From NCBI RefSeq assembly GCF_020400655.1, contig NZ_JAINRC010000014.1:1-64000 (forward strand): a stretch of DNA of 64,000 nt, read 5' to 3'. The translations under genes were made by a program, and so were the position numbers. Positions within the stretch are counted from its first letter, which is position 1. The number at the start of each line of letters is the position of its first letter. The notes beneath the pieces are model-generated. The model did no database searches. It saw only the letters and a program-made list of their open reading frames with translations, and was not told the origin of the DNA. This document shows, piece after piece, positions 1 to 64,000 of this stretch. Origin of the DNA: Streptomyces spinosus. Lineage in GTDB: Bacteria; Actinomycetota; Actinomycetes; Streptomycetales; Streptomycetaceae.

Positions 1-1
1 C

Positions 2-130
2 GCCGAAGGACTCGCCGAACGCATCGACCGGGCCGCGGGAGAGCTGGCCGCGCTGATGCCGTTGGCTCCGCGGCGGGGGGAGGAGGCCGTTGTGCCCTTC
101 GCCGAGCAGCTCGCGGCGCTGCGGCGCTGA
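2..130 (+). CDS. 3' end of an unidentified gene (C-terminal 42 residues)
   Basis: An open frame enters from the left edge and stops with TGA at 128-130. The visible tail is alpha-helical in character (AEGLAERIDRAAGELAAL) and ends LAALRR. That is too little to assign a family. The next gene on this strand begins 265 bp downstream, so this gene is probably not part of the two-component operon. Confidence 0.6.
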   Translation, partial: AEGLAERIDRAAGELAALMPLAPRRGEEAVVPFAEQLAALRR

Positions 131-395
131 GTTGGCCCACCCACCCGGCTCGTCCGGTCGAGAGGCCGCCGTCCCGGGTGGGTGCCGGCTCGGCCGGCCG
201 AGCGGTCGCCGCCCGGGCCGGGTGCCGTCCGCGGCGGCCGGATGGTCGTCCTCCACGTCCTGTGACCGTTGCGCCGGCTGAGTGGTCCGGGGGGTTTCGC
301 CGGTTGCCTCCTTGTCGGTGAGAGGCCGGTAAAAAGGGTGATCGTAGGTCCGGCGGGCCCGGTCGAACCGACGGAGGCCTTGGCAGACTGGGAAT

Positions 396-1124
396 GTGCC
401 CCAGACTGTGCTGCTCGCCGAAGACGACCGTGCCATCCGTCATGCCCTGGAGCGTGCCCTGACGCTGGAGGGGTACCAGGTGACGGCGGTCGCCGACGGC
501 GTGGAAGCGCTGGCGCAGGCGCACCGCAACCCGCCGGACGTGCTGGTCCTCGACGTGATGATGCCGGGCATCGACGGGCTCCAGGTGTGCCGGGTGCTGC
601 GCGCCGAGGGGGACCGCACGCCCATCCTCATGCTCACCGCCCTCGTGGAGACCGCCGACCGCATCGCGGGTCTGGACGCCGGCGCCGACGACTACGTGGT
701 CAAGCCGTTCGACGTCGAGGAGGTCTTCGCCCGGCTGCGCGCGCTGCTGCGCCGTACCAGTCCGGTGCCCGTGCCCGGCGCTGTCCCCGAGGGCCCGGTC
801 CGCGAGGCACAGGTGTCCTCCGACCGGCAGGTGGAGGCCGCCGGTCTGCGTATGGACCTCCAGGCCCGCCGGGCCTGGCGCGGCGGGCGTGAGCTGGAGC
901 TGACCCGGACCGAGTTCGAGCTGCTGGAGCTGCTGGTGCGCAACGCGGGCATCGTGCTCGACCACTCCACGATCTACGACCGCATCTGGGGATACGACTT
1001 CGGCCCCGGCTCCAAGAACCTCGCCGTCTACGTCGGCTACCTGCGCCGCAAGCTGGACGAGCCCGGAGCCCCGCAGCTGATCCACACCGTGCGGGGCGTG
1101 GGTTACGTGCTGCGGGAGGACTAG
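396..1124 (+). CDS. OmpR/PhoB-family response regulator
   Basis: A 242-residue transcription factor of a two-component system. The receiver domain (about residues 4-116) has the acidic pair D10/D11, the phosphoacceptor D53 in VLDVMMPG, T81 and K103 in VKPFD. A linker leads to a C-terminal winged helix (about 160-240) containing LTRTEFELLELL and the VRGVGYVLR hairpin. The start is GTG at 396; an ATG two bases earlier is in another frame. The stop codon abuts the GTG of the histidine kinase, so the two are co-translated. The target genes are unknown; the cell-surface modification genes downstream are possible targets, but only by position. Confidence 0.93.
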   Translation: MPQTVLLAEDDRAIRHALERALTLEGYQVTAVADGVEALAQAHRNPPDVLVLDVMMPGIDGLQVCRVLRAEGDRTPILMLTALVETADRIAGLDAGADDYVVKPFDVEEVFARLRALLRRTSPVPVPGAVPEGPVREAQVSSDRQVEAAGLRMDLQARRAWRGGRELELTRTEFELLELLVRNAGIVLDHSTIYDRIWGYDFGPGSKNLAVYVGYLRRKLDEPGAPQLIHTVRGVGYVLRED

Positions 1125-2558
1125 GTGGGCCGCCGGTGGCTGCCGGACCGGCCCCGGCCGAAGCTGGTCTCCCTGCGCACCACCTTCGCGGTGTCCTTCG
1201 CCGCCGTCACCGCCGCGGTCACGATCCTGGTCGGCATCATGTCGTACAACTCCGCCGCGCGGCTCGTCCGGGTGGACCAGCAGTCGGTGTTCACGCAGGT
1301 CGTGCAGGACGTCCGGGACGAGGTACGGCAGCACACGATGGGTCCGGAGGACTTCTCCTCCTCCCGTCCGGGGCACGATCTGGTCCGTCCGGCCCGCACC
1401 GACGTCCAGGTGCTCGGCGCGCGGGGACAGATCGTGGACCACGGCAGCCCGGTCCTGCCGGTCACTTCCCGGGACCGGGCCACGGCGCTCGCGCGGACGG
1501 CCGGGCAGGTGGTCGAGCACAAGGACGTGCGCGTGGACGCGGACCTGTTCCGCATCGCCACCGTCTCGCTCGGCGACGGGCGGGGGGCCGTCCAGGTCGC
1601 GCAGGAGTTCAGCGACACCGAGGACCTGCTGCGGGCGCTGCAACAGCGGACGCTGATCCTGATGGCGGCGGTCGTGGTGGCGGCCGGGCTGTTCGGCTGG
1701 TGGCTGGCCCGGCGGATCACCCGGCGTCTGGTGATCCTGACGTCGGCCGCCGAGGACGTCGCCCGTACCCGGCAGCTGGGCATCCAGGTGCCGGTGGCCG
1801 GGCTGGACGAGGTGGGGCGCCTCGGCCGTGCCTTCGACCGGATGCTGGGGCGGCTCGCGCAGTCGGAGGAGGACCAGCGCAGGCTGGTGCAGGACGCGGG
1901 CCATGAACTTCGCACGCCGCTGACGTCGCTCCGTACGAACATCTCGCTGCTGCGGCGGATCGACGAGCTGCCGCCCGCCTCTCGGGAGGAGCTGGTCGCC
2001 GACCTCTCCCAGGAGGCCCGGGAGCTGACCGACCTGGTCAACGAGCTGGTCGACCTCGCCGCCGGGCAGTCGGACAGCGAGCCGCCCCAGCGGGTGGACC
2101 TCGCCGACCTCGCCGAGGACGTCGTGGGGCTGGCCCGGCGCCGTACCGGGCGGGAGATCGTGCTGCGCGCGAGCGGTGACACGACGACCGACGGGCGGCC
2201 CGGGATGCTCCAGCGGGCCATCTCCAACCTGGTCGAGAACGCGGCCAAGTTCGACCGGGACGGCAAGTCGCCGATCGAGATCTGCGTCACGGGGCCGGCG
2301 CGGCCGGGGACGGTGCGGGTGGAGGTGCGCGACCGGGGGCCGGGGATCGCCGAGGGCGACCTCGTCCGCATCTTCGACCGTTTCTACCGCGCCGCCGACG
2401 CCCGCTCCCTGCCCGGTTCGGGTCTCGGCCTGTCGATCGTCCGCGAGGTCGCCATGGCCCACGGCGGAGCACCGTTCGCCTTCCGCCGGGAGGGCGGGGG
2501 AGCGGTCATCGGCTTCACGGTGGGCGGTGGGATCGTCCCGGGCGGCGGCGGTGCCTGA
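1125..2558 (+). CDS. Membrane sensor histidine kinase, partner of the adjacent response regulator
   Basis: A 477-residue kinase of the MprB/BaeS-like type. TM1 lies at about 19-40, an extracytoplasmic sensor at 41-175, TM2 at about 177-194, then HAMP (195-247). The HisKA H-box reads QDAGHELRTPLTSLR with H260 as the phosphorylated histidine. The C-terminal HATPase has the N box NLVENAAKF, the G1 box DRGPGI and the G2 box GSGLGLSI. The GTG start directly follows the regulator stop with no gap. The sensor domain carries no recognisable ligand motif. The last residues are glycine-rich, which is unremarkable. Confidence 0.93.
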   Translation: MGRRWLPDRPRPKLVSLRTTFAVSFAAVTAAVTILVGIMSYNSAARLVRVDQQSVFTQVVQDVRDEVRQHTMGPEDFSSSRPGHDLVRPARTDVQVLGARGQIVDHGSPVLPVTSRDRATALARTAGQVVEHKDVRVDADLFRIATVSLGDGRGAVQVAQEFSDTEDLLRALQQRTLILMAAVVVAAGLFGWWLARRITRRLVILTSAAEDVARTRQLGIQVPVAGLDEVGRLGRAFDRMLGRLAQSEEDQRRLVQDAGHELRTPLTSLRTNISLLRRIDELPPASREELVADLSQEARELTDLVNELVDLAAGQSDSEPPQRVDLADLAEDVVGLARRRTGREIVLRASGDTTTDGRPGMLQRAISNLVENAAKFDRDGKSPIEICVTGPARPGTVRVEVRDRGPGIAEGDLVRIFDRFYRAADARSLPGSGLGLSIVREVAMAHGGAPFAFRREGGGAVIGFTVGGGIVPGGGGA

Positions 2559-2918
2559 CGCCTGCGGCAGCGGGCCTGTCTGCGGGCACTCGCCGATCCA
2601 GGCCGTGTCTCCGGGCACTCGCGGGCACGGGGTGGTACTCGGCGTTCGCCCGGTGCAGGGACTCGATCTGCCCGCGCGCCAGGCGTCCGCCGTACCGCGA
2701 GGGCGGGGAGGGCAAGGACCGGTCGCTGCCCGTGCGGCGGGACGGCGCGGACGAGCGGATGCCGTTCGGCTGGGACCCGGACCGGCGGTGCCTCGCCGGC
2801 GGCACCACCGCGCCCCGCACCGCGCGCCTGCGACCCCGGGGGGCGGGCGACGGCACGGGCTTCCTACCCCCGGTGACGCCGCGGGCTCCGCGTGGCCGCC
2901 CGCCCTGTGGCACGGGGG
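2559..2918. other. 360-bp gap between convergent genes with one recognisable gene scrap
   Basis: No intact gene is supported here. The only interpretable part is 2622-2673, a diverged copy of the 3' region of the neighbouring lysyltransferase-domain gene. The remainder is GC-rich and open in several frames but shows no recognisable protein. Confidence 0.5.
2622..2673 (-). pseudogene. Decayed duplicate fragment of the lysyltransferase-domain gene
   Basis: On the minus strand this stretch encodes QIESLHRANAEYHPV, which matches QIESLYRANAKYRPV near the C-terminus of the intact gene at 2919-4733. The two DNA stretches (2626-2673 and about 3024-3071) differ at about 4 of 47 positions. Flanking sequence on both sides no longer aligns, so this is a short remnant of a tandem copy in the same orientation, not a functional gene. 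Confidence 0.75.
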
Positions 2919-4733
2919 CTAGGAGCGGCCCGGCAGGGTGAGGAAGCCCTCGGCACGGGCGCTCGCCAGGCCGATCCTCGGGATGTCGCTGCTCTTGGCG
3001 AAGAGCAGGAAGCGGGGTTCCCACACGGGGCGGTACTTGGCGTTGGCCCGGTACAGGGACTCGATCTGCCACCAGCGGGAGAAGAACGTGAGGGTCGAGC
3101 GCCACAGGCGCAGCACCGGGCCCGCGCCGAGGCGGGCGCCGCGTTCGAAGACCGAGCGGAACATGGCGAAGTTGAGCGAGACCCGGTCGATACCCAGCTC
3201 CTTGGCGTGCAGGAGGAGTTCGACGACCATGTACTCCATCAGGCCGTTCTCGCAGGCGCGGTCGCGGCGCATCAGGTCCAGGGAGAGGCCGCGCTCTCCC
3301 CAGGGCACGAAGCTGAGCAGGGCGCGGGGTTCGCCCTGCGCGTCCCGGCACTCCAGCATCACGCAGCGGCCGTCGGCCGGGTCGCCGAGGCGGCCGAGGG
3401 CCATGGAGAAGCCGCGTTCGGTGGCGCCGTCCCGCCAGCGCTCGGCGCGCTCCACGAGGACGGCCATCTCCTCGGCCGGGATGTCCTCGTGGCGGCGGAC
3501 GCGGACCGTGCAGCCGGCCCGGCGGACCCGGTTGTGGGCCTGGCGGACCACGCGCATGGCCCGGCCCTCGAGGGTGAAGTCGGCGAGGTCGACGATCGCC
3601 TCGTCGCCGAGTTCCAGCGCGTCCAGGCCGTGCCGGGCGTAGACCGTGCCCGCTTCCTCGCTCGCGCCCATCACGGCCGGGGTCCAGGCGTGCCGGCGGG
3701 CCTCGGCGAGCCAGGCGTCGATGGCGCCGGGCCAGGCCTCGGGGTCGCCGAGCGGGTCGCCGGAGGCGAGGCTGACCCCGCCGACGACACGGTAGGCGAT
3801 GGCCGCCTTGCCGCTGGGGGAGAAGACGACGGCCTTGTCGCGGCGCAGGGCGAAGTAGCCGAGGGAGTCGCGCTCGCCGTGGCGCTCCAGCAGGTCGCGG
3901 AGCCTGTGTTCGTCCTCCTCGGCGAGCAGGCAGGCGCCGCGCGGGGCGCGGAAGCAGGCGTAGAGGACGGCGAGGAACGCCACGGCCATCAGGATGTTGA
4001 CGACGACGTCCACCCAGCGCGGGGCCTGTACGGCGGTGACGTGGTCGGCGAGCGGGCCGACACTGATGCCGCGCAGCAGGGTGTAGGCGATCTCGTCCGC
4101 GAGGCCGGCGCCGGTGACCTTGTTCGTCGCGTGGACGAGGAGCGTGCCGAGGCCGCCGCCGACGAGGGTGCCGCCGATGCCGGTGACGAGGGCCAGGCGC
4201 GGGTTGGAGCGGTCGCCGATGGCGTCGAACTCGCGGCGCCCGAGCAGCAGGGCGGCCACGAACAGGCCGGTGAGGGCGGTGGAGACCCAGTTGAAGGCGT
4301 GCTCGCGGTAGGGGGCGCGGGTGAGGGCGGCGGCGTAGAGGCCGAGGAGGGGGCCGGCGAGGAGGAGGTTGAAGAGCCAGGCGGCTCGTTTGCGGCGGCG
4401 CATCACCACCGCGAGGAACAGGGCGAGGGCCGCCGAGACCAGTCCGGCGGTGGCCAGGTAGGGGGTGAAGTACTGGCCCGCGTTGTGTTCGTGGACCTCT
4501 TCGCGGAAGGGGAGGGACACGACCGCCGCGAGGTTCAGCGCGGCGAGCAGGCGCAGGTACCAGACGGTGGCCGTGGCGGCGCGGGCGCGCAGCCGGTGGT
4601 CGCCGCCGATGCGCAGGAGGCGGGGGGTGAGGACGCGGACGGCGCGGCGGGGAGCGGGGGGCCGCGGCGGAACGGGGGAGGACTGTCGTGCGGTGGTCGT
4701 CCGCTGTTCGGACGTCGTCTGTGCTGCGGGCAT
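2919..4733 (-). CDS. Membrane protein with phosphatidylglycerol lysyltransferase (DUF2156) domain, MprF/LysX-like
   Basis: A 604-residue protein. Roughly residues 50-290 contain several hydrophobic membrane segments, and residues about 310-600 form the MprF-type aminoacyltransferase domain, with EYMVVELLLHAKELGIDRVS and SLYRANAKYRPVWEPRF as typical C-terminal stretches. Family members transfer an aminoacyl group from tRNA to phosphatidylglycerol, which lowers surface charge and protects from cationic peptides. Mycobacterial LysX carries a fused lysyl-tRNA synthetase; none is present here, so charged tRNA must come from elsewhere. Amino-acid specificity cannot be read from sequence. A palindromic operator lies 42 bp upstream of the ATG. 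Confidence 0.82.
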   Translation of the reverse strand: MPAAQTTSEQRTTTARQSSPVPPRPPAPRRAVRVLTPRLLRIGGDHRLRARAATATVWYLRLLAALNLAAVVSLPFREEVHEHNAGQYFTPYLATAGLVSAALALFLAVVMRRRKRAAWLFNLLLAGPLLGLYAAALTRAPYREHAFNWVSTALTGLFVAALLLGRREFDAIGDRSNPRLALVTGIGGTLVGGGLGTLLVHATNKVTGAGLADEIAYTLLRGISVGPLADHVTAVQAPRWVDVVVNILMAVAFLAVLYACFRAPRGACLLAEEDEHRLRDLLERHGERDSLGYFALRRDKAVVFSPSGKAAIAYRVVGGVSLASGDPLGDPEAWPGAIDAWLAEARRHAWTPAVMGASEEAGTVYARHGLDALELGDEAIVDLADFTLEGRAMRVVRQAHNRVRRAGCTVRVRRHEDIPAEEMAVLVERAERWRDGATERGFSMALGRLGDPADGRCVMLECRDAQGEPRALLSFVPWGERGLSLDLMRRDRACENGLMEYMVVELLLHAKELGIDRVSLNFAMFRSVFERGARLGAGPVLRLWRSTLTFFSRWWQIESLYRANAKYRPVWEPRFLLFAKSSDIPRIGLASARAEGFLTLPGRS

Positions 4734-4774
4734 GGCGACTGGTCACCCTCGGGGACGGGGACGGGGCACCGCAG

Positions 4775-4793
4775 ACCCTACAGCCTGTAGGGT
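4775..4793. promoter_or_regulatory. 19-bp palindromic operator (copy 1)
   Basis: The sequence ACCCTACAGCCTGTAGGGT has perfect 8-bp arms around a 3-bp spacer. It sits 42-60 bp upstream of the lysyltransferase-domain gene start. A variant of the same 19-mer (14 of 19 identical) occurs at 5177-5195. Such a dyad suggests a dimeric repressor; the protein is unknown. Confidence 0.7.
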
Positions 4794-4850
4794 ACCGGCG
4801 GGACGCGTATCCGCACGGCCGGCGCACAGCCTCTCCTCCCGCGGCGGTCC

Positions 4851-5123
4851 TCAGTCGCCGCCTCCGCGCCGGGCCGCCGTCAGCAGCCAGGCCAGGTTGC
4901 CCACCGCCGCCCCGGCGGCCACCGCGGCGACGATGACCCCGCCGGTCGCCAGGCCGTCGCTGAACAGGTGCGGGCGCCGGTCCAGGCTGTGCAGCCCGAA
5001 GCCGCACAGCTCGTACACACCGACGGCGGCGATCACCAGGCTGACGATCAGCACGGTCAGCGTCGGCGCGAGACTGCGTGCGCAGACCTCGGTGCCGGGC
5101 TCCGCTTCCGTGGTGTCCTGCAT
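4851..5123 (-). CDS. Small membrane protein, function unknown
   Basis: A 90-residue protein with two hydrophobic segments, about residues 21-42 (LTVLIVSLVIAAVGVYEL) and 60-82 (GGVIVAAVAAGAAVGNLAWL). The second is alanine/glycine-rich. I do not recognise the family. It is transcribed toward the lysyltransferase-domain gene with 117 bp between them, and its upstream region is shared with the divergent D-aminopeptidase gene, including the operator at 5177-5195. Co-regulation with a cell-envelope function is therefore possible but unproven. Confidence 0.7.
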   Translation of the reverse strand: MQDTTEAEPGTEVCARSLAPTLTVLIVSLVIAAVGVYELCGFGLHSLDRRPHLFSDGLATGGVIVAAVAAGAAVGNLAWLLTAARRGGGD

Positions 5124-5176
5124 GGGTCCCCCGTTGAACAGACGTGTGAACAGCCCGGTGGCCGTCGGCGCTTGGG

Positions 5177-5195
5177 AACCTACAATACGTAGGGT
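5177..5195. promoter_or_regulatory. 19-bp palindromic operator (copy 2)
   Basis: AACCTACAATACGTAGGGT has the same TACA...GTAGGGT layout as the perfect palindrome at 4775-4793. It lies between the divergent small membrane protein gene (starts 5123) and the D-aminopeptidase gene (starts 5213), 18 bp before the latter. A further TAGGGT follows at 5199-5204. At this distance a bound protein would block transcription or initiation. Confidence 0.6.
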
Positions 5196-5212
5196 CGGAT
5201 AGGGTCGACGCC

Positions 5213-6043
5213 GTGCGGATCTTCATCAGCGTGGACATGGAAGGCATCACCGGGCTCGTCGACGCCGACGACGTCCAGCCGGGCGGCCGGGACTACGAGC
5301 GGGGCCGCACCATGATGGCCGAGGACGTGAACGCCGCCGTACGGGGCGCGCTGGCGGCCGGCGCGACAGGCATCCTGGTCAACGACGCCCACGGGCCGAT
5401 GCGCAACCTGCTCCCCGAGGCGCTGCACCCGGCGGCCCGCCTGGTGCGCGGCAAGCCCAAGCAGCTCGGCATGCTGGAGGGGCTGACCGGGGAGTACGAC
5501 GCCGCCCTGTGCGTCGGCTACCACTCCCGGGCCGGTGCCCTGGGCGTGCTCAGCCACAGCTTCATGGGCCACGAGATCGAGGACATGTGGCTGGACGGCC
5601 GCCCGGTCGGCGAGATAGGTCTGGCGCACGCCACGGCCGCCGCCCTCGGGGTGCCCGTCGTGGCCCTCACGGGTGACGACGCGGCGTGCGCGGAGATGAC
5701 GGAGTGGGACGCGTCGGTCGTCACCGTCCCGGTGAAGTACGCACGCGACCGGTTCGCGGCTGAGCTGCGGCCGGCGGCGGAGGCGCGGGCGGCCATCGAG
5801 GAGGCGGTCGCCCGGGCGCTGTCCCAGGACCCGCGCCGTCCCGCGCCCTGCGCCGCCGAGGCCACCTTGACCGTCCGCTGGCAGTCCGCCTCGGTCGCCG
5901 CCACCCTGCTCGGCATCCCCGGCGTGACGGCCGAGGACCCGAGGACGGTCCGGGCGAGCGGTCCGCTGCCCGCGCTGTACCGGCAGTTCGGGGTGTGGAC
6001 GCGGGTGGCGGCGTCGCTCACCAACCAGCCGCCGTACTGCTGA
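5213..6043 (+). CDS. M55 family D-aminopeptidase (DppA-like)
   Basis: A 276-residue zinc peptidase. B. subtilis DppA binds zinc through D8, E10, H60, H104 and E133. Here D8, E10 (SVDMEG), H60 (VNDAHG), H104 (VGYHSRAG) and E134 (GRPVGEIG) fall at the same or adjacent numbers, so the active site is intact. The family removes N-terminal D-amino acids from peptides and is linked to recycling of peptidoglycan-derived D-Ala peptides. GTG start at 5213; a TAGGGT-containing operator lies immediately upstream. No dipeptide transporter is adjacent. Confidence 0.92.
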   Translation: MRIFISVDMEGITGLVDADDVQPGGRDYERGRTMMAEDVNAAVRGALAAGATGILVNDAHGPMRNLLPEALHPAARLVRGKPKQLGMLEGLTGEYDAALCVGYHSRAGALGVLSHSFMGHEIEDMWLDGRPVGEIGLAHATAAALGVPVVALTGDDAACAEMTEWDASVVTVPVKYARDRFAAELRPAAEARAAIEEAVARALSQDPRRPAPCAAEATLTVRWQSASVAATLLGIPGVTAEDPRTVRASGPLPALYRQFGVWTRVAASLTNQPPYC

Positions 6044-6393
6044 CGTCCGCCGGCGGGCCGGCGGCGTCGGCGGTGGCGGAGCAGGCAGCGGTCGCGGGTC
6101 GGGGACGCGCGGGCCGTGAGGCGCTCCGCGCCCGGCCCGGTGAGCAGGCCGGCGGCGCCGGCTGCGAGGGCGGCCGGGGCGCGGCACGATCCGGGTGGCG
6201 GGGTGGGCGGCGGCCGGTACGGCCCCGGCCCGGGGACCGTCCTCGACGGCGCCGGTGCGGCCACCGCCGGCCGCCTCCTCGAAGCCCGCCGGGTGGTCCC
6301 GGCCCAGTGCGACCGCCGGGCCCACTTCACCGGGATACGGCAGTACGGGGCGCGGGCGTCCGAGGAAGCGGGGCCGCGGCGGACCGGCCGCGG
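6044..6393. other. 350-bp intergenic region between convergent genes
   Basis: No gene is supported. The first 30 bases hold a GC-only dyad (CCGCCGGCGGGCCGGCGG, 6048-6065) that could fold and may act as a terminator for the aminopeptidase gene. The rest is GC-rich, with no repeat or recognisable peptide in any frame. Confidence 0.4.
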
Positions 6394-7833
6394 TCAGCTG
6401 GACCGGCCGGACGGGTGCCGGCGCGCCCTGTCCCGCAGGAACAGCACGCTCGTGAGGGTGCCCAGGAGCACGAGGGCCGCGTTCAGCGCGATCGCCGTCC
6501 TCAGACCGCCGAGGACGGCCACGGCCCCCGTACCGCTCATCGCGGCGGTGGCGACGGCACTCATCACCGGGGTCCCCATGGTGATCCCGATCTGCTGGGT
6601 CATCGTCGCCAGCCCGGTGGCCAGCCCCTGCTCCCGGTCGGCGAGACCCGAGGTGGCGGTCACCATGAAGCCGACGATGACCAGCATGTTGCCCACACCG
6701 CCCGTGAAGGTCGCGGCCGACAGCAGCCACAGCGAGGAACGGCCGGTGCCGAGCCCGAGCAGGGCCGCCGTGCACAGGGCCTGGACCAGGCCGCCGGCCA
6801 GCAGCACCCGGGTGGCGCCGAGGCGGCCGATCAGCCGCGGTGCGAGGGCCCCGCCGACGACGGTCCCCGCGCCCAGCACACCGAACGACAGCCCGGCGGC
6901 CAACGGCGAGAAGCCGAGCACCTCCTGGAGGTACAGGGTCAGCAGGAACACCAGGGACGTCTCGGTCAGGAACGCGATCAGACCGGCCACGTTCCCCCAC
7001 GCCACCGACCGCCTGCCCAGCACGTGCGGCGGCACCAGCGGTGCGGGGACCCGCCGCTCCACCGCCACGAACACACCCAGCAGCACCACCCCGGCCGCCA
7101 GCGGCAGCAGCGCGTCCGGCGCGCCCCACCCGTGCTCACCGGCCCGCGTCAGACCGAGGACGACGGCCAGCAGTCCGAGCGTCACCGTGACGGCACCCGG
7201 CACATCCAGCCCGGTCCGCTCCTCGGGCCGGGACTCGGCGATGACGGCGGGCGCCACGAGGAGCACGGCGAGGGCCACCGGTACGTTGACGAAGAACGCC
7301 CAGCGCCAGGAGAGCAGGTCGGTCAGCAGGCCGCCGAGGACCGCCCCCGTGGTGAAACCGGCCGACATCAGCGCCCCGTTCAGGCCCAGCGCCTTCTCCC
7401 GCAGCGGGCCCTCCGGGAAGGACGTCGTCAGCAGCGACAGACCGGCCGGGGTCACCGCGGCGGTGGCCAGCCCCTGGAACACCCGGGCCACGATGAGCAC
7501 GTCGGGGCTCCGCGCCAGTCCGCCCGCCAGCGAGGCCGCGCCGAGGACGGCGAGACCGGCCAGGAACAGCCGGCGGCGGCCGAAGAGATCGGCGACCCGC
7601 CCGAACAGCAGCGTGAACCCGGCCGCGCACAGGGCGAACGCCGTGCCGATCCACTGGAGACGGGCGAGCGGGAAGCCGAGACCGGCGCCGATCACCGGCA
7701 GGGCCACGTTCAGGATGGAGAAGTCCACGGCCAGCATGAACTGGGCCGCGAGCAGCAGCACCAGTACCAGGCGGAGCCGGGGGGTGAGGACGGCGCCGAC
7801 GCCGGGTGGCTGCGGGGTGACGGTGACGGACAT
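6394..7833 (-). CDS. MFS drug exporter, DHA2 (EmrB/QacA) type
   Basis: A 479-residue inner-membrane proton antiporter with 12-14 predicted helices. Motif A appears as GRVADLFGRRR in the loop after TM2, and the antiporter motif C region contains GFTTGAVLGGLLTD. The ATG at 7833 is chosen because AAGGGA lies about 10 bases upstream and the sequence from there begins directly before the first helix. The gene is divergent from an XRE regulator at 8275, the usual arrangement of an exporter and its local regulator. The substrate cannot be predicted. Confidence 0.9.
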   Translation of the reverse strand: MSVTVTPQPPGVGAVLTPRLRLVLVLLLAAQFMLAVDFSILNVALPVIGAGLGFPLARLQWIGTAFALCAAGFTLLFGRVADLFGRRRLFLAGLAVLGAASLAGGLARSPDVLIVARVFQGLATAAVTPAGLSLLTTSFPEGPLREKALGLNGALMSAGFTTGAVLGGLLTDLLSWRWAFFVNVPVALAVLLVAPAVIAESRPEERTGLDVPGAVTVTLGLLAVVLGLTRAGEHGWGAPDALLPLAAGVVLLGVFVAVERRVPAPLVPPHVLGRRSVAWGNVAGLIAFLTETSLVFLLTLYLQEVLGFSPLAAGLSFGVLGAGTVVGGALAPRLIGRLGATRVLLAGGLVQALCTAALLGLGTGRSSLWLLSAATFTGGVGNMLVIVGFMVTATSGLADREQGLATGLATMTQQIGITMGTPVMSAVATAAMSGTGAVAVLGGLRTAIALNAALVLLGTLTSVLFLRDRARRHPSGRSS

Positions 7834-8274
7834 GACGAGACGGTCCCTTCTGGTGCCGGATGCGTTCGTGGGCGGCGCGGGCGCCGACGGGCGGCGAGCA
7901 CCCGCGCCGTGGTCGCCGGGCTTCGGCAAAGGCGCCGGGCTTCGGCGGAGGTGCCGGTGAACTGGGTCGCGGGTGTTGCGGGCTGCCGGTGCTGCGCGGA
8001 GGTGCCGCAGTGCGGCGCAGGCGCCGGTGCCGGTGCCGGTGCCGGCGGAGCTGCCGGTGCCCGGTGGGGGCGCCGGGCACAAGAGTCGTCCGTGCCGCCC
8101 GTCCCGGCCAGAACCTCCCTGCGACCGGCCGCCGCGAGGGTGGTCATCGCGTGACCACCCTCGGGTGTCCCGCTCGCGCCGCCCGCCGGGCAGGATGGAC
8201 GACGACCGCCGTACACCCGGAAGGCGCGCGCCCCGCACCCGCGCGGGCACCCGCCACACCCCCCGGAGGCCCGC
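7834..8274. promoter_or_regulatory. 441-bp divergent promoter region with GC-rich short repeats
   Basis: This region separates the exporter and its regulator. It holds an 18-bp near-direct repeat (GCCGGGCTTCGGC at about 7914 and 7932) and a run of four GGTGCC hexamers at 8024-8046. It is open in several frames, but codon use and composition do not support a protein. Operators for the XRE protein are expected here; I cannot point to one. Confidence 0.4.
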
Positions 8275-9159
8275 ATGGACGCGTCGTCCGAACTGGGAGC
8301 GTTCCTCAAGTCACGCCGTGCCGCGCTGCGTCCGCAGGACGTCGGCCTCGCGACCGCGCCGGCCCGCCGCCGGGTCGCCGGGCTGCGCCGCGAGGAGCTG
8401 GCCCTGCTCGCGGGCGTCAGCATCACCCACTACACCCGCCTCGAACAGGGCCGCGCGGCCGGCGTCTCCGACTCCGTGCTGGACGCCATCGCCCGCACCC
8501 TGCGCCTCACCGAGGACGAGACCGCCCACCTCCGGGACCTGGCCCGCCCCGCCGCCCGGCGCCGCCCGGCCGCACCCCGCGCCGAGCACGCGACCCCGTC
8601 GGCCCGTCAGCTGCTCGCCGCCATGACCGGCGTACCGGCGCTCATCCTGGACCGGCGCAACGACGTCCTCGCCTGGAACCGGCTGGGCCACGCCCTGCTC
8701 GCCGCCCACCTGCCGGGGGACGCCCCGGCCACCCCCGCCGCCCGCCCCAACCTCATCCGGATGCTGTTCCTGGACGAGCGTTACCGGGCCCTGTACGCCG
8801 ACTGGAAGGAGGAGGCCCACCTCGCGGTCGCCTCCCTGCGCCTGGTCGCCGGCCGGCACCCCGACGACCGCGCACTGGCCGAGCTGATCGGCCATCTGTC
8901 CATCCACAGCGACGAGTTCACCGCCCTGTGGGCCCGGCACCCGGTCCGCACCTGTGCCTCGGGGAGCAAGTCCCTGCGTCACCCGGCGGTCGGCACGCTG
9001 GAGTTGAGCTTCGAGAACCTGTGCCTGCCGGGCCCCGCGGGCCAGCGCCTCATCGCCTACACGGCCGAACCCGGCACCCCCTCCGACGCGGCCCTGAGCC
9101 TCCTGGCCGGCACGACGGCGTCCGCCGAGCCGGCGCCGCCCGTGCTGGACGCGCGCTGA
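8275..9159 (+). CDS. XRE-family transcriptional regulator with MmyB-like ligand-binding domain
   Basis: A 294-residue protein. The N-terminal helix-turn-helix (about 8-85) contains LRREELALLAGVSITHYTRL. The C-terminal domain (about 105-270) carries the family's typical ILDRRNDVLAWN and SIHSDEFTALWARHPV segments; related domains have been seen with bound fatty acid. The ATG has GGAGG six bases upstream. It is divergent from the MFS exporter gene and is its most likely regulator, responding to a hydrophobic ligand (inference). Confidence 0.9.
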   Translation: MDASSELGAFLKSRRAALRPQDVGLATAPARRRVAGLRREELALLAGVSITHYTRLEQGRAAGVSDSVLDAIARTLRLTEDETAHLRDLARPAARRRPAAPRAEHATPSARQLLAAMTGVPALILDRRNDVLAWNRLGHALLAAHLPGDAPATPAARPNLIRMLFLDERYRALYADWKEEAHLAVASLRLVAGRHPDDRALAELIGHLSIHSDEFTALWARHPVRTCASGSKSLRHPAVGTLELSFENLCLPGPAGQRLIAYTAEPGTPSDAALSLLAGTTASAEPAPPVLDAR

Positions 9160-9721
9160 CCACCCGCGTCACCCGGCGTCCCGCGCCCCCGCCGGCACCC
9201 CGAGGACGCCGAGCACCGCGCGGGTGGCCGGGCTCGGTCGAAGTGGCTCCGGGCCAGGTACTCGACGCGGCGTGGTCCGCCGGCCATCGGGACCAGGGCC
9301 GGCCCGGGGGTGCCGGAGCCCGGCCCCCGCACCGGCCGCTACCGCCGCGGCGCGACGACTCTCCTGACCATGCCCGACCGTCCGCGGCGCGACGACTCTC
9401 CTGACCATGCCCGACCGTCCGCGGCTCGACGACTCTCCTGACCACGCCCGGCGGCCACTCCCGGATCAACGCGGAGGAATTGGCCGTAGCGGCCGTGGAC
9501 GAACCAGAGACCCCCGGCCGGGACCACCACATCACGGTCGCCCGCGCCACCGGGACCCGAGCCGACGAGGGCCGGTCCGCCCGGACGAGGACCCGGGCCC
9601 CGGTCCCGTGGCCGGCCGGCCACCGCCCCGCACGGGGACACGCACCGGCTCCCCCTTCCAGCCTTCGCCGACGTAGCCTGCCTGGACTTCGCCGTATCCA
9701 CCGCCGAACGGGAGTGCCCGC
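9160..9721. other. 562-bp gene-poor region with tandem repeats and a possible regulator remnant
   Basis: No intact gene is supported. The middle holds the 37-bp tandem repeat. The last bases, GGGAGTGCCCGCGTGACCG (from 9711), match the junction between the XRE gene and the second flavoprotein gene at 27688-27703 in sequence and in the overlapping TGA/GTG. A frame ending TGVPA* here mirrors LGVPA* there. A decayed XRE gene upstream of this flavoprotein is therefore possible. Confidence 0.4.
9345..9451. repeat. 37-bp tandem repeat, about 2.8 copies
   Basis: Units begin with CCGCGG at 9345, 9382 and 9419. The first two units are identical, and the third differs at a few positions and then runs out. 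A unit reads through GACGACTCTCCTGACCATGC. The 37-bp period is not a multiple of three, so it does not encode a repeating peptide in one frame. There is no spacer between units, so it is not CRISPR. Confidence 0.85.
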
Positions 9722-10276
9722 GTGACCGTGCCGACCGCCCCGGACAAGAAGCCCTTCCTCTACGTCGTCGTCTGCGCGAGCGGCGTCGCCCCCGGCGTCG
9801 GCGAACTCGTCACCGCGGCCCAGGAGGCGAACTGGGACGTCGGCGTCGTCGCCACACCCCGGGGCCTGGGCTTCATCGACGCGGAGGCGGTCGAGGCCCT
9901 GACCGGCTACCCGATCCGCTCCGCCTGGCGCTCACCGGGAGAGCCGCGCCCGCTGCCGCCCCCGGACGCGATCGCCGTCGCCCCGGCCACCTTCAACACG
10001 ATCAACAAGTGGGCCGCCGGCATCTCCGACACCCTCGCCCTCGGCATCCTGTGCGAGGCGTACGGCATGGGCGTCCCGACCGTGGCCCTGCCGTACCTGA
10101 ACTCCGCCCAGGCCGCCCACCCCGCCTACCGGCAGAGCCTGGACCGCCTGCGCTCGATGGGCGTCCTGATCGGCTCCAGCGCACACCACCCGCCGAAGGC
10201 CGACGGCGCGGCGGACCGCTTCCGCTGGGAGGAGGCCCTGGAACTGCTGGCCCCCGTCGTCGGCACGGCGGGGTGA
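9722..10276 (+). CDS. Flavoprotein (HFCD family), paralogue 1
   Basis: A 184-residue Rossmann-like flavin-binding protein of the family containing cysteine decarboxylases (EpiD, PPC decarboxylase) and flavin prenyltransferase. Visible motifs are the N-terminal VVVCASGVAPGVGEL, the central VAPATFNTINKWAAGISDTL (the conserved PATANT-like segment) and PYLNSAQAA. GGGAG lies eight bases before the GTG. A paralogue at 27698-28252 is about 80% identical and sits behind an XRE regulator, a pairing common in Streptomyces. The substrate is unknown; the family uses FMN for decarboxylation or prenyl transfer. Confidence 0.85.
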   Translation: MTVPTAPDKKPFLYVVVCASGVAPGVGELVTAAQEANWDVGVVATPRGLGFIDAEAVEALTGYPIRSAWRSPGEPRPLPPPDAIAVAPATFNTINKWAAGISDTLALGILCEAYGMGVPTVALPYLNSAQAAHPAYRQSLDRLRSMGVLIGSSAHHPPKADGAADRFRWEEALELLAPVVGTAG

Positions 10277-10305
10277 CACCGGCACCGTCGGCACGGCGGG
10301 GTGAC
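10259..10305. repeat. Short tandem duplication spanning a stop codon
   Basis: A 19-bp stretch, GTCGGCACGGCGGGGTGAC, occurs at 10259-10277 and again at 10287-10305, a 28-bp period. The first copy contains the stop codon of the flavoprotein gene. It looks like a recent replication slippage. Confidence 0.75.
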
Positions 10306-10490
10306 GCGGCTCCCCGCGCCCGCGGCCCCGGCCGCGCAGGCCGGCCGGCCCCTGTGCACGGCGCGCTGCCGCCACCGCCCGCTGGACGTATGGTCCGTAT
10401 ATGAGTGCCGTCTGGTCCGGCCGGCGTGGTGCCGCGCCGCCGGAGCCGCCCTCTCGCCGTCGCCGGTGCCCCCGCACAGGAGCGTGAAGC

Positions 10491-12671
10491 GTGTCCGGCA
10501 CGGCCACCGACCCCCGTTCCCCCGGCTCCGGACCGGACGCCGTGGACTGCGTCCTGGACCGCTGCACCCGCGACACCGGTGCCTACGCCGGCGGGCTCTA
10601 CGTCCTGTGCCCGGACGAGCAGGTGCTCCGGCTCGCGGTGCTGAGCGGGATCTCCCGGCGGATCGCCTCGCCCTGGGCCCGCGTCCCGTTGCAGGCCGCG
10701 AGCCCGGTGAGCGACGCCGTACGGCAGGGGGCCCTGGTGTGGATCGGCAGCCAGGAGGAGCTGGCGCGCCGCTATCCGCAGCTGGCGCTCGTCCTGCCGC
10801 ACCCGTTCGCCCTGGTCGCCGCGCCGATCAGCACCGGCGCACGCAGGTGGGGCGGCCTGGTGCTGCACTGGTCCAGCGCGCACCCTCCCGCACTGAGCAC
10901 ACGGGAGCGGGCGCTGATCACCGACGCCTGCCGCCGCCTGGGCCCGATCCTGCGGCGGGCCGCCGACAGCGGACGCGTCCTGGCCGGGCCCGAGCCGCGG
11001 ATCCTGTCCCCGTCGCGCAAGCGTGCCGCCGGACCGGCCGAGGCCCAGGCCGCGGCCGACTTCGCCGAGCGCCTTCCCAGCGGCTGCTGCGCGCTCGACC
11101 CGGACGGCCGGATCACCTTCCTCACCACCGCCGCGGCGGAGCTGCTCGGCGCCGGCATTCCCGAACTGCTGGGCGCCCGGCCCTGGGAGGCGCTGGCGTG
11201 GCTGGACAACCCGGTCGCCGAAGACCGCTACCGGGCCGCCGTGCTGAGCCGCCGGCCGACGTCCTTCACCGCCCGGCGGCCCCCCGACCAGTGGCTGTCG
11301 TTCCACCTGTACCCGGACGCGTCCGGCATCAGCGTGCGCATCGTCCCCACGTCCTCGGCCGACGCCGCGCCCCCTCCGCACCTGCTGCACCCCGCGCCCC
11401 CGGCGGAACCCGGCCGGGCCACGGCGCTCTACCACCTGATGCACCTGGCCGCCACGCTCACCGAGGCGGTCGGCGTCCAGGACGTCGTCGACAGGGTCGC
11501 CGACCAGATCCTGCCCGCCTTCGGCGCCCAGGCCCTCGCCCTGATGGCCGCGGAGGAGGGCAGACTGCGGATCATCGGCTTCCACGGCTACTCCGCCGCG
11601 CTCATGGACCGCTTCGACGCGGTTCCCCTCACGTCCGACACCCCGGCGGTGCACGTCCTGACGACAGGGATCCCGAGCTTCTTCGGCACCTTCGACGACC
11701 TGAGAACGGCCTATCCTCCCGCCGTCCTCCAGGACGACATGGCAGCCTGGGCGTTCCTGCCGCTGATCACCTCCGGACGCCCGGTCGGCTCGCTCGTCCT
11801 CGCCTTCGACCGGCCGCGCGCCTTCCCCGCCGAGGAGCGCTCCGTCCTGACCTCGACCGCCGGGCTGATCGCGCAGGCGCTGGACCGCGCCCGTCTCCAC
11901 GACGCCACGCAGCAGCTCTCCCACGACCTCCAGGCCGGCCTGCTGCCCCGCACCCTGCCCCGCGTCCCCGGCCTGGACGTGGCCGCCCGCTACCTTCCCG
12001 CCGGCTACGGCATGGACGTCGGCGGCGACTTCTACGACCTCATCCGCCTCGACGAGACAACCGTCGCCGCGACCATCGGAGACGTCCAGGGGCACAACGT
12101 CCAGGCCGCCACCCTCATGGGGCAGGTCCGCACCGCCGTCCACGCCTCCGCCGGCGCACCTCCCGGCGAAGTCCTCGCCCGCACCAACCGCCTGCTCACC
12201 GACCTCGACGCCGGCCTGTTCACCAGCTGCCTCTACGCCCACCTCGACCTCGTCCGCCACAGCGCCTGCCTGGCCACCGCCGGGCATCCCCCGCCGGTCC
12301 TGCGCCATCCGGACGGCCGCACCGAGATCCTCGAGCCCCCTCCGGGGCTGCTGCTCGGCATCGACCCCGCCGCCGACTACCCGACGATGAACGTCCCGCT
12401 GCTTCCCGGCGCCGTGCTCGCCCTGTACACCGACGGGCTCGTCGAGGCCCCCGGTACCGACATCGAGGACGCGATCACGGCCCTCGCCGGCCGGCTCGCC
12501 CACGAGCGGTACCACTCCATGGACGCCCTGGCCGACACCCTCATCACCCACGCCCAGCACACCGCGCCCCGCAGCGACGACGTCGCCCTGCTCCTGATCA
12601 GCCCGTACGGCACGTGCGCACCGGGGCCGGAGAAGACGCCCAAGCCTCGGAACGACGAAGGAAGGGTGTGA
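10491..12671 (+). CDS. PP2C-type (SpoIIE/RsbU) phosphatase with GAF-PAS-GAF sensor
   Basis: A 726-residue soluble signalling protein. Order: GAF-like domain (about 10-165), PAS-like domain (about 180-290), a second GAF (about 305-465), and a SpoIIE phosphatase (about 485-705). Metal-binding aspartates appear in DVGGDFYDL, GDVQGHNVQ, YTDGLVEA and RSDDVALLL. Such proteins dephosphorylate anti-anti-sigma factors in partner-switching. The GTG start has AGGAG eight bases upstream. No sigma or anti-sigma gene is adjacent; the RsbW-like ATPases at 25817 and 52044 in this window are remote candidate network members. Confidence 0.9.
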   Translation: MSGTATDPRSPGSGPDAVDCVLDRCTRDTGAYAGGLYVLCPDEQVLRLAVLSGISRRIASPWARVPLQAASPVSDAVRQGALVWIGSQEELARRYPQLALVLPHPFALVAAPISTGARRWGGLVLHWSSAHPPALSTRERALITDACRRLGPILRRAADSGRVLAGPEPRILSPSRKRAAGPAEAQAAADFAERLPSGCCALDPDGRITFLTTAAAELLGAGIPELLGARPWEALAWLDNPVAEDRYRAAVLSRRPTSFTARRPPDQWLSFHLYPDASGISVRIVPTSSADAAPPPHLLHPAPPAEPGRATALYHLMHLAATLTEAVGVQDVVDRVADQILPAFGAQALALMAAEEGRLRIIGFHGYSAALMDRFDAVPLTSDTPAVHVLTTGIPSFFGTFDDLRTAYPPAVLQDDMAAWAFLPLITSGRPVGSLVLAFDRPRAFPAEERSVLTSTAGLIAQALDRARLHDATQQLSHDLQAGLLPRTLPRVPGLDVAARYLPAGYGMDVGGDFYDLIRLDETTVAATIGDVQGHNVQAATLMGQVRTAVHASAGAPPGEVLARTNRLLTDLDAGLFTSCLYAHLDLVRHSACLATAGHPPPVLRHPDGRTEILEPPPGLLLGIDPAADYPTMNVPLLPGAVLALYTDGLVEAPGTDIEDAITALAGRLAHERYHSMDALADTLITHAQHTAPRSDDVALLLISPYGTCAPGPEKTPKPRNDEGRV

Positions 12672-12883
12672 CCTCCTCAGGGCCCGGATCCCTTCCCCGG
12701 ACGGCGAGTGACACCTCCGTCAACACCCAGCGACGCCTTCCCGCCACACTCACACGTGCTCCGCGCGGGTGGCCGGGAAGCCGCTCGTCGTGTCGGCGTG
12801 TGCGTGGCATGGAGGACGGCCCCTCCCCGCACATGCCGAGGGCGGGACCCGGAAGCCCCGCCCACCCGCCAAGGAGCCTCCGC

Positions 12884-12959
12884 TCAGGGCCACACAAGGC
12901 AGTACGGCTGATGCCCCGCCTCGTGCAACCGGTGGCTGAAGTCCTGCCCCTCGTGCAGC
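12884..12959. repeat. 76-bp direct repeat, left copy (attL-like)
   Basis: It matches 29025-29100 at 71 of 76 positions without gaps; the first 44 bases are identical. On the minus strand it encodes LHEGQDFSHRLHEAGHQPYC then LVWP and a stop, the same 3' end as the gene at 29025-29456 but with no body of that gene. This is the pattern left by integration into the 3' end of a protein gene. Confidence 0.8.
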
Positions 12960-13284
12960 GAATGGGAGGGACGGGGCGCTGACCTGGGGTTTCTCGGTGA
13001 AGTGTGCGTCGACCTGCGGGAACTCGTGTCGGTAGTTCTCACGGGTCAACGCCGTTTCCCAGGCTCATGTGCCCTGGATGTGCCCTCCGGGGACGTGGCT
13101 GGGGAGGCGCGTTCAGGCCCAGCTTTCGCGCCTAGGGCGCCGTGATGAGGGCAGTGATGCGGAGAAGGATCTCAGTCGGGCAGTGTCCGCGAGGCGTCTT
13201 GAGCTGTTTGGTAGGTGTACCCGTACGCATACGGCTTGGATGAACGCGGGGCCGCTGCATGCGGTCGAATCCCAGTGAGGCAGG
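12960..13284. other. 325-bp region just inside the left island edge
   Basis: No gene is supported. An 18-bp motif, TGTGCCCTGGATGTGCCC (13068-13085), is repeated with two mismatches at 28929-28946 near the other island edge and in the same orientation. On the minus strand it reads GHIQGT followed by a stop. I see no integrase body. Confidence 0.4.
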
Positions 13285-13923
13285 GTGGGGGCCATGGTGA
13301 CCTTGGCGAGTTCCCTGACGGGCGGTTCTGTGCGGGAGGCTTCTCGCGCCTTGCTGGAGCCGGGCGGGCAGGCCCGAACTGTTTCTGTCTTCGGGACCGA
13401 GGCGCTGTGCTTCTACCGTCTGAACGAGGGCGAGCATGCGCGGCGCGAGGAAGTCTCCGCCGCCCGGGTGGATAAGCTGCCCGATCTTGAGTGCCTGCTG
13501 ACACTCCCGGTGGACGTTCCTGTTCCGCTGCAATCGCTGGACTCGCCGGCGCGGCGGGCGGTGCGAGGGCTGCCGTCGGGAGCGGTGGAGCGAGACCGGA
13601 AGACGGTCACCCGACGTGCCGTGCGGCCCCTGCAGGTGGATCTTGCTGTGGTTCGCGCTTCCGGGTGGCGCCAGGGCCTTGAGCGAGCGGGCCAATTTGC
13701 TCCCTTCTGCCGCCGGGCCATGCTCTTGGACCGTCTTCCAGCCCGACTGGATGAGGTTCTCGTCGAGGCCGACTTCTATGGCATCGGCGTGTTCGTCGCC
13801 TCTGGAGACGAGGTCGAGCTGGTACTGGAGCCGGAGGACTACAGGCCGCCCCGGCACACCGCTGCGGCCTGGTGGTTCGTCGAGGATGTGTACCAGCGCC
13901 TACGCTCGGCGGCGGCTGTCTGA
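13285..13923 (+). CDS. Hypothetical island protein
   Basis: A 212-residue protein (or 209 from an ATG at 13294). I do not recognise the family. The sequence is soluble and mixed alpha/beta, with a central arginine-rich part (RDRKTVTRRAVRPLQ) and an acidic, beta-rich C-terminus (EADFYGIGVFVASGDEVELV). Its last 85 bp overlap the 3' end of the convergent TGT-like gene. That overlap leaves some doubt about the C-terminus of one of the two genes. The plus frame is preferred because it gives a long protein of balanced composition, unlike the opposite frame. Confidence 0.55.
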   Translation: MGAMVTLASSLTGGSVREASRALLEPGGQARTVSVFGTEALCFYRLNEGEHARREEVSAARVDKLPDLECLLTLPVDVPVPLQSLDSPARRAVRGLPSGAVERDRKTVTRRAVRPLQVDLAVVRASGWRQGLERAGQFAPFCRRAMLLDRLPARLDEVLVEADFYGIGVFVASGDEVELVLEPEDYRPPRHTAAAWWFVEDVYQRLRSAAAV

Positions 13924-15119
13924 GCCGGTGTCTTGGCGGTTTCGCGAGCGGTCGACGCCCATCGATCGAGCTGTGCCGGAGGCTTGAACGCCTTCGGCTG
14001 CCTGATGGACGTGTTGATCAGTTCGTACTGATCGAGAGCTTTACGGCAGCGGTCGAACCACCACTGCTGGCGTGCTGTGCCGGGCTTGACCGAAGTCTGG
14101 GCACGCAGCCACTCCATGAGGACCGCGACGTTGTGTGCCGCCGCTGCGGCAGGAAGCTCGCCGCGGTTGCTTGTGAAGGCGTCCAGTGCGAGCTTGCCGG
14201 CACAGGCCGAGCAGAAGCAGACCGGAGCATCGGCGCCACCGTAACGCTTGGCGATCGTCTCACCCAGGAAGAAGGCCATCAGGTCGGGGAAGAGAACGTG
14301 CGGTGACTGGACGGGGATGCTCTTGTTGGTCTGCGCTTTTTCGCCGGGGGCGACGACGTGCCGGTAGCGGCTGCTGGCGCCGAAGGCTGTGAAGGCGGCA
14401 CCGAAGGCCAGCGCGCCGAATGCCGCGAGATCCGTGCGTAGCAGGGCAGCCCCGGGGACTTCCTCGATGACCTGCTTGAGATGGCTTACGGCCTTGGCGT
14501 AACGCGCCAGGGGGTCCATCTGTCCGCCCAGCATGATGGCCTTCGGCCCCTTGACCATCCGCAGGTAGGCGATGAGCTGGCGGGTCGATTCCTCGTCGCG
14601 TAGCCAGGAGACATCCACCGGAGCGGCGAAGATCACCTCTGGATCGTCGAGTTCCAGGACACGGGTCACGGCGGCCCGGAGGGCATCGGAGTCCTCGGCC
14701 CTGATGTAGCCGGTGGGGGTCATGGGGAGCGTTGCTCCGGCGTCCCGCTGCTCGGCCAGAGACAGTTCCAGGGGATCGTCGAGGAAGAGCGTGGGCTCGA
14801 CGTCGTAGGGGAAGGGGTTCTCCTCGGTCGCGGCGCTGACCTCGTACACCGCCGGGTCGATCAGGAGCGGAGCGGCGTAGCCCTCCCTGTATCGCAGGGC
14901 GCCGGCCTTCTTCACGGCGTCGGTGCCACACAGGATGAGCCCACTGCGTACCGGGTCGACCTGCCCCTGGACGTAGCCGAGCCGGGCGGCGCTGACCTGG
15001 ATCAGCATGCGGCCCTGCAGACCGTTCAGGCTGTCCGGCCGGTCTGGCGCACCCGCAGCGTCGGGAGGCTCGGTCAGATCGGAGCGCGGACGAGGCAGCG
15101 GGGCGGAACGGTCGGTCAT
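13839..15119 (-). CDS. tRNA-guanine transglycosylase-like protein (putative)
   Basis: A 426-residue protein. From the ATG, C301-x-C303-xx-C306 (CFCSAC) is followed by H329 in AAHNVAVLMEWL. E. coli Tgt has its zinc ligands at C302, C304, C307 and H333, with the last in an HN-L context. LLIDP (D88) falls where Tgt has catalytic D89. Alternating beta strands and helices suit a TIM barrel. A counterpart of the Tgt nucleophile D264 is not obvious, so the reaction may differ or be absent. The gene starts 2 bp after the stop of the XRE-ImmA/IrrE gene; AAGG five bases before the ATG favours 15119 over GTG 15125. DNA-modifying DpdA proteins belong to this superfamily, but no other dpd gene is nearby. 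Confidence 0.5.
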   Translation of the reverse strand: MTDRSAPLPRPRSDLTEPPDAAGAPDRPDSLNGLQGRMLIQVSAARLGYVQGQVDPVRSGLILCGTDAVKKAGALRYREGYAAPLLIDPAVYEVSAATEENPFPYDVEPTLFLDDPLELSLAEQRDAGATLPMTPTGYIRAEDSDALRAAVTRVLELDDPEVIFAAPVDVSWLRDEESTRQLIAYLRMVKGPKAIMLGGQMDPLARYAKAVSHLKQVIEEVPGAALLRTDLAAFGALAFGAAFTAFGASSRYRHVVAPGEKAQTNKSIPVQSPHVLFPDLMAFFLGETIAKRYGGADAPVCFCSACAGKLALDAFTSNRGELPAAAAAHNVAVLMEWLRAQTSVKPGTARQQWWFDRCRKALDQYELINTSIRQPKAFKPPAQLDRWASTARETAKTPAQTAAAERRRWYTSSTNHQAAAVCRGGL

Positions 15120-15121
15120 GG

Positions 15122-16231
15122 TCACCTTCGGAAGGCCGGGAATGATGATGAACCGACGCCCTCGACGTACAGGCGCTGGAAGTCTTCAGGAAGCAGGTGC
15201 GCGCAGGCAGCCGCATCCTCCAGAGTCATCTGGCGGTCGGTCAGCAAGGTGTCGACAAGGACAACGAGGCGCTGCGGCTGCTCAGGGAGGACATCAACAG
15301 GCTCTGCGGTCCGGTAGCCGAGCGCTGACATCTCGATCATCAGGGTGCGGTACTGCCACTCGCTGACGGCGTTGAGCGTTTGGGCACGGCGCAGCAGCGC
15401 GCTCATGGAGACACCCCAAACCCGCTTCAGCTCCGTCAGCTTGGCCAGATCGACGCCGCCGGAGAACGCCTGCCGGATATCGGAGGCAGGCATCAAGAAC
15501 TCGGCAGCGAAGGCGTCGGCCTGCTTCTCCTGCGTGGACCCTGTGCCCGGCTCGTCATGCATCACCAGGTGACCCAGCTCGTGCGCGATGCTGAAGCGAC
15601 GTCGGTCGCCCGGTGCCCGGGTGTTGACCAGGAGCAGAGGATGCCCGCCCGCTTCCCACTGGCTTACGGCGTCCAACAGGTCGCTGTCCAGGTCGCGGGT
15701 GATCACCAGTGCGCCGGCATTCTCCAGCACCGCGACCATGTTGAGTACCGGACCGGGGGTCACGCTCCACTCCCTGCGGACTCGCCGGGCAGCGTCCTTC
15801 GGGGTGGTGAGGTCATCCAGTGGGACCCTGAAGAAGCGATGTGAGACTGGCGGCAATGCCGCTGCGGACGCCAGGCCGTTCAGCTGAATCCGTGAGAGCG
15901 CCACATGGGCGTGCACGCGTCGCAGAGCGGAGGCAGTCAGAGCTGCTTTCTTGCGGTGGTGGACCAGGCCCACCCCGATGCCGCTGACCTGCGGATCCAG
16001 GCACAGCAACTCAGGAGGGTAGCCAAGCGCGGCAGCGTACAGCTCAAGACGCTCATGTGTGACGACGAGACGACCAGCCTCGGCTCGGCTTACGTAGCCC
16101 TGGGAAACCGGCGTGGCGCCGCCTGGCGACGCCTTGGTCATAGCCGCGGCGACCTCAGCCTGCGTCAGCCCGCGGGACTCGCGCGCCAGCACGAGCATCC
16201 CGGGCTGCGCCTGCAGCTCAGTGACCGCCAT
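15122..16231 (-). CDS. XRE regulator fused to ImmA/IrrE (M78) metallopeptidase
   Basis: A 369-residue protein. The N-terminal helix-turn-helix (about 10-75) contains LTQAEVAAAM and VSQGYVSRAE. The C-terminal zinc peptidase domain (about 190-290) has HELGH at 217-221 and EKQADAFAAEFLMP downstream, supplying the third ligand. Related proteins (ImmA, IrrE/PprI) cleave or inactivate repressors when triggered by DNA damage. The ATG at 16231 has GAGGTG nine bases upstream; a GTG at 16243 lacks a spacer. It is the first gene of an operon with the TGT-like gene, so it may control that gene and the island's excision or defence state. Confidence 0.9.
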   Translation of the reverse strand: MAVTELQAQPGMLVLARESRGLTQAEVAAAMTKASPGGATPVSQGYVSRAEAGRLVVTHERLELYAAALGYPPELLCLDPQVSGIGVGLVHHRKKAALTASALRRVHAHVALSRIQLNGLASAAALPPVSHRFFRVPLDDLTTPKDAARRVRREWSVTPGPVLNMVAVLENAGALVITRDLDSDLLDAVSQWEAGGHPLLLVNTRAPGDRRRFSIAHELGHLVMHDEPGTGSTQEKQADAFAAEFLMPASDIRQAFSGGVDLAKLTELKRVWGVSMSALLRRAQTLNAVSEWQYRTLMIEMSALGYRTAEPVDVLPEQPQRLVVLVDTLLTDRQMTLEDAAACAHLLPEDFQRLYVEGVGSSSFPAFRR

Positions 16232-16365
16232 ACACGACACCACCTCGTATCAGACCTCAAAACAGTAGCACAAAATATTCCGTGGCTGATTCGGCGTCAT
16301 ATGATGAAAGTAGCGCTGCAAGTGAGGGCCACTCTCTGAACAGTTGATTGTGGGCGCAGCAGCGT

Positions 16366-17256
16366 TCAGGCAGTGGCAGGGCGCGGTTCGCCGTGGAAGA
16401 CCTGTCGGGCGTGCCAGTCGCAGTGAACTGCGGCAACAGGGCGAGCACCCGGCTGGGGGCCGATGAGTGGGCGGCCCGCGAGGGCTATGACGTGGTCGCG
16501 GGCGGCGGGGCTGTGGCCCACGAAGCGTTGTGACACCAGGATGCGTTGGTCGTCTCCCAGGCCGAGGACACCCTTGTCGAAGAGCTTGTGGTGCAGCGAG
16601 CACAGGCACAGCCCGTTCTCGATCTCGTCGGGGCCTCCGAACGCCCACCAGCGCACGTGGGCGGCCTCCAGTCCGACGGGCACCGCGGCGATCCTGCCGT
16701 CGTATCCACAGAAGGCGCACCGGTGCTCGTAGGCGGTCAGCACCAGCTCCCGCATCCTCCGGTCCCGCTGCCTGCGTACGGCCGAGAGCTGCTCGGCCTC
16801 CGCTGGCTCCAGTTCCAGGCCGACGGCTTCGCACAGTTCTCGGTGCAGGGAGGGTGGAAAGTGTAGGTCGAGCAGCAATCGCGCCATTCTGCCGAGCAGG
16901 TCCGGTTCGCGTCGCAGCGCCGCTCTCAAGTCCGGCGCTAGCTGCCCGGTGGCGCCTGTCTTGCGAAGGTCCCGTACCCCGCTTCCAGGGCTTCCCGGTC
17001 CGCGATCGGTGCGGACTTCCCATACGCCGTCGCTGGCCAGGTGGTGGAAGGGGTAGGCGGGTGTCGTCTTGTTGGGTGGGCCGTACTCGGTCAGCAGGCG
17101 CTGCAAGTCCTGTTCCACCGCGGTGTATCGCAGGCCGCCGTCGGCATCATCCTGGAACCGGCCGAGGGCGTACAGGAGCAGCAGCGGCTTGTGCGGAGCG
17201 CGGGTACCGCTCCTGGTCCACTGCCTCAGCTTCGCTATCCGCTCCAGCCAGTCCAT
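16366..17256 (-). CDS. HNH endonuclease with sulfur-binding-type N-terminal domain (type IV restriction enzyme, phosphorothioate-dependent)
   Basis: A 296-residue protein. The N-terminal half (about 1-165) matches what I recall of the sulfur-binding domain of ScoMcrA-type enzymes, with APHKPLLLLYALGR and AYPFHHLASDGVWEV. The C-terminal HNH nuclease reads CAFCGYDGR ... GLEAAHVRW ... NGLCLCSLHHKLFD, with its structural CxxC and catalytic HNH residues present. Such enzymes cut DNA carrying phosphorothioate (Dnd) modification. ATG at 17256 begins MDWLERIAKLRQW, the usual family start; an in-frame ATG at 17289 would add 11 residues. It stands alone, next to an OLD-type nuclease, inside the island. 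Confidence 0.82.
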   Translation of the reverse strand: MDWLERIAKLRQWTRSGTRAPHKPLLLLYALGRFQDDADGGLRYTAVEQDLQRLLTEYGPPNKTTPAYPFHHLASDGVWEVRTDRGPGSPGSGVRDLRKTGATGQLAPDLRAALRREPDLLGRMARLLLDLHFPPSLHRELCEAVGLELEPAEAEQLSAVRRQRDRRMRELVLTAYEHRCAFCGYDGRIAAVPVGLEAAHVRWWAFGGPDEIENGLCLCSLHHKLFDKGVLGLGDDQRILVSQRFVGHSPAARDHVIALAGRPLIGPQPGARPVAAVHCDWHARQVFHGEPRPATA

Positions 17257-17578
17257 GGCGGCTGATCGTAGACGGGCCTGCCCGCCCATGTGTGGACACT
17301 GCTCAGGACGGCTGCATGCCTGAGAACAGGACGCGGGCGTGGTGCGGTTCGGGGGCGATGAAGGCCCCGTCAGCCGTGACGTTGAGCCCGAGGCAGGCAG
17401 GCCTCGCTCGGTGTCGGTCTGAATCGGTCAGATCCGTTCACAGCGCCAACAGGCTATCTCCACAAGACATAAGATGATGCGCCTGGGTTGGCTGTTGCCC
17501 AGGTCGATGTCTGGGGCGAGGCGCCCCTGGTGGCTTGCGCCTGCCCCGAGGCGCTAGGGAACGGAGCGGCTGAGAACG
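17257..17578. other. 322-bp divergent intergenic region
   Basis: It separates the HNH endonuclease and OLD-type nuclease genes and must hold both promoters. A relatively AT-rich stretch, ACAAGACATAAGATGATG (about 17463-17480), is a candidate -10 area for the plus-strand gene. No repeat or RNA structure stands out. Confidence 0.35.
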
Positions 17579-19453
17579 GTGCACCTGCACAGCTTCACCG
17601 TGTGCGGATTCCGATCCCTCAAGGACGTCCGTGACATTCCGGTCAGCACACCGACCATCCTCGCCGGCCAGAACGACGGCGGTAAGAGCGCGGTGCTTGC
17701 CGCGCTGGCGTTCCTTGTGGGCAATGAGCAGTTGACCGAGGACGATCGTACGTACGAGCTCGACGCTTCGGATGGCGTGGACGTCGATGACTCGGCGCCT
17801 CTCCTGCGGTGTTCGACCACATGGGTGGAGGGGCAGTTCACCCTCGACTCTTGGGAGTTGGAAACGTTCGGCTTCCCGACCGAGGAGCTGCGCGTACGGC
17901 GGCGCGCTGTCAACGGTGAGGACCCCGTCCTTGAGTGCTGGGCGCCGCTCGCGGACGACGAACGACTGCGAGACCCTTCCAAGCTGTCCCTCAACGAGGT
18001 GAGAGCCCTCGCCAAGCAGTTGCTTCCTGAGCTGTCGTCCATAAAGCGCGGCGACATCGAGCCAGCCCTATGCAGGTACGGCATGGCTCACGCCTCAATG
18101 TCGGGCTGGGTTCCTGCTCTGAGGGAGATGGAGCGCCGCATGCCCCGGCTGATGCCGTTTGACGGGAAGTCGGCCGATCCCGACGCTGCGGTGAAGACCG
18201 CGCTGATGGGCCGCTACCAGGCCCATATGGCGGACCCCACGCTTGAGGGCCAGTTGCAGTCGATCGAGGCCGGGATCAAGGAGCGACTTCAGGACGACGC
18301 CCGATCTCTGTGCGAGCACATTCAGAGCCGTTGCGACGACCTCACTGATGTTGATGTCGAGCCTGTGGTCTCGTTCACTCACGGTTTCCGGGGTGCGCCG
18401 CTGCGAATCGCCCGTACGAAGGGCGAGACCGTGGGCCTGGATCGTTCCGGCCTAGGTAGCGCACGCCGTATCTCCCTGGCGATCTGGGAGTGGAACAGCC
18501 AGCTGCTCACACGCGAGGAGTTCGCCGACGTCGACTCTTCAGCTGACCCTGAGGCCGCCGAGGATGTCCCGCCTCCGGTACAGACGATCGTGATCTACGA
18601 CGAGCCGGACACGCACCTCGACTACGGGCACCAGCGCAAGATCATGCAGCTCATCCGTGACCAGAGCGCGCTGCCCCATGTGAACGTAATCGTCGCCACC
18701 CACTCCATGAACCTTATCGACGGTGTCGACATCGCCGACGTCGTGCATCTGCGACTGGAGCACGGACGGACGGTGATCGAGCGGCTTGGGGCCGACACCC
18801 ACGACGACATCGACGTGCACTTGGGGCGCATGGCCGCGGCAGTCGGCCTTCGCAACTCTGTTCTGCTGCATGAGCGTTGCTTTCTGGCTGTCGAGGGCGA
18901 CACCGAACAGCGGGTGATCCCCATGCTGTTCCGGCTGTCGGAGGGCCAGTCTCTCCAGTCGGCCGGCATCGCCTTGTGGGCGTGCTTCAACAATGAGGGG
19001 GCCCTGCACCTCGCTCACTATCTGGTCGCGCATGGCCGCTCCGTGATGCTCATGGTGGACGCCGACAGCCGCACCTTGCCCAAGGGGCTCTTCAAGGAAG
19101 CCCGACTCCAGCAGTTCTTCGGCAGTGCTTTCAGTGAGGTCGTCCGTTTCGTGGGCGAGCCGGACGCCTTCAATGAGTTGGAGGAACTGTTCCCGGACGA
19201 CCTGTGGGCCGCGACCGCCAATGAGCTCTGGCCGAAGGACGGCGAGCCGTGGACCACGGACGACTTCACCGCTCAGCGCGGCAAGAAGTTCAGCAAGGAA
19301 GTGCTGAACATGCTCCGCAACGACAGCCCGAACGGGCCCAGCGGCAAACCCGACATGATGTTCGGGCTGGTGAGCACGCTCACCAGCCCTGATCAGGTGC
19401 CCGCACAGCTGCGGGAGATCTTCGGCGAGATCAGAAAGCTGGCCGCAGGGTAA
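17579..19453 (+). CDS. OLD-family ATP-dependent nuclease (ABC-type ATPase plus TOPRIM)
   Basis: A 624-residue protein. Walker A is GQNDGGKS (30-37). The ABC-like signature GLGSARRIS, Walker B TIVIYDEPDTHLD and H-loop VATHS follow. The C-terminal TOPRIM domain has CFLAVEGDTEQRVIP with its glutamate and LMVDAD with the DxD pair. OLD proteins are nucleases found in phage defence (P2 Old, Gabija GajA, retron Ec78-like sets). No UvrD-like helicase or reverse transcriptase is adjacent, which fits stand-alone class 1 OLD rather than Gabija. GTG start at 17579. Its last 23 bp overlap a convergent small gene. Confidence 0.9.
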   Translation: MHLHSFTVCGFRSLKDVRDIPVSTPTILAGQNDGGKSAVLAALAFLVGNEQLTEDDRTYELDASDGVDVDDSAPLLRCSTTWVEGQFTLDSWELETFGFPTEELRVRRRAVNGEDPVLECWAPLADDERLRDPSKLSLNEVRALAKQLLPELSSIKRGDIEPALCRYGMAHASMSGWVPALREMERRMPRLMPFDGKSADPDAAVKTALMGRYQAHMADPTLEGQLQSIEAGIKERLQDDARSLCEHIQSRCDDLTDVDVEPVVSFTHGFRGAPLRIARTKGETVGLDRSGLGSARRISLAIWEWNSQLLTREEFADVDSSADPEAAEDVPPPVQTIVIYDEPDTHLDYGHQRKIMQLIRDQSALPHVNVIVATHSMNLIDGVDIADVVHLRLEHGRTVIERLGADTHDDIDVHLGRMAAAVGLRNSVLLHERCFLAVEGDTEQRVIPMLFRLSEGQSLQSAGIALWACFNNEGALHLAHYLVAHGRSVMLMVDADSRTLPKGLFKEARLQQFFGSAFSEVVRFVGEPDAFNELEELFPDDLWAATANELWPKDGEPWTTDDFTAQRGKKFSKEVLNMLRNDSPNGPSGKPDMMFGLVSTLTSPDQVPAQLREIFGEIRKLAAG

Positions 19454-19670
19454 GAGCGCGCAGCGCTGACCTGGTCTCACTGGTACCGCCGCGGCGCCGC
19501 CGCCGTGCGAGCATGCGTTCCTTGCGTTGTTCCAATGTCGGCGGTTCCCACTTGTGCCAGCCCACCGGAGGCTTCCAGCGCTGCGCATGCTCCCGCGCCT
19601 CAAGCCCACACCATCGGCAACCATTCGGAGCAGGTATGCGCTGGTCAGAGCCATTTTGCTGGTCAGTCAT
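19431..19670 (-). CDS. Small CRWC-motif protein
   Basis: A 79-residue basic protein beginning MTDQQNGSDQRIP, with CRWCGLEAREHAQRW followed by a proline/tryptophan segment (PPVGWHKWEPP) and a strongly basic ERMLARRRRRGG. The CxxC pair could be half of a zinc site. Similar small proteins occur in Streptomyces phages and integrative elements as I recall them; the function is unknown. Its 3' end overlaps the OLD-type gene by 23 bp. Confidence 0.65.
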   Translation of the reverse strand: MTDQQNGSDQRIPAPNGCRWCGLEAREHAQRWKPPVGWHKWEPPTLEQRKERMLARRRRRGGTSETRSALRALTLRPAF

Positions 19671-19940
19671 GAGTCTCCCTCCCCCACATCCAGAGTCTTC
19701 CCTATGGCACTGACATCACCCCTGTCTGAAGAGCGGTGCATTCCACGCTAAGTCGGACGAAAAGGGTGGGCCACTGGAGCCGGTCCTGTTATCTCCGTCG
19801 CATTGGTAGCGCTTGTTCGGTCTCAGCTGCATCGCACCGTGTGTCCGCTGTCCGAATACGGCCAGCCGTCTAGCGGGTGGGCGGGCAGCGTTGCGCTCAA
19901 CACCGGACGTCGGATGGGGCCTGGGTTCCGTTTTGACCAA

Positions 19941-20984
19941 TCAGTTGAAGGCGAGTTCACGGAAGGTGTTGCGAACCTCGGTCAATGGCCCACGATCCCT
20001 TGTGTAGTAGAGCTTGTTGGTCAGGAGAACCGCCCAGCGGTCCTTGGTGGTGGAGATCCACATGCCTGTGCCAGTGAAGCCGTAGTGGACCCAGGCGTCC
20101 TCGTCGGCGGTCGTGCCGGGAGCGGGGTGCCAGAACAGGCCACGAGCAGGCTGGAGCTGGCCCGTCTGGATCGTCAGAGAGTGGGTCACCCACTCGCTCC
20201 CGAAACCAGCCCGGAACTGGGAAGCGGCAGGGGCGAGCATGTACTGGAGGAAGACGGCGAGGTCGTCGAAGACGGTGAAGGCGCCGGCGATGCCGCAGAC
20301 GCCGCCCAAGAGGCGGGCCGAGAAGTCGTGGGCGACCCCCTTGAGGTGGGTGTCGGTGTCCTGGTCTAGTTCGGTGGGCGCGCAGCGCGCCGCGAGGCTG
20401 GCGGGCAAGGGGCCGAAGCGGGTGGAGGTCATGCCCAGTGGGAGCCAGGTGCGGGTGGTGGCCAGTTGGTCCAAGGGCTGGCCGGAGAGGTGTTCGGCGA
20501 GATAGCCCAGGATGAGGGCGGCCCGGTCGGTGTACTCGACTGCCTCACCCGGAGGTCGGTGGAGCTGCTCACGGAGGACGCCTCGCCGGATCTCCTGTGG
20601 GTTGGTGCCGTAAAGGTTCTTCAGCTGGGCTCGCAGTGGGACGCCGGCGGTGTGCGTCAGCAGCTGCCGGGCGGTGACGGATCCGAGTGGGTGTCCGGTG
20701 ACCTCCTGCCAGAAGCTGCCGAGCGGCTGGTCGAGGTCGAGGGTTCCGTCCTCCCACAGGGCGCCGATGGATGACCAGACGGCCAGGATCTTGGTGAGGC
20801 TGGCGGCGTCGAAGACGGTGTCGGTGCGCATGGGCACCTCCGGCTCGTCGGGGTCGAGGACGCCGGTGGTGCCCCGGGCGAGGGTGCCGGTGGCGTCGCC
20901 GAGGGCCCACACGGCGCCCGGGTACACCTTGTCGCGGACTCCCTCGTCGAGCAGGGCTTCGATGCGGTCGCGGTCGTACGTCAT
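19941..20984 (-). CDS. Serine hydrolase of the beta-lactamase/class C penicillin-binding family
   Basis: A 347-residue protein without a signal peptide, so probably cytoplasmic. The catalytic SxxK is S62-L-T-K65, the tyrosine motif is Y151-T-D (YxN-like), and HYGFTGTG near residue 300 corresponds to the KTG/HxG strand. The family includes esterases, amidases and acyl transferases as well as beta-lactamases; a cytoplasmic location argues for esterase or transacylase activity. It is transcribed like the six overlapping genes upstream, 94 bp after the glycosyltransferase. In that gap GTAGTGACGT occurs twice. It may be the last gene of that operon. Confidence 0.85.
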   Translation of the reverse strand: MTYDRDRIEALLDEGVRDKVYPGAVWALGDATGTLARGTTGVLDPDEPEVPMRTDTVFDAASLTKILAVWSSIGALWEDGTLDLDQPLGSFWQEVTGHPLGSVTARQLLTHTAGVPLRAQLKNLYGTNPQEIRRGVLREQLHRPPGEAVEYTDRAALILGYLAEHLSGQPLDQLATTRTWLPLGMTSTRFGPLPASLAARCAPTELDQDTDTHLKGVAHDFSARLLGGVCGIAGAFTVFDDLAVFLQYMLAPAASQFRAGFGSEWVTHSLTIQTGQLQPARGLFWHPAPGTTADEDAWVHYGFTGTGMWISTTKDRWAVLLTNKLYYTRDRGPLTEVRNTFRELAFN

Positions 20985-21078
20985 GGTCTCCCTCTTCGCC
21001 GGGGTGTCCCGTCGGTCAGCGTAGTGACGTTCGTGGAGCGGTTCGGGTAGTGACGTGTCGGGTTGTCTGGCGGTCGGT

Positions 21079-22194
21079 TCAGGTGAGCTGTCGGCCGAGG
21101 TCGGTCAGGGATCGTGCGGTCGCCGAGAGGGGATAGCGTGCCGCGTTGGCATAGCCCGCCTGCTGGAGGGCGGTCATCAGCCCGGGTGTCCTTCGCAGCC
21201 GGTCGAGGTCGCGCGCGAGTGCGGCGGAGTGAGTGAAGTCGGTGGCCATGCCGGAAGCGGCGAGGGCTTGGTTGAGGCCGGGGACGGGCTGGTAGAGGAC
21301 GGGGAGCCCGCATGCTTGGGCTTCCAGTGCGACGAGTCCCATGGCTTCCAGGGTGGTGGACGGCACGGCTAGTACGTCGTGTTCGGTGAAGGCTCTCCAT
21401 AGCTGTGGGCGGCGGAGCCAGCCGAGGTAGCGGACTCGTACGCCGGCTCGTTGCAGCAGTGGCGCCAGTGCGTGGAACTGGGCTTTGGGCGCTGCGACGC
21501 TCAGCTCGACACCGGGAACGGGAGCCAGGCTCTTGATCAGGGCCTCGACACCCTTTTCGGCGGTCAGGCGTCCTGCGTACAGGATCCGCAGGTGGCTGGT
21601 GGACGTGCGTGCCGGCCGGCCGGGCGGGGCGGTAAGCAGGTGGTCGGGGATGCCCCAGGGGATGTGGGTGATCTTGCGGCGTTCGATCTGCGGGGCGAGC
21701 TTGAGGAGGCGGTCGGCCATTGCGTTGGTGGGGACCACGATGGCGTCGGCGGCCCTGGCTGTCTCGCGCAGCACTTGGAGCTGGTCTCGGTGGGTCTCGG
21801 CGAAGAGCAGGTCCGTGCCGTGGACGAGGGCGATCCGGGGGTGTGCGGGTAGGGCGCGGATGAGGGCTGGGGTGGCGCCGAACGCGAGGTGCTGCAAGTG
21901 GAGGACGTCGATCCGTGTGGGATCGAGCGTGGCTGTAAGCGCTCTGCGCAGGGTGGTGACGTAGCGACTGAAGGCTGCTCCTTCCAGGCATTTGCCTGCT
22001 GCGGGGAGCAGGTTGAGGCCGGTGGGTGGACGGGGAGCGTGACCAGGTGGTGCGAGCATGAAGGCGCGGGCCGGGATGAGGGGTTGCTCGCCGGTGTAGA
22101 GGTCGAGGAAGAGCACGACGCTGCCGCCGGGGCTTCCGGCGGGGAGATCCAGGAAGGTGGCGGCCATCGGGCCGGTGGCCGAGGTGGCGTTCAT
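21079..22194 (-). CDS. GT4-type glycosyltransferase
   Basis: A 371-residue GT-B glycosyltransferase. The C-terminal donor-binding half contains LRILYAGRLTAEKGVEALI and EHDVLAVPSTTLEAMGLVAL, with the conserved second-Glu pattern ExxGLxxLE. The N-terminal half has VLHLQHLAFGATPALIRA and VHGTDL. The gene starts 4 bp inside the preceding deaminase-like gene (ATGA overlap), so it is translationally coupled. It probably adds a sugar to the product made by the upstream enzymes. Donor and acceptor cannot be deduced. Confidence 0.88.
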   Translation of the reverse strand: MNATSATGPMAATFLDLPAGSPGGSVVLFLDLYTGEQPLIPARAFMLAPPGHAPRPPTGLNLLPAAGKCLEGAAFSRYVTTLRRALTATLDPTRIDVLHLQHLAFGATPALIRALPAHPRIALVHGTDLLFAETHRDQLQVLRETARAADAIVVPTNAMADRLLKLAPQIERRKITHIPWGIPDHLLTAPPGRPARTSTSHLRILYAGRLTAEKGVEALIKSLAPVPGVELSVAAPKAQFHALAPLLQRAGVRVRYLGWLRRPQLWRAFTEHDVLAVPSTTLEAMGLVALEAQACGLPVLYQPVPGLNQALAASGMATDFTHSAALARDLDRLRRTPGLMTALQQAGYANAARYPLSATARSLTDLGRQLT

Positions 22195-22727
22195 CGCACT
22201 CCTCCGTCGATCTCCTCGTAGAGGCGCGAGATGTCGATGCCCTCCGTGGACGCGTACTTGGCCGGCTGCTGCTGGTAGCTCGCCGGGGCGCCGAAGGTGG
22301 TGAGGAAGACGAGCTTGCCGAAGGTCATGCCTGGATACACGCGCACCGGTCGGACGGCGCGGATCTCCAGCGTCCAGCGGATCGCGTGGCCCTGGTGCCC
22401 AAGCGGAGCCGACACGTGGACCCAGATGCCCAGGGAGCCGGTGGTGCGGTCGCCGTTCAGCATCTGCGCGTACGTCTCCGAACCAGTCCGCTCCAGTGTG
22501 ATGCCCAGGTACAGGAGGCCAGGGCGCAGCACCAGGCCGACGTCGGGGATGGCCTGCTCGGTGAAGGTGGTGGGCATTGCGGCGTCGAGGTCGCCGTCGC
22601 AGACGCGGATGGTGTTGCCGAGGCGCCAGTCGTAGGCGTTGGGGGAGACGCGGCTGGGCTCGTACGGGTCGATGGTGATCTCGCCGGCCTCGACGGCGGC
22701 GGCGATGGCGGGCCCGGTGAGAATCAC
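22191..22727 (-). CDS. dCTP-deaminase-like protein, copy B (keeps the catalytic Glu, lacks RSSxxR)
   Basis: A 178-residue protein of the dCTP deaminase/dUTPase fold. Aligned without gaps to E. coli Dcd from the RSS motif to the catalytic glutamate, E121 (WTLEI) occupies the place of Dcd E138. The phosphate and catalytic stretch R110-S111-S112-xx-R115 is replaced by D93-R-T-T-G-S98. On its own it should lack half of the active site. The GTG at 22727 overlaps the stop of copy A (GTGA) and has AGGTGG upstream. Its 3' end overlaps the glycosyltransferase start. It is probably a hetero-oligomer with copy A (inference). Confidence 0.82.
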   Translation of the reverse strand: MILTGPAIAAAVEAGEITIDPYEPSRVSPNAYDWRLGNTIRVCDGDLDAAMPTTFTEQAIPDVGLVLRPGLLYLGITLERTGSETYAQMLNGDRTTGSLGIWVHVSAPLGHQGHAIRWTLEIRAVRPVRVYPGMTFGKLVFLTTFGAPASYQQQPAKYASTEGIDISRLYEEIDGGVR

Positions 22728-23263
22728 GATGCCACCACCTGGAGCCGGGCGAGGTCTCGCCAGTAGGCGGAGGGCTGCGGTCCTGCGGCGGCCTGGTACT
22801 TGCCCCGGTAGGGTTCGATGGCGCCGGTGGAGAGGAAGAACATGATCTGCCCGATCTTCATGCCGGCGTACACGCGCAGCGGTCGGATCGGGGTGAGCAT
22901 GAGCGTCCACTGGCCGTGGAAGCCGATGTCGCCGATGGGGGCGGTGATCTCGACAAACAGGCCGAGACGTCCGACGGAGGAGCGGCCGAACAGCAGCGGG
23001 ACGAAGGTGTCGGAGCCGACCTCTTCGAGGGTGTGGCCGAGGTAGAGCTCGCCTGGCTGGAGGACGTACCCGTCCGGGCCGATGGTGGTTTCGCGGGTGG
23101 GGTTGGGCCGGTGGGCGTCCAGGACCGCGCTCGTGTACGTGATCAAGGTGGGGCCCAGACGCACGTTGTAGCTGTTGGGGTTGACCTGGTCGGCGGCGAA
23201 GGGGGTGATGCGGAGGCGGCCGTCGTGAGCGGCTGCGGTGATCTCCGGGCCGGTGAGGATCAT
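22724..23263 (-). CDS. dCTP-deaminase-like protein, copy A (keeps RSSxxR, lacks the catalytic Glu)
   Basis: A 179-residue paralogue of the next gene; both begin MILTGP. It retains R94-S-S-V-G-R99, equal to R110-S111-S112-xx-R115 of E. coli Dcd. The residue aligned with catalytic E138 is M122 (WTLML). In Dcd trimers the active sites lie between subunits, so a mixed trimer of copies A and B could rebuild complete sites. The ATG at 23263 shares a base with the stop of the phosphoesterase gene (TAATG). The likely substrate is a cytosine nucleotide; simple structural binding is the alternative. Confidence 0.85.
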   Translation of the reverse strand: MILTGPEITAAAHDGRLRITPFAADQVNPNSYNVRLGPTLITYTSAVLDAHRPNPTRETTIGPDGYVLQPGELYLGHTLEEVGSDTFVPLLFGRSSVGRLGLFVEITAPIGDIGFHGQWTLMLTPIRPLRVYAGMKIGQIMFFLSTGAIEPYRGKYQAAAGPQPSAYWRDLARLQVVAS

Positions 23264-24498
23264 TAACTGCCTCCTTCCGCGGTGTCGGGGGCGGTGAGGA
23301 CGTGCTGGACAGCCTGGTCCAGACGCAGGCCGGCCTCGTGCGTGCGCTCGCCGAGGTAGGTGTCGGCGAGGTAGTCGGTGGTCAGCACGGTGGTCACGGC
23401 ATCCGGCAAGGGATCGGGGGCGGTGACGAGCGGGCCGGTCTGGGTGGTCAGATGTGACAGCCAGCCGGGGAGGTCGCTGCGTGCCAGCTCAGGTACGTGG
23501 GCGTGCACCAGCTGGTTGGCGAACGGCTCGATGTAGAGCAGGTGGCCCTGGGTGAGGGTGTCGCCGAGTGGTACGGCGCGTAGTGCCGTCTCGTTGAGGA
23601 TGACCGTGTCTGCCCCGAGTGCCGTACGCAGGCGGGCGGCGAGGTCCAGGAGCACGTTGCGCCGGTCGAGGGGCTGGTGGCGGTAGGTCGGACTGATGGC
23701 GCCGAGGACGGCGGCCAGCTGCTGTCCGACGTCCTCGATGCGTGAGCGCAGGCCCGCAAGCTCCGCAGGGACGAAGCTCGGGACCTGATCCGGGAAGGAT
23801 GTAGTGCCCGCGCCCCATCCCGCGCCCACGGGCGTGGCGATCGCATAGCCTTCGGCGAGCTCCCGACCCTTGACGACCAGGGTGCCGTCGACTCGGACGG
23901 GCCCGTACTGATCGCTGTGGCAGTGCCCGGCGAAGACCACGTCGAGGAACGGACAAGCCGCCGCGAGTTTCCGGTCCTCGTCGAAGCCGGAGTGGCTGAG
24001 CAGAACCCAGCTGTCCACCTCGTGAACGTGGGCGAGAATCACCTCGCGCAGGGCCTGGAGGGGATCGGTGACGCAGTGGCCGGCTCGTTGGGCGGCCGGG
24101 ATCGAGTGGAAGGCTTGTTGACCGATTACGGCGGTTACGCCGACGCGCCGTCCATCGATGTCGGCGATGTGCAGGCGGCTGAAGAGAGCGTCGCCAGTGT
24201 TGGCATCGACGGCGTTGGCGCAGACAGTGCGCCGGTGAAGGTCGGGTTCGAAGTGGTGGGGCCAGCCGTGGTTGCCAGGGGCCAGCACGTCATACAGCTT
24301 CAGCAGGATCTCCCGCTCGATGGTGCCTCGGGCGAGGCGGTAGTAGCCGCTGCCTTCGAAGAAGTCGCCGCAGTCCACGATGAGCGAGGTCGGGCGCAGC
24401 GCGTGGAGGTGGGTCAGGAAGGGCGCGGCGTTGTCGAAGGAGGAGTGGACGTCCGTCGTGGCGACGATCTGGCGCAGGTTCCGGTCGTCGGTGGTCAT
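23263..24498 (-). CDS. 5'-nucleotidase-like metallophosphoesterase
   Basis: A 411-residue calcineurin-type phosphoesterase of the UshA/5'-nucleotidase group. Metal ligands appear in order as TTDVHSSFDN, VDCGDFFEGS, PGNHGWPHH, LLSHSGFDED and FAGHCHSD. A C-terminal substrate-binding domain contains TLTQGHLLYIEPFANQLV. No signal peptide is present, unlike periplasmic UshA, so it acts in the cytoplasm. The ATG at 24498 overlaps the stop of the MurA-like gene by 4 bp. In this operon it would remove phosphate from a nucleotide intermediate (inference). Confidence 0.88.
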   Translation of the reverse strand: MTTDDRNLRQIVATTDVHSSFDNAAPFLTHLHALRPTSLIVDCGDFFEGSGYYRLARGTIEREILLKLYDVLAPGNHGWPHHFEPDLHRRTVCANAVDANTGDALFSRLHIADIDGRRVGVTAVIGQQAFHSIPAAQRAGHCVTDPLQALREVILAHVHEVDSWVLLSHSGFDEDRKLAAACPFLDVVFAGHCHSDQYGPVRVDGTLVVKGRELAEGYAIATPVGAGWGAGTTSFPDQVPSFVPAELAGLRSRIEDVGQQLAAVLGAISPTYRHQPLDRRNVLLDLAARLRTALGADTVILNETALRAVPLGDTLTQGHLLYIEPFANQLVHAHVPELARSDLPGWLSHLTTQTGPLVTAPDPLPDAVTTVLTTDYLADTYLGERTHEAGLRLDQAVQHVLTAPDTAEGGS

Positions 24499-25814
24499 GG
24501 GGTGACCTCGCAGATGTCGGCGCCCAGGATGCGCAGCTTGCCGGACAGGTCGGCGTGGCCGCGGCGCAGCTGGTTGAGGCCGCCGATGGTGGTGACGCCC
24601 CGGGCCGTGAGGCCGACGACCATGAGGGCGGACCCGGTGCGGATGTCGGTGGCTTCGACGCCCGCGCCCGTCAGCTGCTGGGGCCCTGTCAGGCGGCATT
24701 CGGTGGGGGAGATCTCCTCGATCCGGGCGCCCAGGCGGGTCAGCTGCGGCAGCAGGTTGCCGTGGCGGCCGGGATTGATGGCGTCGGCGAACAGATGCGT
24801 GCCGGGCAGTCCGAGGGCGAGTGCCATGAGCGGTGGTTCGAAGTCGGCGTCGAGGCCCGCAGGGCTCAGAGAGGCGATGGCCCGCAGGGGACGACCAGTG
24901 GGGGCTGTCTCATGCGCGCGGACAGTAAGGCCACCCGGCTCCGCGTCTGCGGGGATGCCGAGCTGATGAAGGGCAGCCACGAACGGGCCTACGTCCTTGC
25001 CCTGCACGCCGTCGATACGGGCAGTACCGCGCGTCGCGGCGATCGCGCAGGCCAGCGTGGCTGCCTCGATCTTGTCTCCGGGCACGGTCCAGGCAGCGGG
25101 GGCAGTCGGCGGCGAAGAGGGCGGCGAGAGAGTCAGTACATGCTCGTTGGCGCGCGTCTCCCAGCCCACCGAACTCAGGGCGTCGAGCATGCTCAGGACT
25201 TCGGGCGAGAGGTTGGGTTGGCCCAGCCGTAAGGGGCGGCCGGTTGTGAGGGCGCGCAGTGTCGCGGCCACGGTCGCACCGCGAGAGCGGAAGGGCAGTG
25301 CGATGGAGACGGTGCCCGTGTGAGAGCTGAGGGCTTCGATGCCGTAACCGGAGCTGTTCTGCCGGCTCCGGTCGCCGAACGCCTCGCACACCTTGAAGTG
25401 CAGCTCCATCCCGCGCGCACCGATCCGGCAGCCACCCGGCCAAGGCAGCCGCGCCCGGCCGTAACGCGCGAGCAGGGCGGGGACGAGGTAGTACGAGGCG
25501 CGGATGTGGGCTGCCTGCGCCAGATCGGGCAGTCGTTGAGATGCCTCCGTCGGCAGGATCACGTAAGTGGTTGGTTCGCCGACGGGCTGCGTGACATGCC
25601 AACCCGCCTGGTGCAGCAGAGTGAGCATGATCTGGACGTCCGTGCTGTCCGGGACGTTGCTCAATCGGCCCGGGCGACCGAGGGCCGCCGCGGCGGCCAG
25701 GAGCGGCAGAGCGGCGTTCTTGGAGCCGTCGACGCTCACGGTGCCGGCGAGCGGCGGCCCGGGGCGTACGGCGATCACCTCGGCGGCCACGCCGGGGGCG
25801 TGGGTGGTCGTCAT
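24495..25814 (-). CDS. MurA-like enolpyruvyl transferase (accessory copy)
   Basis: A 439-residue EPSP/MurA-fold protein. It has the MurA-type DGSKNAALPLL with its lysine, the loop PGGCRIGARGMELH with the catalytic, fosfomycin-binding cysteine, and LDADFEPPL aligning with the FPTDMQAQF aspartate. The rest diverges, and the sequence ends LGADICEV. Island location and operon context argue against it being the housekeeping MurA. Family members also act on nucleotides: UMP enolpyruvyl transferases start nikkomycin/polyoxin synthesis. ATG 25814 has GAGGAG seven bases upstream; the codon before is also ATG. It starts 2 bp after the ATPase gene. Confidence 0.87.
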   Translation of the reverse strand: MTTTHAPGVAAEVIAVRPGPPLAGTVSVDGSKNAALPLLAAAAALGRPGRLSNVPDSTDVQIMLTLLHQAGWHVTQPVGEPTTYVILPTEASQRLPDLAQAAHIRASYYLVPALLARYGRARLPWPGGCRIGARGMELHFKVCEAFGDRSRQNSSGYGIEALSSHTGTVSIALPFRSRGATVAATLRALTTGRPLRLGQPNLSPEVLSMLDALSSVGWETRANEHVLTLSPPSSPPTAPAAWTVPGDKIEAATLACAIAATRGTARIDGVQGKDVGPFVAALHQLGIPADAEPGGLTVRAHETAPTGRPLRAIASLSPAGLDADFEPPLMALALGLPGTHLFADAINPGRHGNLLPQLTRLGARIEEISPTECRLTGPQQLTGAGVEATDIRTGSALMVVGLTARGVTTIGGLNQLRRGHADLSGKLRILGADICEVTP

Positions 25815-25816
25815 CA

Positions 25817-26254
25817 TCAACTCCTCTGGAGGGGCAGGAAACAGGCGACTTCCTGGCTGGGTTTGCTGGTCAGATCGATCTCGGCCCAGCAGCGCTTGCC
25901 GTCCTTCGTCGGTTCGGCGTGGTACCGGTCGGCGAGAGCGGCGACGAGGAACAGACCCCGGCCGCCCTCGCTGTCCGCGTCGGGCAGAGCCGGCTGGGGC
26001 AGGACCGGGCTCGTGTCGCAGACCTCGATCCGCAGGACGGCCTCGTCGAGACAGACCGCGAGCGAGACGGATCCGGTGCCGGCGTACTGGACCGCGTTGG
26101 TGACGAGCTCGCTGACCAGCAGTTCGGCTGTGTGCACCACCTCGGCGCCCAGTCCCGAGCCCCAGCCCGCTATCGCGTCCACGGCCTGGTGCCGGGCCTG
26201 GCTTGCTGCGGCGGGCGTCGCGGGTAGGGAAAGGGCGAGCTGGTGCGCTTCCAT
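25817..26254 (-). CDS. RsbW-like ATP-binding regulatory protein
   Basis: A 145-residue HATPase_c_2 protein. The N box is ELLVSELVTNAVQYAG, followed by VCDTSPVLP (G1-like) and EGGRGLFLVAALADRY (G2). There is no phosphoacceptor histidine domain. Streptomyces has dozens of such orphan proteins, thought to act in partner-switching or as regulators beside XRE proteins. It is the first gene of the coupled minus-strand operon, its TGA overlapping the next ATG. It is divergent from an XRE regulator gene starting at 26430. Confidence 0.88.
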   Translation of the reverse strand: MEAHQLALSLPATPAAASQARHQAVDAIAGWGSGLGAEVVHTAELLVSELVTNAVQYAGTGSVSLAVCLDEAVLRIEVCDTSPVLPQPALPDADSEGGRGLFLVAALADRYHAEPTKDGKRCWAEIDLTSKPSQEVACFLPLQRS

Positions 26255-26331
26255 GAGCGGCCTCCCGGTGTAGGTGGGGCCACACCAAGCAACCAGTCCG
26301 TCGCCGTGAGTGGTGAGCCCTGACGCGGGCG

Positions 26332-26357
26332 ATGCATGACTTATGCAGGGGCTGCAT
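26332..26357. promoter_or_regulatory. Phased ATGCA half-sites in a divergent promoter region
   Basis: Three ATGCA/TGCAT elements occur at 26332-26337 (ATGCAT), 26343-26347 and 26353-26357, about 10-11 bp apart and therefore on one helix face. They lie between the divergent ATPase operon (from 26254) and the XRE gene (from 26430). The XRE protein is the obvious candidate to bind them; this is inference. Confidence 0.4.
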
Positions 26358-26429
26358 CACGGCCAACTACGGCTGATCTATGCTCGATTGAGCAGGCAGG
26401 ATCAGCGACGGCGGAAGGAGCCGTGGCAG

Positions 26430-27701
26430 ATGGCCGACGCGCATGGGGAGGCGAGACGGATCGGAGACCGGATCCGTCAGGCGCGGGTGTTACAGCGGCG
26501 TTCACAGCACGACGTGGCCGCAGCGCTCGGGTATCACCAGTCCAAGGTGAGCCGTCTGGAGAGTGGTCGCGGCACGGAGGACATCCGCGTATTACGCGCC
26601 ATCGCGCAGGAACTGAACATCCTGCCTCATGAGTTGGGCCTCGCCCCGTCTCAGGACGTCTCCGCCGCCGATCAAGAAGCTGACGACATGCACCGCCGCA
26701 CCTTCCTCGCCGCGAGCATCGCAGCGCTCGCGGCCCCGGCCGGCTCTTCGGCCTCGCACACCGCCCTCGTCCAGGCCCTCCTGCCCGGTCCCGGCCCCGC
26801 GGGCACCGGTGGCCCCCAGGACACGGCCGTCCTGTATGAACGCGTCGGATCAGCACTGAGGCTTTTCCACACCTGCCAATACACGGAGTTGGAGCGCACC
26901 CTCCCGAGCCTGATTGCCGACCTGCGACTGGCGGTCGGTGATGCGACGGACGGGGAAACGGTGTCCCGGCTCCTGGCCACGGCGTACCAGACGACGACGA
27001 GCTTGCTGCTCAAGCAGCACGACCAGGGCAACGCATGGCTCGCCGTCGGCCGGGCGATGGCCGAGGCCGAACGCTCGGGGGATCCGGTGGTCCTCGCCTC
27101 CAGCGTCCGTGTCCAGGCCCACGTGCTGGTCCGTGAGAAGCACGCCACGGAGGCCGTCACCTTGGTCCGGCACACCGCCGACCAGCTCACCGGCTCCTAC
27201 GACCGGCGTTCACCGAAGTACCTTGCCGCCGTGGGACTGCTGCTCCTGCGAGGTGTGACCGCGGCCAGCAGTCGTGGTGATCGCGCGGCCACGAAGGAAT
27301 TCCTCACCGAAGCGAAAGAAGTCTCGCGGTACGTCACTCTCGACCGGCCCGACGCCTGGGCCACCTTCAGCCCGACCAACGTCGCCCTGCACGAGCTGAG
27401 CGCCCTGGTGGCCTTCGGCGACGCCGGCCTCGCCCTTCAGGCGGCCCGGCCCCTCATGCGCCGGCACATCCCGGTCCCCGAACGCCGGGCCGCACTATGG
27501 GTCGAAGCGGCTCGCGCCTACAGCCAGCAGGGCCACCTTGCCGACGGCTACCAAGCCCTGAGGATCGCCGAGACCTGCGCCGCCCAGGACATCCGCCGCC
27601 CCGACGTCCGCAACCTGGTCGCCGATATGGCCGCCCGCGACCGCCGACGTACCCTGCCGGAACTGCACCACTTCAGCCGCCAACTGGGAGTCCCCGCGTG
27701 A
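26430..27701 (+). CDS. XRE-family regulator with TPR-like C-terminal domain
   Basis: A 423-residue protein. The N-terminal helix-turn-helix (about 10-65) contains RRSQHDVAAALGYHQSKVSR. A central MHRRTFLAASIAALAAP resembles the start of a Tat signal but is internal, as is common in this Streptomyces family. The C-terminal two thirds is an alpha-solenoid of TPR-like helices. ATG 26430 has GGAAGGAG nine bases upstream. Its stop overlaps the GTG of the flavoprotein gene (GTGA), so the two form an operon. It probably controls the divergent biosynthesis-like operon. Confidence 0.87.
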   Translation: MADAHGEARRIGDRIRQARVLQRRSQHDVAAALGYHQSKVSRLESGRGTEDIRVLRAIAQELNILPHELGLAPSQDVSAADQEADDMHRRTFLAASIAALAAPAGSSASHTALVQALLPGPGPAGTGGPQDTAVLYERVGSALRLFHTCQYTELERTLPSLIADLRLAVGDATDGETVSRLLATAYQTTTSLLLKQHDQGNAWLAVGRAMAEAERSGDPVVLASSVRVQAHVLVREKHATEAVTLVRHTADQLTGSYDRRSPKYLAAVGLLLLRGVTAASSRGDRAATKEFLTEAKEVSRYVTLDRPDAWATFSPTNVALHELSALVAFGDAGLALQAARPLMRRHIPVPERRAALWVEAARAYSQQGHLADGYQALRIAETCAAQDIRRPDVRNLVADMAARDRRRTLPELHHFSRQLGVPA

Positions 27702-28252
27702 CCGAACCGACTGCCCCGGACAAGAAGGCCTTCCTGTACGTCGTCGTGTGCGCGGCCGGCGTGGCCCGTGACGTCGGCAGGCTGATCACGGCCGCCCAGG
27801 AGGCGAACTGGGATGTCGGCGTCATCGCCACACCGCGGGGATTTGGCTTCATCGATGCTACGGCGATCGAGGCACAGACCGGCTACCCGATCCGCTCCGC
27901 CTGGCGTTCACCGGGAGACCCGCGCCCACTGCCCCCGGCGGACGCGATCGCCGTGGCTCCCGCCACCTTCAACACGATCAACAAGTGGGCCGCCGGGATC
28001 TCCGACACCCTCGCCCTGGGCATCCTGTGCGAGGCGTACGGCATGGACATCCCGACTGTGGTGCTGCCTTACCTGAACTCCGCCCAGGCCGCCCATCTCG
28101 CCTACCAGCAGAGCCTGGACCGGCTACGGGGGATGGGTGTCCTGATCGGTTCCTGCGAACCGCACCGGCCGAGGGCCGGCGGCGCGGCGGACCGCTTCCG
28201 CTGGGAGGAAGCACTGGACTTGCTGGAGCCTCTGGTCAACACGGTGCGGTGA
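27698..28252 (+). CDS. Flavoprotein (HFCD family), paralogue 2
   Basis: A 184-residue FMN-binding protein about 80% identical to that at 9722-10276. It shares VAPATFNTINKWAAGISDTL, PYLNSAQAA and the C-terminal AADRFRWEEAL. It is translationally coupled to the XRE gene upstream. It lies inside the proposed island while its relative lies outside. Because the family includes cysteine decarboxylases and flavin prenyltransferases, a redox or decarboxylation role in the divergent pathway is possible. No cysteine-rich peptide gene is adjacent. Confidence 0.85.
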   Translation: MTEPTAPDKKAFLYVVVCAAGVARDVGRLITAAQEANWDVGVIATPRGFGFIDATAIEAQTGYPIRSAWRSPGDPRPLPPADAIAVAPATFNTINKWAAGISDTLALGILCEAYGMDIPTVVLPYLNSAQAAHLAYQQSLDRLRGMGVLIGSCEPHRPRAGGAADRFRWEEALDLLEPLVNTVR

Positions 28253-28320
28253 CGCTGTTCCCTCGGTGTGGGAAACCTGAAGGGTGGACGCGGCAGGTAC
28301 CTCCGCGCCCGCTGACGGCA

Positions 28321-28915
28321 TCACCGGTGTCGAGCAGGTGCCGCCCTGCCAGGCTGTGACGGGCTGGACGGAGTCTGGCCAGGCTGTGCCGGCCGGGCTG
28401 CAACGCTGGTGCGGGCTTGGGCAGCCCGTGCTCGGGCGCTGGGAGCCTGCCGGGCGGCGAGGCGTTGGACGCGCCAGGTGAGGGTCCTGGCGGTGGAGCG
28501 GGCGTCGTCGAGGGTGCGCTGGCGTGCGGCGTGCTGTGAGTTGCTCGGGGTCGTGGCCAGAGTTCTCGGCTTCGGTGAGGACTGCGGCCAGTGCGGGCCA
28601 GGCAGGGTCGTCGAGGACCTGTTGGGCGTGGTCGGGCAGGATCACGAGGATCCGCTGGGCGTGCCGTTCCACGGCGCGTGCCGGTGGTTGGCGCTGAGCC
28701 AGGGCGGCCAGCGGCCCGGCAGCAGCCTGTCGGTAGGCGGTCTGGAGATGGGCCAGGGTCTGGTGGGCGGCGGCGACCTGCTGGTCGTGCCGGCGGGCTT
28801 GGTGCCAGCGGGCTGTGGCGATGACGATGAGGACGGCGATGTCGAGGAACATCGCCAGCCCGGAGCCGTTGCTGGTGACCGGCGCGGTGCGCAGGGCTCG
28901 GACGGCACCCCGCCC
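28321..28915 (-). pseudogene. Frameshifted remnant of an actinobacterial mobilisation/relaxase-associated protein
   Basis: The minus strand encodes a hydrophobic segment (MFLDIAVLIVIATARWHQ, from 28852) and the stretch WPALAAVLTEAENSGHDPEQ in one frame. After about 28540 the conserved continuation QRTLDDARSTARTLTWRVQ is found in another frame, ending at TGA 28321-28323. In relaxase-type proteins of Streptomyces mobile elements, as I recall them, these segments follow each other in one frame. An upstream stop at 28916-28918 removes the N-terminus. So it is a doubly broken scrap of a transfer gene, 107 bp inside the right-hand repeat. Confidence 0.72.
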
Positions 28916-29024
28916 TCAGCGAAACCGGTGTGCCCTCAATGTGCCCCGGCCGCCTGACGGCCTCCCTCGGGCACGAGCGAGAGAGGGACCCGAGAGCCCC
29001 GCCCGAACCCACCGAAACCCCAGG

Positions 29025-29100
29025 TCAGGGCCACACAAGGCAGTACGGCTGATGCCCCGCCTCGTGCAGCCGGTGCGAGAAGTCCTGCCACTCGTGCAGC
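29025..29100. repeat. 76-bp direct repeat, right copy (attR-like), inside the 3' end of a gene
   Basis: It forms the last 25 codons and stop of the gene at 29025-29456 and matches 12884-12959 at 71 of 76 positions. Similarity continues weakly outward (GGGACCCG..AGCCCCGCCC precedes both copies). There is no tRNA-like cloverleaf, so a protein gene, not a tRNA, would be the target. Confidence 0.8.
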
Positions 29101-29456
29101 AACTGGTACACGTTGAACGCGTCCCGAGGACCGCCCCGGTCGGGGACCGTCGACCAGATGAAGGCCGCCGCGCCGACCGCTTCCTCGCCGATGCCGCGCA
29201 GGGGATCGACGACCGTCATGGGGAGCTTGACGACCGCGTAGTCGGGGTGCAGGACGACCAGTTCCAGGGGTGGCACCTTGTGCAGGGGGACGCCCTCGAT
29301 GCCGGTCAGCACCATCGCGGCCATCGTCTCCGGCTTGATCTTGGTGAACATGCCGTTCATGCCCAGCTCGTCGCCGCCGAGTTCCTCGGGGCGCATCGAG
29401 ATGGGGACCCGGGCCGCGGTCGCGCCGTCCGGCGCGCCGAAGTATTTGTACGTCAC
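29025..29456 (-). CDS. Conserved hypothetical protein; proposed integration target
   Basis: A 143-residue soluble protein (MTYKYFGAPDGATAARVP ... QPYCLVWP). I do not recognise the fold. It contains MTVVDPLRGIGEEAVGAAAF and ends in the segment duplicated at 12884-12959. GTG 29456 is chosen because upstream codons switch to an arginine-rich, low-complexity reading unlike the rest; a start as far up as 29702 cannot be excluded. In the integration model the chromosomal 3' end now lies at 12884, and the element supplied the present 3' end. Confidence 0.65.
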   Translation of the reverse strand: MTYKYFGAPDGATAARVPISMRPEELGGDELGMNGMFTKIKPETMAAMVLTGIEGVPLHKVPPLELVVLHPDYAVVKLPMTVVDPLRGIGEEAVGAAAFIWSTVPDRGGPRDAFNVYQLLHEWQDFSHRLHEAGHQPYCLVWP

Positions 29457-30093
29457 CCCCACCCGACCACCATTCCTGCTCCCCGCCCGGAGGCGGTCGG
29501 CCCGCTGGTCGAGCCGGCGGTCGAGATCCCGGTCGATCTGCCGGTCGTACCGCTCGGGCTCACTCGGTACACCCTGTGTCTGTCGTGCGTCGGTCTGACG
29601 TGTCTCGGTCGTTTCCTCCGCGTCGCGCCGGTGCCTTCCCCGCCGGGCACGTCGAGGACCCAGGTCATCAGTCCCCTCGCCCAGTCCGCCACCGCGATGC
29701 ATATCTCCACCCGACTGCTTTTCTAGGACGCGTGGCCCCCGCCGCGCAACCCGATCATCGTGTCAGTGACCTCCCCCACGGCCGCCCGCCGAAACGTGCG
29801 GTGGAACAACAGTCCACGCGGGGGGATTCCCGGCCCTGATCATCCGGCCCCTGATGAGTACGTGCGTATGGGCTTTGTGTATCAGCTCTCAGTCTCGCAG
29901 ATGAGGGATGTCCTCGCTGTGATCTTGGGACCCGCCGCGCCCGGTCGCGGTCACCACCGCCTCCGGTCGCGGTCACCACCGCCTCCGGTCGCGGTCTTCA
30001 CCGCGGTCCGGCCGGGGCTCGGCGCGGGGTTCGGCCTACCCTGAGGAGGTCAGCCCGCAACCGGAGTCCGAGAAGCCGGAGTAGCCGCACGTC
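29457..30093. other. 637-bp region between divergent genes
   Basis: It contains a possible arginine-rich N-terminal extension of the leftward gene (to 29702), then about 200 bp without recognisable coding, then a 22-bp tandem repeat before hemL. A moderately AT-rich stretch, GTGTATCAGCTCTCAGTCTC (29876-29895), may belong to a promoter. No RNA gene is recognised. Confidence 0.4.
29941..30003. repeat. 22-bp tandem repeat upstream of hemL, about 2.8 copies
   Basis: CCGGTCGCGGTCACCACCGC plus CT repeats at 29941-29962 and 29963-29984, with a partial, slightly altered third copy to 30003. It ends 90 bp before the hemL start, within the likely leader or promoter. It may be slippage or a set of protein-binding sites. 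Confidence 0.75.
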
Positions 30094-31422
30094 ATGAGTG
30101 CCATGAGCGAAACGCCCTATCCCTACGACGCGCCCGTGTCACAGGCGCTCTTCGACCGTGCCTCCGTCGTCACCCCGGGCGGCGTCAACTCCCCGGTGCG
30201 CGCCTTCCGCGCCGTCGGCGGTACGCCCCGGTTCATGGTGTCGGGCAAGGGGGCCTACCTCACCGACGCCGACGGGCGCGAGTACGTCGACCTGGTGTGC
30301 TCCTGGGGGCCCATGATCCTCGGGCACGCGCACCCCGAGGTCATCGCCGCCGTGCAGGAGGCCGTGGCCCGCGGTACGTCCTTCGGCACGCCCGGCGAGG
30401 GTGAGGTCGCGCTCGCCGAGGAGATCGTCGCCCGGGTGGCGCCCGTGGAGCAGGTGCGGCTGGTCAGCAGCGGCACCGAGGCGACCATGTCCGCCATCCG
30501 GCTCGCCCGCGGGTTCACCCGGCGGTCCAAGGTGATCAAGTTCGCCGGGTGCTACCACGGGCACGTGGACTCGCTGCTCGCCGCGGCCGGCAGCGGGGTC
30601 GCCACCTTCGCGCTGCCGGACACGCCCGGCGTCACCGGTGCCCAGGCCGGCGACACGATCGTGCTGCCGTACAACGACCTGGAGGCCGTGCAGGAGGCCT
30701 TCCACCGGCACCCCGGGGAGATCGCCTGTGTGATCACCGAGGCGTCGCCGGGCAACATGGGCGTCGTGCCGCCGGACCCCGGCTTCAACCAGGCCCTCAG
30801 GGACTCCTGCCGGCGCAACGGCGCCCTGTTCATCTCCGACGAGGTGATGACCGGCTTCCGTACCAGCCGCGCCGGGTGGTACGGCGTCGAGGGCGTCGCT
30901 CCCGACCTGATGACCTTCGGCAAGGTCATGGGCGGCGGCTTCCCGGCCGCCGCGTTCGGCGGGCGGGCCGATGTGATGGCCCACCTCGCCCCCGCGGGGC
31001 CGGTGTACCAGGCCGGCACCCTCTCCGGTAACCCCGTCGCCACCGCCGCCGGCCTCGCCCAGCTGCGGCTGCTCGACGACGCCGCCTACGCCAAGGTCGA
31101 CGCCGTCTCCGAGCAGATCCGGACGCTCGTCGGCGAGGCGCTGTCGAAGGAGGGCGTCGCGCACCGGGTGCAGACCGCCTCCAACATGTTCTCCGTGTTC
31201 TTCACGGACCGGCAGGTGCGCGACTACGAGGACGCCAAGCGGCAGCAGTCGTACCGTTTCACCGCGTTCTTCCACTCGATGCTGGCGAACGGCGTGTACC
31301 TGCCGCCGTCGTCCTTCGAGTCCTGGTTCGTGTCCACGGCCCACGACGAGCGGGCCCTTCAGAAGATCGCCGACGCCCTTCCGGCGGCGGCCCGGGCGGC
31401 TGCGGAGGCCACGGCAGAATGA
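30094..31422 (+). CDS. hemL: Glutamate-1-semialdehyde 2,1-aminomutase
   Basis: A 442-residue PLP enzyme of the C5 haem pathway; it converts glutamate-1-semialdehyde to 5-aminolevulinate in the cytoplasm. Hallmarks are [51 protein letters not shown] and the PLP lysine in [19 protein letters not shown]. Length is normal for the family. ATG 30094 is taken; a second in-frame ATG lies three codons on. Its stop overlaps the ATG of the phosphatase gene. The cytochrome c maturation genes downstream fit a haem-related neighbourhood. Confidence 0.96.
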
Positions 31423-32117
31423 GCGACAGCAGCAAGGACGTCACCGTCGTCCACCTCATGCGGCACGGCGAGGTCGCGAACCCGGACGGGGTCCTGTACG
31501 GGCGGCTGCCCGGCTACCACCTGTCCGAGCTGGGCCGGCAGATGGCCGAGCGGGTCGCCGAGCACCTCGCCCCGCGGGACGTCACCTATGTCTGCGCCTC
31601 CCCGCTGGAGCGGGCGCAGGAGACCGCCACGCCGATCGCCAAGGCGCACGGGCTGGATCTCGACACGGACGAGCGGCTGATCGAGGCCGAGAACGTCTTC
31701 CAGGGCAAGACGTTCGGCGTCGGCGACGGCGCACTGCGCAATCCGGACAACTGGAAGCACCTCGTCAACCCGTTCCGGCCGTCCTGGGGCGAGCCGTACG
31801 TGGACCAGGTCGTACGGATGATGGGCGCGCTGAACACGGCCAAGGACCGGGCGCGCGGCCACGAGGCGGTGCTGGTCAGTCATCAGCTGCCGATCTGGAT
31901 CGTGCGCTCGTACGTCGAGCGGCGGCGGCTGTGGCACGACCCGCGCAAGCGGCAGTGCACGCTGGCCTCCCTGACGACTTTCACATATCTGGGTGACAAG
32001 ATCGTGTCCGTGGGCTACAGCGAGCCCGCCATCGATCTGGTCCCGGTCCACCTGCGCGCCGGTGCCAAGCCCCAGAAGGGGAAGGGCACCCCCCAGGGGA
32101 AGGCCTTCGGCGCCTGA
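31419..32117 (+). CDS. Histidine phosphatase (phosphoglycerate mutase superfamily)
   Basis: A 232-residue protein with the phosphohistidine motif LMRHGEV near the N-terminus and the second catalytic histidine in [10 protein letters not shown]. The core is shorter than glycolytic phosphoglycerate mutase and lacks its inserts, so it is more likely a phosphatase. The substrate is unknown. It overlaps hemL by 4 bp and is therefore co-translated. The C-terminus is lysine/glycine-rich ([14 protein letters not shown]), which is probably disordered. Confidence 0.88.
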
Positions 32118-32268
32118 CCGGGCTCACTCGTCACTGACGGTCCGTTTGGTGTCGCTTAGCGCACTTTCACGGTTACTGTTACGAAAAACATAAGAATGCG
32201 CGGAACCTCCCCGATCGTCCTGCCCTCTGACTGGGTGTCCAGCAGGCAGCGACGAATCGGGGATTTCC

Positions 32269-33573
32269 ATGCCCACCTTCTCCCGGACCTTCTCCCGGCG
32301 GGGAATGCTCGGCCTCGGCGCGGGCGCGGCGGCCGCCGCCTCGCTCGCCGGCTGCGGGAGCCTTACGTCCTCGGACGGCGGTGGCCACCCGGACGGTTCC
32401 GGCCGGGGCGAGCCCGGGCGGGGGCACGGGGACGGGAAGGGGAGCACCGCGCATCCGGCGCGGCCCATCGGTGACGGCTCCACCTCCTTCACCGGCAGGC
32501 AGCCGCACCAGCCGGCCAAGCCCGAGCCGCTGGAGCCGGGACAGACCCCGCCCCAGTTCGTGATCTTCTCCTGGGACGGTGCCGGCGAGGTGGGCAACGG
32601 GCTCTTCCCGCGCTTCCTGGACCTGGCCAAGGAGCACGGCGCGTCCATGACCTTCTTCCTCTCGGGCCTGTACCTGCTGCCCGAGTCGAAGAAGCGGCTG
32701 TACGAGCCGCCGAACAACCCGCGCGGCGCCTCCGACATCGGCTACCTCACCGACGAGCACATCAAGGCCACGCTGACGAACGTGCGCCGGGCCTGGCTGG
32801 AGGGGCACGAGATCGGCACCCACTTCAACGGGCACTTCTGCGCCGGCACGGGCACGGTCGGCAACTGGACCCCGCAGCAGTGGGAGAGCGAGATCCGGCA
32901 GGCCAAGGCGTTCGTGAAGGAGTGGCGGACCAACACCGGCTGGACCGACCTGCCCTCGCTGCCGTTCGACTACGACAAGGAGCTGGTCGGCGGCCGTACG
33001 CCCTGTCTGCTCGGCCAGGACCACCTGCTGCCCACCGCCCGGAAGCTGGGCTGGCGCTACGACGCCTCCTCGCCGGGCGGCCGTCAGATGTGGCCGGGGA
33101 AGAAGCTGGGGATCTGGGACCTGCCGTTGCAGCAGATACCTTTCCCCGGACGTTCCTTCGAGGTGCTGTCCATGGACTACAACATGCTCGCCAACCAGTC
33201 CCTGAACTCCACCAAGGCGCCGGCCTACAACTACCCCGGCTGGCGCAAGCAGTCCGCGCAGGCGTACATCCAGGGATTCCAGCGGGCATACGAGACGAAC
33301 CGGGCACCGTTCTTCGTCGGCAACCACTTCGAGCAGTGGAACGGCGGCATCTACATGGACTCCGTGGAGGAGGCCTTCAAGCACATCGCGCGCGAGAAGG
33401 AGAAGGGCGCCGACGTGCGGCTGGTCTCCTTCCGGCAGTTCGTGGACTGGATGGACGTGCAGAAGCCCGAGGTGCTCGCCAGGCTGCGGACGCTCGAGGT
33501 CGGACAGCGGCCGGCGGGCGGCTGGAAGGAGTTCCTGCGGGCCGGCGGCTCCGCCTCCTCCGATGCCGCCTGA
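32269..33573 (+). CDS. Polysaccharide deacetylase-like lipoprotein with Tat-type signal
   Basis: A 434-residue exported protein. The twin arginines at 10-11 (SRRGMLGLG) are followed by an alanine-rich core and a lipobox ending in C29 (SLAGC). A glycine/histidine/proline-rich linker reaches about residue 95. The deacetylase domain has FVIFSWDGAG with the metal aspartate and GHEIGTHFNGHFC with the two histidines. It probably acts outside the membrane on a cell-wall or surface polysaccharide. The upstream 150 bp contain a relatively AT-rich stretch (GTTACTGTTACGAAAAACAT, 32171-32190) likely to hold the promoter. Confidence 0.87.
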   Translation: MPTFSRTFSRRGMLGLGAGAAAAASLAGCGSLTSSDGGGHPDGSGRGEPGRGHGDGKGSTAHPARPIGDGSTSFTGRQPHQPAKPEPLEPGQTPPQFVIFSWDGAGEVGNGLFPRFLDLAKEHGASMTFFLSGLYLLPESKKRLYEPPNNPRGASDIGYLTDEHIKATLTNVRRAWLEGHEIGTHFNGHFCAGTGTVGNWTPQQWESEIRQAKAFVKEWRTNTGWTDLPSLPFDYDKELVGGRTPCLLGQDHLLPTARKLGWRYDASSPGGRQMWPGKKLGIWDLPLQQIPFPGRSFEVLSMDYNMLANQSLNSTKAPAYNYPGWRKQSAQAYIQGFQRAYETNRAPFFVGNHFEQWNGGIYMDSVEEAFKHIAREKEKGADVRLVSFRQFVDWMDVQKPEVLARLRTLEVGQRPAGGWKEFLRAGGSASSDAA

Positions 33574-33692
33574 GGCGGCGCCGACCGGGTCCTCTGTCTG
33601 AAATGTCCTGTGTAAATACGCCCTGAAATGCGGTTTTCCGCCCGGCAGGGGGGTGCGCGAGATCCCCGGAACGGGCATGCGAAACTTTTCAC

Positions 33693-34283
33693 ATGAGTAC
33701 CCGTAGCCGCGCCGTCCTGCTCAGCGCCGTGGCCGCCGTCGCGGCCCTGTCCCTGTCCGCGTGCGGTAAGGGCGGCACCTCCGGAGGCGGTGGCGACACC
33801 CACTTCGTCACCGGGAACAACGGCGTCGACACCGTCCCCGCCGGCAAGCGCGCCACGGCCCCGGACCTGTCGGGCACGACCATCGACGGCAAGACCCTGG
33901 ACGTCGCCGACTACAAGGGCAAGGTCGTCGTCGTCAACGTCTGGGGCTCGTGGTGCGGACCGTGCCGCGAGGAGGCGCAGTACTTCGCCAAGGTCTCCAA
34001 GGAGTACCAGGACAAGGGTGTCCAGTTCGTCGGCATCAACACCCGGGACACCAGCACCACCCCGGCCGTGAACTTCGAGAAGGAGCACGGCGTGGAGTAC
34101 CCGAGCCTGTACGACCCCACGGGCAAGCTGATGCTCCGCTTCAAGAAGGGCACCCTCAACCCGCAGATCATCCCCTCCACGCTCGTCATCGACCGGCACG
34201 GCAAGGTCGCCGCGCGGGCCCTGGAGGCGCTCGACGACACCGGCCTGCTCAAGATGATCAAGCCGGTCCTCGCGGAGAAGTGA
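33693..34283 (+). CDS. TlpA/ResA-like thiol-disulfide lipoprotein
   Basis: A 196-residue extracytoplasmic thioredoxin-fold protein. The signal peptide ends in a lipobox with C24 (LSLSAC). The redox site is W87-C-G-P-C91 in NVWGSWCGPCREE, and the cis-proline region is IIPSTLVID. ResA-type proteins reduce apocytochrome c cysteines before haem attachment and receive electrons from CcdA, encoded one base downstream. It is the first gene of the cytochrome c maturation operon (33693-37865). Confidence 0.93.
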   Translation: MSTRSRAVLLSAVAAVAALSLSACGKGGTSGGGGDTHFVTGNNGVDTVPAGKRATAPDLSGTTIDGKTLDVADYKGKVVVVNVWGSWCGPCREEAQYFAKVSKEYQDKGVQFVGINTRDTSTTPAVNFEKEHGVEYPSLYDPTGKLMLRFKKGTLNPQIIPSTLVIDRHGKVAARALEALDDTGLLKMIKPVLAEK

Positions 34284-34284
34284 C

Positions 34285-35058
34285 GTGAGCGCGCTGCTGA
34301 CGCTGGCCGCGGAGACGGGTCAGAACGAGACGGTCCTGCACGGCGCCCTGCTGGTCGCCCTGCCGGTCGCGCTGCTCGCCGGGCTCGTCTCCTTCTTCTC
34401 GCCCTGTGTGCTGCCGCTGGTCCCCGGTTACCTCTCCTACGTGACCGGCGTCGCGGGCACCGACCTGGCCGAGGCCAGACGGGGGCGGATGGTGGCCGGC
34501 GCCTCCCTGTTCGTGCTCGGCTTCAGCGCCGTGTTCGTCTCCGGCGGCGCCCTCTTCGGCTACTTCGGCGCCAGCTTGATCGACTACCAGGGCACCCTGT
34601 CCAAGGTGCTCGGCGTGCTCATGATCGCCATGGGCGTCTTCTTCATGGGGCTGCTGCCCTGGTTCACCATGCGCGAGTTCCGCTTCCACAAGCGGCCGAC
34701 GGGCGGCCTGCTGGGGGCGCCCCTGCTCGGCGCCCTCTTCGGCGTCGGCTGGACGCCCTGCATGGGCCCGACGCTCTCCTCGGTGAACTTCCTCTCCTTC
34801 CAGGAGTCGAGCGCGGCGCGCGGCTCCCTGCTGATGGTCGTCTACTGCCTCGGCCTCGGCGTGCCGTTCGTGCTCACCGCGATCGGCTTCCGCAAGGCCC
34901 TCGGCGCCTTCGCCTGGGTCAAGCGCCACTATGTGTGGGTGACGCGCATCGGCGGCTCGATGATGATCGTGACCGGTGTGCTGCTGCTGACCGGCGCCTG
35001 GAACAGCCTGGTGCAGCAGATGCAGACCTGGTCCGGCGGCTTCAATGTGGGGATCTGA
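34285..35058 (+). CDS. ccdA: CcdA-type cytochrome c biogenesis membrane protein
   Basis: A 257-residue six-helix protein of the DsbD transmembrane type. The two redox cysteines are in FFSPCVLPLVPGYLSY and GWTPCMGPTLSS. It carries electrons from cytoplasmic thioredoxin across the membrane to the ResA-like lipoprotein. The GTG start lies one base after the stop of the preceding gene, and the ResB gene follows 3 bp downstream. Confidence 0.95.
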   Translation: MSALLTLAAETGQNETVLHGALLVALPVALLAGLVSFFSPCVLPLVPGYLSYVTGVAGTDLAEARRGRMVAGASLFVLGFSAVFVSGGALFGYFGASLIDYQGTLSKVLGVLMIAMGVFFMGLLPWFTMREFRFHKRPTGGLLGAPLLGALFGVGWTPCMGPTLSSVNFLSFQESSAARGSLLMVVYCLGLGVPFVLTAIGFRKALGAFAWVKRHYVWVTRIGGSMMIVTGVLLLTGAWNSLVQQMQTWSGGFNVGI

Positions 35059-35061
35059 CCG

Positions 35062-36768
35062 ATGAGCAAGACCGACACCGACACCAGCCGGGACCGGGAG
35101 GAGCTGGGAGCGGCCGGCTCCCAGCTGTCCACCGCGCCGCAGGAGGAGCAGACCATCCTGCCCGGCCTCGGTGTCACCGGCTGGGCGCGCTGGTTCTGGC
35201 GGCAGCTGACCTCCATGCGGGTCGCGCTGCTGCTGCTCCTGCTGCTCTCGCTCGGCGCGATCCCCGGCTCGCTGATCCCGCAGACCGGCGCCGACGTGAG
35301 CAAGGTCGAGGACTTCCGCGCCGCCCACAAGACGCTCGCGCCGGTCTACGACAAGCTCGGCCTGTTCCACGTGTACAGCTCGGTGTGGTTCTCCGCGATC
35401 TACATCCTGCTGTTCGTCTCCCTCATCGGCTGCATCGTCCCGCGCACGTGGCAGTTCGTCGGCCAGCTGCGGGGCCGCCCGCCGGGCGCGCCCAGGCGGC
35501 TGAACCGGCTGCCCGCCCACACCACCTGGCGCACCACCGAGGACCCCGAGCGGGTCCGCGAGGCCGCGCTCGCGCTGCTGCGGAAGCGCCGCTTCCGCGC
35601 CCACGTCGTCGGTGACGCCGTGGCCGCCGAGAAGGGCTACCTGCGCGAGCTGGGCAACCTGGTCTTCCACATCGCCCTGATCGTGCTGCTCGTCGCCTTC
35701 GCCTCGGGCCAGCTGTACAAGTCCGACGGCACCAAGCTGATGGTGGAGGGCGACGGCTTCTCCAACGCGCTGCCGATGTACGACGACTTCAAGTCCGGCA
35801 GCCTGTTCCAGCCCGACGACCTGGTCCCGTTCAGCTTCACCCTGAAGGACTTCAAGGGGACCTACGAGCTGAGCGGCCCGAACCGGGGCACCGCGCGCAC
35901 CTTCCAGGCGAGGATCGCCTACAACAAGGGCGCCTACGGCAAGCAGACCACGACCACCATCAAGGTCAACGAGCCGCTGAAGATCGACGACTCCAAGGTC
36001 TACCTGGTCAGCCATGGCTACGCGCCCGTGATCACCGTCCGGGACGGCAAGGGCAAGGTGGTCTACCGCGACGCCGTGCCGCTGCTGCCGCTCGACGGCA
36101 ACGTCACCTCCCAGGGTGTCGTCAAGGTCATGGACGGCTACCGCGACGCCGACGGCAAGAAGGAGCAGCTCGGCATCAAGGCCTTCTTCCTGCCGACCTA
36201 CGGCGGGGCCGGCATGGAGATCGCCTCGGCCTTCCCCGCGCTGCTGAACCCGGTGCTGAACCTGGAGCCGTACCACGGCGACCTGGGCGTCGACTCGGGC
36301 CTGCCGCAGAGCGTGTACCAGCTCGACAAGTCCCACATGAAGGACTACAAGGACGCCAAGGGCGCGCAGCTGAGGGACAACCTCAAGCCCGGTGAGACCA
36401 TGAAGCTGCCGGGCGGCGCCGGCTCCATCACCTTCGAGAAGGACGTCAAGGAGTGGGCCGGCTTCGAGATCGTCCAGGAGCCGGGCGGCGGCTGGGCGCT
36501 CACCGGTGCCCTCGCCGCGATCTTCGGCCTGGCCGGGTCCTTGTTCATCCAGCGCCGCCGGGTCTGGGTGCGCGCGGTGCGCGGTGCCGACGGCGTCACG
36601 GTGGTCGAGATGGCCGGGCTCGGCCGCAGCGAGTCCGCGAAGGTGCCCGAGGAGCTGGGCGACCTCGCCGCGATCCTCTACGACCAGGCGCCGGGGGCAC
36701 CCGACCCCGGCGACCCCGCAGCAACCCCCGACCCCCAAGCCGTACCTGCCGAAGGGGCTGAGAAGTGA
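35062..36768 (+). CDS. resB: ResB-like cytochrome c biogenesis protein
   Basis: A 568-residue membrane protein. Hydrophobic segments lie at about 50-75, 105-125, 200-220 (LGNLVFHIALIVLLVAFASG) and 480-500, with a large extracytoplasmic domain between the last two, as in ResB/Ccs1. With CcsA it forms the system II haem exporter and cytochrome c synthase. The N-terminal 40 residues are polar and presumably cytoplasmic. The gene overlaps the CcsA gene by 4 bp (GTGA). Confidence 0.93.
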   Translation: MSKTDTDTSRDREELGAAGSQLSTAPQEEQTILPGLGVTGWARWFWRQLTSMRVALLLLLLLSLGAIPGSLIPQTGADVSKVEDFRAAHKTLAPVYDKLGLFHVYSSVWFSAIYILLFVSLIGCIVPRTWQFVGQLRGRPPGAPRRLNRLPAHTTWRTTEDPERVREAALALLRKRRFRAHVVGDAVAAEKGYLRELGNLVFHIALIVLLVAFASGQLYKSDGTKLMVEGDGFSNALPMYDDFKSGSLFQPDDLVPFSFTLKDFKGTYELSGPNRGTARTFQARIAYNKGAYGKQTTTTIKVNEPLKIDDSKVYLVSHGYAPVITVRDGKGKVVYRDAVPLLPLDGNVTSQGVVKVMDGYRDADGKKEQLGIKAFFLPTYGGAGMEIASAFPALLNPVLNLEPYHGDLGVDSGLPQSVYQLDKSHMKDYKDAKGAQLRDNLKPGETMKLPGGAGSITFEKDVKEWAGFEIVQEPGGGWALTGALAAIFGLAGSLFIQRRRVWVRAVRGADGVTVVEMAGLGRSESAKVPEELGDLAAILYDQAPGAPDPGDPAATPDPQAVPAEGAEK

Positions 36769-37865
36769 CTCTCGCCGCCGCAACCGATCTCGCCGCCGCG
36801 ACCAACGAACACCTCGCGAGCATCAGCAACACGCTGATCTATTCGTCGATGGCGGTCTACACCCTGGCCTTCTTCGCCTACATCGCCGAGTGGCTGTTCG
36901 GCAGCCGCAGCAAGGTCGCCCGTACGGCCGCCGCGCTCACCGCCGACAGCGAGCGGACGGCGGGCGGGCCCGCCGTCACCGTGCAGCGGGCCGGTGGCAC
37001 CGCCGTGCTGGAGCGGCCGAAGGTCGTCGTCCGCTCGGTGTCCGGCGCGCGGGACGTGCCGGACGGTCCCGGCGCCCACGGCGGCGACGAGCAGGGCGAC
37101 CTCTACGGCCGGATCGCCATCTCCCTCACCGTGCTCGCGTTCCTGGTGGAGCTGGGCGGCGTCGTCGCCCGCGCGGCCTCCGTGGAGCGGGCGCCGTGGG
37201 GCAACATGTACGAGTTCAACATCACCTTCTCCACGGTCGCCGTCGGCGTGTACCTGACGCTGCTGGCCCTGAAGAAGAACGTGCGCTGGCTCGGTCTGTT
37301 CCTCGTGACGACGGTCCTGCTGGACCTGGGCCTCGCGGTCACCGTGCTGTACACGGCCAGCGACCAGCTGGTGCCGGCCCTGCACTCGTACTGGCTGTAC
37401 ATCCACGTCTCCACCGCCATCTTCTGCGGTGCCGTGTTCTACGTCGGCGCGGTCGCCACGATCCTGTACCTGTTCAAGGACTCGTACGAGAACAAGCTCC
37501 AGCTCGGCGGCAAGCCCGGGAAGTTCGCCTCCTCGGTGCTGGAGCGGCTGCCCGCCTCCGCGTCCCTGGACAAGTTCGCCTACCGGGTCAACGCGGCCGT
37601 CTTCCCGCTGTGGACGTTCACGATCATCGCGGGCGCGATCTGGGCGGGCGACGCCTGGGGCCGGTACTGGAACTGGGACCCGAAGGAGACCTGGTCCTTC
37701 ATCACCTGGGTCGCCTACGCCTGTTACCTGCACGCCCGGGCCACCGCCGGCTGGAAGGGCCGCAAGGCCGCCTACCTGGCGCTGATCGCCTTCGGCTGCT
37801 GGCTGTTCAACTACTACGGCGTCAACATCTTCGTCACCGGCAAGCACTCCTACGCGGGCGTGTGA
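36765..37865 (+). CDS. ccsA: CcsA/ResC-type haem handling protein
   Basis: A 366-residue polytopic protein of the haem handling superfamily. The tryptophan-rich WWD segment is WGRYWNWDPKETWSFITW, flanked by helices that carry conserved histidines (for example LHARATAGW). About residues 45-105 form an extra soluble insertion rich in charged residues after TM1, common in actinobacterial versions. It acts with ResB to deliver and attach haem. This is the last gene of the operon. Confidence 0.94.
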   Translation: MTLAAATDLAAATNEHLASISNTLIYSSMAVYTLAFFAYIAEWLFGSRSKVARTAAALTADSERTAGGPAVTVQRAGGTAVLERPKVVVRSVSGARDVPDGPGAHGGDEQGDLYGRIAISLTVLAFLVELGGVVARAASVERAPWGNMYEFNITFSTVAVGVYLTLLALKKNVRWLGLFLVTTVLLDLGLAVTVLYTASDQLVPALHSYWLYIHVSTAIFCGAVFYVGAVATILYLFKDSYENKLQLGGKPGKFASSVLERLPASASLDKFAYRVNAAVFPLWTFTIIAGAIWAGDAWGRYWNWDPKETWSFITWVAYACYLHARATAGWKGRKAAYLALIAFGCWLFNYYGVNIFVTGKHSYAGV

Positions 37866-37949
37866 CCGCCGGGCGACCGCGCGCCCGCGCCCGCGGGGGA
37901 GCGCCCGTGACCACGTGCGCATCCCCGGGCCCGGAGGCAGGCTGGTGTC

Positions 37950-38357
37950 ATGAGCGGTTCCATCGCACAGGGCACCAGCCAGACGCACGGGAACACGCAC
38001 ATCCTGCACTTCGTGGTGCGGCTCCCCCGGCGCATGGAGGAGGTCTGGGCCGCGCTGGCCACGCCGGAGGGGCTGGCGTCCTGGTTCACCGCGGCCGACG
38101 TGCTCGAACCCCGGCTCGGCGGCGCGGTCACCCTGCGCGACCTGGGCGAGGGGCAGGTCACCGCGTGGGACGTGGACCGGGTCGCGGAGTACACGGTCGG
38201 GGCCGGCGGCCGGCTCCGGTTCCACCTGGAGCGGGACGGGGAGGACGGCAGCGTCCTCCGCTTCACCCATGAGTTCCAGGGCGAGGAGGAGTCGGAACAG
38301 CGCTGGCGGGGTCGCTTCCAGCGGCTGATCGAGGCGTTGGAGCCGGGGCGCGGCTGA
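37950..38357 (+). CDS. SRPBCC/AHSA1-like domain protein
   Basis: A 135-residue helix-grip protein. The N-terminal strand and helix read FVVRLPRRMEEVWAALATPE, followed by LASWFTAADVLEPRLGG, the usual AHSA1 pattern, and it ends in the long C-terminal helix FQRLIEALEPG. Such proteins bind hydrophobic ligands, but no specific function can be given. It lies 84 bp after ccsA and converges with the condensation-domain gene, with 4 bp between stops. Confidence 0.82.
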   Translation: MSGSIAQGTSQTHGNTHILHFVVRLPRRMEEVWAALATPEGLASWFTAADVLEPRLGGAVTLRDLGEGQVTAWDVDRVAEYTVGAGGRLRFHLERDGEDGSVLRFTHEFQGEEESEQRWRGRFQRLIEALEPGRG

Positions 38358-38361
38358 GCGC

Positions 38362-39768
38362 CTAGGAGACCGCGGACAGGCTGTCGTGGGCCACCGAGGC
38401 GATCCGGTCCCGCAGCCGCTCGACGTAGAGCCGCATGTTCTTCGCCGCGACGTCCGTGTCCGGGTACCGGCTCGCCAGCCACAGCCCGTCGGGCAGCCGG
38501 TTGACCCACACGCACACCTGGTCGCCGTACGACACCCGCATCAGCCCGTACGCCTTCAGCTCCGCCCACCGCTCGGCGCCCGGGATGGCGCGGGTGTCGA
38601 CGTACGACACGATCGAGTACAGGTCCGGGGAGGTCGGCCGGAAGTCCGCGCCGAGCAGGCTCAGCACCCGGGCCAGCGGCATCCGGGCCAGCGACCGGTT
38701 CGCCTGGAGTTCGGCGCGGACCGCCCGCAGGGCCTCCGGGAAGCCGCGGGTGCGGCCCACGGGCACCTCGATCGGGGCGCCGCCCACGTACCAGCCCACG
38801 GAATCCGTCCACCGCGACTTCACCCGGGTGTGGAAGGGCACCACCGTCCGGTACACCGGCTGCCCGCCGAGTTCGTGCACGATGAGCCCGGTCGCGGCCA
38901 GCAGCCCGACCAGGCTGCCGCCGTACGGCCGGCAGTACGCCTCGAACGCCGCCGCCGCGTCCGCGTCCGCCAGTGGCTCGCACAGCATGCGCTGCGTGGG
39001 CAGCGGGCCGCCCGGGGTCAGGCCCAGGTCCACCGGGAAGCCCGGCAGCGTGCCGTCGCAGCGGTGGATGAACTCCCGCCAGCGGTCCACGAACGCGTGC
39101 CGGCCGTCGATGCCGTCCGCGTCCGCGCGCTCGATCTCGCAGAAGTCGACGTAACTCGCGGCGGGCGCGGCGGAGTCCGGTCGGGTGCCGGCCAGGCCCG
39201 CCGCGTACAGCTCCTGGATCTCGGCGGCGAGCCGGTGCAGGGAGTAGGCGTCGACGTTGCTGTGGTCGAAGGCCATGTAGACGCTCGCGCCGTCGTCCCG
39301 GACGACGGCCGTGTAGATCAGGTTGGGCCAGCGCAACGCGTCCGCGACCGTGTCGAAGCGGTCCTGGAGGTGGCGGACGAGGTCGCCGGCGTCGGGGAAG
39401 TCGCCCGCCTCCGCCCGGCTCAGGGACACGTCGGCCGCGTCGAGCGTGAAGCGGCGCAGTTCGTCACCGGCCCAGCGGAAGCCGCTGCGCAGGGTCTCGT
39501 GCCGTACGGTCCAGGCGCGCAGTGCCCGCTCCAGCACGTCGAGGTCGACCGGGCCGGGCAGGTCGAAGGCGGTGCCGAGCCAGGTCGGCACGAACAGCCC
39601 GTCCTCCCGGACGCACCTGGCCGTCCTGATGTGCGACTCCTGGATGTAGGCGGGCGGCCGGGAGTCGTCCGGGAGCGCCGTCGCCGCCGCGACGGTCGCC
39701 GGGCTCAACGTCCACTCGACGAGCCGTCCCGGCCGGACCTCGCAGCGCTGGATGTCAGTGATTCGCAC
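38362..39768 (-). CDS. Stand-alone condensation-domain protein (NRPS C-domain/PapA-like acyltransferase)
   Basis: A 468-residue protein consisting of one condensation domain. The core motif reads AFDHSNVDAYS: the catalytic second histidine and the DxxxD-side aspartate are kept, but the first histidine of HHxxxDG is aspartate. DSVGWYVGGAPIEVPV corresponds to the later C-domain motif. No adenylation or carrier domain is attached. Such proteins make esters or amides from carrier- or CoA-bound acyl groups. GTG 39768 has GGGAG upstream. It is followed upstream by a broken oxygenase gene on the same strand, possibly an old small biosynthetic pair. Confidence 0.85.
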   Translation of the reverse strand: MRITDIQRCEVRPGRLVEWTLSPATVAAATALPDDSRPPAYIQESHIRTARCVREDGLFVPTWLGTAFDLPGPVDLDVLERALRAWTVRHETLRSGFRWAGDELRRFTLDAADVSLSRAEAGDFPDAGDLVRHLQDRFDTVADALRWPNLIYTAVVRDDGASVYMAFDHSNVDAYSLHRLAAEIQELYAAGLAGTRPDSAAPAASYVDFCEIERADADGIDGRHAFVDRWREFIHRCDGTLPGFPVDLGLTPGGPLPTQRMLCEPLADADAAAAFEAYCRPYGGSLVGLLAATGLIVHELGGQPVYRTVVPFHTRVKSRWTDSVGWYVGGAPIEVPVGRTRGFPEALRAVRAELQANRSLARMPLARVLSLLGADFRPTSPDLYSIVSYVDTRAIPGAERWAELKAYGLMRVSYGDQVCVWVNRLPDGLWLASRYPDTDVAAKNMRLYVERLRDRIASVAHDSLSAVS

Positions 39769-39921
39769 GCGTCTCCCATCGCACAAGGGGCCCCTGGATG
39801 CGGGCCCCCTGGAAGCCAATGCCGTGGGACGCGGGCGGGACATGCCCGGCCGGTTCAATTCAACGGAACGGGTGGCGGGCCGAACGTGGAAGTGAATAAC
39901 CGTCGGTGACCGGTCAGGGGT

Positions 39922-40884
39922 TCACTCGACGGTGATCGAGTCCAGCTTCTCGCGGAGGTACACGTGCGAGTCGACGGGCGGGTACGCCACCCGGCCCACC
40001 GGCGCCGGGAGGGACTCCACCAGCGTGCCCGGGGTGCACTCGCCGAAGTAGACGAGCGAGATCAGCTCCTCGGCGGGCGCGTCCACGGGCGGCGGCAGCA
40101 CCCGGTGCCGCCCGGACCGCCACCGGTCCCCGGTCCAACGGGCCAGCAGGTCGCCGATGTTGACCGTGAACGCGGCCGGGTCGTACGGCGCGTCCTGCCA
40201 CCCGCCGGTGTCGGTGTACACCTGGAGCCCGCCCTTGCCGGCCTGCCGGTCGAGGACGGTGACGGTCCCGAAGTCGGTGTGCGGCCCGATCCGGAACTGC
40301 CCCGGCTCGGGTGTGCCGACGATCTCCGTGCCCGGCTACCAGTTGATGTTGAAGCCGTACGTCGGGTGGTCCATGTGCCGGGTGAAGAAGTCGGCGCCGA
40401 GTCCGAGCGCGCAGGCCAGCAGGGCCAGCAGCTCCTTCTCCAGCGCGACCATCCGGCCCAGGTACTCCTCGCACAGCCCGCGCAGCGCGGGCACCTCCGC
40501 GGGCCACACGTTGGGCGCGTACCACTCGGCGTTGACGCGAGGGTCCTCGAACGGCTCGGCGGTGGCGAAGGTCAGCGACTCCTTCAGGTCCGGCGGGGTC
40601 TCGGTGCCCTCCGCGTACCCGTTGGCCTCGGCGCCCGGCCCGAGCCAGCCGCGCCCGCCGACCTTCGCCGCGTAGCGCTGCTTGACGCCGGCGGGCAGCA
40701 GGAAGAACTCCCGGGCGGCCGACCGGATCCCGGCCCGCAGGGCGGGGTCCACGCCGTGCCCGGTGACCAGCAGGAAGCCGGCGGACTGCAGGGCCTGGTC
40801 GACGGTGCGGGCGAGCACGGCCCGCCGCATCGCGTCCCCCTCGGTCCAGATCCGCAGATCGATGGTGGGAATCACAGCAGCCAT
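39922..40884 (-). pseudogene. Iron/2-oxoglutarate oxygenase (isopenicillin N synthase-like) interrupted by one amber codon
   Basis: The frame opened at ATG 40884 gives MAAVIPTIDLRIW ... TYGFNINW and then TAG at 40338-40336 (codon 183). The same frame continues without shift through PGTEIVGTPEPGQFRIGPHT and on to the iron ligands HTD and the distal histidine (SGRHRVLPPP), stopping at 39922 after 320 codons. Family members have tyrosine at this point, as I recall them, so TAC to TAG explains the break. The truncated product would lack all iron ligands. A sequencing error or suppressed codon is the alternative. Confidence 0.85.
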
Positions 40885-40967
40885 GTTTCCACTCCCCGGC
40901 GCCGCACGGACCCCGCTTGCGGGGGTGGCCGCGAGGACAAAGCGGTACGTCGGCGATACTTGGGCAC

Positions 40968-42425
40968 ATGGCTTACGACGATCTTCGCTCCCTGCTCCGG
41001 GCGCTGGAGCGCGAGGGCGACCTCAAGCGCATCAAGGCCGAGGTCGACCCGTACCTGGAAGTCGGGGAGATCGTCGACCGGGTGCAGAAGTCCGGCGGCC
41101 CGGCGCTGCTCTTCGAGAACGTGCGCGGCTCGGACATGCCCCTCGCCATGAACGTGTACGGCACCGACCGCCGCCTGCTGAAGGCGCTGGGCCTGAAGTC
41201 GTACGGCGAGATCTCCGAGAAGATCGGCGGCCTGCTGCGGCCCGAGCTGCCGCACGGCTTCGTCGGCGTCCGCGAGGCCTTCGGCAAGCTGGGCGCGATG
41301 GCCCACGTCCCGCCGAAGAAGGTGAAGCCCGACAACGCGCCGGTGCAGGAGGTCGTCCTCCAGGGCGACGACGTCGACCTCGAACGGCTGCCGGCGCTGT
41401 TCACCTGGCCGAAGGACGGCGGCTCCTTCTTCAACCTGGGCCTGACCCACACCAAGGACCCCGAGACCGGCATCCGGAACCTGGGCCTGTACCGCCTCCA
41501 GCGCCACGACAAGCGCACCATCGGCATGCACTGGCAGATCCACAAGGACAGCCGGAACCACTACCAGGTGGCCGCGCGCCGGGGCGAGCGGCTCCCGGTG
41601 GCCATCGCCTTCGGCTGCCCGCCGGCCGTGACGTACGCCTCCACCGCCCCGCTCCCCGGCGACATCGACGAGTACCTCTTCGCCGGGTTCCTCGCGGGCA
41701 AGCGGATCGAGATGGTCGACTGCAAGACGGTCCCGCTCCAGGTCCCGGCCAACGCCGAGGTGGTGCTGGAGGGCTGGCTGGAGCCGGGCGAGATGCTGCC
41801 CGAGGGCCCGTTCGGCGACCACACCGGCTTCTACACCCCGCAGGAACCCTTCCCGGCCCTCAGGATCGACTGCGTGACGATGCGCAGGCGTCCCCTGCTC
41901 CAGTCGATCGTCGTCGGCCGCCCCCCGACCGAGGACGGCCCGCTCGGCCGCGCCACGGAACGCTTCTTCCTGCCCCTGCTCAAGATCATCGTCCCGGACA
42001 TCGTGGACTACCACCTGCCGGAGGCCGGCGGCTTCCACAACTGCGCGATCGTCTCGATCGACAAGAAGTACCCCAAGCACGCGCAGAAGGTGATGCACGC
42101 GATCTGGGGGGCGCACATGATGTCCCTGACGAAGCTGATCGTGGTCGTGGACGCCGACTGTGACGTGCACGACCTGCACGAGGTCGCCTGGCGGGCCCTC
42201 GGCAACACCGACTACGCCCGTGACCTCACGGTCGTGGAAGGCCCCGTCGACCACCTGGACCACGCCTCCTACCAGCAGTTCTGGGGCGGCAAAGCGGGCA
42301 TCGACGCGACGCGGAAGTGGCCCGAGGAGGGCTACACCCGCGACGGCGGCTGGCCCGACATGGTCCTCTCGGACCCGGATACGGCGGCCCTGGTGGACCG
42401 CCGCTGGAAGGAGTACGGACTGTGA
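40968..42425 (+). CDS. mqnL: UbiD-family decarboxylase (menaquinone, futalosine pathway)
   Basis: A 485-residue prenylated-FMN-dependent decarboxylase. Typical stretches are NLGLYRLQRHDKRTIGMHWQ, VPANAEVVLEGWLEPGE and GPFGDHTGFYTP. It overlaps the UbiA-like gene by 4 bp, and a UbiX homologue, which makes the prenylated flavin, follows. With mqnE nearby, the set fits the late steps of futalosine-type menaquinone synthesis, where a naphthoate carboxyl group is removed. The symbol rests on context rather than on a diagnostic residue. Confidence 0.9.
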   Translation: MAYDDLRSLLRALEREGDLKRIKAEVDPYLEVGEIVDRVQKSGGPALLFENVRGSDMPLAMNVYGTDRRLLKALGLKSYGEISEKIGGLLRPELPHGFVGVREAFGKLGAMAHVPPKKVKPDNAPVQEVVLQGDDVDLERLPALFTWPKDGGSFFNLGLTHTKDPETGIRNLGLYRLQRHDKRTIGMHWQIHKDSRNHYQVAARRGERLPVAIAFGCPPAVTYASTAPLPGDIDEYLFAGFLAGKRIEMVDCKTVPLQVPANAEVVLEGWLEPGEMLPEGPFGDHTGFYTPQEPFPALRIDCVTMRRRPLLQSIVVGRPPTEDGPLGRATERFFLPLLKIIVPDIVDYHLPEAGGFHNCAIVSIDKKYPKHAQKVMHAIWGAHMMSLTKLIVVVDADCDVHDLHEVAWRALGNTDYARDLTVVEGPVDHLDHASYQQFWGGKAGIDATRKWPEEGYTRDGGWPDMVLSDPDTAALVDRRWKEYGL

Positions 42426-43324
42426 CGTCGGCCTCTGCCGCCATCCCCCGGCCCGGCCGCACCAAGGCGTTCCTGCGCCTGGTGATGATCGAGCACTCGG
42501 TCTTCGCGCTGCCCTTCGCCTACATCGCCTCCCTCACGGCGATGTACGAGTGGGACCGCAACATCCACTGGGGCCGTCTGCTCCTGGTCACGGTCTGCAT
42601 GGTCGGCCTGCGCACCTTCGCGATGGCCGTCAACCGGATCATCGACCGCGAGATCGACGCCCGCAACCCGCGCACGGCCCACCGCGAACTGGTCACCGGC
42701 GCGATGTCGGTCCGGCACGCCTGGACGGGCGCCCTGATCGCCCTGGTGGTCTTCCTGGGCGCGGCGGCCCTGCTCAACCCGCTCTGCCTGGCGCTCGCGC
42801 CGGTGGCGGTGGTCCCGATGGTGGTCTACCCCTACGGGAAGCGGTTCACGAACTTCCCGCAGGCCATCCTGGGTCTCGCCCAGTCCATGGGCCCCATCGG
42901 CGGCTGGCTGGCGATCAGCGGCGAGTGGTCCTGGACGGCGGTGATCCTCGGCCTCGCCGTCGGCATCTGGATCGGCGGCTTCGACCTGATCTACGCCTGC
43001 CAGGACGTCGAGACCGACCGCGAGATCGGCGTCCTGTCGGTCCCGGCCCGCTTCGGCGTCCCGGCCGCGATCTGGGGAGCGCGGGTCTGCCACACCATCA
43101 CGACCGCCCTGTTCGTCTGGTACGGCCTGGCCACCGACGCCGGAGCGTTCTTCTGGCTGGGCCTGCTGATCGTCGCCGGCGCCTTCCTCTACGAACACTC
43201 CATCGTCCGGCCCCACGACCTGTCCCGCCTCAACAGGGCGTTCTTCTCCGTCAACGGCTTCATCGGCATCGCCCTGTTCGTGTGCGCGCTGCTCGATCTC
43301 CTCGTACGCGGTCTGACCGTGTGA
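42422..43324 (+). CDS. mqnP: UbiA-type prenyltransferase (menaquinone)
   Basis: A 300-residue membrane protein with eight to nine helices. The two aspartate-rich, magnesium-diphosphate motifs are NRIIDREIDARNPRT and DVETDREIGVLSVP. It transfers a polyprenyl chain to the aromatic menaquinone precursor. GTG 42422 overlaps the UbiD stop (GTGA). It belongs to the same cluster as the UbiD, UbiX and MqnE genes. Confidence 0.93.
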   Translation: MTSASAAIPRPGRTKAFLRLVMIEHSVFALPFAYIASLTAMYEWDRNIHWGRLLLVTVCMVGLRTFAMAVNRIIDREIDARNPRTAHRELVTGAMSVRHAWTGALIALVVFLGAAALLNPLCLALAPVAVVPMVVYPYGKRFTNFPQAILGLAQSMGPIGGWLAISGEWSWTAVILGLAVGIWIGGFDLIYACQDVETDREIGVLSVPARFGVPAAIWGARVCHTITTALFVWYGLATDAGAFFWLGLLIVAGAFLYEHSIVRPHDLSRLNRAFFSVNGFIGIALFVCALLDLLVRGLTV

Positions 43325-43379
43325 GCGCCCCGGCACCACCCGGCCTGAGGGCGGTCGGGCGCGCCGGTACGCTCAAGGT

Positions 43380-44054
43380 GTGAACGCAGGAGAAACGCAG
43401 CGTGTGCCTTGGATCGTGGGGGTGTCCGGAGCTTCCGGGACGCCGTACGCCGCTGCCGTGCTGCGGGCGCTGCTGGAGGCCGGGGAGGCGGTGGACCTCG
43501 TGGTCAGCCGGGCCTCGCGGCTGACGCTGCTGGACGAGACCGGCATCGCGTTCCGGGACGCCCACTGGCGGGACGACCTGCGGCAGTGGCTGGCCCGTGG
43601 CGCCGACGGCAAGCCCGGCACCTTCGACGTGGACATCAGCGGGGTGCGGTACTGGAGCGCGGGCGATCTCGCCGCCGGCCCGTCCTCGGGGTCGTACCCG
43701 GCCAAGGGCATGCTCATCGTGCCCGCCTCCACCGCCTCGGTGGCCGGTGTGGCGCTCGGCCTGTCCAAGGATCTGCTCCAGCGCGCGGCGAGCGTCACAC
43801 TGAAGGAGCGCCGGACGCTGGTCGTCGCCGTGCGGGAGACCCCCTTGAACGGGCAGACGCTGCGCCACCTCGTCGCGCTGGACGACGCCGGCGCCACGGT
43901 CGTCCCGGCCTCGCCCGCCTTCTACGCGGGCGCCACCCACATCCAGGACCTGGTGGACTTCGTCGCCGGCCGTGTGCTGGACGCGGCCGGTGTCGCGCAC
44001 GGCCTGTACCGGCGCTGGAAGGGCGAGCTGGGCGGCGGCACACCCGGTACGTAA
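43380..44054 (+). CDS. ubiX: UbiX-type flavin prenyltransferase
   Basis: A 224-residue FMN-binding protein. The N-terminal WIVGVSGASGTPYAAAVLRA binds FMN phosphate; VPASTASVAGVALGLSKDL and RETPLNGQTLRHL are typical of the family. It makes prenylated FMN, the cofactor of the adjacent UbiD protein. The region between residues 60 and 105 is longer than in E. coli UbiX and includes a tryptophan-containing insert (GVRYWSAGDLAAG). GTG 43380, 55 bp after the UbiA gene. Confidence 0.92.
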   Translation: MNAGETQRVPWIVGVSGASGTPYAAAVLRALLEAGEAVDLVVSRASRLTLLDETGIAFRDAHWRDDLRQWLARGADGKPGTFDVDISGVRYWSAGDLAAGPSSGSYPAKGMLIVPASTASVAGVALGLSKDLLQRAASVTLKERRTLVVAVRETPLNGQTLRHLVALDDAGATVVPASPAFYAGATHIQDLVDFVAGRVLDAAGVAHGLYRRWKGELGGGTPGT

Positions 44055-44111
44055 GGCAAGCAGCAGTACCCCCCATCACTCCAGGAACATTCACCGGAAG
44101 GCTTCGATCGC

Positions 44112-44567
44112 ATGGACGCGGTGGACAGGCAGCTCATCCAGGCCCTGAGGGAGAACGGCCGGGCCTCGTACGCGGAGCTGGGGCGCCTGGTCGGCCTGTC
44201 GGGCCCCAGCGTCACCGACCGCATCAACCGGCTGGAGGCGGCCGGTGTCATCACCGGCTACCGCGCCACGGTGGACTCGGCCTCCCTGGGCCTCGGCGTC
44301 ACCGCCCTGATCGGCATCTCGCTCTCCGACGCCGCCGACCACGAGGACGTCGCCCAGCGGCTGCGGGACCTGCCGGAGATCGAGGACTGCTGGTTCATCG
44401 CCGGTGACGACTCCTTCATGCTCAAGGTCCGCTCGACGGACGTGGACGGCCTGGAGAAGACCATCCGCCGGCTCAGCGGGACGAAGGGCGTCTCCCGCAC
44501 CCGTACCACGATCGTGCTGTCGACCAAGTGGGAGAACCGGGTCGGGGAACTGCCGGAAGAGGTCTAG
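44112..44567 (+). CDS. Lrp/AsnC-family transcriptional regulator
   Basis: A 151-residue protein. The helix-turn-helix is in LIQALRENGRASYAELGRLV and SGPSVTDRINRLEAAGVI; the C-terminal RAM ligand domain follows from about residue 62, including DCWFIAGDDSFMLKV. It is encoded between ubiX and mqnE on the same strand, so regulation of menaquinone genes is plausible. Its effector is unknown. Confidence 0.92.
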   Translation: MDAVDRQLIQALRENGRASYAELGRLVGLSGPSVTDRINRLEAAGVITGYRATVDSASLGLGVTALIGISLSDAADHEDVAQRLRDLPEIEDCWFIAGDDSFMLKVRSTDVDGLEKTIRRLSGTKGVSRTRTTIVLSTKWENRVGELPEEV

Positions 44568-44604
44568 GGATACCGTGGTCGAGTCGTCGTGGAAAGGTGT
44601 GGGT

Positions 44605-45768
44605 ATGGACGTCGGGCTCAAGCGCGAGCTGGAGGAGAAGGTCCGCTCCGGTGAGCGGCTGACCCGCGAGGACGGCATCGCGCTGTACGAGTCGGACGAC
44701 CTGGCCTGGCTCGGCGGACTCGCGCACGAGGTGCGGACCCGCAAGAACGGTGACGTCGTGCACTTCAACGTCAACCGCCACCTCAACATGACCAACGTGT
44801 GCACGGCCTCCTGCGCCTACTGCTCGTTCCAGCGCAAGCCGGGCGAGAAGGACGCGTACACGATGCGCATCGAGGAGGCCGTCAAGCTCGCCAAGGCGAT
44901 GGAGTCGGAGAACCTCACCGAGCTGCACATCGTCAACGGCCTGCACCCGAACCTGCCGTGGCGGTACTACCCGCGTTCGCTGCGCGAGCTGAAGAAGGCG
45001 CTGCCGGACGTCTCCCTGAAGGCCTTCACGGCGACGGAGATCCACCACTTCGAGACCATCAGCGGTCTGTCGGCCTCCGAGATCCTGGACGAGCTGATCG
45101 ACGCGGGCCTGGAGTCGCTGACGGGCGGTGGCGCCGAGATCTTCGACTGGGAGGTCCGGCAGCACATCGTGGACCACCGCACCCACTGGGAGGACTGGTC
45201 CCGCATCCACCGCCTGGCGCACGAGAAGGGTCTGAAGACCCCGTGCACCATGCTGTACGGCCACATCGAGGAGCCCCGCCACCGCGTCGACCACGTCCTG
45301 CGCCTGCGTGAGCTCCAGGACGAGACCGGCGGCTTCCAGGTCTTCATCCCGCTGCGCTACCAGCACGACTTCGTGGACGTGAAGGACGGCAAGGTGCGCA
45401 ACACCCTCCAGGCGCGCACCCGGATGGCGACCGGTGCGGAGGCGCTGAAGACCTTCGCCGTGTCGCGGCTGCTGTTCGACAACGTCCCGCACGTCAAGGT
45501 GTTCTGGGTGATGCACGGCGTGCAGACCGCCCAGCTCGCCCTCCAGCACGGCGCCGACGACATGGACGGGTCGGTGGTGGAGTACAAGATCACCCATGAC
45601 GCGGACAACTTCGGCACGCCGAACAAGCTGACCCGCGAGGACCTGCTGGAACTGATCCGCGACGCGGGCTTCCGCCCGGTGGAGCGGAACACGCGGTACG
45701 AGATCATCCGTGAGTACGAGGGTCCCGACCCGGCGCGCCGGGAGTCGCCCCAGCCGATGCGGGTGTGA
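44605..45768 (+). CDS. mqnE: Aminofutalosine synthase (radical SAM)
   Basis: A 387-residue radical SAM enzyme. The cluster motif is C66-xxx-C70-xx-C73 (CTASCAYCSF), preceded by NVNRHLNMTNV. LHIVNGLHPNLPWRYYPRSL and TEIHHFETISG are characteristic of MqnE rather than MqnC. It joins the chorismate-derived enol ether with SAM-derived adenosine to give aminofutalosine, an early menaquinone step. ATG 44605 has AAGG upstream. Codons upstream in this frame belong to the Lrp gene region and are not part of it. Confidence 0.95.
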   Translation: MDVGLKRELEEKVRSGERLTREDGIALYESDDLAWLGGLAHEVRTRKNGDVVHFNVNRHLNMTNVCTASCAYCSFQRKPGEKDAYTMRIEEAVKLAKAMESENLTELHIVNGLHPNLPWRYYPRSLRELKKALPDVSLKAFTATEIHHFETISGLSASEILDELIDAGLESLTGGGAEIFDWEVRQHIVDHRTHWEDWSRIHRLAHEKGLKTPCTMLYGHIEEPRHRVDHVLRLRELQDETGGFQVFIPLRYQHDFVDVKDGKVRNTLQARTRMATGAEALKTFAVSRLLFDNVPHVKVFWVMHGVQTAQLALQHGADDMDGSVVEYKITHDADNFGTPNKLTREDLLELIRDAGFRPVERNTRYEIIREYEGPDPARRESPQPMRV

Positions 45769-46172
45769 CTTTCCGGCGAGGGCCGGCTGAGCCGACCAGG
45801 GGCGCGGGGAACCGCGCGACAGGCCACGGCGGGTGCCGCAGCCGGGCGGCGGCCTGTACGACCCCTCGATTCCCCGCCGGAACGAGGGGTGCTCGCCCGG
45901 CACGCCGGCAACGAAGGCCCCTGCGGACGCCTACAGCGCGGCTCCCTTCGTGCCCGACGGCGCCGCCGGGAACACCGACGCCCGCGTGATGCTCGTGCAG
46001 GTGCGCGGGACCGTGCTGGAGGAGGAGGTCCACGGCCGGCCGGAGCGGCTGGTGCCGACCGTGCATCCGTCGGCCGTGCTGCGCGCGGACGACCGCGAGC
46101 AGGCGTACCAGGGCCTGGTGGCCGACCTGGAAGTGGCCGCACACGCCCTGGGGTAATAAGTAAACTGCGGAC
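45769..46172. other. 404-bp region with a gene scrap only
   Basis: Between mqnE and the acetyltransferase gene the only recognisable content is the uracil-DNA glycosylase C-terminal fragment (45980-46156). The 200 bp before it are open in several frames but show no known domain. A short AT-rich stretch, GGGTAATAAGTAAACTGC (46151-46168), immediately precedes the acetyltransferase start. Confidence 0.5.
45980..46156 (+). pseudogene. C-terminal fragment of a family 4/UdgX-type uracil-DNA glycosylase
   Basis: The frame ending at 46156 reads VQVRGTVLEEEVHGR, then LVPTVHPSAVLRADDREQAY and GLVADLEVAAHAL. The HPSAVLR stretch and the following helix are the standard C-terminus of this glycosylase family. 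The iron-sulfur cysteines and catalytic N-terminal domain (about 150 residues) are absent upstream. The part of the frame before 45980 does not resemble the family. So this is a deletion remnant. Confidence 0.75.
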
Positions 46173-46697
46173 GTGCCTCTTACTTTCACCCTGGACCCCG
46201 CCATCACCCCCGCCCTGCGCGACGGCATCCTCGACCTGTGGACGGACGTCACCGACGCGGGCGGCGCCGTCGGCTTCGTGGCGCCGGCGAACCGCGAGGA
46301 GATACGCCCGGAGCTGGTACGGCACTTCGCGCAGATGGCCGAGGGCCGCACCCGGCTGCTCGTCGGCCACGACGAGGCCGGCGAGGTCGCCGCGACCGCC
46401 TTCCTCACCCGCAACACCCACCGGCTGATGACCCACTGGCTGTGGCTGTACACGGTGATGGTCCACCCCCGCCACCAGGGCCGGGGCTACGGCCGCGACC
46501 TGCTGGCCGCCGCCGCGGACGCGGCCCGCGGGATGGAGGGCATCGAGGCCGTCCGGCTGACCTGCCGGGGCGGGCTGGGCCTGGAGCGCTTCTACGGCTC
46601 CTGCGGCTACAAGGAGGTCGGCCGCGTCCCGGACGCCATCCGGGTCGCGCCCGGCGACGACCGCGACGACATCGTCATGCTGCTGCCGCTCCGCTGA
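46173..46697 (+). CDS. GNAT-family N-acetyltransferase
   Basis: A 174-residue protein. The acetyl-CoA binding strand and loop are WLYTVMVHPRHQGRGYGRDL, the GNAT motif A pattern (V-x-P-x-x-Q-G-x-G-x-G). FYGSCGYKEVGRVPDAI is the usual C-terminal part. The substrate is unknown. GTG 46173 follows an AT-rich stretch that may be its own promoter. Confidence 0.88.
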   Translation: MPLTFTLDPAITPALRDGILDLWTDVTDAGGAVGFVAPANREEIRPELVRHFAQMAEGRTRLLVGHDEAGEVAATAFLTRNTHRLMTHWLWLYTVMVHPRHQGRGYGRDLLAAAADAARGMEGIEAVRLTCRGGLGLERFYGSCGYKEVGRVPDAIRVAPGDDRDDIVMLLPLR

Positions 46698-46778
46698 CGC
46701 CGACCCCCCTGCACGACCGCCCGGCGCTCGTGCTTCACTGGACGATGACCCCTTTTGGAATCGGACGAGTGGATTGAG

Positions 46779-47087
46779 ATGCTCCGCTACACGCTGATGC
46801 GCCTCGGTATCTTCGCGGGCTGCCTCCTGATCGTCTGGGGAGCCGTGTACGCGGGCATCTTCCCGCGCGGCTTCGGTGAGTCCAACGGACTGTGGGTCCT
46901 GCTGCTCGCGCTCGTCCTCTCCGCGCCGATCAGCTGGGTGGCGCTGCGCAGGGAACGGGACCGGGCCTCCGTGCAGATCGTGCACAGGGTCGACCGGATG
47001 AAGGCCAACCTGGACGCCAACCGCAGCCAGGAGGACGTCGCCGACGACACGTCGCGGGCACAGGACGGGGCCACCGCGTCCAGCTGA
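46779..47087 (+). CDS. Small membrane protein, DUF4229-like
   Basis: A 102-residue protein with two transmembrane segments, about 5-27 (LMRLGIFAGCLLIVWGAVYA) and 37-57, then a charged C-terminus (RRERDRASVQIVHRVDRM). The order of two helices and a basic tail matches the actinobacterial DUF4229 family as I recall it. ATG 46779 is preferred over an in-frame TTG at 46755. Function unknown. Confidence 0.75.
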   Translation: MLRYTLMRLGIFAGCLLIVWGAVYAGIFPRGFGESNGLWVLLLALVLSAPISWVALRRERDRASVQIVHRVDRMKANLDANRSQEDVADDTSRAQDGATASS

Positions 47088-47118
47088 AGGCGCCGCCGGC
47101 CCCACTAGGCTTGCCCCC

Positions 47119-47769
47119 ATGGGTGCCGTCAAGACCAAACGGATGCCGAGGGCGGTGCGGGAGCGGCAGATGCTCGACGCTGCCGTACGGATCTTCGGGC
47201 AGCGCGGGTACATGGCCGCCTCGATGGACGAGATCGCCGAACTCGCGGGCGTGTCCAAGCCGTTGGTCTACCTGTACCTGAACTCGAAGGAAGAGCTCTT
47301 CACCGCGTGCATCCGCCGCGAGGCCGCCGCGCTCACCGAGGCCGTGCGCGCGGGCGTCCGGCCCGGGCTGCCCGCCGACCGGCAACTCTGGGACGGCCTG
47401 CGGGCGTTCTTCGCGCACACCGCCGAGCACCCCGACGGCTGGTCGGTGCTGCACCTCCAGGCCCGTACGCACGGGGAGCCCTTCGCGGCCGAGGTCGCCG
47501 CGATGCGCGCGGAGATCGTCGCGTTCGTGACCCGGCTGGTCGCGGTCGCGGCCCGCGAGGCCCACCGCGATCCCGACCTGCCGGAACACGAGGTGGCGGG
47601 CCTGGCCGAGGCCCTGGTCGGCGCCGCCGAGTCCCTCGCCGCCTGGGCCAACGCCACCCCGGGAACGACGGCCCGCCAGGCGGCGGCCACCCTGATGAAC
47701 TTCGCCTGGGCGGGCCTGGGCAACCTGATGCGCGGCGAGGTGTGGACACCGCCGGCCGAGCCGGCCTGA
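47119..47769 (+). CDS. TetR-family transcriptional regulator
   Basis: A 216-residue protein. The helix-turn-helix is in FGQRGYMAASMDEIAELAGV followed by SKPLVYLYLNSKEELF. The ligand domain is typical of the TetR_C groups. Its basic N-terminus (KTKRMPRAVRERQ) precedes the domain. It is convergent with the MaoC-like dehydratase gene, whose promoter contains two dyads of TetR-operator size, so it is a candidate regulator of fatty-acyl metabolism here (inference). Confidence 0.9.
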   Translation: MGAVKTKRMPRAVRERQMLDAAVRIFGQRGYMAASMDEIAELAGVSKPLVYLYLNSKEELFTACIRREAAALTEAVRAGVRPGLPADRQLWDGLRAFFAHTAEHPDGWSVLHLQARTHGEPFAAEVAAMRAEIVAFVTRLVAVAAREAHRDPDLPEHEVAGLAEALVGAAESLAAWANATPGTTARQAAATLMNFAWAGLGNLMRGEVWTPPAEPA

Positions 47770-47848
47770 GGGGCGCGGGGCTGTATCCGATACGCGGCTC
47801 CGCCGCGGGGGCGCGAGTGACCTGCCCGCCCGCACCCGGCACCGGGCC

Positions 47849-48703
47849 TCAACTCCCGCGTGTCTCCCCGCTCACATGCACCCGCCCGCCGTCGGCACCG
47901 CGCAACTCGAACCGCCCGCTCCCGTCCGCCCCGTACACCACCGTCCCCGGCAGCAGCACCGGCGCCCTGAACCGCGCCCGCACCACGGCGGGGCCGTCCG
48001 CGCCGTGGGCGGCCAGGCAGCGGGCCAGGGTCCACATGCCGTGGGCGATGGCGCGGGGGAAGCCGAAGAGGCGGGCGGTGAGGGGGTGCAGGTGGATGGG
48101 GTTGCGGTCGCCGGACGCGGCGCCGTACCGCCGTCCCACGTCCCCGGCGAGGCGCCACTCGGCGACGGCGGGCAGCACGGCGTCCGCGTGCTCTGGTGGC
48201 GCGGGTGTGGGGACCGGGCCGGTGCGGTGCCGGGCCAGGTACGTGCTCCGGGACTCCCACACCACGCTCCCGCCCGAGCGCAGCTCCGTCGCCACCGTCG
48301 CCTCCGTCCCCCGCCGGTGCGCCGTCAACCCGGCGATCCAGACGCCGAGTTCGTACTCCCCGTCGGCCGCCAGCGGGGCACCGCGCGTGATCTCGATCGA
48401 CGTGTGCACCAGTCCCAGCAGCGGCAGCGGGAAGTCCCGGCCGCTCATCAGCCGCATGGCCAGCGGGAAGCCGAGGACATGGGGGTAGGTGACCGGGAGG
48501 TCGGGCTCGCCGGTCGGGAAGCCGCAGACCCGCTCGTACGCGGCCAGCCTGGTCAGGTCGACGCGGACGCCGGGCAGCACCAGGCGGGTGCGCGGGAAGG
48601 CCGCGTCCGGGGCGGGGCGCTTGAAGGGCGAGCGCAGGGCGCCCCGGGCCAGCAGCGGGGCCAGCGCGGGGGGCGCGGTCAAGCTGAGGTAGCGGTCGGC
48701 CAT
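47849..48703 (-). CDS. MaoC-like hydratase/dehydratase (double hotdog)
   Basis: A 284-residue protein. The C-terminal hotdog has the hydratase 2 motif YGAASGDRNPIHLHPLTARL, with the catalytic Asp and His, then FPRAIAHGMWTLARCL. The N-terminal half (about 40-150) is a second, degenerate hotdog (YPHVLGFPLAMRLMS). Related proteins dehydrate 3-hydroxyacyl thioesters. ATG 48703 was chosen because MADRYLSLTAPPALAPLL is the usual start and the codons above it are the promoter region. It is divergent from an acyl-CoA ligase. Confidence 0.88.
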   Translation of the reverse strand: MADRYLSLTAPPALAPLLARGALRSPFKRPAPDAAFPRTRLVLPGVRVDLTRLAAYERVCGFPTGEPDLPVTYPHVLGFPLAMRLMSGRDFPLPLLGLVHTSIEITRGAPLAADGEYELGVWIAGLTAHRRGTEATVATELRSGGSVVWESRSTYLARHRTGPVPTPAPPEHADAVLPAVAEWRLAGDVGRRYGAASGDRNPIHLHPLTARLFGFPRAIAHGMWTLARCLAAHGADGPAVVRARFRAPVLLPGTVVYGADGSGRFELRGADGGRVHVSGETRGS

Positions 48704-49043
48704 CTGCGACTCCCGCGCGACTCGGTTCCGAAGAGCTGGAATGCGATTACTCTGGAGTAAGGTTACCGAAGGTAAGTCATGGTGGACCACTGCCGGGCGA
48801 GCCGCCGCCACACCCCCGGAACCGGGCCGGCGGGCGTACGGGACCAGGCGGAGCCGGGCGCGTGGATGGTAAAGGTGAGCACCCGTCACATAACCCCCGA
48901 GGCTGCACATCCCCGGCCCCGGATCATCCCCGGACCCGCACAACCCCCTCACAGCGGAGTCGTACGATCACCTGCCTAACCAGCGGTAACCCCCTTTCCC
49001 CGAAAGGCCCACCGCAGGTGCACGCACGCCAGAGGAGCCGCCC
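48704..49043. other. 340-bp divergent promoter region
   Basis: It separates the dehydratase (leftward) from the acyl-CoA ligase (rightward). It contains the paired dyads at 48747-48775 and a stretch with CCCCGGCCCCGGATCATCCC near 48911, but no small gene that I can support. AGAGGAG at 49031-49037 is the ligase ribosome-binding site. Confidence 0.5.
48747..48775. promoter_or_regulatory. Two adjacent dyad operators upstream of the dehydratase gene
   Basis: TTACTCTGGAGTAA (48747-48760) has perfect 6-bp arms around TG. TTACCGAAGGTAA (48763-48775) has perfect 5-bp arms around GAA. The two centres are about 15-16 bp apart, and the pair lies 44-72 bp upstream of the dehydratase start. Paired dyads of this size are typical of TetR-type repressors of fatty-acid genes. 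Confidence 0.65.
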
Positions 49044-50993
49044 GTGTCCACGTCGTACCCGACCCCGCCCGTCTCCTCCGGCACCCCGGTCTCCGCCACC
49101 GACTACGACGGCCGCCCGGTCCTCGTCGAACCCGCGACGGTCCGGCTCGACGGGGCCGTACGGGAAGTGACGGTCCCCCCGTTCGCGCCCCCGGTCACCC
49201 ACGGCTCCCTCGCCGACCTCCCGTACGAGAACGCCGAGACCGACCCCGACCATGTCGTCCTCAGCCGCAAGCGCTCCGACGGCGGCTGGACGGACGTGAC
49301 GGCCGCGCGCTTCGCCGCCGAGGTGCAAGCCGTGGCCAAGGGCCTGATCGCCGAAGGGCTGATGCCCGGCGACCGCATCGCCGTCATGTCCCGCACCACG
49401 TACGAGTGGACCCTGCTCGACTTCGCCGCGTGGGCGGCCGGTCTGGTCACGGTCCCGGTCTACCCGACCTCCTCCGTCTTCCAGACCCGCTGGATCCTGC
49501 ACGACTCCGGCGCGGTCGCCCTGGTCACCGAGACCGCCGCCCAGGCCGCCGCCATCGGCCCCGAACTCCCGCACCTGCCCGACCTGCGCCACGTGTGGGT
49601 GATGGAGAAGGACCACGTGGCCCGGCTCGCCGAAGCGGGCGCACTCGTGCCCGAGGGCGAGACCGGCGTACGCCGGGGCATGCTCGGCCCCGACACGCTC
49701 GCCACGCTCATCTACACCTCCGGCACCACCGGCCGCCCCAAGGGCTGCGCCCTCTCGCACGGCAACTTCTTCGCCGAGGTCGACAACGCGATCGAACTCC
49801 TCCACCCCGTCTTCAAGGCGAAGGGCGAAGACCCGTCGGTCCTGCTCTTCCTCCCCATGTCCCACGTCTTCGGCCGCATGGTGGCCATCGCCTGCGTCCG
49901 CGCCCGGGTCCGCCTCGGCCACGCCCCCAGCCTCGCCCCGCAGGACCTGCTGCCGGACCTGGACGCCTTCAAGCCGACCTGCCTGCTGACCATCCCCTAC
50001 ATGCTGGAGAAGGTCTACAACTCCGCGCGCGCCAAGGCGGAGGCCGGCGGCCGGGCGTCCGTCTTCGACCGCGCCGCGGCCGTGGCCGAGCGCTACGGCG
50101 AGGCGCTGGAGGCCCGCCAGACCGGCGCGGGCAACGGCCCGGGGCGCGCCCTGAAGACACAGCGCGCCTTCTGCGACCCCCTCGTCTACCGCCGCATCCG
50201 CGCCGCCATGGGGGGCCGCGTCCGGTACGCCATCTGCGGCGGCTCCCCGCTCGGCCGCCGTCTCGCCGCCTTCTACGCGGGTGCCGGCATCGAGATCTTC
50301 GAGGGCTACGGCCTCACGGAGACCACCGGCGCCTCGACTGTCACCCCGCCCCTGAAACCCCGCCTGGGCACGGTCGGCTGGCCGCTGCCCGGCACGCGGG
50401 TGAGGATCGCGGCGGACGGCGAGATCCTGATCGGCGGCGACCACGTGCTGCGCGGCTACTGGGACCCCCAGGCGGGCGGAGTGGTCCCGGCGACCCGCGA
50501 CGGCTGGCTGCCCACGGGCGACCTCGGCGAACTGGACGACGAGGGCTACCTGACCATCACCGGCCGCAAGAAGGAACTCCTGATCACGGCGGGCGGCAAG
50601 TCGGTGGCCCCGGCCCCGATGGAGAACTGGCTGCGCCGGCACCCGCTGATCTCCCAGGTGATGCTGGTGGGCGACGGCCGCCCCTACGTCGCGGCGCTCA
50701 TCACCCTGGACCGCGACGGCATCACGCACTGGCGCCAGATGATCGGCAAGCACCCGGTCCCGCCGGAACTCCTGGTGGACGACGAGGAGTTGCGCGCCGT
50801 CCTGCAACGGGCGCTGGACGAGGCCAACCGGATGGTGTCCCGCCCCGAGTCCATCCGCCGCTTCGCCGTGCTCCCGGTGGACTTCACCGAGTCGGCCGGC
50901 CACCTCACCCCCTCGATGAAGCTGCGCCGGGACCGGATCCTGCGGGACTTCGCGGCGCAGGTGGAGGGGTTGTACGAGTCGCACGAGCGCTGA
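49044..50993 (+). CDS. Long-chain fatty acyl-CoA ligase (AMP-binding, FadD15-like)
   Basis: A 649-residue ANL-family enzyme. The P-loop is LIYTSGTTGRPKGCALSHGN; other motifs are FLPMSHVFGRMV, the A5 motif GYGLTETTGAS, TGDLGELDDEGYL and the hinge ITGRKKELLITAGGKSV. It activates fatty acids to acyl-AMP and then acyl-CoA. GTG 49044 with AGAGGAG six bases upstream is clear. Its upstream region is shared with the dehydratase gene and its dyad operators, so coordinated control of fatty-acid use is likely. Confidence 0.94.
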   Translation: MSTSYPTPPVSSGTPVSATDYDGRPVLVEPATVRLDGAVREVTVPPFAPPVTHGSLADLPYENAETDPDHVVLSRKRSDGGWTDVTAARFAAEVQAVAKGLIAEGLMPGDRIAVMSRTTYEWTLLDFAAWAAGLVTVPVYPTSSVFQTRWILHDSGAVALVTETAAQAAAIGPELPHLPDLRHVWVMEKDHVARLAEAGALVPEGETGVRRGMLGPDTLATLIYTSGTTGRPKGCALSHGNFFAEVDNAIELLHPVFKAKGEDPSVLLFLPMSHVFGRMVAIACVRARVRLGHAPSLAPQDLLPDLDAFKPTCLLTIPYMLEKVYNSARAKAEAGGRASVFDRAAAVAERYGEALEARQTGAGNGPGRALKTQRAFCDPLVYRRIRAAMGGRVRYAICGGSPLGRRLAAFYAGAGIEIFEGYGLTETTGASTVTPPLKPRLGTVGWPLPGTRVRIAADGEILIGGDHVLRGYWDPQAGGVVPATRDGWLPTGDLGELDDEGYLTITGRKKELLITAGGKSVAPAPMENWLRRHPLISQVMLVGDGRPYVAALITLDRDGITHWRQMIGKHPVPPELLVDDEELRAVLQRALDEANRMVSRPESIRRFAVLPVDFTESAGHLTPSMKLRRDRILRDFAAQVEGLYESHER

Positions 50994-51171
50994 GGGGGTG
51001 TTCCACCCCGGCCCAAGGTGGGCTTGGGCTTCACCGCACCGGCGACGGTCGGCACCCGCTCCTCGCTGGTCCCGCCTCCTCCGGACTCGGCGGGGCGGGG
51101 AGCGGGTTGCCGCCTGGGTCGGTCGCGGCCCGCGTACGATCCTCGCGCGCCGTGCTGAGCCCAGTCAATCC

Positions 51172-51194
51172 TTGGGTTTTCTCACCAAACCCCA
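51172..51194. promoter_or_regulatory. Inverted repeat upstream of the LysR gene
   Basis: TGGGTTT (51173-51179) and AAACCCCA (51187-51194) form an interrupted dyad in the sequence TTGGGTTTTCTCACCAAACC(CCA). It ends 17 bp before the LysR start, a position suited to autorepression. CTTGGG recurs at 51202-51207. Confidence 0.5.
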
Positions 51195-51211
51195 GTGTTA
51201 GCTTGGGTCTT

Positions 51212-52093
51212 GTGACTCTGGAAGACCTCCGCGTGTTCGTCGCCGTGTGCCGTGCGGGCAGCCTCAGCTCGGTCGCCCGTGACCTCGGCCGCACCCAGTC
51301 CGCCGTCAGCCAGCACGTCAAGCGGCTGGAGCGGGAGACCGGCGTGGCCCTGCTGGAACGCCGCCCGCGCGGCGTCGTACCGACGCGGGCCGGCCGGATA
51401 CTGGAGGCTGCCGCGGGCGAGGGCATCAACGCCCTGGACGTCGCCGTACGGCAGCTGCGCGACCTGGTCGACGGCCACAGCGGGTACGTGCGCGTGGCCA
51501 CCGGCGCGACGACCGTCCGGCACTTCATGTCCGACGCGGTCGTCGCGTTCCGCCGCCGCCACCCCACGGTCAACCTGGAGTTCCGCACGGTCAGTTCGGG
51601 CCGGGGCAGCTTCGACGCACTCGCCGACGGCACCCTGGACCTCGCCTGGATCACCATCGGCCCGCCGGTCCGGGGCATCGAGCAGCGGACGGTCGCGGAG
51701 CTGCCGTGGCTCCTCGCGGTCCGGGCGGACGACCCACTGGCCGGCCGCCCGCACCTGGACCCGGCCGAGCTGTCCGGCGCCCGGGTCATCCGGCTCCCGC
51801 CCAACTCCACGTCCGCCGCCCACCTGGAAGCGGCGTGCGCCGAGCGGGGCGTCCGGTTCGCCTACGAGCCGAGCGTGGCCGACTGGGACACGGCCCTGCT
51901 CCTCGCCGAGCTGGGCATCGGCAGGGCGGTCGTCCCGGCCGTACCGGGGCTGCCGGTCCCCGGCGACGGCCCGCTGCGCCTGGTCCCGCTGCCCGGCCTG
52001 CGTCCCCTCCCCGTCGGCTGGGCCGTCCGCCGCTGGGACGCGCTCAGCCCGCCGGCCCGCGCCTTCGCGGACACGGTCGCCGCCCTGCGCTGA
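51212..52093 (+). CDS. LysR-family transcriptional regulator
   Basis: A 293-residue protein. The winged helix-turn-helix covers residues 1-60 (LEDLRVFVAVCRAGSLSSVA, QSAVSQHVKRLE). The periplasmic-binding-protein-like effector domain follows from about 88 (YVRVATGATTVRHF). GTG 51212 directly precedes the standard LysR N-terminus. Its last 50 bp overlap the convergent ATPase gene. An inverted repeat just upstream suggests autoregulation. The target is unknown. Confidence 0.9.
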   Translation: MTLEDLRVFVAVCRAGSLSSVARDLGRTQSAVSQHVKRLERETGVALLERRPRGVVPTRAGRILEAAAGEGINALDVAVRQLRDLVDGHSGYVRVATGATTVRHFMSDAVVAFRRRHPTVNLEFRTVSSGRGSFDALADGTLDLAWITIGPPVRGIEQRTVAELPWLLAVRADDPLAGRPHLDPAELSGARVIRLPPNSTSAAHLEAACAERGVRFAYEPSVADWDTALLLAELGIGRAVVPAVPGLPVPGDGPLRLVPLPGLRPLPVGWAVRRWDALSPPARAFADTVAALR

Positions 52094-52526
52094 GCGCCAG
52101 TTCCACCCACACCGTCTTGCCGACGTCCCGCTCGGACACGCCCCAGAGCGTGGCCAGCACCTGAACGATCACGAGACCCCGGCCGTCCTCGTCCTCCAGC
52201 CCCCCGTCGAGGAAGCGGAGGGCGCGGTCGCCCCGGGCGTCGCTCACCTCGATGCGCAGGGTGTCCTCGGCGCGGCGCAGCGCGAGCCGCAGTTCGAAGT
52301 CCCGGCCCGGTACGCGACCGTGGGTGACGGCGTTGGCGGCGAGCTCGGCCACGACGAGCTGGGCGGTGTGGCTGAGCTCGCCGTCATGGGGATACCCCCA
52401 GGTGGCGAGCGCGGTGGCAGTGAGCCGACGGGCCAGACGGGCGCCCCGGGGAGTCGGGCTGAGCCGTTGGACGAGTTCGGTTGTGGGGGTGGAGATTTCT
52501 ACGTTCACATCACCGAGCGTGGTCAC
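52044..52526 (-). CDS. RsbW-like ATP-binding regulatory protein
   Basis: A 160-residue HATPase_c_2 protein with N box AQLVVAELAANAVTHG, G1-like VSDARGDRA and G2 EDGRGLVIVQVLA. The C-terminus is arginine-rich (RRPCPRRRGPAG). GTG 52526 is chosen; a GTG five codons on is possible. It is divergent from an XRE regulator of the DUF5753 type, a pairing seen many times in Streptomyces together with DUF397 proteins, which follow here. Confidence 0.86.
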   Translation of the reverse strand: MTTLGDVNVEISTPTTELVQRLSPTPRGARLARRLTATALATWGYPHDGELSHTAQLVVAELAANAVTHGRVPGRDFELRLALRRAEDTLRIEVSDARGDRALRFLDGGLEDEDGRGLVIVQVLATLWGVSERDVGKTVWVELALSAGRRPCPRRRGPAG

Positions 52527-52615
52527 TTCTCCCTACGCTGACCAGGGGAGACCTGGCGACTGTGCGTAGTCGTACGGGTGCGGTTCGTGGGAGTACGGGT
52601 CAGTCGGAGGGGCGC

Positions 52616-53479
52616 GTGACGGAGGAGAGCGAGCGGAGGCCGGAGACCCCGGCGGAGGAGAACGGGTCGGCTGCGGTGTTCGCCGTACTGGGCAAGCAGC
52701 TGAAGCTGGTGCGGGAGCGGGCGGGGCTGAACCAACGGGAGTTCGGCCAACTGGTGGGGTACGGCCCGGACCAGATCTCCGCCATGGAGCGGGGGGTGCG
52801 TACGCCGAGGCCGGAGTTCCTGCGGCGGGCCGACGAGATCCTGGGCGCCAACGGCATGTTCATCGCGGTGATTCCTGAGGTGGAGGAGGCGATGACCAGG
52901 GCGCGGACGCGGCATCCAGAGTGGTACCGGAGCTACGCCGACTTGGAGGCGGTCTCCGTCGAGCTGCACTTCTACGCCAACCAGGGTGTGCCGGGGCTGT
53001 TGCAGACCGAGGACTATGCGCGTGCCGTGTTCTCCCGTCGCCGTCCCCTCCTTGACGAGGACACCATCGAGAAGCGCGTCGCCGACCGATTGGCACGTCA
53101 GCAGGTCCTGGAGCAGTGGCCACTGCCGATGTGCAGCTACGTCCTGGAAGAGGTGGTGCTGCACCGGCCCATTGGCGGTACGAAGGTGCACAAGGACCAA
53201 CTGCGCAGGTTGTTGAGGATCGGCAGCATGCGCAACGTGGAGATCCAGGTGATGCCCTCCGCGCAGACCGAACACCCCAACATGGACGGCCCGTTCAACC
53301 TGCTGACGCCCAGCAAGCGAGCCCAGGTCGCTTACGTGGAGGTGCAGGGATACCCGCGACTGATCACCGACCCGGAGGAGGTACGCAAGATCGCCGACCG
53401 CTATGGGATCATGCGCGCGATGGCACTCACCCCGACGGAGTCCGTGGCCCTGATCGAGAAACTGCTGGGAGAGCGATGA
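52616..53479 (+). CDS. XRE-family regulator with DUF5753 (Scr1-like) domain
   Basis: A 287-residue protein. The helix-turn-helix (about 25-80) contains LNQREFGQLVGYGPDQISAM. The C-terminal DUF5753 domain (about 100-280) has YANQGVPGLLQTEDYARAVF and RLITDPEEVRKIADRY. GTG 52616 has GGAGG five bases upstream. Its stop overlaps the DUF397 gene start (ATGA). Such regulator/DUF397 pairs behave like regulator/antagonist modules related to WhiJ/BldB-type developmental control in Streptomyces. Confidence 0.92.
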   Translation: MTEESERRPETPAEENGSAAVFAVLGKQLKLVRERAGLNQREFGQLVGYGPDQISAMERGVRTPRPEFLRRADEILGANGMFIAVIPEVEEAMTRARTRHPEWYRSYADLEAVSVELHFYANQGVPGLLQTEDYARAVFSRRRPLLDEDTIEKRVADRLARQQVLEQWPLPMCSYVLEEVVLHRPIGGTKVHKDQLRRLLRIGSMRNVEIQVMPSAQTEHPNMDGPFNLLTPSKRAQVAYVEVQGYPRLITDPEEVRKIADRYGIMRAMALTPTESVALIEKLLGER

Positions 53480-53733
53480 ACACCAAGGAACTTCCCTGGT
53501 TCAAGTCCAGCTACAGCGGCGGCGAGGGCGGCGAATGCGTCGAACTCGCCTACACCTGGCGCAAGTCCAGTTACAGCGACGGCGAAGGCGGCCAGTGCCT
53601 AGAAGTCGCCGCCCACCCCACCGCCATCCACATCCGCGACTCGAAGCAACCCCTCGCCGCCCACCTCACCGTCACCCCGTCCGCCTGGTCAGCCTTCCTT
53701 CTGGGCGAGAAGGAACGCCTGCGGGACGGGTGA
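53476..53733 (+). CDS. DUF397 protein with duplicated N-terminal motif
   Basis: An 85-residue protein. DUF397 proteins normally carry one W-x-KSSYS...C-x-E-x-A motif. Here it occurs twice: WFKSSYSGGEGGECVELA then WRKSSYSDGEGGQCLEVA. The usual IRDSK segment and the C-terminal WSAFL follow. The duplication is at the DNA level, with a period of about 60 bp. It is coupled to the XRE gene and probably binds that regulator. Its 3' 45 bp overlap the convergent methyltransferase gene. Confidence 0.9.
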   Translation: MNTKELPWFKSSYSGGEGGECVELAYTWRKSSYSDGEGGQCLEVAAHPTAIHIRDSKQPLAAHLTVTPSAWSAFLLGEKERLRDG

Positions 53734-54321
53734 TTCGCCGCGCGTCACCTCGGGCCCCCGCACGGTGGTGGAGCGGACGGTGAAGCCCGCCCCCGACAAC
53801 AGCTCAGCCATCTGCTCGGGGCGGCGCCGCTCGTAGTCCAGGGCCACGTCGCGGCCGAAGGGGCGTTCGAGGCGGAGCGGTACGTCGCCCACCTGGAAGG
53901 CGAGCAGGAGGCGCCCGCCGGGGACCAGTACGCGGTGGAACTCGGCGAACAGGTCGGGGAGTTCGTCTGCGGGTGTGTGGATGCTGGAGTACCAGGACAC
54001 CACCCCGGCCAGCGAACCGTCGGCGACAGACAGCTCCCGCATGGACCCCTGCTCGAACCGCAGCGCGGGATGCCGGCGGCGGGCGATGGCGATCATGGCG
54101 TCCGAGAGGTCGACGCCGAAGACGGACAGGCCCAGACCGGCGAGGTGGGCGGTGACGTCGCCGGGGCCGCAGCCGAGGTCGGCCACCGTGCCGTGGGGGC
54201 CGACCTGTTCGGCGTACGCGGCGAGGAGTGCCCGCTCCAGGGGCCGTTCGGCGAGGGGATCGCGGAAGTGGTCGGCGTAGTCCTCGGCGATGGTGTCGTA
54301 GAAGGCGCGGGTGTCGGTCAT
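53689..54321 (-). CDS. Class I SAM-dependent methyltransferase
   Basis: A 210-residue protein. SAM motif I is VADLGCGPGDVTAHLA, motif II VFGVDLSDAM, and LVPGGRLLLAF is the post-motif III strand. YDTIAEDYADHFRDPL at the N-terminus is typical of UbiE-like small-molecule methyltransferases. The substrate is unknown. It is convergent with the DUF397 gene and divergent from the kinase gene. Confidence 0.88.
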   Translation of the reverse strand: MTDTRAFYDTIAEDYADHFRDPLAERPLERALLAAYAEQVGPHGTVADLGCGPGDVTAHLAGLGLSVFGVDLSDAMIAIARRRHPALRFEQGSMRELSVADGSLAGVVSWYSSIHTPADELPDLFAEFHRVLVPGGRLLLAFQVGDVPLRLERPFGRDVALDYERRRPEQMAELLSGAGFTVRSTTVRGPEVTRGESPVPQAFLLAQKEG

Positions 54322-54404
54322 GGGGAGGGACCGTAGCGGCCCGCACTGACACTCCGCTTAGGCTGCTGCCGTTGGCCAACGCATTTACTGGGGGGTACGG
54401 GCCG

Positions 54405-56069
54405 GTGAACCAGTCGACGGAGGTGTTCCAGCCACTCCAGGCGGACGATCCACCCGTGGTGGCGGGCTACCGCCTCGCCGCGCGGCTGGGCGCGGGCGGT
54501 ATGGGCCGGGTCTACCTGTCCCACACGCAGGGCGGACGGCCCGTCGCGCTGAAGGTCGTACGGCCGGAGCTGGCGGACGACCCGGACTTCCGGCGGCGGT
54601 TCGGCAGGGAGATCAAGGCGGCTCGGCGGGTGAAGGGGGCGTACACCGCCGAGCTGATCGACGGCGATGCCGACGGCGTTCCGCCGTGGCTGGCCACGCT
54701 GTACGTGCCGGGGCCGTCCCTGACGGAGGCCGTGACCCGGCGGGGGCCGTTGCCGGTGCCGGCCGTGCTGTGGCTGATGGCGGGGGTGGCCGAGGCGCTC
54801 CAGGCCATCCACGCCGAGGGCATCGTGCACCGGGACCTGAAGCCGTCGAACGTGCTGCTGGCCGCGGACGGGCCCCGGGTGATCGACTTCGGTATCGCGC
54901 TGGCGGCCGACGGGACTTCGTACACGGCGACGGGCGGCACGATCGGCACGCCCTCGTTCATGGCTCCGGAGCAGGCGTCCGGGGGCGAGGTGACGGCGGC
55001 GACCGACGTCTTCGCGCTCGGGCAGACGGCCGCGTTCGCGGCGCTGGGCCGGCCGCTGTACGGGGACGGCCCCGCCGTGAACGTGTTGTACCGGATCGTG
55101 CACGAGGAACCCGGCCTGGACCTGCTGCCCGAGCCGTTGCGCCCGCTGCTCGCCCGGTGCCTAACCGCCGACCCGGCACAGCGGGCCACTCCGGCGGAGG
55201 TGGTGGAGTGGTGCCGGCAGCGGCTGGGTGCGGACGCCGACGGGGGCGGGGGGCCGGCCGTGTGGCGGGAGATCACCGGACCGGAGGTCGCGGTCCCGGC
55301 GCCCGTCCCGGAGCCGACGCCCGCGTATGCGCAGCCGCCGGTGCCCACTCCCGCGTACGCCCGGCAGCCGCTGACCGCGCCGGCCGGCTGGCCGCAGCCG
55401 ACGCCGGAACAGCGGAAGGCCCGCCGCCGGCGCGCCGCGCTGATCTCGGTCGCGGGTGTGGCGGGCGGCGCGCTGCTGGTGGCCCTCCTGGCGTGGTCGG
55501 TCATGGACGCGAAGGGCCGGGCGAGCGGGCGGAACACGGCCGGTTCCCGGACGGCCGCCACGGCATCCGCCCCACAGTCCTCCTCGTCGGCGTCCGCGCC
55601 GGTCTCCTCGTCAGATTCCTCGTCCCGCTCCGAAGGCGCGTCCGCCTCGGGGGCCGGTGACGTCGGGCCCTCGGCCTCTCCGCGGGACCCGCGGCCAGAA
55701 GGTTTCGCCCAGCTCTGGCTGGACGCGAAGACCTCGCTGAGCCTCAAGGACGAGACGCCCCAGCGAAGGGACCGCAAGGGTGACATCCGCTTCGACTGCC
55801 AGACGGTCAGCTGCGAACTCAAGAGTGACAGCGTGGTGTTCCTTCAGATCTACGGCCGACCCGGCACCACCCTCGACGAGTGCCGGCTCCTCCTCAAGCA
55901 CGCGACGAAGCACAGTTGGACGCTGAGCGGTGCGGCGGCCGGCACCGAGTTCTGCATGAAGGACGACGAGGGCGACATCGGGCTGTACGTGATCCAGACG
56001 AAGTCCACCGCGATGCCCGACATCGCCTTCCTCACCGGCGACCTGACCATCTGGCGCAACGCCGCCTAG
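54405..56069 (+). CDS. Membrane Ser/Thr protein kinase (PASTA-less, with extracellular domain)
   Basis: A 554-residue protein. The kinase domain (about 20-290) has the glycine loop LGAGGMGRV, K50 in VALKVV, HRDLKPSN, DFG (VIDFGIAL) and GTPSFMAPEQ. A proline-rich linker with PTPAYAQPPVPTPAYA repeats leads to one TM helix at about 355-375. A serine-rich stretch and an extracellular domain of about 130 residues with three cysteines (DCQTVSCEL, DECRLLL, FCMKDDE) follow. It presumably senses an external signal. GTG 54405. A small exported protein gene lies 93 bp downstream. Confidence 0.92.
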   Translation: MNQSTEVFQPLQADDPPVVAGYRLAARLGAGGMGRVYLSHTQGGRPVALKVVRPELADDPDFRRRFGREIKAARRVKGAYTAELIDGDADGVPPWLATLYVPGPSLTEAVTRRGPLPVPAVLWLMAGVAEALQAIHAEGIVHRDLKPSNVLLAADGPRVIDFGIALAADGTSYTATGGTIGTPSFMAPEQASGGEVTAATDVFALGQTAAFAALGRPLYGDGPAVNVLYRIVHEEPGLDLLPEPLRPLLARCLTADPAQRATPAEVVEWCRQRLGADADGGGGPAVWREITGPEVAVPAPVPEPTPAYAQPPVPTPAYARQPLTAPAGWPQPTPEQRKARRRRAALISVAGVAGGALLVALLAWSVMDAKGRASGRNTAGSRTAATASAPQSSSSASAPVSSSDSSSRSEGASASGAGDVGPSASPRDPRPEGFAQLWLDAKTSLSLKDETPQRRDRKGDIRFDCQTVSCELKSDSVVFLQIYGRPGTTLDECRLLLKHATKHSWTLSGAAAGTEFCMKDDEGDIGLYVIQTKSTAMPDIAFLTGDLTIWRNAA

Positions 56070-56162
56070 TCCGAAGTGACACCCAACGTCCTTATGGGTA
56101 AAGGCAGATGCCCTACTGTGGAGGGAACACAGTGCTGATGCGTCATCATCTCGGGGGTATGG

Positions 56163-56720
56163 ATGACGAACGGGGCGCAGGGCGGGCAGCCCGGTAACCA
56201 AGGGGGGTGGCACGGGGGTACGGGCTGGGCTTCCGCCGCGTTGGTGGTCTCCACGGTGGTGGGACTGCTGTACCAGGTGCAGAGCTGCGGGGCGCACAGC
56301 CCGGACCCCGCTCCGACGACCACGGTGACCGAGACGGCTGACACCGACGTGGCGGGGCCGACCGAGAACGAGGTTCCCCCGTCCCCGACCGTGTCGGGGC
56401 GGATCAAGCGCATTGTGGACAAGGGAAGGGATGCCGGGAACGCCTCGTACCAGGACATCGAGGTCGATGCCGAGCTCTCGGGGCTGCAAGGGCAGGAGTG
56501 CGTCATCAAATGGGCGTCCTACTACCCGGACGGGCACGGGGGAGGCACCGGCACCGGCTACACCGGGAGTGAATCGACCGGCCTGCTCCCCTACGACCCC
56601 ACGGAAAACTCGACGACGCTCACCGTGCACAGGGCCCAGTACGCAACCTGGATGGTGCACGTCTTCCTCTACGGGCCCGACGGCGAACTGCTGGACGCGA
56701 AGGACGGTCCTACGGGGTGA
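56163..56720 (+). CDS. Membrane-anchored hypothetical protein
   Basis: A 185-residue protein. A glycine-rich N-terminus is followed by one hydrophobic segment (about 24-42, ASAALVVSTVVGLLYQVQ) and a threonine/proline linker. The outer domain of about 105 residues is beta-rich (YQDIEVDAELSGLQGQECVI, TLTVHRAQYATWMVHVFLYG). I do not recognise the family. It lies downstream of the kinase on the same strand and could be its partner. Its 3' 52 bp overlap the convergent trypsin-NTPase gene. Confidence 0.72.
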   Translation: MTNGAQGGQPGNQGGWHGGTGWASAALVVSTVVGLLYQVQSCGAHSPDPAPTTTVTETADTDVAGPTENEVPPSPTVSGRIKRIVDKGRDAGNASYQDIEVDAELSGLQGQECVIKWASYYPDGHGGGTGTGYTGSESTGLLPYDPTENSTTLTVHRAQYATWMVHVFLYGPDGELLDAKDGPTG

Positions 56721-59700
56721 GCCTCGGCCCCGGCCGGATCCGTGGCCGCGTCCACCGGTGGCGGGTCCGGCGCATCGAGGGTCAGGGCGCAGGCCTCGGC
56801 GACCGCGTCCGGCGCGCGGGCCGCCAGCAGGGTGAGTGCCTCGTACCAGTGGTCACCGGCCAGCGCCCCGCGCAGCGCCCAGTCGGCGGCGTCGCGTAGG
56901 GCGGAGTCGGCGCCTGGCCGCTCGGCCTCGGCCGCCAGGGAGCGGGCCAGGTGTACGCGAACGAGGCCGCGCTGCCACGGGCTGCGCACGTCGTGTAGCA
57001 GAGCCTCTGCGGCGGCGCGCTCCTCCAGCGCGGCGAGCGCCCTCGCGGTCACGGTCAGGCAATCGCGGACGGGCTCCGCCAGGCCGGTCCCCCAGCCCGC
57101 CAGCGTGGGGTGGGCGGCCAGGTGGCCCCCGTAGTCGCGGAGCAGTCCGGCCGCCTCCTCCGCCTGGGCCGCCGCCCGGTCAGGGGCGAGGGGAACCGTC
57201 CCGGCGGCGATCCCGGCGAGCAGTACCAAGCGGACGTCCGGTGGCAGGTCTCGGGCCTCGCCTTGCGACGGCACCGCCGGCAGCGCGCCGAGCCGGCCCA
57301 GTACGGCGGTGGCCCCGGCGACGGCCGTTGCCGGGGCCACGCCTGCCCGCGTGGGATCGAGAGCGGATGCCTCCACCAGAGCCCGGTCGGCGAAACGGGC
57401 GGCGGCTCGCGGATCGACGGGTTCCAGCGCCAGGGCGGCCCTCGCGGCCAGCGGGAGCACGGTGCCGGGTGCCGCGACGGAGTTCAGCGCGTCGGCCAGG
57501 GCGGGAACGGCAAGGGACACCGTCGCAGGGTCCTCGGTCGGGCAGTGCTCCAGTACGGCCGTCAGACATTCCACCGTGCCGCTCGGCCACATGATCCTGT
57601 CGGCGGCCCAGCGGACGGCTTCCTGCCGCACCGCGTCGGCCACCTGTGGATCGAGAACGCCGGCCGCCGCGATGAGCGCGAGGCACTCGGGGACCGCGGC
57701 GACGTCGTGCGAGGCGAGCAGGTCGGTGACCAGGCGCCGGGCTTCGTCCGGTCGGCCCGCCGTGAGCGCGGCGGCGACCAGCGCGGTCCAGATCCGCCGT
57801 CGCCAGGACCGGTCCGTGAGTTCGCCGAGTGCCCCGACGGCACCGGTGGTGTCGCTCGCGCGGGCCAAGGCCACGGCCCAGCGCCCCCGCAGATCCTCCG
57901 TGGCCCGCAGTGTGCGGGCGGCGCGGGCCGCCCGGATCGTCAGAGCGGGACGGACGGCTGCCAGTGCTTCGGCGTAGCCGAGCAGGATCCGTTGCCGTTC
58001 GGCTGAGGTCGCGTACCGGTCGGGGCGGGCGACCGGAGTGATGGACTCGGCCTCGTCCGCGAGGGCGACGGCCCGCTGGGGCTCGTGTTCGTGAAGGGCC
58101 GCGGCCACGTCGGTGAGCGCCCGCCGCCGTGTCCACGGTTCAACGACCTGCCTGGTCAACGACACCGCCGTACGCCACTGGCCCCGCCGGGCGCAGGCCG
58201 GGGCGAGGAGCAAGCGCGATGCGTCCGGGCCCATCACGGTGCCGAGCGCGTCCAAGACCTCGGCCCTGCGCTCGGGGTGCCGGGCCAGTGACGCGGCGGC
58301 GGCGTCGGCGATGTCGGTCAGGGTCGGGCTGCCCGGGAGCATGTGGGCGAGGAACCCCCCGTACCTGGCGAGGTCCTGCCAGCGCCCGGATTCGGCGAGC
58401 ACGCCGAGCGCCACCGACTGGAGCCGGGACCGCTCCGCAGGAGGCAGGGGTTCCGGGAGAGCGGCCAGCAGTTCCACGGCAAGCTCGGGTGCCTCGGGCA
58501 CGCCGGTGGCGGACCCGCAGTACACCAGGGAGACCGCGGCGCGGATCCAGTGTTCCGGCTCGTCCTCCGCCCGGTAGCGCGCCAGCAGGTCGCGCGCCTG
58601 CTGCCAACGACCGTGCATGACCAGGGCGGTCAGCGTCTGACGGCGTACCTCTCCGCGGAACCGGGCGGGGTGCGGCAGCGCGGAGACGGCGAGTGCCTCG
58701 TCCCAGCGTTCGAGTGTGCCCAGCGCCCGTACGCGCAGGGCCGCGCACGCTCCGCCGCACGGCCAGTGCTCCGCTGGTGCGGCGGTGTCGATGCCGTGCG
58801 GGCAGGCCTCTTCGAGAAGGCGCAGTCCCTCGCGCGCGCCGGAGGCCCGAGGCACGAGGTCGAGCAGTGCGCGCCGCCGGGCCCCGGGGCGGGTCACCGT
58901 GCGCGCGGCCCGCAGGGCCCCGGCGAGGTCGTCGGCCTCCAAGAAGGCCTCGCCGAGCGCGGCGAGCGCTCGGTCCCGGTGCGCGGGCGGCACGTCGTCC
59001 ACCGCCCGCCAGGCGTCCTCGCCCGCGCCCGCCGCCGCCAGCGCTGCGGGCCAGGCGGCGCGTACGGCGTCTCGCCAGTCCGGGGTGTACGGCGCTGTGC
59101 GCGGGACCGGGGCACGGTGCCCCCGTCGTGCGAAGGCGGTGAGGGCGTGCATGAGGACCGGTGCCGGCCCGGCCGGTTGCCCGCACGCCGACAGGACGGC
59201 CGACACGCCCGCCAGGTCGCCGGCCGCCCCGAAGGACTCGGCCGCCGACGTGAACACCTCCTGCCACCATGAGGCGTCCGTGTCGCCGTCGGGCGGCTCC
59301 CGGCCGTCCGCGCCGTCGGCGGCCACCAGGGCGAGAGCCCAGTGCAGGGTGCGTCCGCCCTCCGGGCTGCCGAGCCGCATCAGCACCCCGCCCGCTTGTA
59401 CGGCGATCAGAGCGGGCCCCGACCGAGGGGCCGAGGGCGGCGCGTCGTGCACGAGCGCCACCGCCTGCTCCGCCAGGCTCCGGGCGCGCCGTGGCTCGGC
59501 CGTGGCGAGGCGGTCGGCCAGTGCGGTCAGTGTGCGGCACTTCGCCTCGCCGTCCGGCATCGCCTCGGCGAGCGCGACCGCCCGGTCGGTGTGCCCGAGC
59601 TGGGCCCGCAGCAGGGCCGACGCACCGTCGTCGTGCGCGCTGCGCCCCAGCAACCGGTCATGTGCCGCGGCCAGCAGGACAGCGGCTCCCGGTCCGTCCT

Positions 59701-61552
59701 CGCCGCGGTCCTGCGCGACCTGGGTGCGGGCGGCGCTCAGCTCGGCCAGCGCGGGGCCGTCCCCGAGCAGCCGGGACGCCATCCGGTCGTGTCGTACCGG
59801 GTCGGCGAGGACCCGCGCGATCCGGCGCGGTCCGGCCGACGCCAGGACCAGGCGGCCGTACCCACTGAGCAGGAAGTAAGGGGTCTTCGGTGGCCAGCCG
59901 CGTTCGCGGTGGGTGTCGGCCCAGCGGTGCATGCGCTCACGCAGCTCGGGCAGTTCGTCGCCGAGCAGTCGCGTCGCGGTGGTGAGCAGGGTGTCGTGCG
60001 CGAGGACGAGCACGGTCCGCGGGCGCGGGGTGTCGCCGAGGAAGACGGGGACCGTGCGTTCGGCCAGGCTGCGGGCGAGGGGTCCGCCGGTCAGCTCGTC
60101 GAGCCGGCGGGCCGGCATGCCGGTCAGCGCGCACAGCTCGTCACGGCTCAGGCCCTCGCCCGCGGCGGTGAGCAGCCCGACGACCTGCCGCTCGGTCGTG
60201 TCCCCGGCGAGCAGTTCTCCGAGTTCGTGCTCCGCGTCATACCGCAGCCGGGTGGCGTGCGGCGAGGGGGAGAGCGGACGCGGTACACAGTCCCGCAGCG
60301 GGTGGTCGCCCGGCAGATCGGCGGGGGGTCCCGGCCGTGGGCGGCTGGTGACCAGGACCGACACCCCCTGGGGGAGCCGGCGCGGCAGCAGTGACGCAAT
60401 GCTGGGTCTGGGCGGGGACGCGACCCGGGAGAAGTCCTCGTCCAGGCCGTCCACGATCACCAGCAGCCGTCCTCGGTCGCGGTGCCGCCGGGCGGCGGCT
60501 TCCAGCAGCCGGTGCCACTCCCGGACGAGGGTGCCGGGCGCGGTTCCCCGGACCGGTTTCTCGCCTGCGAGGACGGCGAGCTGGTCGGTCATCGCCCGCG
60601 CGAAGGCATCGCTGTCGCACTGGCCGGCGTCCCGTCGCGAGACGAAGAACGCGGCCACCGCCACTCCGGCGGGCGGACGCGCTGCCAACCAGGCGGCGAA
60701 CGCCGTCTTGCCGTGCCAGGGCGCCGCCTGCCACCACTGGTAGCCGCCCGGTCCCGCGCAGAACCGCACTACCTCTGCCAGCTCGGCCTCACGGTCCAGC
60801 AGTTCCACGGGGGCGATGGAGTTCGCCTGGGACCGGTATCCGTCGGCGACCCGGACGTCGGCGTACGGGGGCCCGAACCGTCGTGGGGGGAGGTCGAGCC
60901 CGGCCCGCCTCAGCAGGCCTCCGTCGGGTTCCCCGGGCGTTCCCGCCCACCCGTCGGCCCGGCTGACCGTCAGGGTGCCGGGCCCCTCCGCGCGATGGTG
61001 CTCGACGACGATGCCGATGACGTGGCCCTCGGCCCACACGGCCGCACCCGACATGCCTTGCCAGGGCGAGGCGTCCGTCCCCGGCCCGGGTGGCGGAACC
61101 CGGAACTCCAGCGTGGCGGTGCGGCGGTTGGACAGCACTGGTACACGGCCCTGGGCGTGACAGAGGTCGCGAGCCTGCGACCCGTCGGGGCGCTGCCGCA
61201 TCTTGAACAGCGGGAAGCCGGCGGTGGTGCACGTCAGGACCGCGTCGTCGTCCTCCGGCGCGCCGAACGGCACCGGTTCGGCCTCCGGCGGCGCACCGTG
61301 CGGTCCGGGTTCGAGCTCCAGCAGGGCCGCGTCCGTCCGGCCGGGACCGAACCAGCCAGGCCGCGCCGGGGCGCTCCACTCGTCGTCCCGGTCCGGATTG
61401 AAGCGGACGACGACCGTTTCGGCGCCCCGCAGGACATGGGCGGCGGTGAGGACGACGCCGGTCGCGACGAGGTAGCCGGATCCCCGCAGCCGTGTGCCGT
61501 CCGGGCGCGCGGCGACGACCTCGGCGACACGCTCCGCCCGCAGCTGGGCCAT
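56669..61552 (-). CDS. Trypsin-NTPase-alpha-solenoid fusion protein (predicted conflict/immunity effector)
   Basis: A 1627-residue protein. Residues about 5-190 form a trypsin-like protease with an intact triad: H39 (LTAAHVL), D74 (RTDAALLELE) and S168 (WQGMSGAAV). A P-loop STAND/NACHT-like NTPase follows, with Walker A A-x4-GKT at 276-283 and Walker B LLVIVDGLDED at 363-373. About residues 560-1600 are alanine-rich helical repeats of TPR type. A Trypco2-like protein is encoded 7 bp upstream. This architecture matches the predicted NTP-dependent conflict systems described by the Aravind group, in which the solenoid senses and the NTPase releases the protease. The protease target is unknown. 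Confidence 0.88.
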   Translation of the reverse strand: MAQLRAERVAEVVAARPDGTRLRGSGYLVATGVVLTAAHVLRGAETVVVRFNPDRDDEWSAPARPGWFGPGRTDAALLELEPGPHGAPPEAEPVPFGAPEDDDAVLTCTTAGFPLFKMRQRPDGSQARDLCHAQGRVPVLSNRRTATLEFRVPPPGPGTDASPWQGMSGAAVWAEGHVIGIVVEHHRAEGPGTLTVSRADGWAGTPGEPDGGLLRRAGLDLPPRRFGPPYADVRVADGYRSQANSIAPVELLDREAELAEVVRFCAGPGGYQWWQAAPWHGKTAFAAWLAARPPAGVAVAAFFVSRRDAGQCDSDAFARAMTDQLAVLAGEKPVRGTAPGTLVREWHRLLEAAARRHRDRGRLLVIVDGLDEDFSRVASPPRPSIASLLPRRLPQGVSVLVTSRPRPGPPADLPGDHPLRDCVPRPLSPSPHATRLRYDAEHELGELLAGDTTERQVVGLLTAAGEGLSRDELCALTGMPARRLDELTGGPLARSLAERTVPVFLGDTPRPRTVLVLAHDTLLTTATRLLGDELPELRERMHRWADTHRERGWPPKTPYFLLSGYGRLVLASAGPRRIARVLADPVRHDRMASRLLGDGPALAELSAARTQVAQDRGEDGPGAAVLLAAAHDRLLGRSAHDDGASALLRAQLGHTDRAVALAEAMPDGEAKCRTLTALADRLATAEPRRARSLAEQAVALVHDAPPSAPRSGPALIAVQAGGVLMRLGSPEGGRTLHWALALVAADGADGREPPDGDTDASWWQEVFTSAAESFGAAGDLAGVSAVLSACGQPAGPAPVLMHALTAFARRGHRAPVPRTAPYTPDWRDAVRAAWPAALAAAGAGEDAWRAVDDVPPAHRDRALAALGEAFLEADDLAGALRAARTVTRPGARRRALLDLVPRASGAREGLRLLEEACPHGIDTAAPAEHWPCGGACAALRVRALGTLERWDEALAVSALPHPARFRGEVRRQTLTALVMHGRWQQARDLLARYRAEDEPEHWIRAAVSLVYCGSATGVPEAPELAVELLAALPEPLPPAERSRLQSVALGVLAESGRWQDLARYGGFLAHMLPGSPTLTDIADAAAASLARHPERRAEVLDALGTVMGPDASRLLLAPACARRGQWRTAVSLTRQVVEPWTRRRALTDVAAALHEHEPQRAVALADEAESITPVARPDRYATSAERQRILLGYAEALAAVRPALTIRAARAARTLRATEDLRGRWAVALARASDTTGAVGALGELTDRSWRRRIWTALVAAALTAGRPDEARRLVTDLLASHDVAAVPECLALIAAAGVLDPQVADAVRQEAVRWAADRIMWPSGTVECLTAVLEHCPTEDPATVSLAVPALADALNSVAAPGTVLPLAARAALALEPVDPRAAARFADRALVEASALDPTRAGVAPATAVAGATAVLGRLGALPAVPSQGEARDLPPDVRLVLLAGIAAGTVPLAPDRAAAQAEEAAGLLRDYGGHLAAHPTLAGWGTGLAEPVRDCLTVTARALAALEERAAAEALLHDVRSPWQRGLVRVHLARSLAAEAERPGADSALRDAADWALRGALAGDHWYEALTLLAARAPDAVAEACALTLDAPDPPPVDAATDPAGAEAHPVGPSFASSSSPSGP

Positions 61553-61559
61553 CGGCTTC

Positions 61560-61871
61560 TCAGACTTCCCCGGCTTCGCTCAGACCGCCGATCAGCACCT
61601 CCGACGGCGGTTCGCCGGCCTCCGCGGTTCGCCGTGGTTCCAGCGTCAGCCGGACGGTCTGCGTGTCCTGACGTCCGACCCTGCCGTCGGCGCCCAGCTC
61701 GGCCACCCAGAACCTCACCTTGCCGCTCGCCGCCGCGTCCCGCTGCACGCCCACGGACAGCTCCAGCTCCACCGGCCCGAGCGCGAACCGCAGGTCCTCG
61801 CCCTCGCCCTCCGCCATCGCCGTGACCAACTCGGCACGCAACTGGGCGATCATCTCGGACAGTTCGATCAC
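61560..61871 (-). CDS. Trypsin-co-occurring domain protein (Trypco2-like)
   Basis: A 103-residue protein: a helix (IELSEMIAQLRAELVTAMAE), then beta strands LRFALGPVELELSVGV and KVRFWVAELGADG, and VRLTLEP. This helix-then-strands order with the GPVELEL signature is the Trypco2 pattern as I recall it. Such proteins are encoded beside trypsin-NTPase fusions and are thought to act as ligands or substrates of the system. GTG 61871 has GGAGG seven bases upstream. The 7-bp gap to the next gene indicates one operon. Confidence 0.75.
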   Translation of the reverse strand: MIELSEMIAQLRAELVTAMAEGEGEDLRFALGPVELELSVGVQRDAAASGKVRFWVAELGADGRVGRQDTQTVRLTLEPRRTAEAGEPPSEVLIGGLSEAGEV

Positions 61872-62006
61872 CACCGCACCTCCGCACGCACCCGCCCGGC
61901 TGTGGCCGCATGCCAACAGCCCTTGACGCGACCAAAGTCGGCGTCGGCACCAAAGCGCCGTCGCGCCGGCCGCCCGACGGTGACCCGCCGCCCGTCACGC
62001 CATGAC

Positions 62007-62321
62007 CTACCCCACCCCCACCCCCCGCAACACCGCCGTAGTCACAGCCGCCCCCAGCACCACCACGGCGAACGGCGCCCGGCGCCAGGCCAGGACGGCG
62101 CCGACCAGGACGCCGGTGGGGCGGGCCCAGCCGGCGAAGCCGCCGGACTCGGTCAGGGCGCCCGTGGCCAGCAGGGCGACCAGGAGGACCACCGCGCCGG
62201 CGGAGGCCAGTTCCTGGACGCGGGGCGGGACGGTGACCCGGCCGTGCAGGACCGGGCCGACCAGCCGGAAGGCGTACGTGCCGACGGCCAGGGCGAGGAT
62301 CACGGCGAGCGTGGCGTTCAT
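62007..62321 (-). CDS. azlD: AzlD-type small subunit of branched-chain amino-acid exporter
   Basis: A 104-residue protein with three to four hydrophobic helices (LAVILALAVGTYAFRLVGPV, AVVLLVALLATGAL, FAVVVLGAAVTTAVLRGV). AzlD works with AzlC to export branched-chain amino acids or analogues such as azaleucine. ATG 62321 overlaps the azlC stop by 4 bp, so the two are translationally coupled. Confidence 0.9.
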   Translation of the reverse strand: MNATLAVILALAVGTYAFRLVGPVLHGRVTVPPRVQELASAGAVVLLVALLATGALTESGGFAGWARPTGVLVGAVLAWRRAPFAVVVLGAAVTTAVLRGVGVG

Positions 62322-63034
62322 GCGGCGGCTCCCCGGTCGGTCGGGCGGCGGTGCAGGAACAGCCCCGTCAGGGCCAGCAGGACCGGGACCCCGGCCGGGA
62401 CGGCGGGCGTGGCCGCCAGGGCCAGGGCGGCGCCGAGCAGGGCGCACCGCCGTACCGTCGCGTCCCTGCGGAGGGCGGGCAGCACCAAGGCGACGAGGAC
62501 GGCGGGGAACGCGGCGTCCAGGCCGTAGCGGGCGGTGTCGCCGAGGGCGCCGCCCGCGAGCCCGCCGGCCAGCACGCCGATGTTCCACACGGCGAACAGG
62601 CCGAGCCCGGAGATCCAGAACGCCCGCCGCTGCCGTACCGGGTCGGACTGGGCGAGGGCGAAGGCGACCGTTTCGTCGGTGACCAGATGGGCGCCCAGGA
62701 AGCGGGTCGCGCGGTTGGTGCCGATGATCTCGGCCACGGCGAGGCTGAAGGCCGCGGTCCGGGTGTTGAGCAGCAGTCCGGTGGTCACGGCGGCCACCGG
62801 GCCGCCCCCGGCGAGCAGCACGCCCACCGCGCTGAACTGGGCCGAGCCTGCGTAGACCACCAGCGACATCAGTACCGGAACCCACAGCGGCAGCCCGCCG
62901 GCGACGGAGACGGCGCCGAAGGAGACGCCGACGATGCCGCTGGCCAGCCAGACGAGCGAGCTGTCGCGCAGGAGGGAACGGTCCGTGCGGGAACGGTCCG
63001 TGTCGGGCGGCGTTGTTCGGTGTCGCGAACGCAT
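62318..63034 (-). CDS. azlC: AzlC-type branched-chain amino-acid exporter subunit
   Basis: A 238-residue polytopic membrane protein. Characteristic stretches are ASGIVGVSFGAVSVAGGLPL, VYAGSAQFSAVGVL, LLLNTRTAAFSLA and GAHLVTDETVAFAL. The first 25 residues are polar and cytoplasmic. It is divergent from an XRE-cupin regulator gene with about 70 bp between starts, the usual arrangement of this exporter and its regulator. Confidence 0.93.
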   Translation of the reverse strand: MRSRHRTTPPDTDRSRTDRSLLRDSSLVWLASGIVGVSFGAVSVAGGLPLWVPVLMSLVVYAGSAQFSAVGVLLAGGGPVAAVTTGLLLNTRTAAFSLAVAEIIGTNRATRFLGAHLVTDETVAFALAQSDPVRQRRAFWISGLGLFAVWNIGVLAGGLAGGALGDTARYGLDAAFPAVLVALVLPALRRDATVRRCALLGAALALAATPAVPAGVPVLLALTGLFLHRRPTDRGAAA

Positions 63035-63103
63035 GTTCTCTACGATGGACAGCGAGCGCCCTGTCCGTCAAGGCGAACGATCGTACCGATGGAGCGAACG
63101 CAC

Positions 63104-63667
63104 ATGACCGAGGTGCCCGCCCGGCTTCCGCTGGAGTGGATCGCCGCGTCCCTGAAGCGGGAGCGCGGCCGTGCCGGCCTGTCCCTGTCCGAGCTGGCCA
63201 AGCGGGCCGGAATCGCCAAGTCCACGCTGTCCCAGCTGGAGGCCGCGAGCGGGAACCCGAGCATGGAGACCATCTGGGCGCTCGCGGTGGCGCTCGGTGT
63301 GCCGTTCAGTGCGCTGGTGGAGTCACCGGTGCCCAGCGTCCAGGTGGTCCGGGCCGGCGAGGGGCCCACGGTCGGCTCGGAGCGGTCCAGCTACGTGGCC
63401 GCGCTGCTGTCGGCGAGCCCGCCGGGGGCGCGCCGGGACATTTACTACGTGTGGCTGGAGCCCGGGACCGTACGGGATTCAGAGCCCCACATTCCGGGGA
63501 CCGTCGAGCACATCGTGGTCAGTGACGGGGCCGTGAAAGCCGGTCCGCGCGGCGAGGCGGTGGAACTCGGCCCCGGGGACTACATGTCGTACCGGGGAGA
63601 CGTGCCCCACGCGTACGAGGCGCTCGCGGCCGGGACCAAGTTCGTGCTGATCATGCAGCACATGTGA
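63104..63667 (+). CDS. XRE-cupin transcriptional regulator, divergent from azlCD
   Basis: A 187-residue protein. The helix-turn-helix (about 12-70) contains LSLSELAKRAGIAKSTLSQL. The C-terminal cupin (about 115-185) has VWLEPGTVRDSEPHIPGTVE and ELGPGDYMSYRGDVPHAYEA. ATG 63104 is preferred to ATG 63089 because GGAG lies nine bases before it. It probably represses azlCD and responds to an amino acid bound in the cupin. Confidence 0.9.
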   Translation: MTEVPARLPLEWIAASLKRERGRAGLSLSELAKRAGIAKSTLSQLEAASGNPSMETIWALAVALGVPFSALVESPVPSVQVVRAGEGPTVGSERSSYVAALLSASPPGARRDIYYVWLEPGTVRDSEPHIPGTVEHIVVSDGAVKAGPRGEAVELGPGDYMSYRGDVPHAYEALAAGTKFVLIMQHM

Positions 63668-63700
63668 GCGTTCGTGAATACGAAATGAACGGGGAAAGGC

Positions 63701-63732
63701 AGGAGCCCCGTCGCCGGTGGCGCGGGGCTCCT
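63701..63732. terminator. Bidirectional hairpin terminator between the XRE-cupin and cold-shock genes
   Basis: AGGAGCCCCG (63701-63710) pairs perfectly with CGGGGCTCCT (63723-63732) around a short loop. It lies between two convergent genes, 34 bp after one stop and 37 bp after the other. There is no strong T run, as is normal in Streptomyces. Confidence 0.8.
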
Positions 63733-63768
63733 TGGGTACTGCACTCAGGTTCTGCGATCAGGCAGTGA

Positions 63769-63972
63769 TCAGACGGGGGTGACGTTCTCCGCCTGCGGGC
63801 CCTTCGGGCCCTGCGTCACGTCGAAGCTCACCTGCTGGTTCTCTTCGAGGGAACGGAAACCCGTGGCGTTGATCGCGGAGTAGTGAACGAAGACGTCGGG
63901 GCCGCCGCCCTCCTGGGCAATGAAGCCAAAGCCCTTTTCGGCGTTGAACCACTTAACGGTTCCGGTAGCCAT
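63769..63972 (-). CDS. Cold-shock protein (CspA family)
   Basis: A 67-residue nucleic-acid chaperone. RNP1 is KGFGFI and RNP2 is VFVHYSAI; the protein starts [20 protein letters not shown] and ends [10 protein letters not shown], the usual actinobacterial form and length. AAGGAGGG five bases before the ATG is a near-ideal ribosome-binding site. The promoter and long leader expected of such genes lie beyond the right edge of the window. Confidence 0.97.
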
Positions 63973-64000
63973 AAGCCCTCCTTGGGCTCACAAAGGGTTG

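What the first reader, a model, noticed from the sequence alone, without database searches (positions are those of the whole stretch)
22191..23263. Tandem dCTP-deaminase-like genes with complementary loss of active-site residues
Seen: both proteins begin MILTGP and align to E. coli Dcd without gaps from the RSS motif to the catalytic glutamate. Copy A keeps R-S-S-x-x-R (94-99) but has Met at the Glu138 position (M122). Copy B keeps that Glu (E121) but has lost R110, S111, S112 and R115 equivalents. Known: Dcd is a trimer with active sites between subunits. Inference: neither homotrimer is active, and an A/B hetero-oligomer could reconstitute sites. The coupled genes would give equal dosage.
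Basis: partly seen in the sequence, partly recalled or inferred. Interest (0 to 1): 0.8.

Follow-up and report, generated by a model that had tools for sequence, protein, structure and literature searches.

The report
Paired deaminase subunits sharing one site
Two neighbouring bacterial genes encode relatives of a nucleotide deaminase that have each lost a different essential part, and because such pairs keep complementary parts in every intact case examined, they very probably work together, inside gene clusters that look as if they make small molecules.

Summary
A (22724-23263) keeps R94-S95-S96-x-x-R99 and the motif-III Asp (D112) but has Met122 at the catalytic Glu138 position. B (22191-22727) keeps that Glu (E121) but has lost RSSxxR and also the Asp (H111). 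The pattern reaches far beyond the window: in 94 distinct loci with two full-length copies (three classes; Actinomycetota and two Rhizobium plasmids) one partner ("alpha") has Asp and no Glu, the other ("beta") Glu and no Asp. All 46 solitary single-domain relatives tabulated keep the whole set. Four loci had one full-length partner only: three with the other interrupted, one at a contig end.

Best explanation: an alpha/beta hetero-oligomer, beta lending its Glu hairpin to alpha's phosphate site, in specialised nucleotide metabolism. Not shown: complex, activity, substrate, product; AlphaFold models were unusable. The nearest precedents are fused (two-domain Dcd, herpesvirus dUTPase). Seven searches of an open-access library found no report of such pairs.

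The parts
22724..23263 (-). Dcd-A (alpha type): RSSVGR 94-99, D112, M122 in place of catalytic Glu, C-terminal GKYQ tail kept
22191..22727 (-). Dcd-B (beta type, GTG start): E121 kept; RSSxxR replaced by DRTTGS (93-98), motif-III Asp replaced by H111, tail Gln lost
23263..24498 (-). metallophosphoesterase (calcineurin-like, weak UshA/SoxB-like matches); 1-nt overlap with Dcd-A, 4-nt overlap with the EPT gene. Family searches used 23263-24492
24495..25817 (-). MurA-like enolpyruvyltransferase (EPT) with a PGGC loop. Family searches used the shorter 24495-25706
21079..22194 (-). GT4-family glycosyltransferase, 4-nt overlap with Dcd-B
19941..20984 (-). beta-lactamase-like serine hydrolase, last gene of the conserved run
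25817..26254 (-). HATPase_c_2 ATP-binding (anti-sigma-like) protein, first gene of the run
26343..27701 (+). divergent XRE-type regulator (below the NsdA family cut-off)

Best explanation
A and B are the two subunits of a hetero-oligomer (most simply a mixed trimer) of the dCTP deaminase/dUTPase superfamily, and need each other. In this superfamily each site lies between chains: one chain gives RSSxxR (phosphates), the next gives the motif-III hairpin that carries Asp128 and Glu138. Alpha supplies RSSxxR, the C-terminal tail and an Asp-only hairpin; beta supplies a Glu-only hairpin. The alpha(RSSxxR)/beta(Glu) interface would be the deaminating site. Beta's hairpin has lost Asp128 and the aromatic residue next to it, so the substrate is probably not dCTP but a cytosine nucleotide with a different sugar (ribo- or modified). 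Any alpha/alpha interface keeps dUTPase-like residues and could hydrolyse the triphosphate or only bind nucleotide. The product then goes to the phosphoesterase and glycosyltransferase of the operon, in a nucleoside-type specialised pathway. Shown: sequences, complementarity, co-occurrence, tree, selection, gene context. Inferred: assembly, activity, substrate, product.
For: Complementarity: in 94 distinct paired loci (95 rows; L134 and L158 are one locus) every alpha has Asp and Met/Gln, every beta Glu and His/Asn/Gln. Solitary single-domain relatives: all 46 tabulated keep (K/R)SSxxR, Asp and Glu (9 loci and 2 PDB chains, 29 loci, 6). Conserved-site table on the tree set: Glu138 solitary 9/9, beta 40/40, alpha 0/40; Asp128 9/9, 0/40, 40/40; tail Gln157 8/9, 0/40, 40/40; RSSxxR lost in 22 of 22 type I/II betas yet their Glu stays. 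Co-occurrence: 50 type I beta hits over 300 bits in 45 of 392 Streptomyces genomes (hand-counted; four carry a stop within the matched stretch); 49 have an alpha-range hit alongside, and the 50th (L156) has an interrupted alpha. Pairing survives reversed gene order (17 of 18 type III loci have beta first) and separation by 7-10 kb (7 of 8 type II loci). Selection: median dN/dS 0.26 (A, 1356 comparisons) and 0.24 (B, 1667). Alpha and beta distances correlate, r 0.94 over 39 pairs, 0 of 2000 permutations as high. Subunit geometry: PMC12524310 and PMC5519681 passages. The genome has its own complete dcd (L001) and a dut read from the ORFs of L004, so the pair is not needed for dTTP synthesis.
Against: No complex, activity or substrate was measured. 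AlphaFold2 models of A and B had mean pLDDT 44 and 55 and were not used; hetero-oligomers could not be modelled. The 94 pairs are not independent: the tree needs only 2 changes for Glu138, 1 for Asp128 and 1 for RSSxxR. In three loci one partner is full-length and the other interrupted (L059, L073, L156), which may be sequencing error or real loss. Type III betas keep RSSxxR and Glu, so there two separate homotrimers could act in sequence. Linked genes have correlated trees without touching. The aromatic residue behind the sugar argument is also missing in 16 of 40 alphas, all of type III. Some clusters also hold a zinc cytidine-deaminase-like protein (L147, annotated; L143 over and L144 under the Pfam cut-off), so deamination may not be the pair's task. 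That motif III and RSSxxR of Dcd itself come from different chains rests on dUTPase literature and on recalled Dcd structures; the one Dcd structure paper that I asked for is not held.
Confidence: 0.75

Rival explanations
1. Two homotrimers in sequence: beta3 deaminates, alpha3 hydrolyses the triphosphate, as a bifunctional enzyme split into two separate enzymes without mixing.
For: Alpha keeps RSSxxR, Asp and the tail, and beta keeps the deaminase Glu; type III betas also keep RSSxxR (18 of 18).
Against: Type I and II betas have lost RSSxxR (22 of 22) while Glu stays invariant, so they seem to have no phosphate site of their own. All 40 betas lost the tail Gln.
Confidence: 0.13
2. Beta is a non-catalytic regulatory or scaffolding subunit of an alpha diphosphatase; its Glu is structural.
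For: Beta lost many canonical positions; alpha alone could hydrolyse nucleotides.
Against: The catalytic Glu is kept in all betas and lost in all alphas (40/40 against 0/40); a scaffold would not need that swap.
Confidence: 0.1
3. The pair has left nucleotide deamination and does new chemistry, for example with a metal site built from the invariant His104, His111, His114 and Glu121 of type I beta.
For: H104, H111, H114 and E121 are each invariant in 69 of 69 type I beta rows.
Against: The three histidines are not shared as a set by type II or III betas; only Glu and a polar residue at the Asp position are.
Confidence: 0.07
4. Decaying duplicate with no function.
For: Truncated or interrupted copies exist in a few genomes (for example L077, L078, L079, L128, L129, L157).
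Against: The full-length type I pairs show dN/dS near 0.25 and near-invariant motifs across several actinobacterial families.
Confidence: 0.02

Closest known systems
dCTP deaminase and bifunctional dCTP deaminase-dUTPase (TIGR02274, PF22769; PDB 4xjc, 2qxx)
   Same: Sequence family, whole-length similarity, RSSxxR in A, Glu in B
   Different: Neither chain has the full residue set; two genes instead of one; the genome has a separate complete dcd; B is under the TIGR02274 cut-off
Two-domain alphaproteobacterial dCTP deaminase (PF06559 kind; Paracoccus L193, 355 aa)
   Same: Duplicated Dcd with split parts: the N domain has KSSTGR, the C domain has lost it and keeps D and E (one sequence read)
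   Different: One fused polypeptide; its C domain keeps Asp and Glu together, and its N domain still has a Glu at that place, whereas in the pairs the two carboxylates are separated
Monomeric herpesvirus dUTPase
   Same: Duplication with motif loss leaving one composite site (PMC12524310 passages)
   Different: Fused, viral, dUTPase only
Engineered asymmetric human dUTPase trimers
   Same: Mixed wild-type and motif-III Asp-to-Asn units in one trimer (PMC4827122 passages)
   Different: Laboratory construct made by covalent linking; the pair here is natural and two-gene
Nucleoside antibiotic clusters with MurA-like enolpyruvyltransferases (nikkomycin/polyoxin; recalled)
   Same: MurA-like EPT and phosphatase in most type I loci
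   Different: No radical SAM gene is listed in the annotated type I locus L141; no product known; no EPT match in the type II and III stretches compared (L110-L125)

Membership tests
dCTP deaminase | Sequence family PF22769 above cut-off | tested here: met
   A 139.4 and B 87.8 bits, cut-off 27
dCTP deaminase | NCBIfam equivalog TIGR02274 cut-off 92.8 bits | tested here: inconclusive
   A 100.1 passes, B 62.1 fails
dCTP deaminase | RSSxxR, motif-III Asp and catalytic Glu in one chain | tested here: not met
   A lacks Glu; B lacks RSSxxR and Asp
dCTP deaminase | Homotrimer; deaminates dCTP | not testable with these tools
   needs protein; AF2 models unusable
dUTPase | Motif-III catalytic Asp without the deaminase Glu | tested here: met
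   A D112 with M122; alphas 40 of 40 have Asp and 0 of 40 have Glu; D83N and D102N nearly abolish dUTPases (PMC5519681, PMC4827122 passages)
[quoted passage not shown]
   by reading: A ends in a Dcd-type GKYQ..GPQ.S tail; [quoted passage not shown]
Split-site fused Dcd (PF06559) or monomeric dUTPase | Complementary loss of motifs between duplicated units | tested here: met
   fused example read
Split-site fused Dcd (PF06559) or monomeric dUTPase | Units fused in one polypeptide | tested here: not met
   two ORFs with a 4-nt overlap; A scores 15 bits on DCD_N, cut-off 21.4
Nucleoside biosynthetic cluster of nikkomycin/polyoxin kind | Nucleotide-directed EPT followed by radical SAM cyclisation (recalled) | tested here: inconclusive
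   EPT with PGGC loop in the window; over the 75 type I loci a loose loop pattern matched 65 times, 62 with Cys; no radical SAM gene listed in L141, whose gene table is incomplete

The most novel reading that the evidence does not exclude
A bifunctional dCTP deaminase-dUTPase was duplicated and its two chemistries were dealt to two subunits of one mixed trimer: an Asp-only hairpin (hydrolysis) and a Glu-only hairpin (deamination), both using alpha's phosphate site. The resulting heteromeric machine acts on a modified cytosine nucleotide and marks a hidden family of nucleoside-type natural-product pathways in Actinomycetota and some Rhizobium plasmids.
Probability: 0.35. Interest if true: 0.87.

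Novelty: new variant of a known kind. Interest (0 to 1): 0.74.

Why it matters
Trimeric members of this superfamily are described as homotrimers, with one fused pseudo-heterotrimer (Drosophila virilis) and fused viral monomers (PMC12524310 passages). A natural two-gene heteromer with reciprocal loss of the two catalytic carboxylates would let the roles of Asp128 and Glu138 be separated by nature, would be a clean test case for complementary subfunctionalisation of an interface active site, and offers a two-gene signature (one Dcd with Asp and no Glu, one with Glu and no Asp) for finding uncharacterised clusters whose genes are annotated only as dCTP deaminase or hypothetical protein.

Tried and rejected
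AlphaFold2 of A and B with alignments A1 and A2 gave mean pLDDT 44.4 and 55.1: not used, and no fold search was run on them. Seven literature searches (listings with abstract starts) showed no paper on paired Dcd genes or on a dCTP deaminase in such a cluster among the rows listed; the library is open-access only and the longer lists were capped, so this is not proof of absence. PMC10733785 had none of the searched terms. The metal-site idea for type I beta was dropped as a general explanation because the histidines are not shared by the other classes. A pseudogene reading was rejected for the full-length type I genes by dN/dS. Whether alpha is one clade could not be settled: in the best tree it is a grade, but one clade is not rejected (AU p 0.233). 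A scan of viral contigs with the beta profile gave one relative, L162, solitary and complete. Of 35 phage records, each with a single match, four were read and all four were complete.

Rows set aside: 20 partial matches were left out of the pair count. Four further full-length rows stood without a full partner: L059 and L156 (beta, with alpha interrupted), L073 (alpha, with beta interrupted) and L126 (alpha at a contig end). The tree used 12 of the 67 fully paired type I loci, plus the window and L141, and left out L126, L127, L129, L156 and L158. The dN/dS comparison used only pairs of equal length with dS between 0.1 and 1.0. The two-domain Paracoccus protein and an Azospirillum Dcd seen were not counted among the 46 solitary relatives.

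Full report
WHAT IS THERE. On the - strand, a tight run of genes reads: ATP-binding protein 25817-26254, MurA-like enolpyruvyltransferase (EPT) 24495-25817, metallophosphoesterase 23263-24498, Dcd-A 22724-23263, Dcd-B 22191-22727, GT4 glycosyltransferase 21079-22194, serine hydrolase 19941-20984. From the first gene to the glycosyltransferase, neighbours overlap by 1 or 4 nt (EPT start). The same genes in the same order, annotated by others, lie on a plasmid of Streptomyces sp. NBC_00161, where B is called 'deoxycytidine triphosphate deaminase' (L141). The window's genome has, besides the pair, its own complete dcd (L001) and a dut, read from the ORFs of L004.

A keeps R94-S95-S96-x-x-R99; Met122 stands at the catalytic Glu. 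B keeps Glu121 and has Asp93-Arg94-Thr95-x-x-Ser98 in place of RSSxxR. In the 75 loci fetched with B as query, A was recovered in 69, B in 68, both in 67. The remaining 8 are contig ends (L057, L058), interrupted or recombined copies (L059, L073, L074) and remnants (L077-L079). A and B overlap by 4 nt in 65 of 67. In the aligned sets, window included, A has R94, S95, S96, R99 and D112 in 70 of 70 and M122 in 69 of 70 (Gln in L064); B has E121, H111 and H114 in 69 of 69.

THE PATTERN IS GENERAL. A search of 392 Streptomyces genomes with the B profile found 50 B hits over 300 bits in 45 genomes (hand-counted; four carry a stop within the matched stretch). 49 have a hit in the alpha score range alongside in the list; the 50th (second copy in G023, L156) has an alpha in two pieces in different frames. 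Most of these alphas were judged by score and place only, not read. The same list showed other Dcd-like pairs that are neither A nor B. I fetched these and others from plasmids. Type II (L110-L116, Embleya L148): alpha and beta starts are 6.9-10.2 kb apart in the seven Streptomyces loci and 1.7 kb apart in Embleya; in the one tested by Pfam (L112) alpha is the N-terminal part of an 838-aa ORF with PPDK_N and PEP-utiliser domains. Type III (L117-L125, L134, L143-L145, L147, L149-L152): 17 of 18 are tandem with beta first, and L117 has alpha first, 4 kb away; the class includes Nonomuraea, Nocardiopsis and two Rhizobium plasmids. On one alignment, 94 distinct loci with two full-length copies (68 type I, 8 type II, 18 type III) each hold one chain with Asp and Met/Gln and one with Glu and His/Asn/Gln. 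No chain in these pairs has both carboxylates. Four loci had only one full-length alpha or beta: L059, L073 and L156, where the partner is interrupted, and L126 at a contig end. The 46 solitary single-domain relatives tabulated (9 loci and 2 PDB chains; 28 bacterial loci and 1 viral contig; E. coli, four phages and Priestia) all keep (K/R)SSxxR, Asp and Glu. Wider sampling agrees: 394 genomes of the class with the A profile gave 5 genomes with pairs (by score) and one solitary complete Dcd (L135 read). 396 genomes of the phylum with a broad alpha profile gave pair-level scores only in G000 and G107; of the other 178 matching genomes, the 28 best loci were fetched and all are complete solitary Dcds. 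The genome samples overlap between calls.

EVOLUTION. A tree of 89 sequences, built without the active-site columns, has beta as one clade (97/89), alpha plus beta together against the solitary ones (93/84, below the tool's star), and alpha as a grade, though one alpha clade is not rejected (AU p 0.233). The tool warned of long branches. The tree needs 2 changes for Glu138, 1 for Asp128 and 1 for RSSxxR. So the many loci reflect few events, held over deep divergence (lowest identity 38% within alpha, 32% within beta). Alpha and beta distances correlate with r 0.94 over 39 pairs, 0 of 2000 permutations as high; linkage alone could contribute to this. Median dN/dS is 0.26 for A and 0.24 for B.

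MECHANISM. [quoted passage not shown] PMC5519681 says the active sites lie at the intermonomer clefts, passages). RSSxxR corresponds to motif II; the Asp and the following strand correspond to motif III: the genome's own dut reads RSG...VDAGYRG with no Glu ten residues on (the motif equation is my reading). Changing that Asp to Asn nearly abolishes dUTPase (PMC5519681, PMC4827122, passages). Alpha therefore looks like a phosphate site with a hydrolase-type hairpin, beta like a deaminase-type hairpin. Type I and II betas have no RSSxxR (22 of 22 lost) and all 40 betas lack the tail Gln, yet their Glu never varies (that the tail covers the site is recalled). The simplest reading is that beta's Glu works against alpha's RSSxxR in a mixed oligomer. 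Beta also lost, in 40 of 40, the aromatic residue of the DPGF segment, which I align with the dUTPase tyrosine that PMC12524310 links to deoxyribose selection; 16 of 40 alphas, all of type III, lack it too. I infer, with that caveat, a sugar other than 2'-deoxyribose in the substrate. Since Asp and Glu belong to one hairpin, no A/B arrangement restores a fully canonical site.

CONTEXT. Most type I loci carry EPT, phosphoesterase, GT4 and serine hydrolase; L065-L069 and L071 have only A, B and GT of the window's genes, beside an argininosuccinate-synthase-like protein and an ATP-grasp-like protein (the latter under the Pfam cut-off; L066) and, from my reading of the ORFs, a ROK-type kinase and an MFS transporter. 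Distant phosphoesterase and GT matches occur in 6 of 9 type III genome loci compared (L119-L121, L123-L125 of L117-L125). Single type III loci have a TauD oxygenase, a PIG-L deacetylase and a ProRS-like ligase, or a small ATPase, a zinc-deaminase-like protein and a nucleotidyltransferase. These look like specialised-metabolite clusters acting on nucleotides and sugars. The product is unknown.

VERDICT. The hetero-oligomer reading is strongly favoured by comparative evidence but rests on no biochemical or structural test. Compared with known enzymes it is a new variant: the nearest split-site relatives (two-domain alphaproteobacterial Dcd, read in one sequence; herpesvirus dUTPase) are single fused chains. 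Seven searches of the open-access library showed no report of such pairs.

Noticed in passing
L112 4752-7265 (similar long open frames in L110, L111, L113-L116): Type II alpha Dcd domain heads an 838-aa ORF with PPDK_N and PEP-utiliser domains (Pfam run on L112 only); the best NCBIfam relatives, all far under cut-off, are prodigiosin ligase and rifamycin phosphotransferase. An unusual architecture for a deaminase-like domain.
   Followed up: partly
L193 1459-2526: A two-domain alphaproteobacterial Dcd shows its own split: KSSTGR only in the N domain, while the C domain keeps D and E and a NYQGQ tail.
   Followed up: partly
L047 9513-10079 (-) and G070:C46:34808-34936: A stretch matching 43 residues of Dcd-B lies in inverted orientation just downstream of Dcd-B, in L047 near the start of the glycosyltransferase gene: perhaps a small inverted duplication.
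   Followed up: no
L142, L146, L153, L162: Solitary, residue-complete Dcds on Paenibacillus and Aneurinibacillus plasmids and a viral contig score well above housekeeping Dcds on the alpha and beta profiles, and may resemble the source of the pairs.
   Followed up: partly
L066 7168-8364 and 5745-7079: Argininosuccinate-synthase-like and ATP-grasp-like genes precede A/B/GT in a locus without EPT, which might mean that an amino acid is attached to or aminates the product.
   Followed up: no
window 17579-19453: AAA ATPase with an OLD-like TOPRIM domain next to the cluster; among the 75 loci (flanks up to 10 kb) matched only in L005 and in part in L019. Possibly a defence gene.
   Followed up: no
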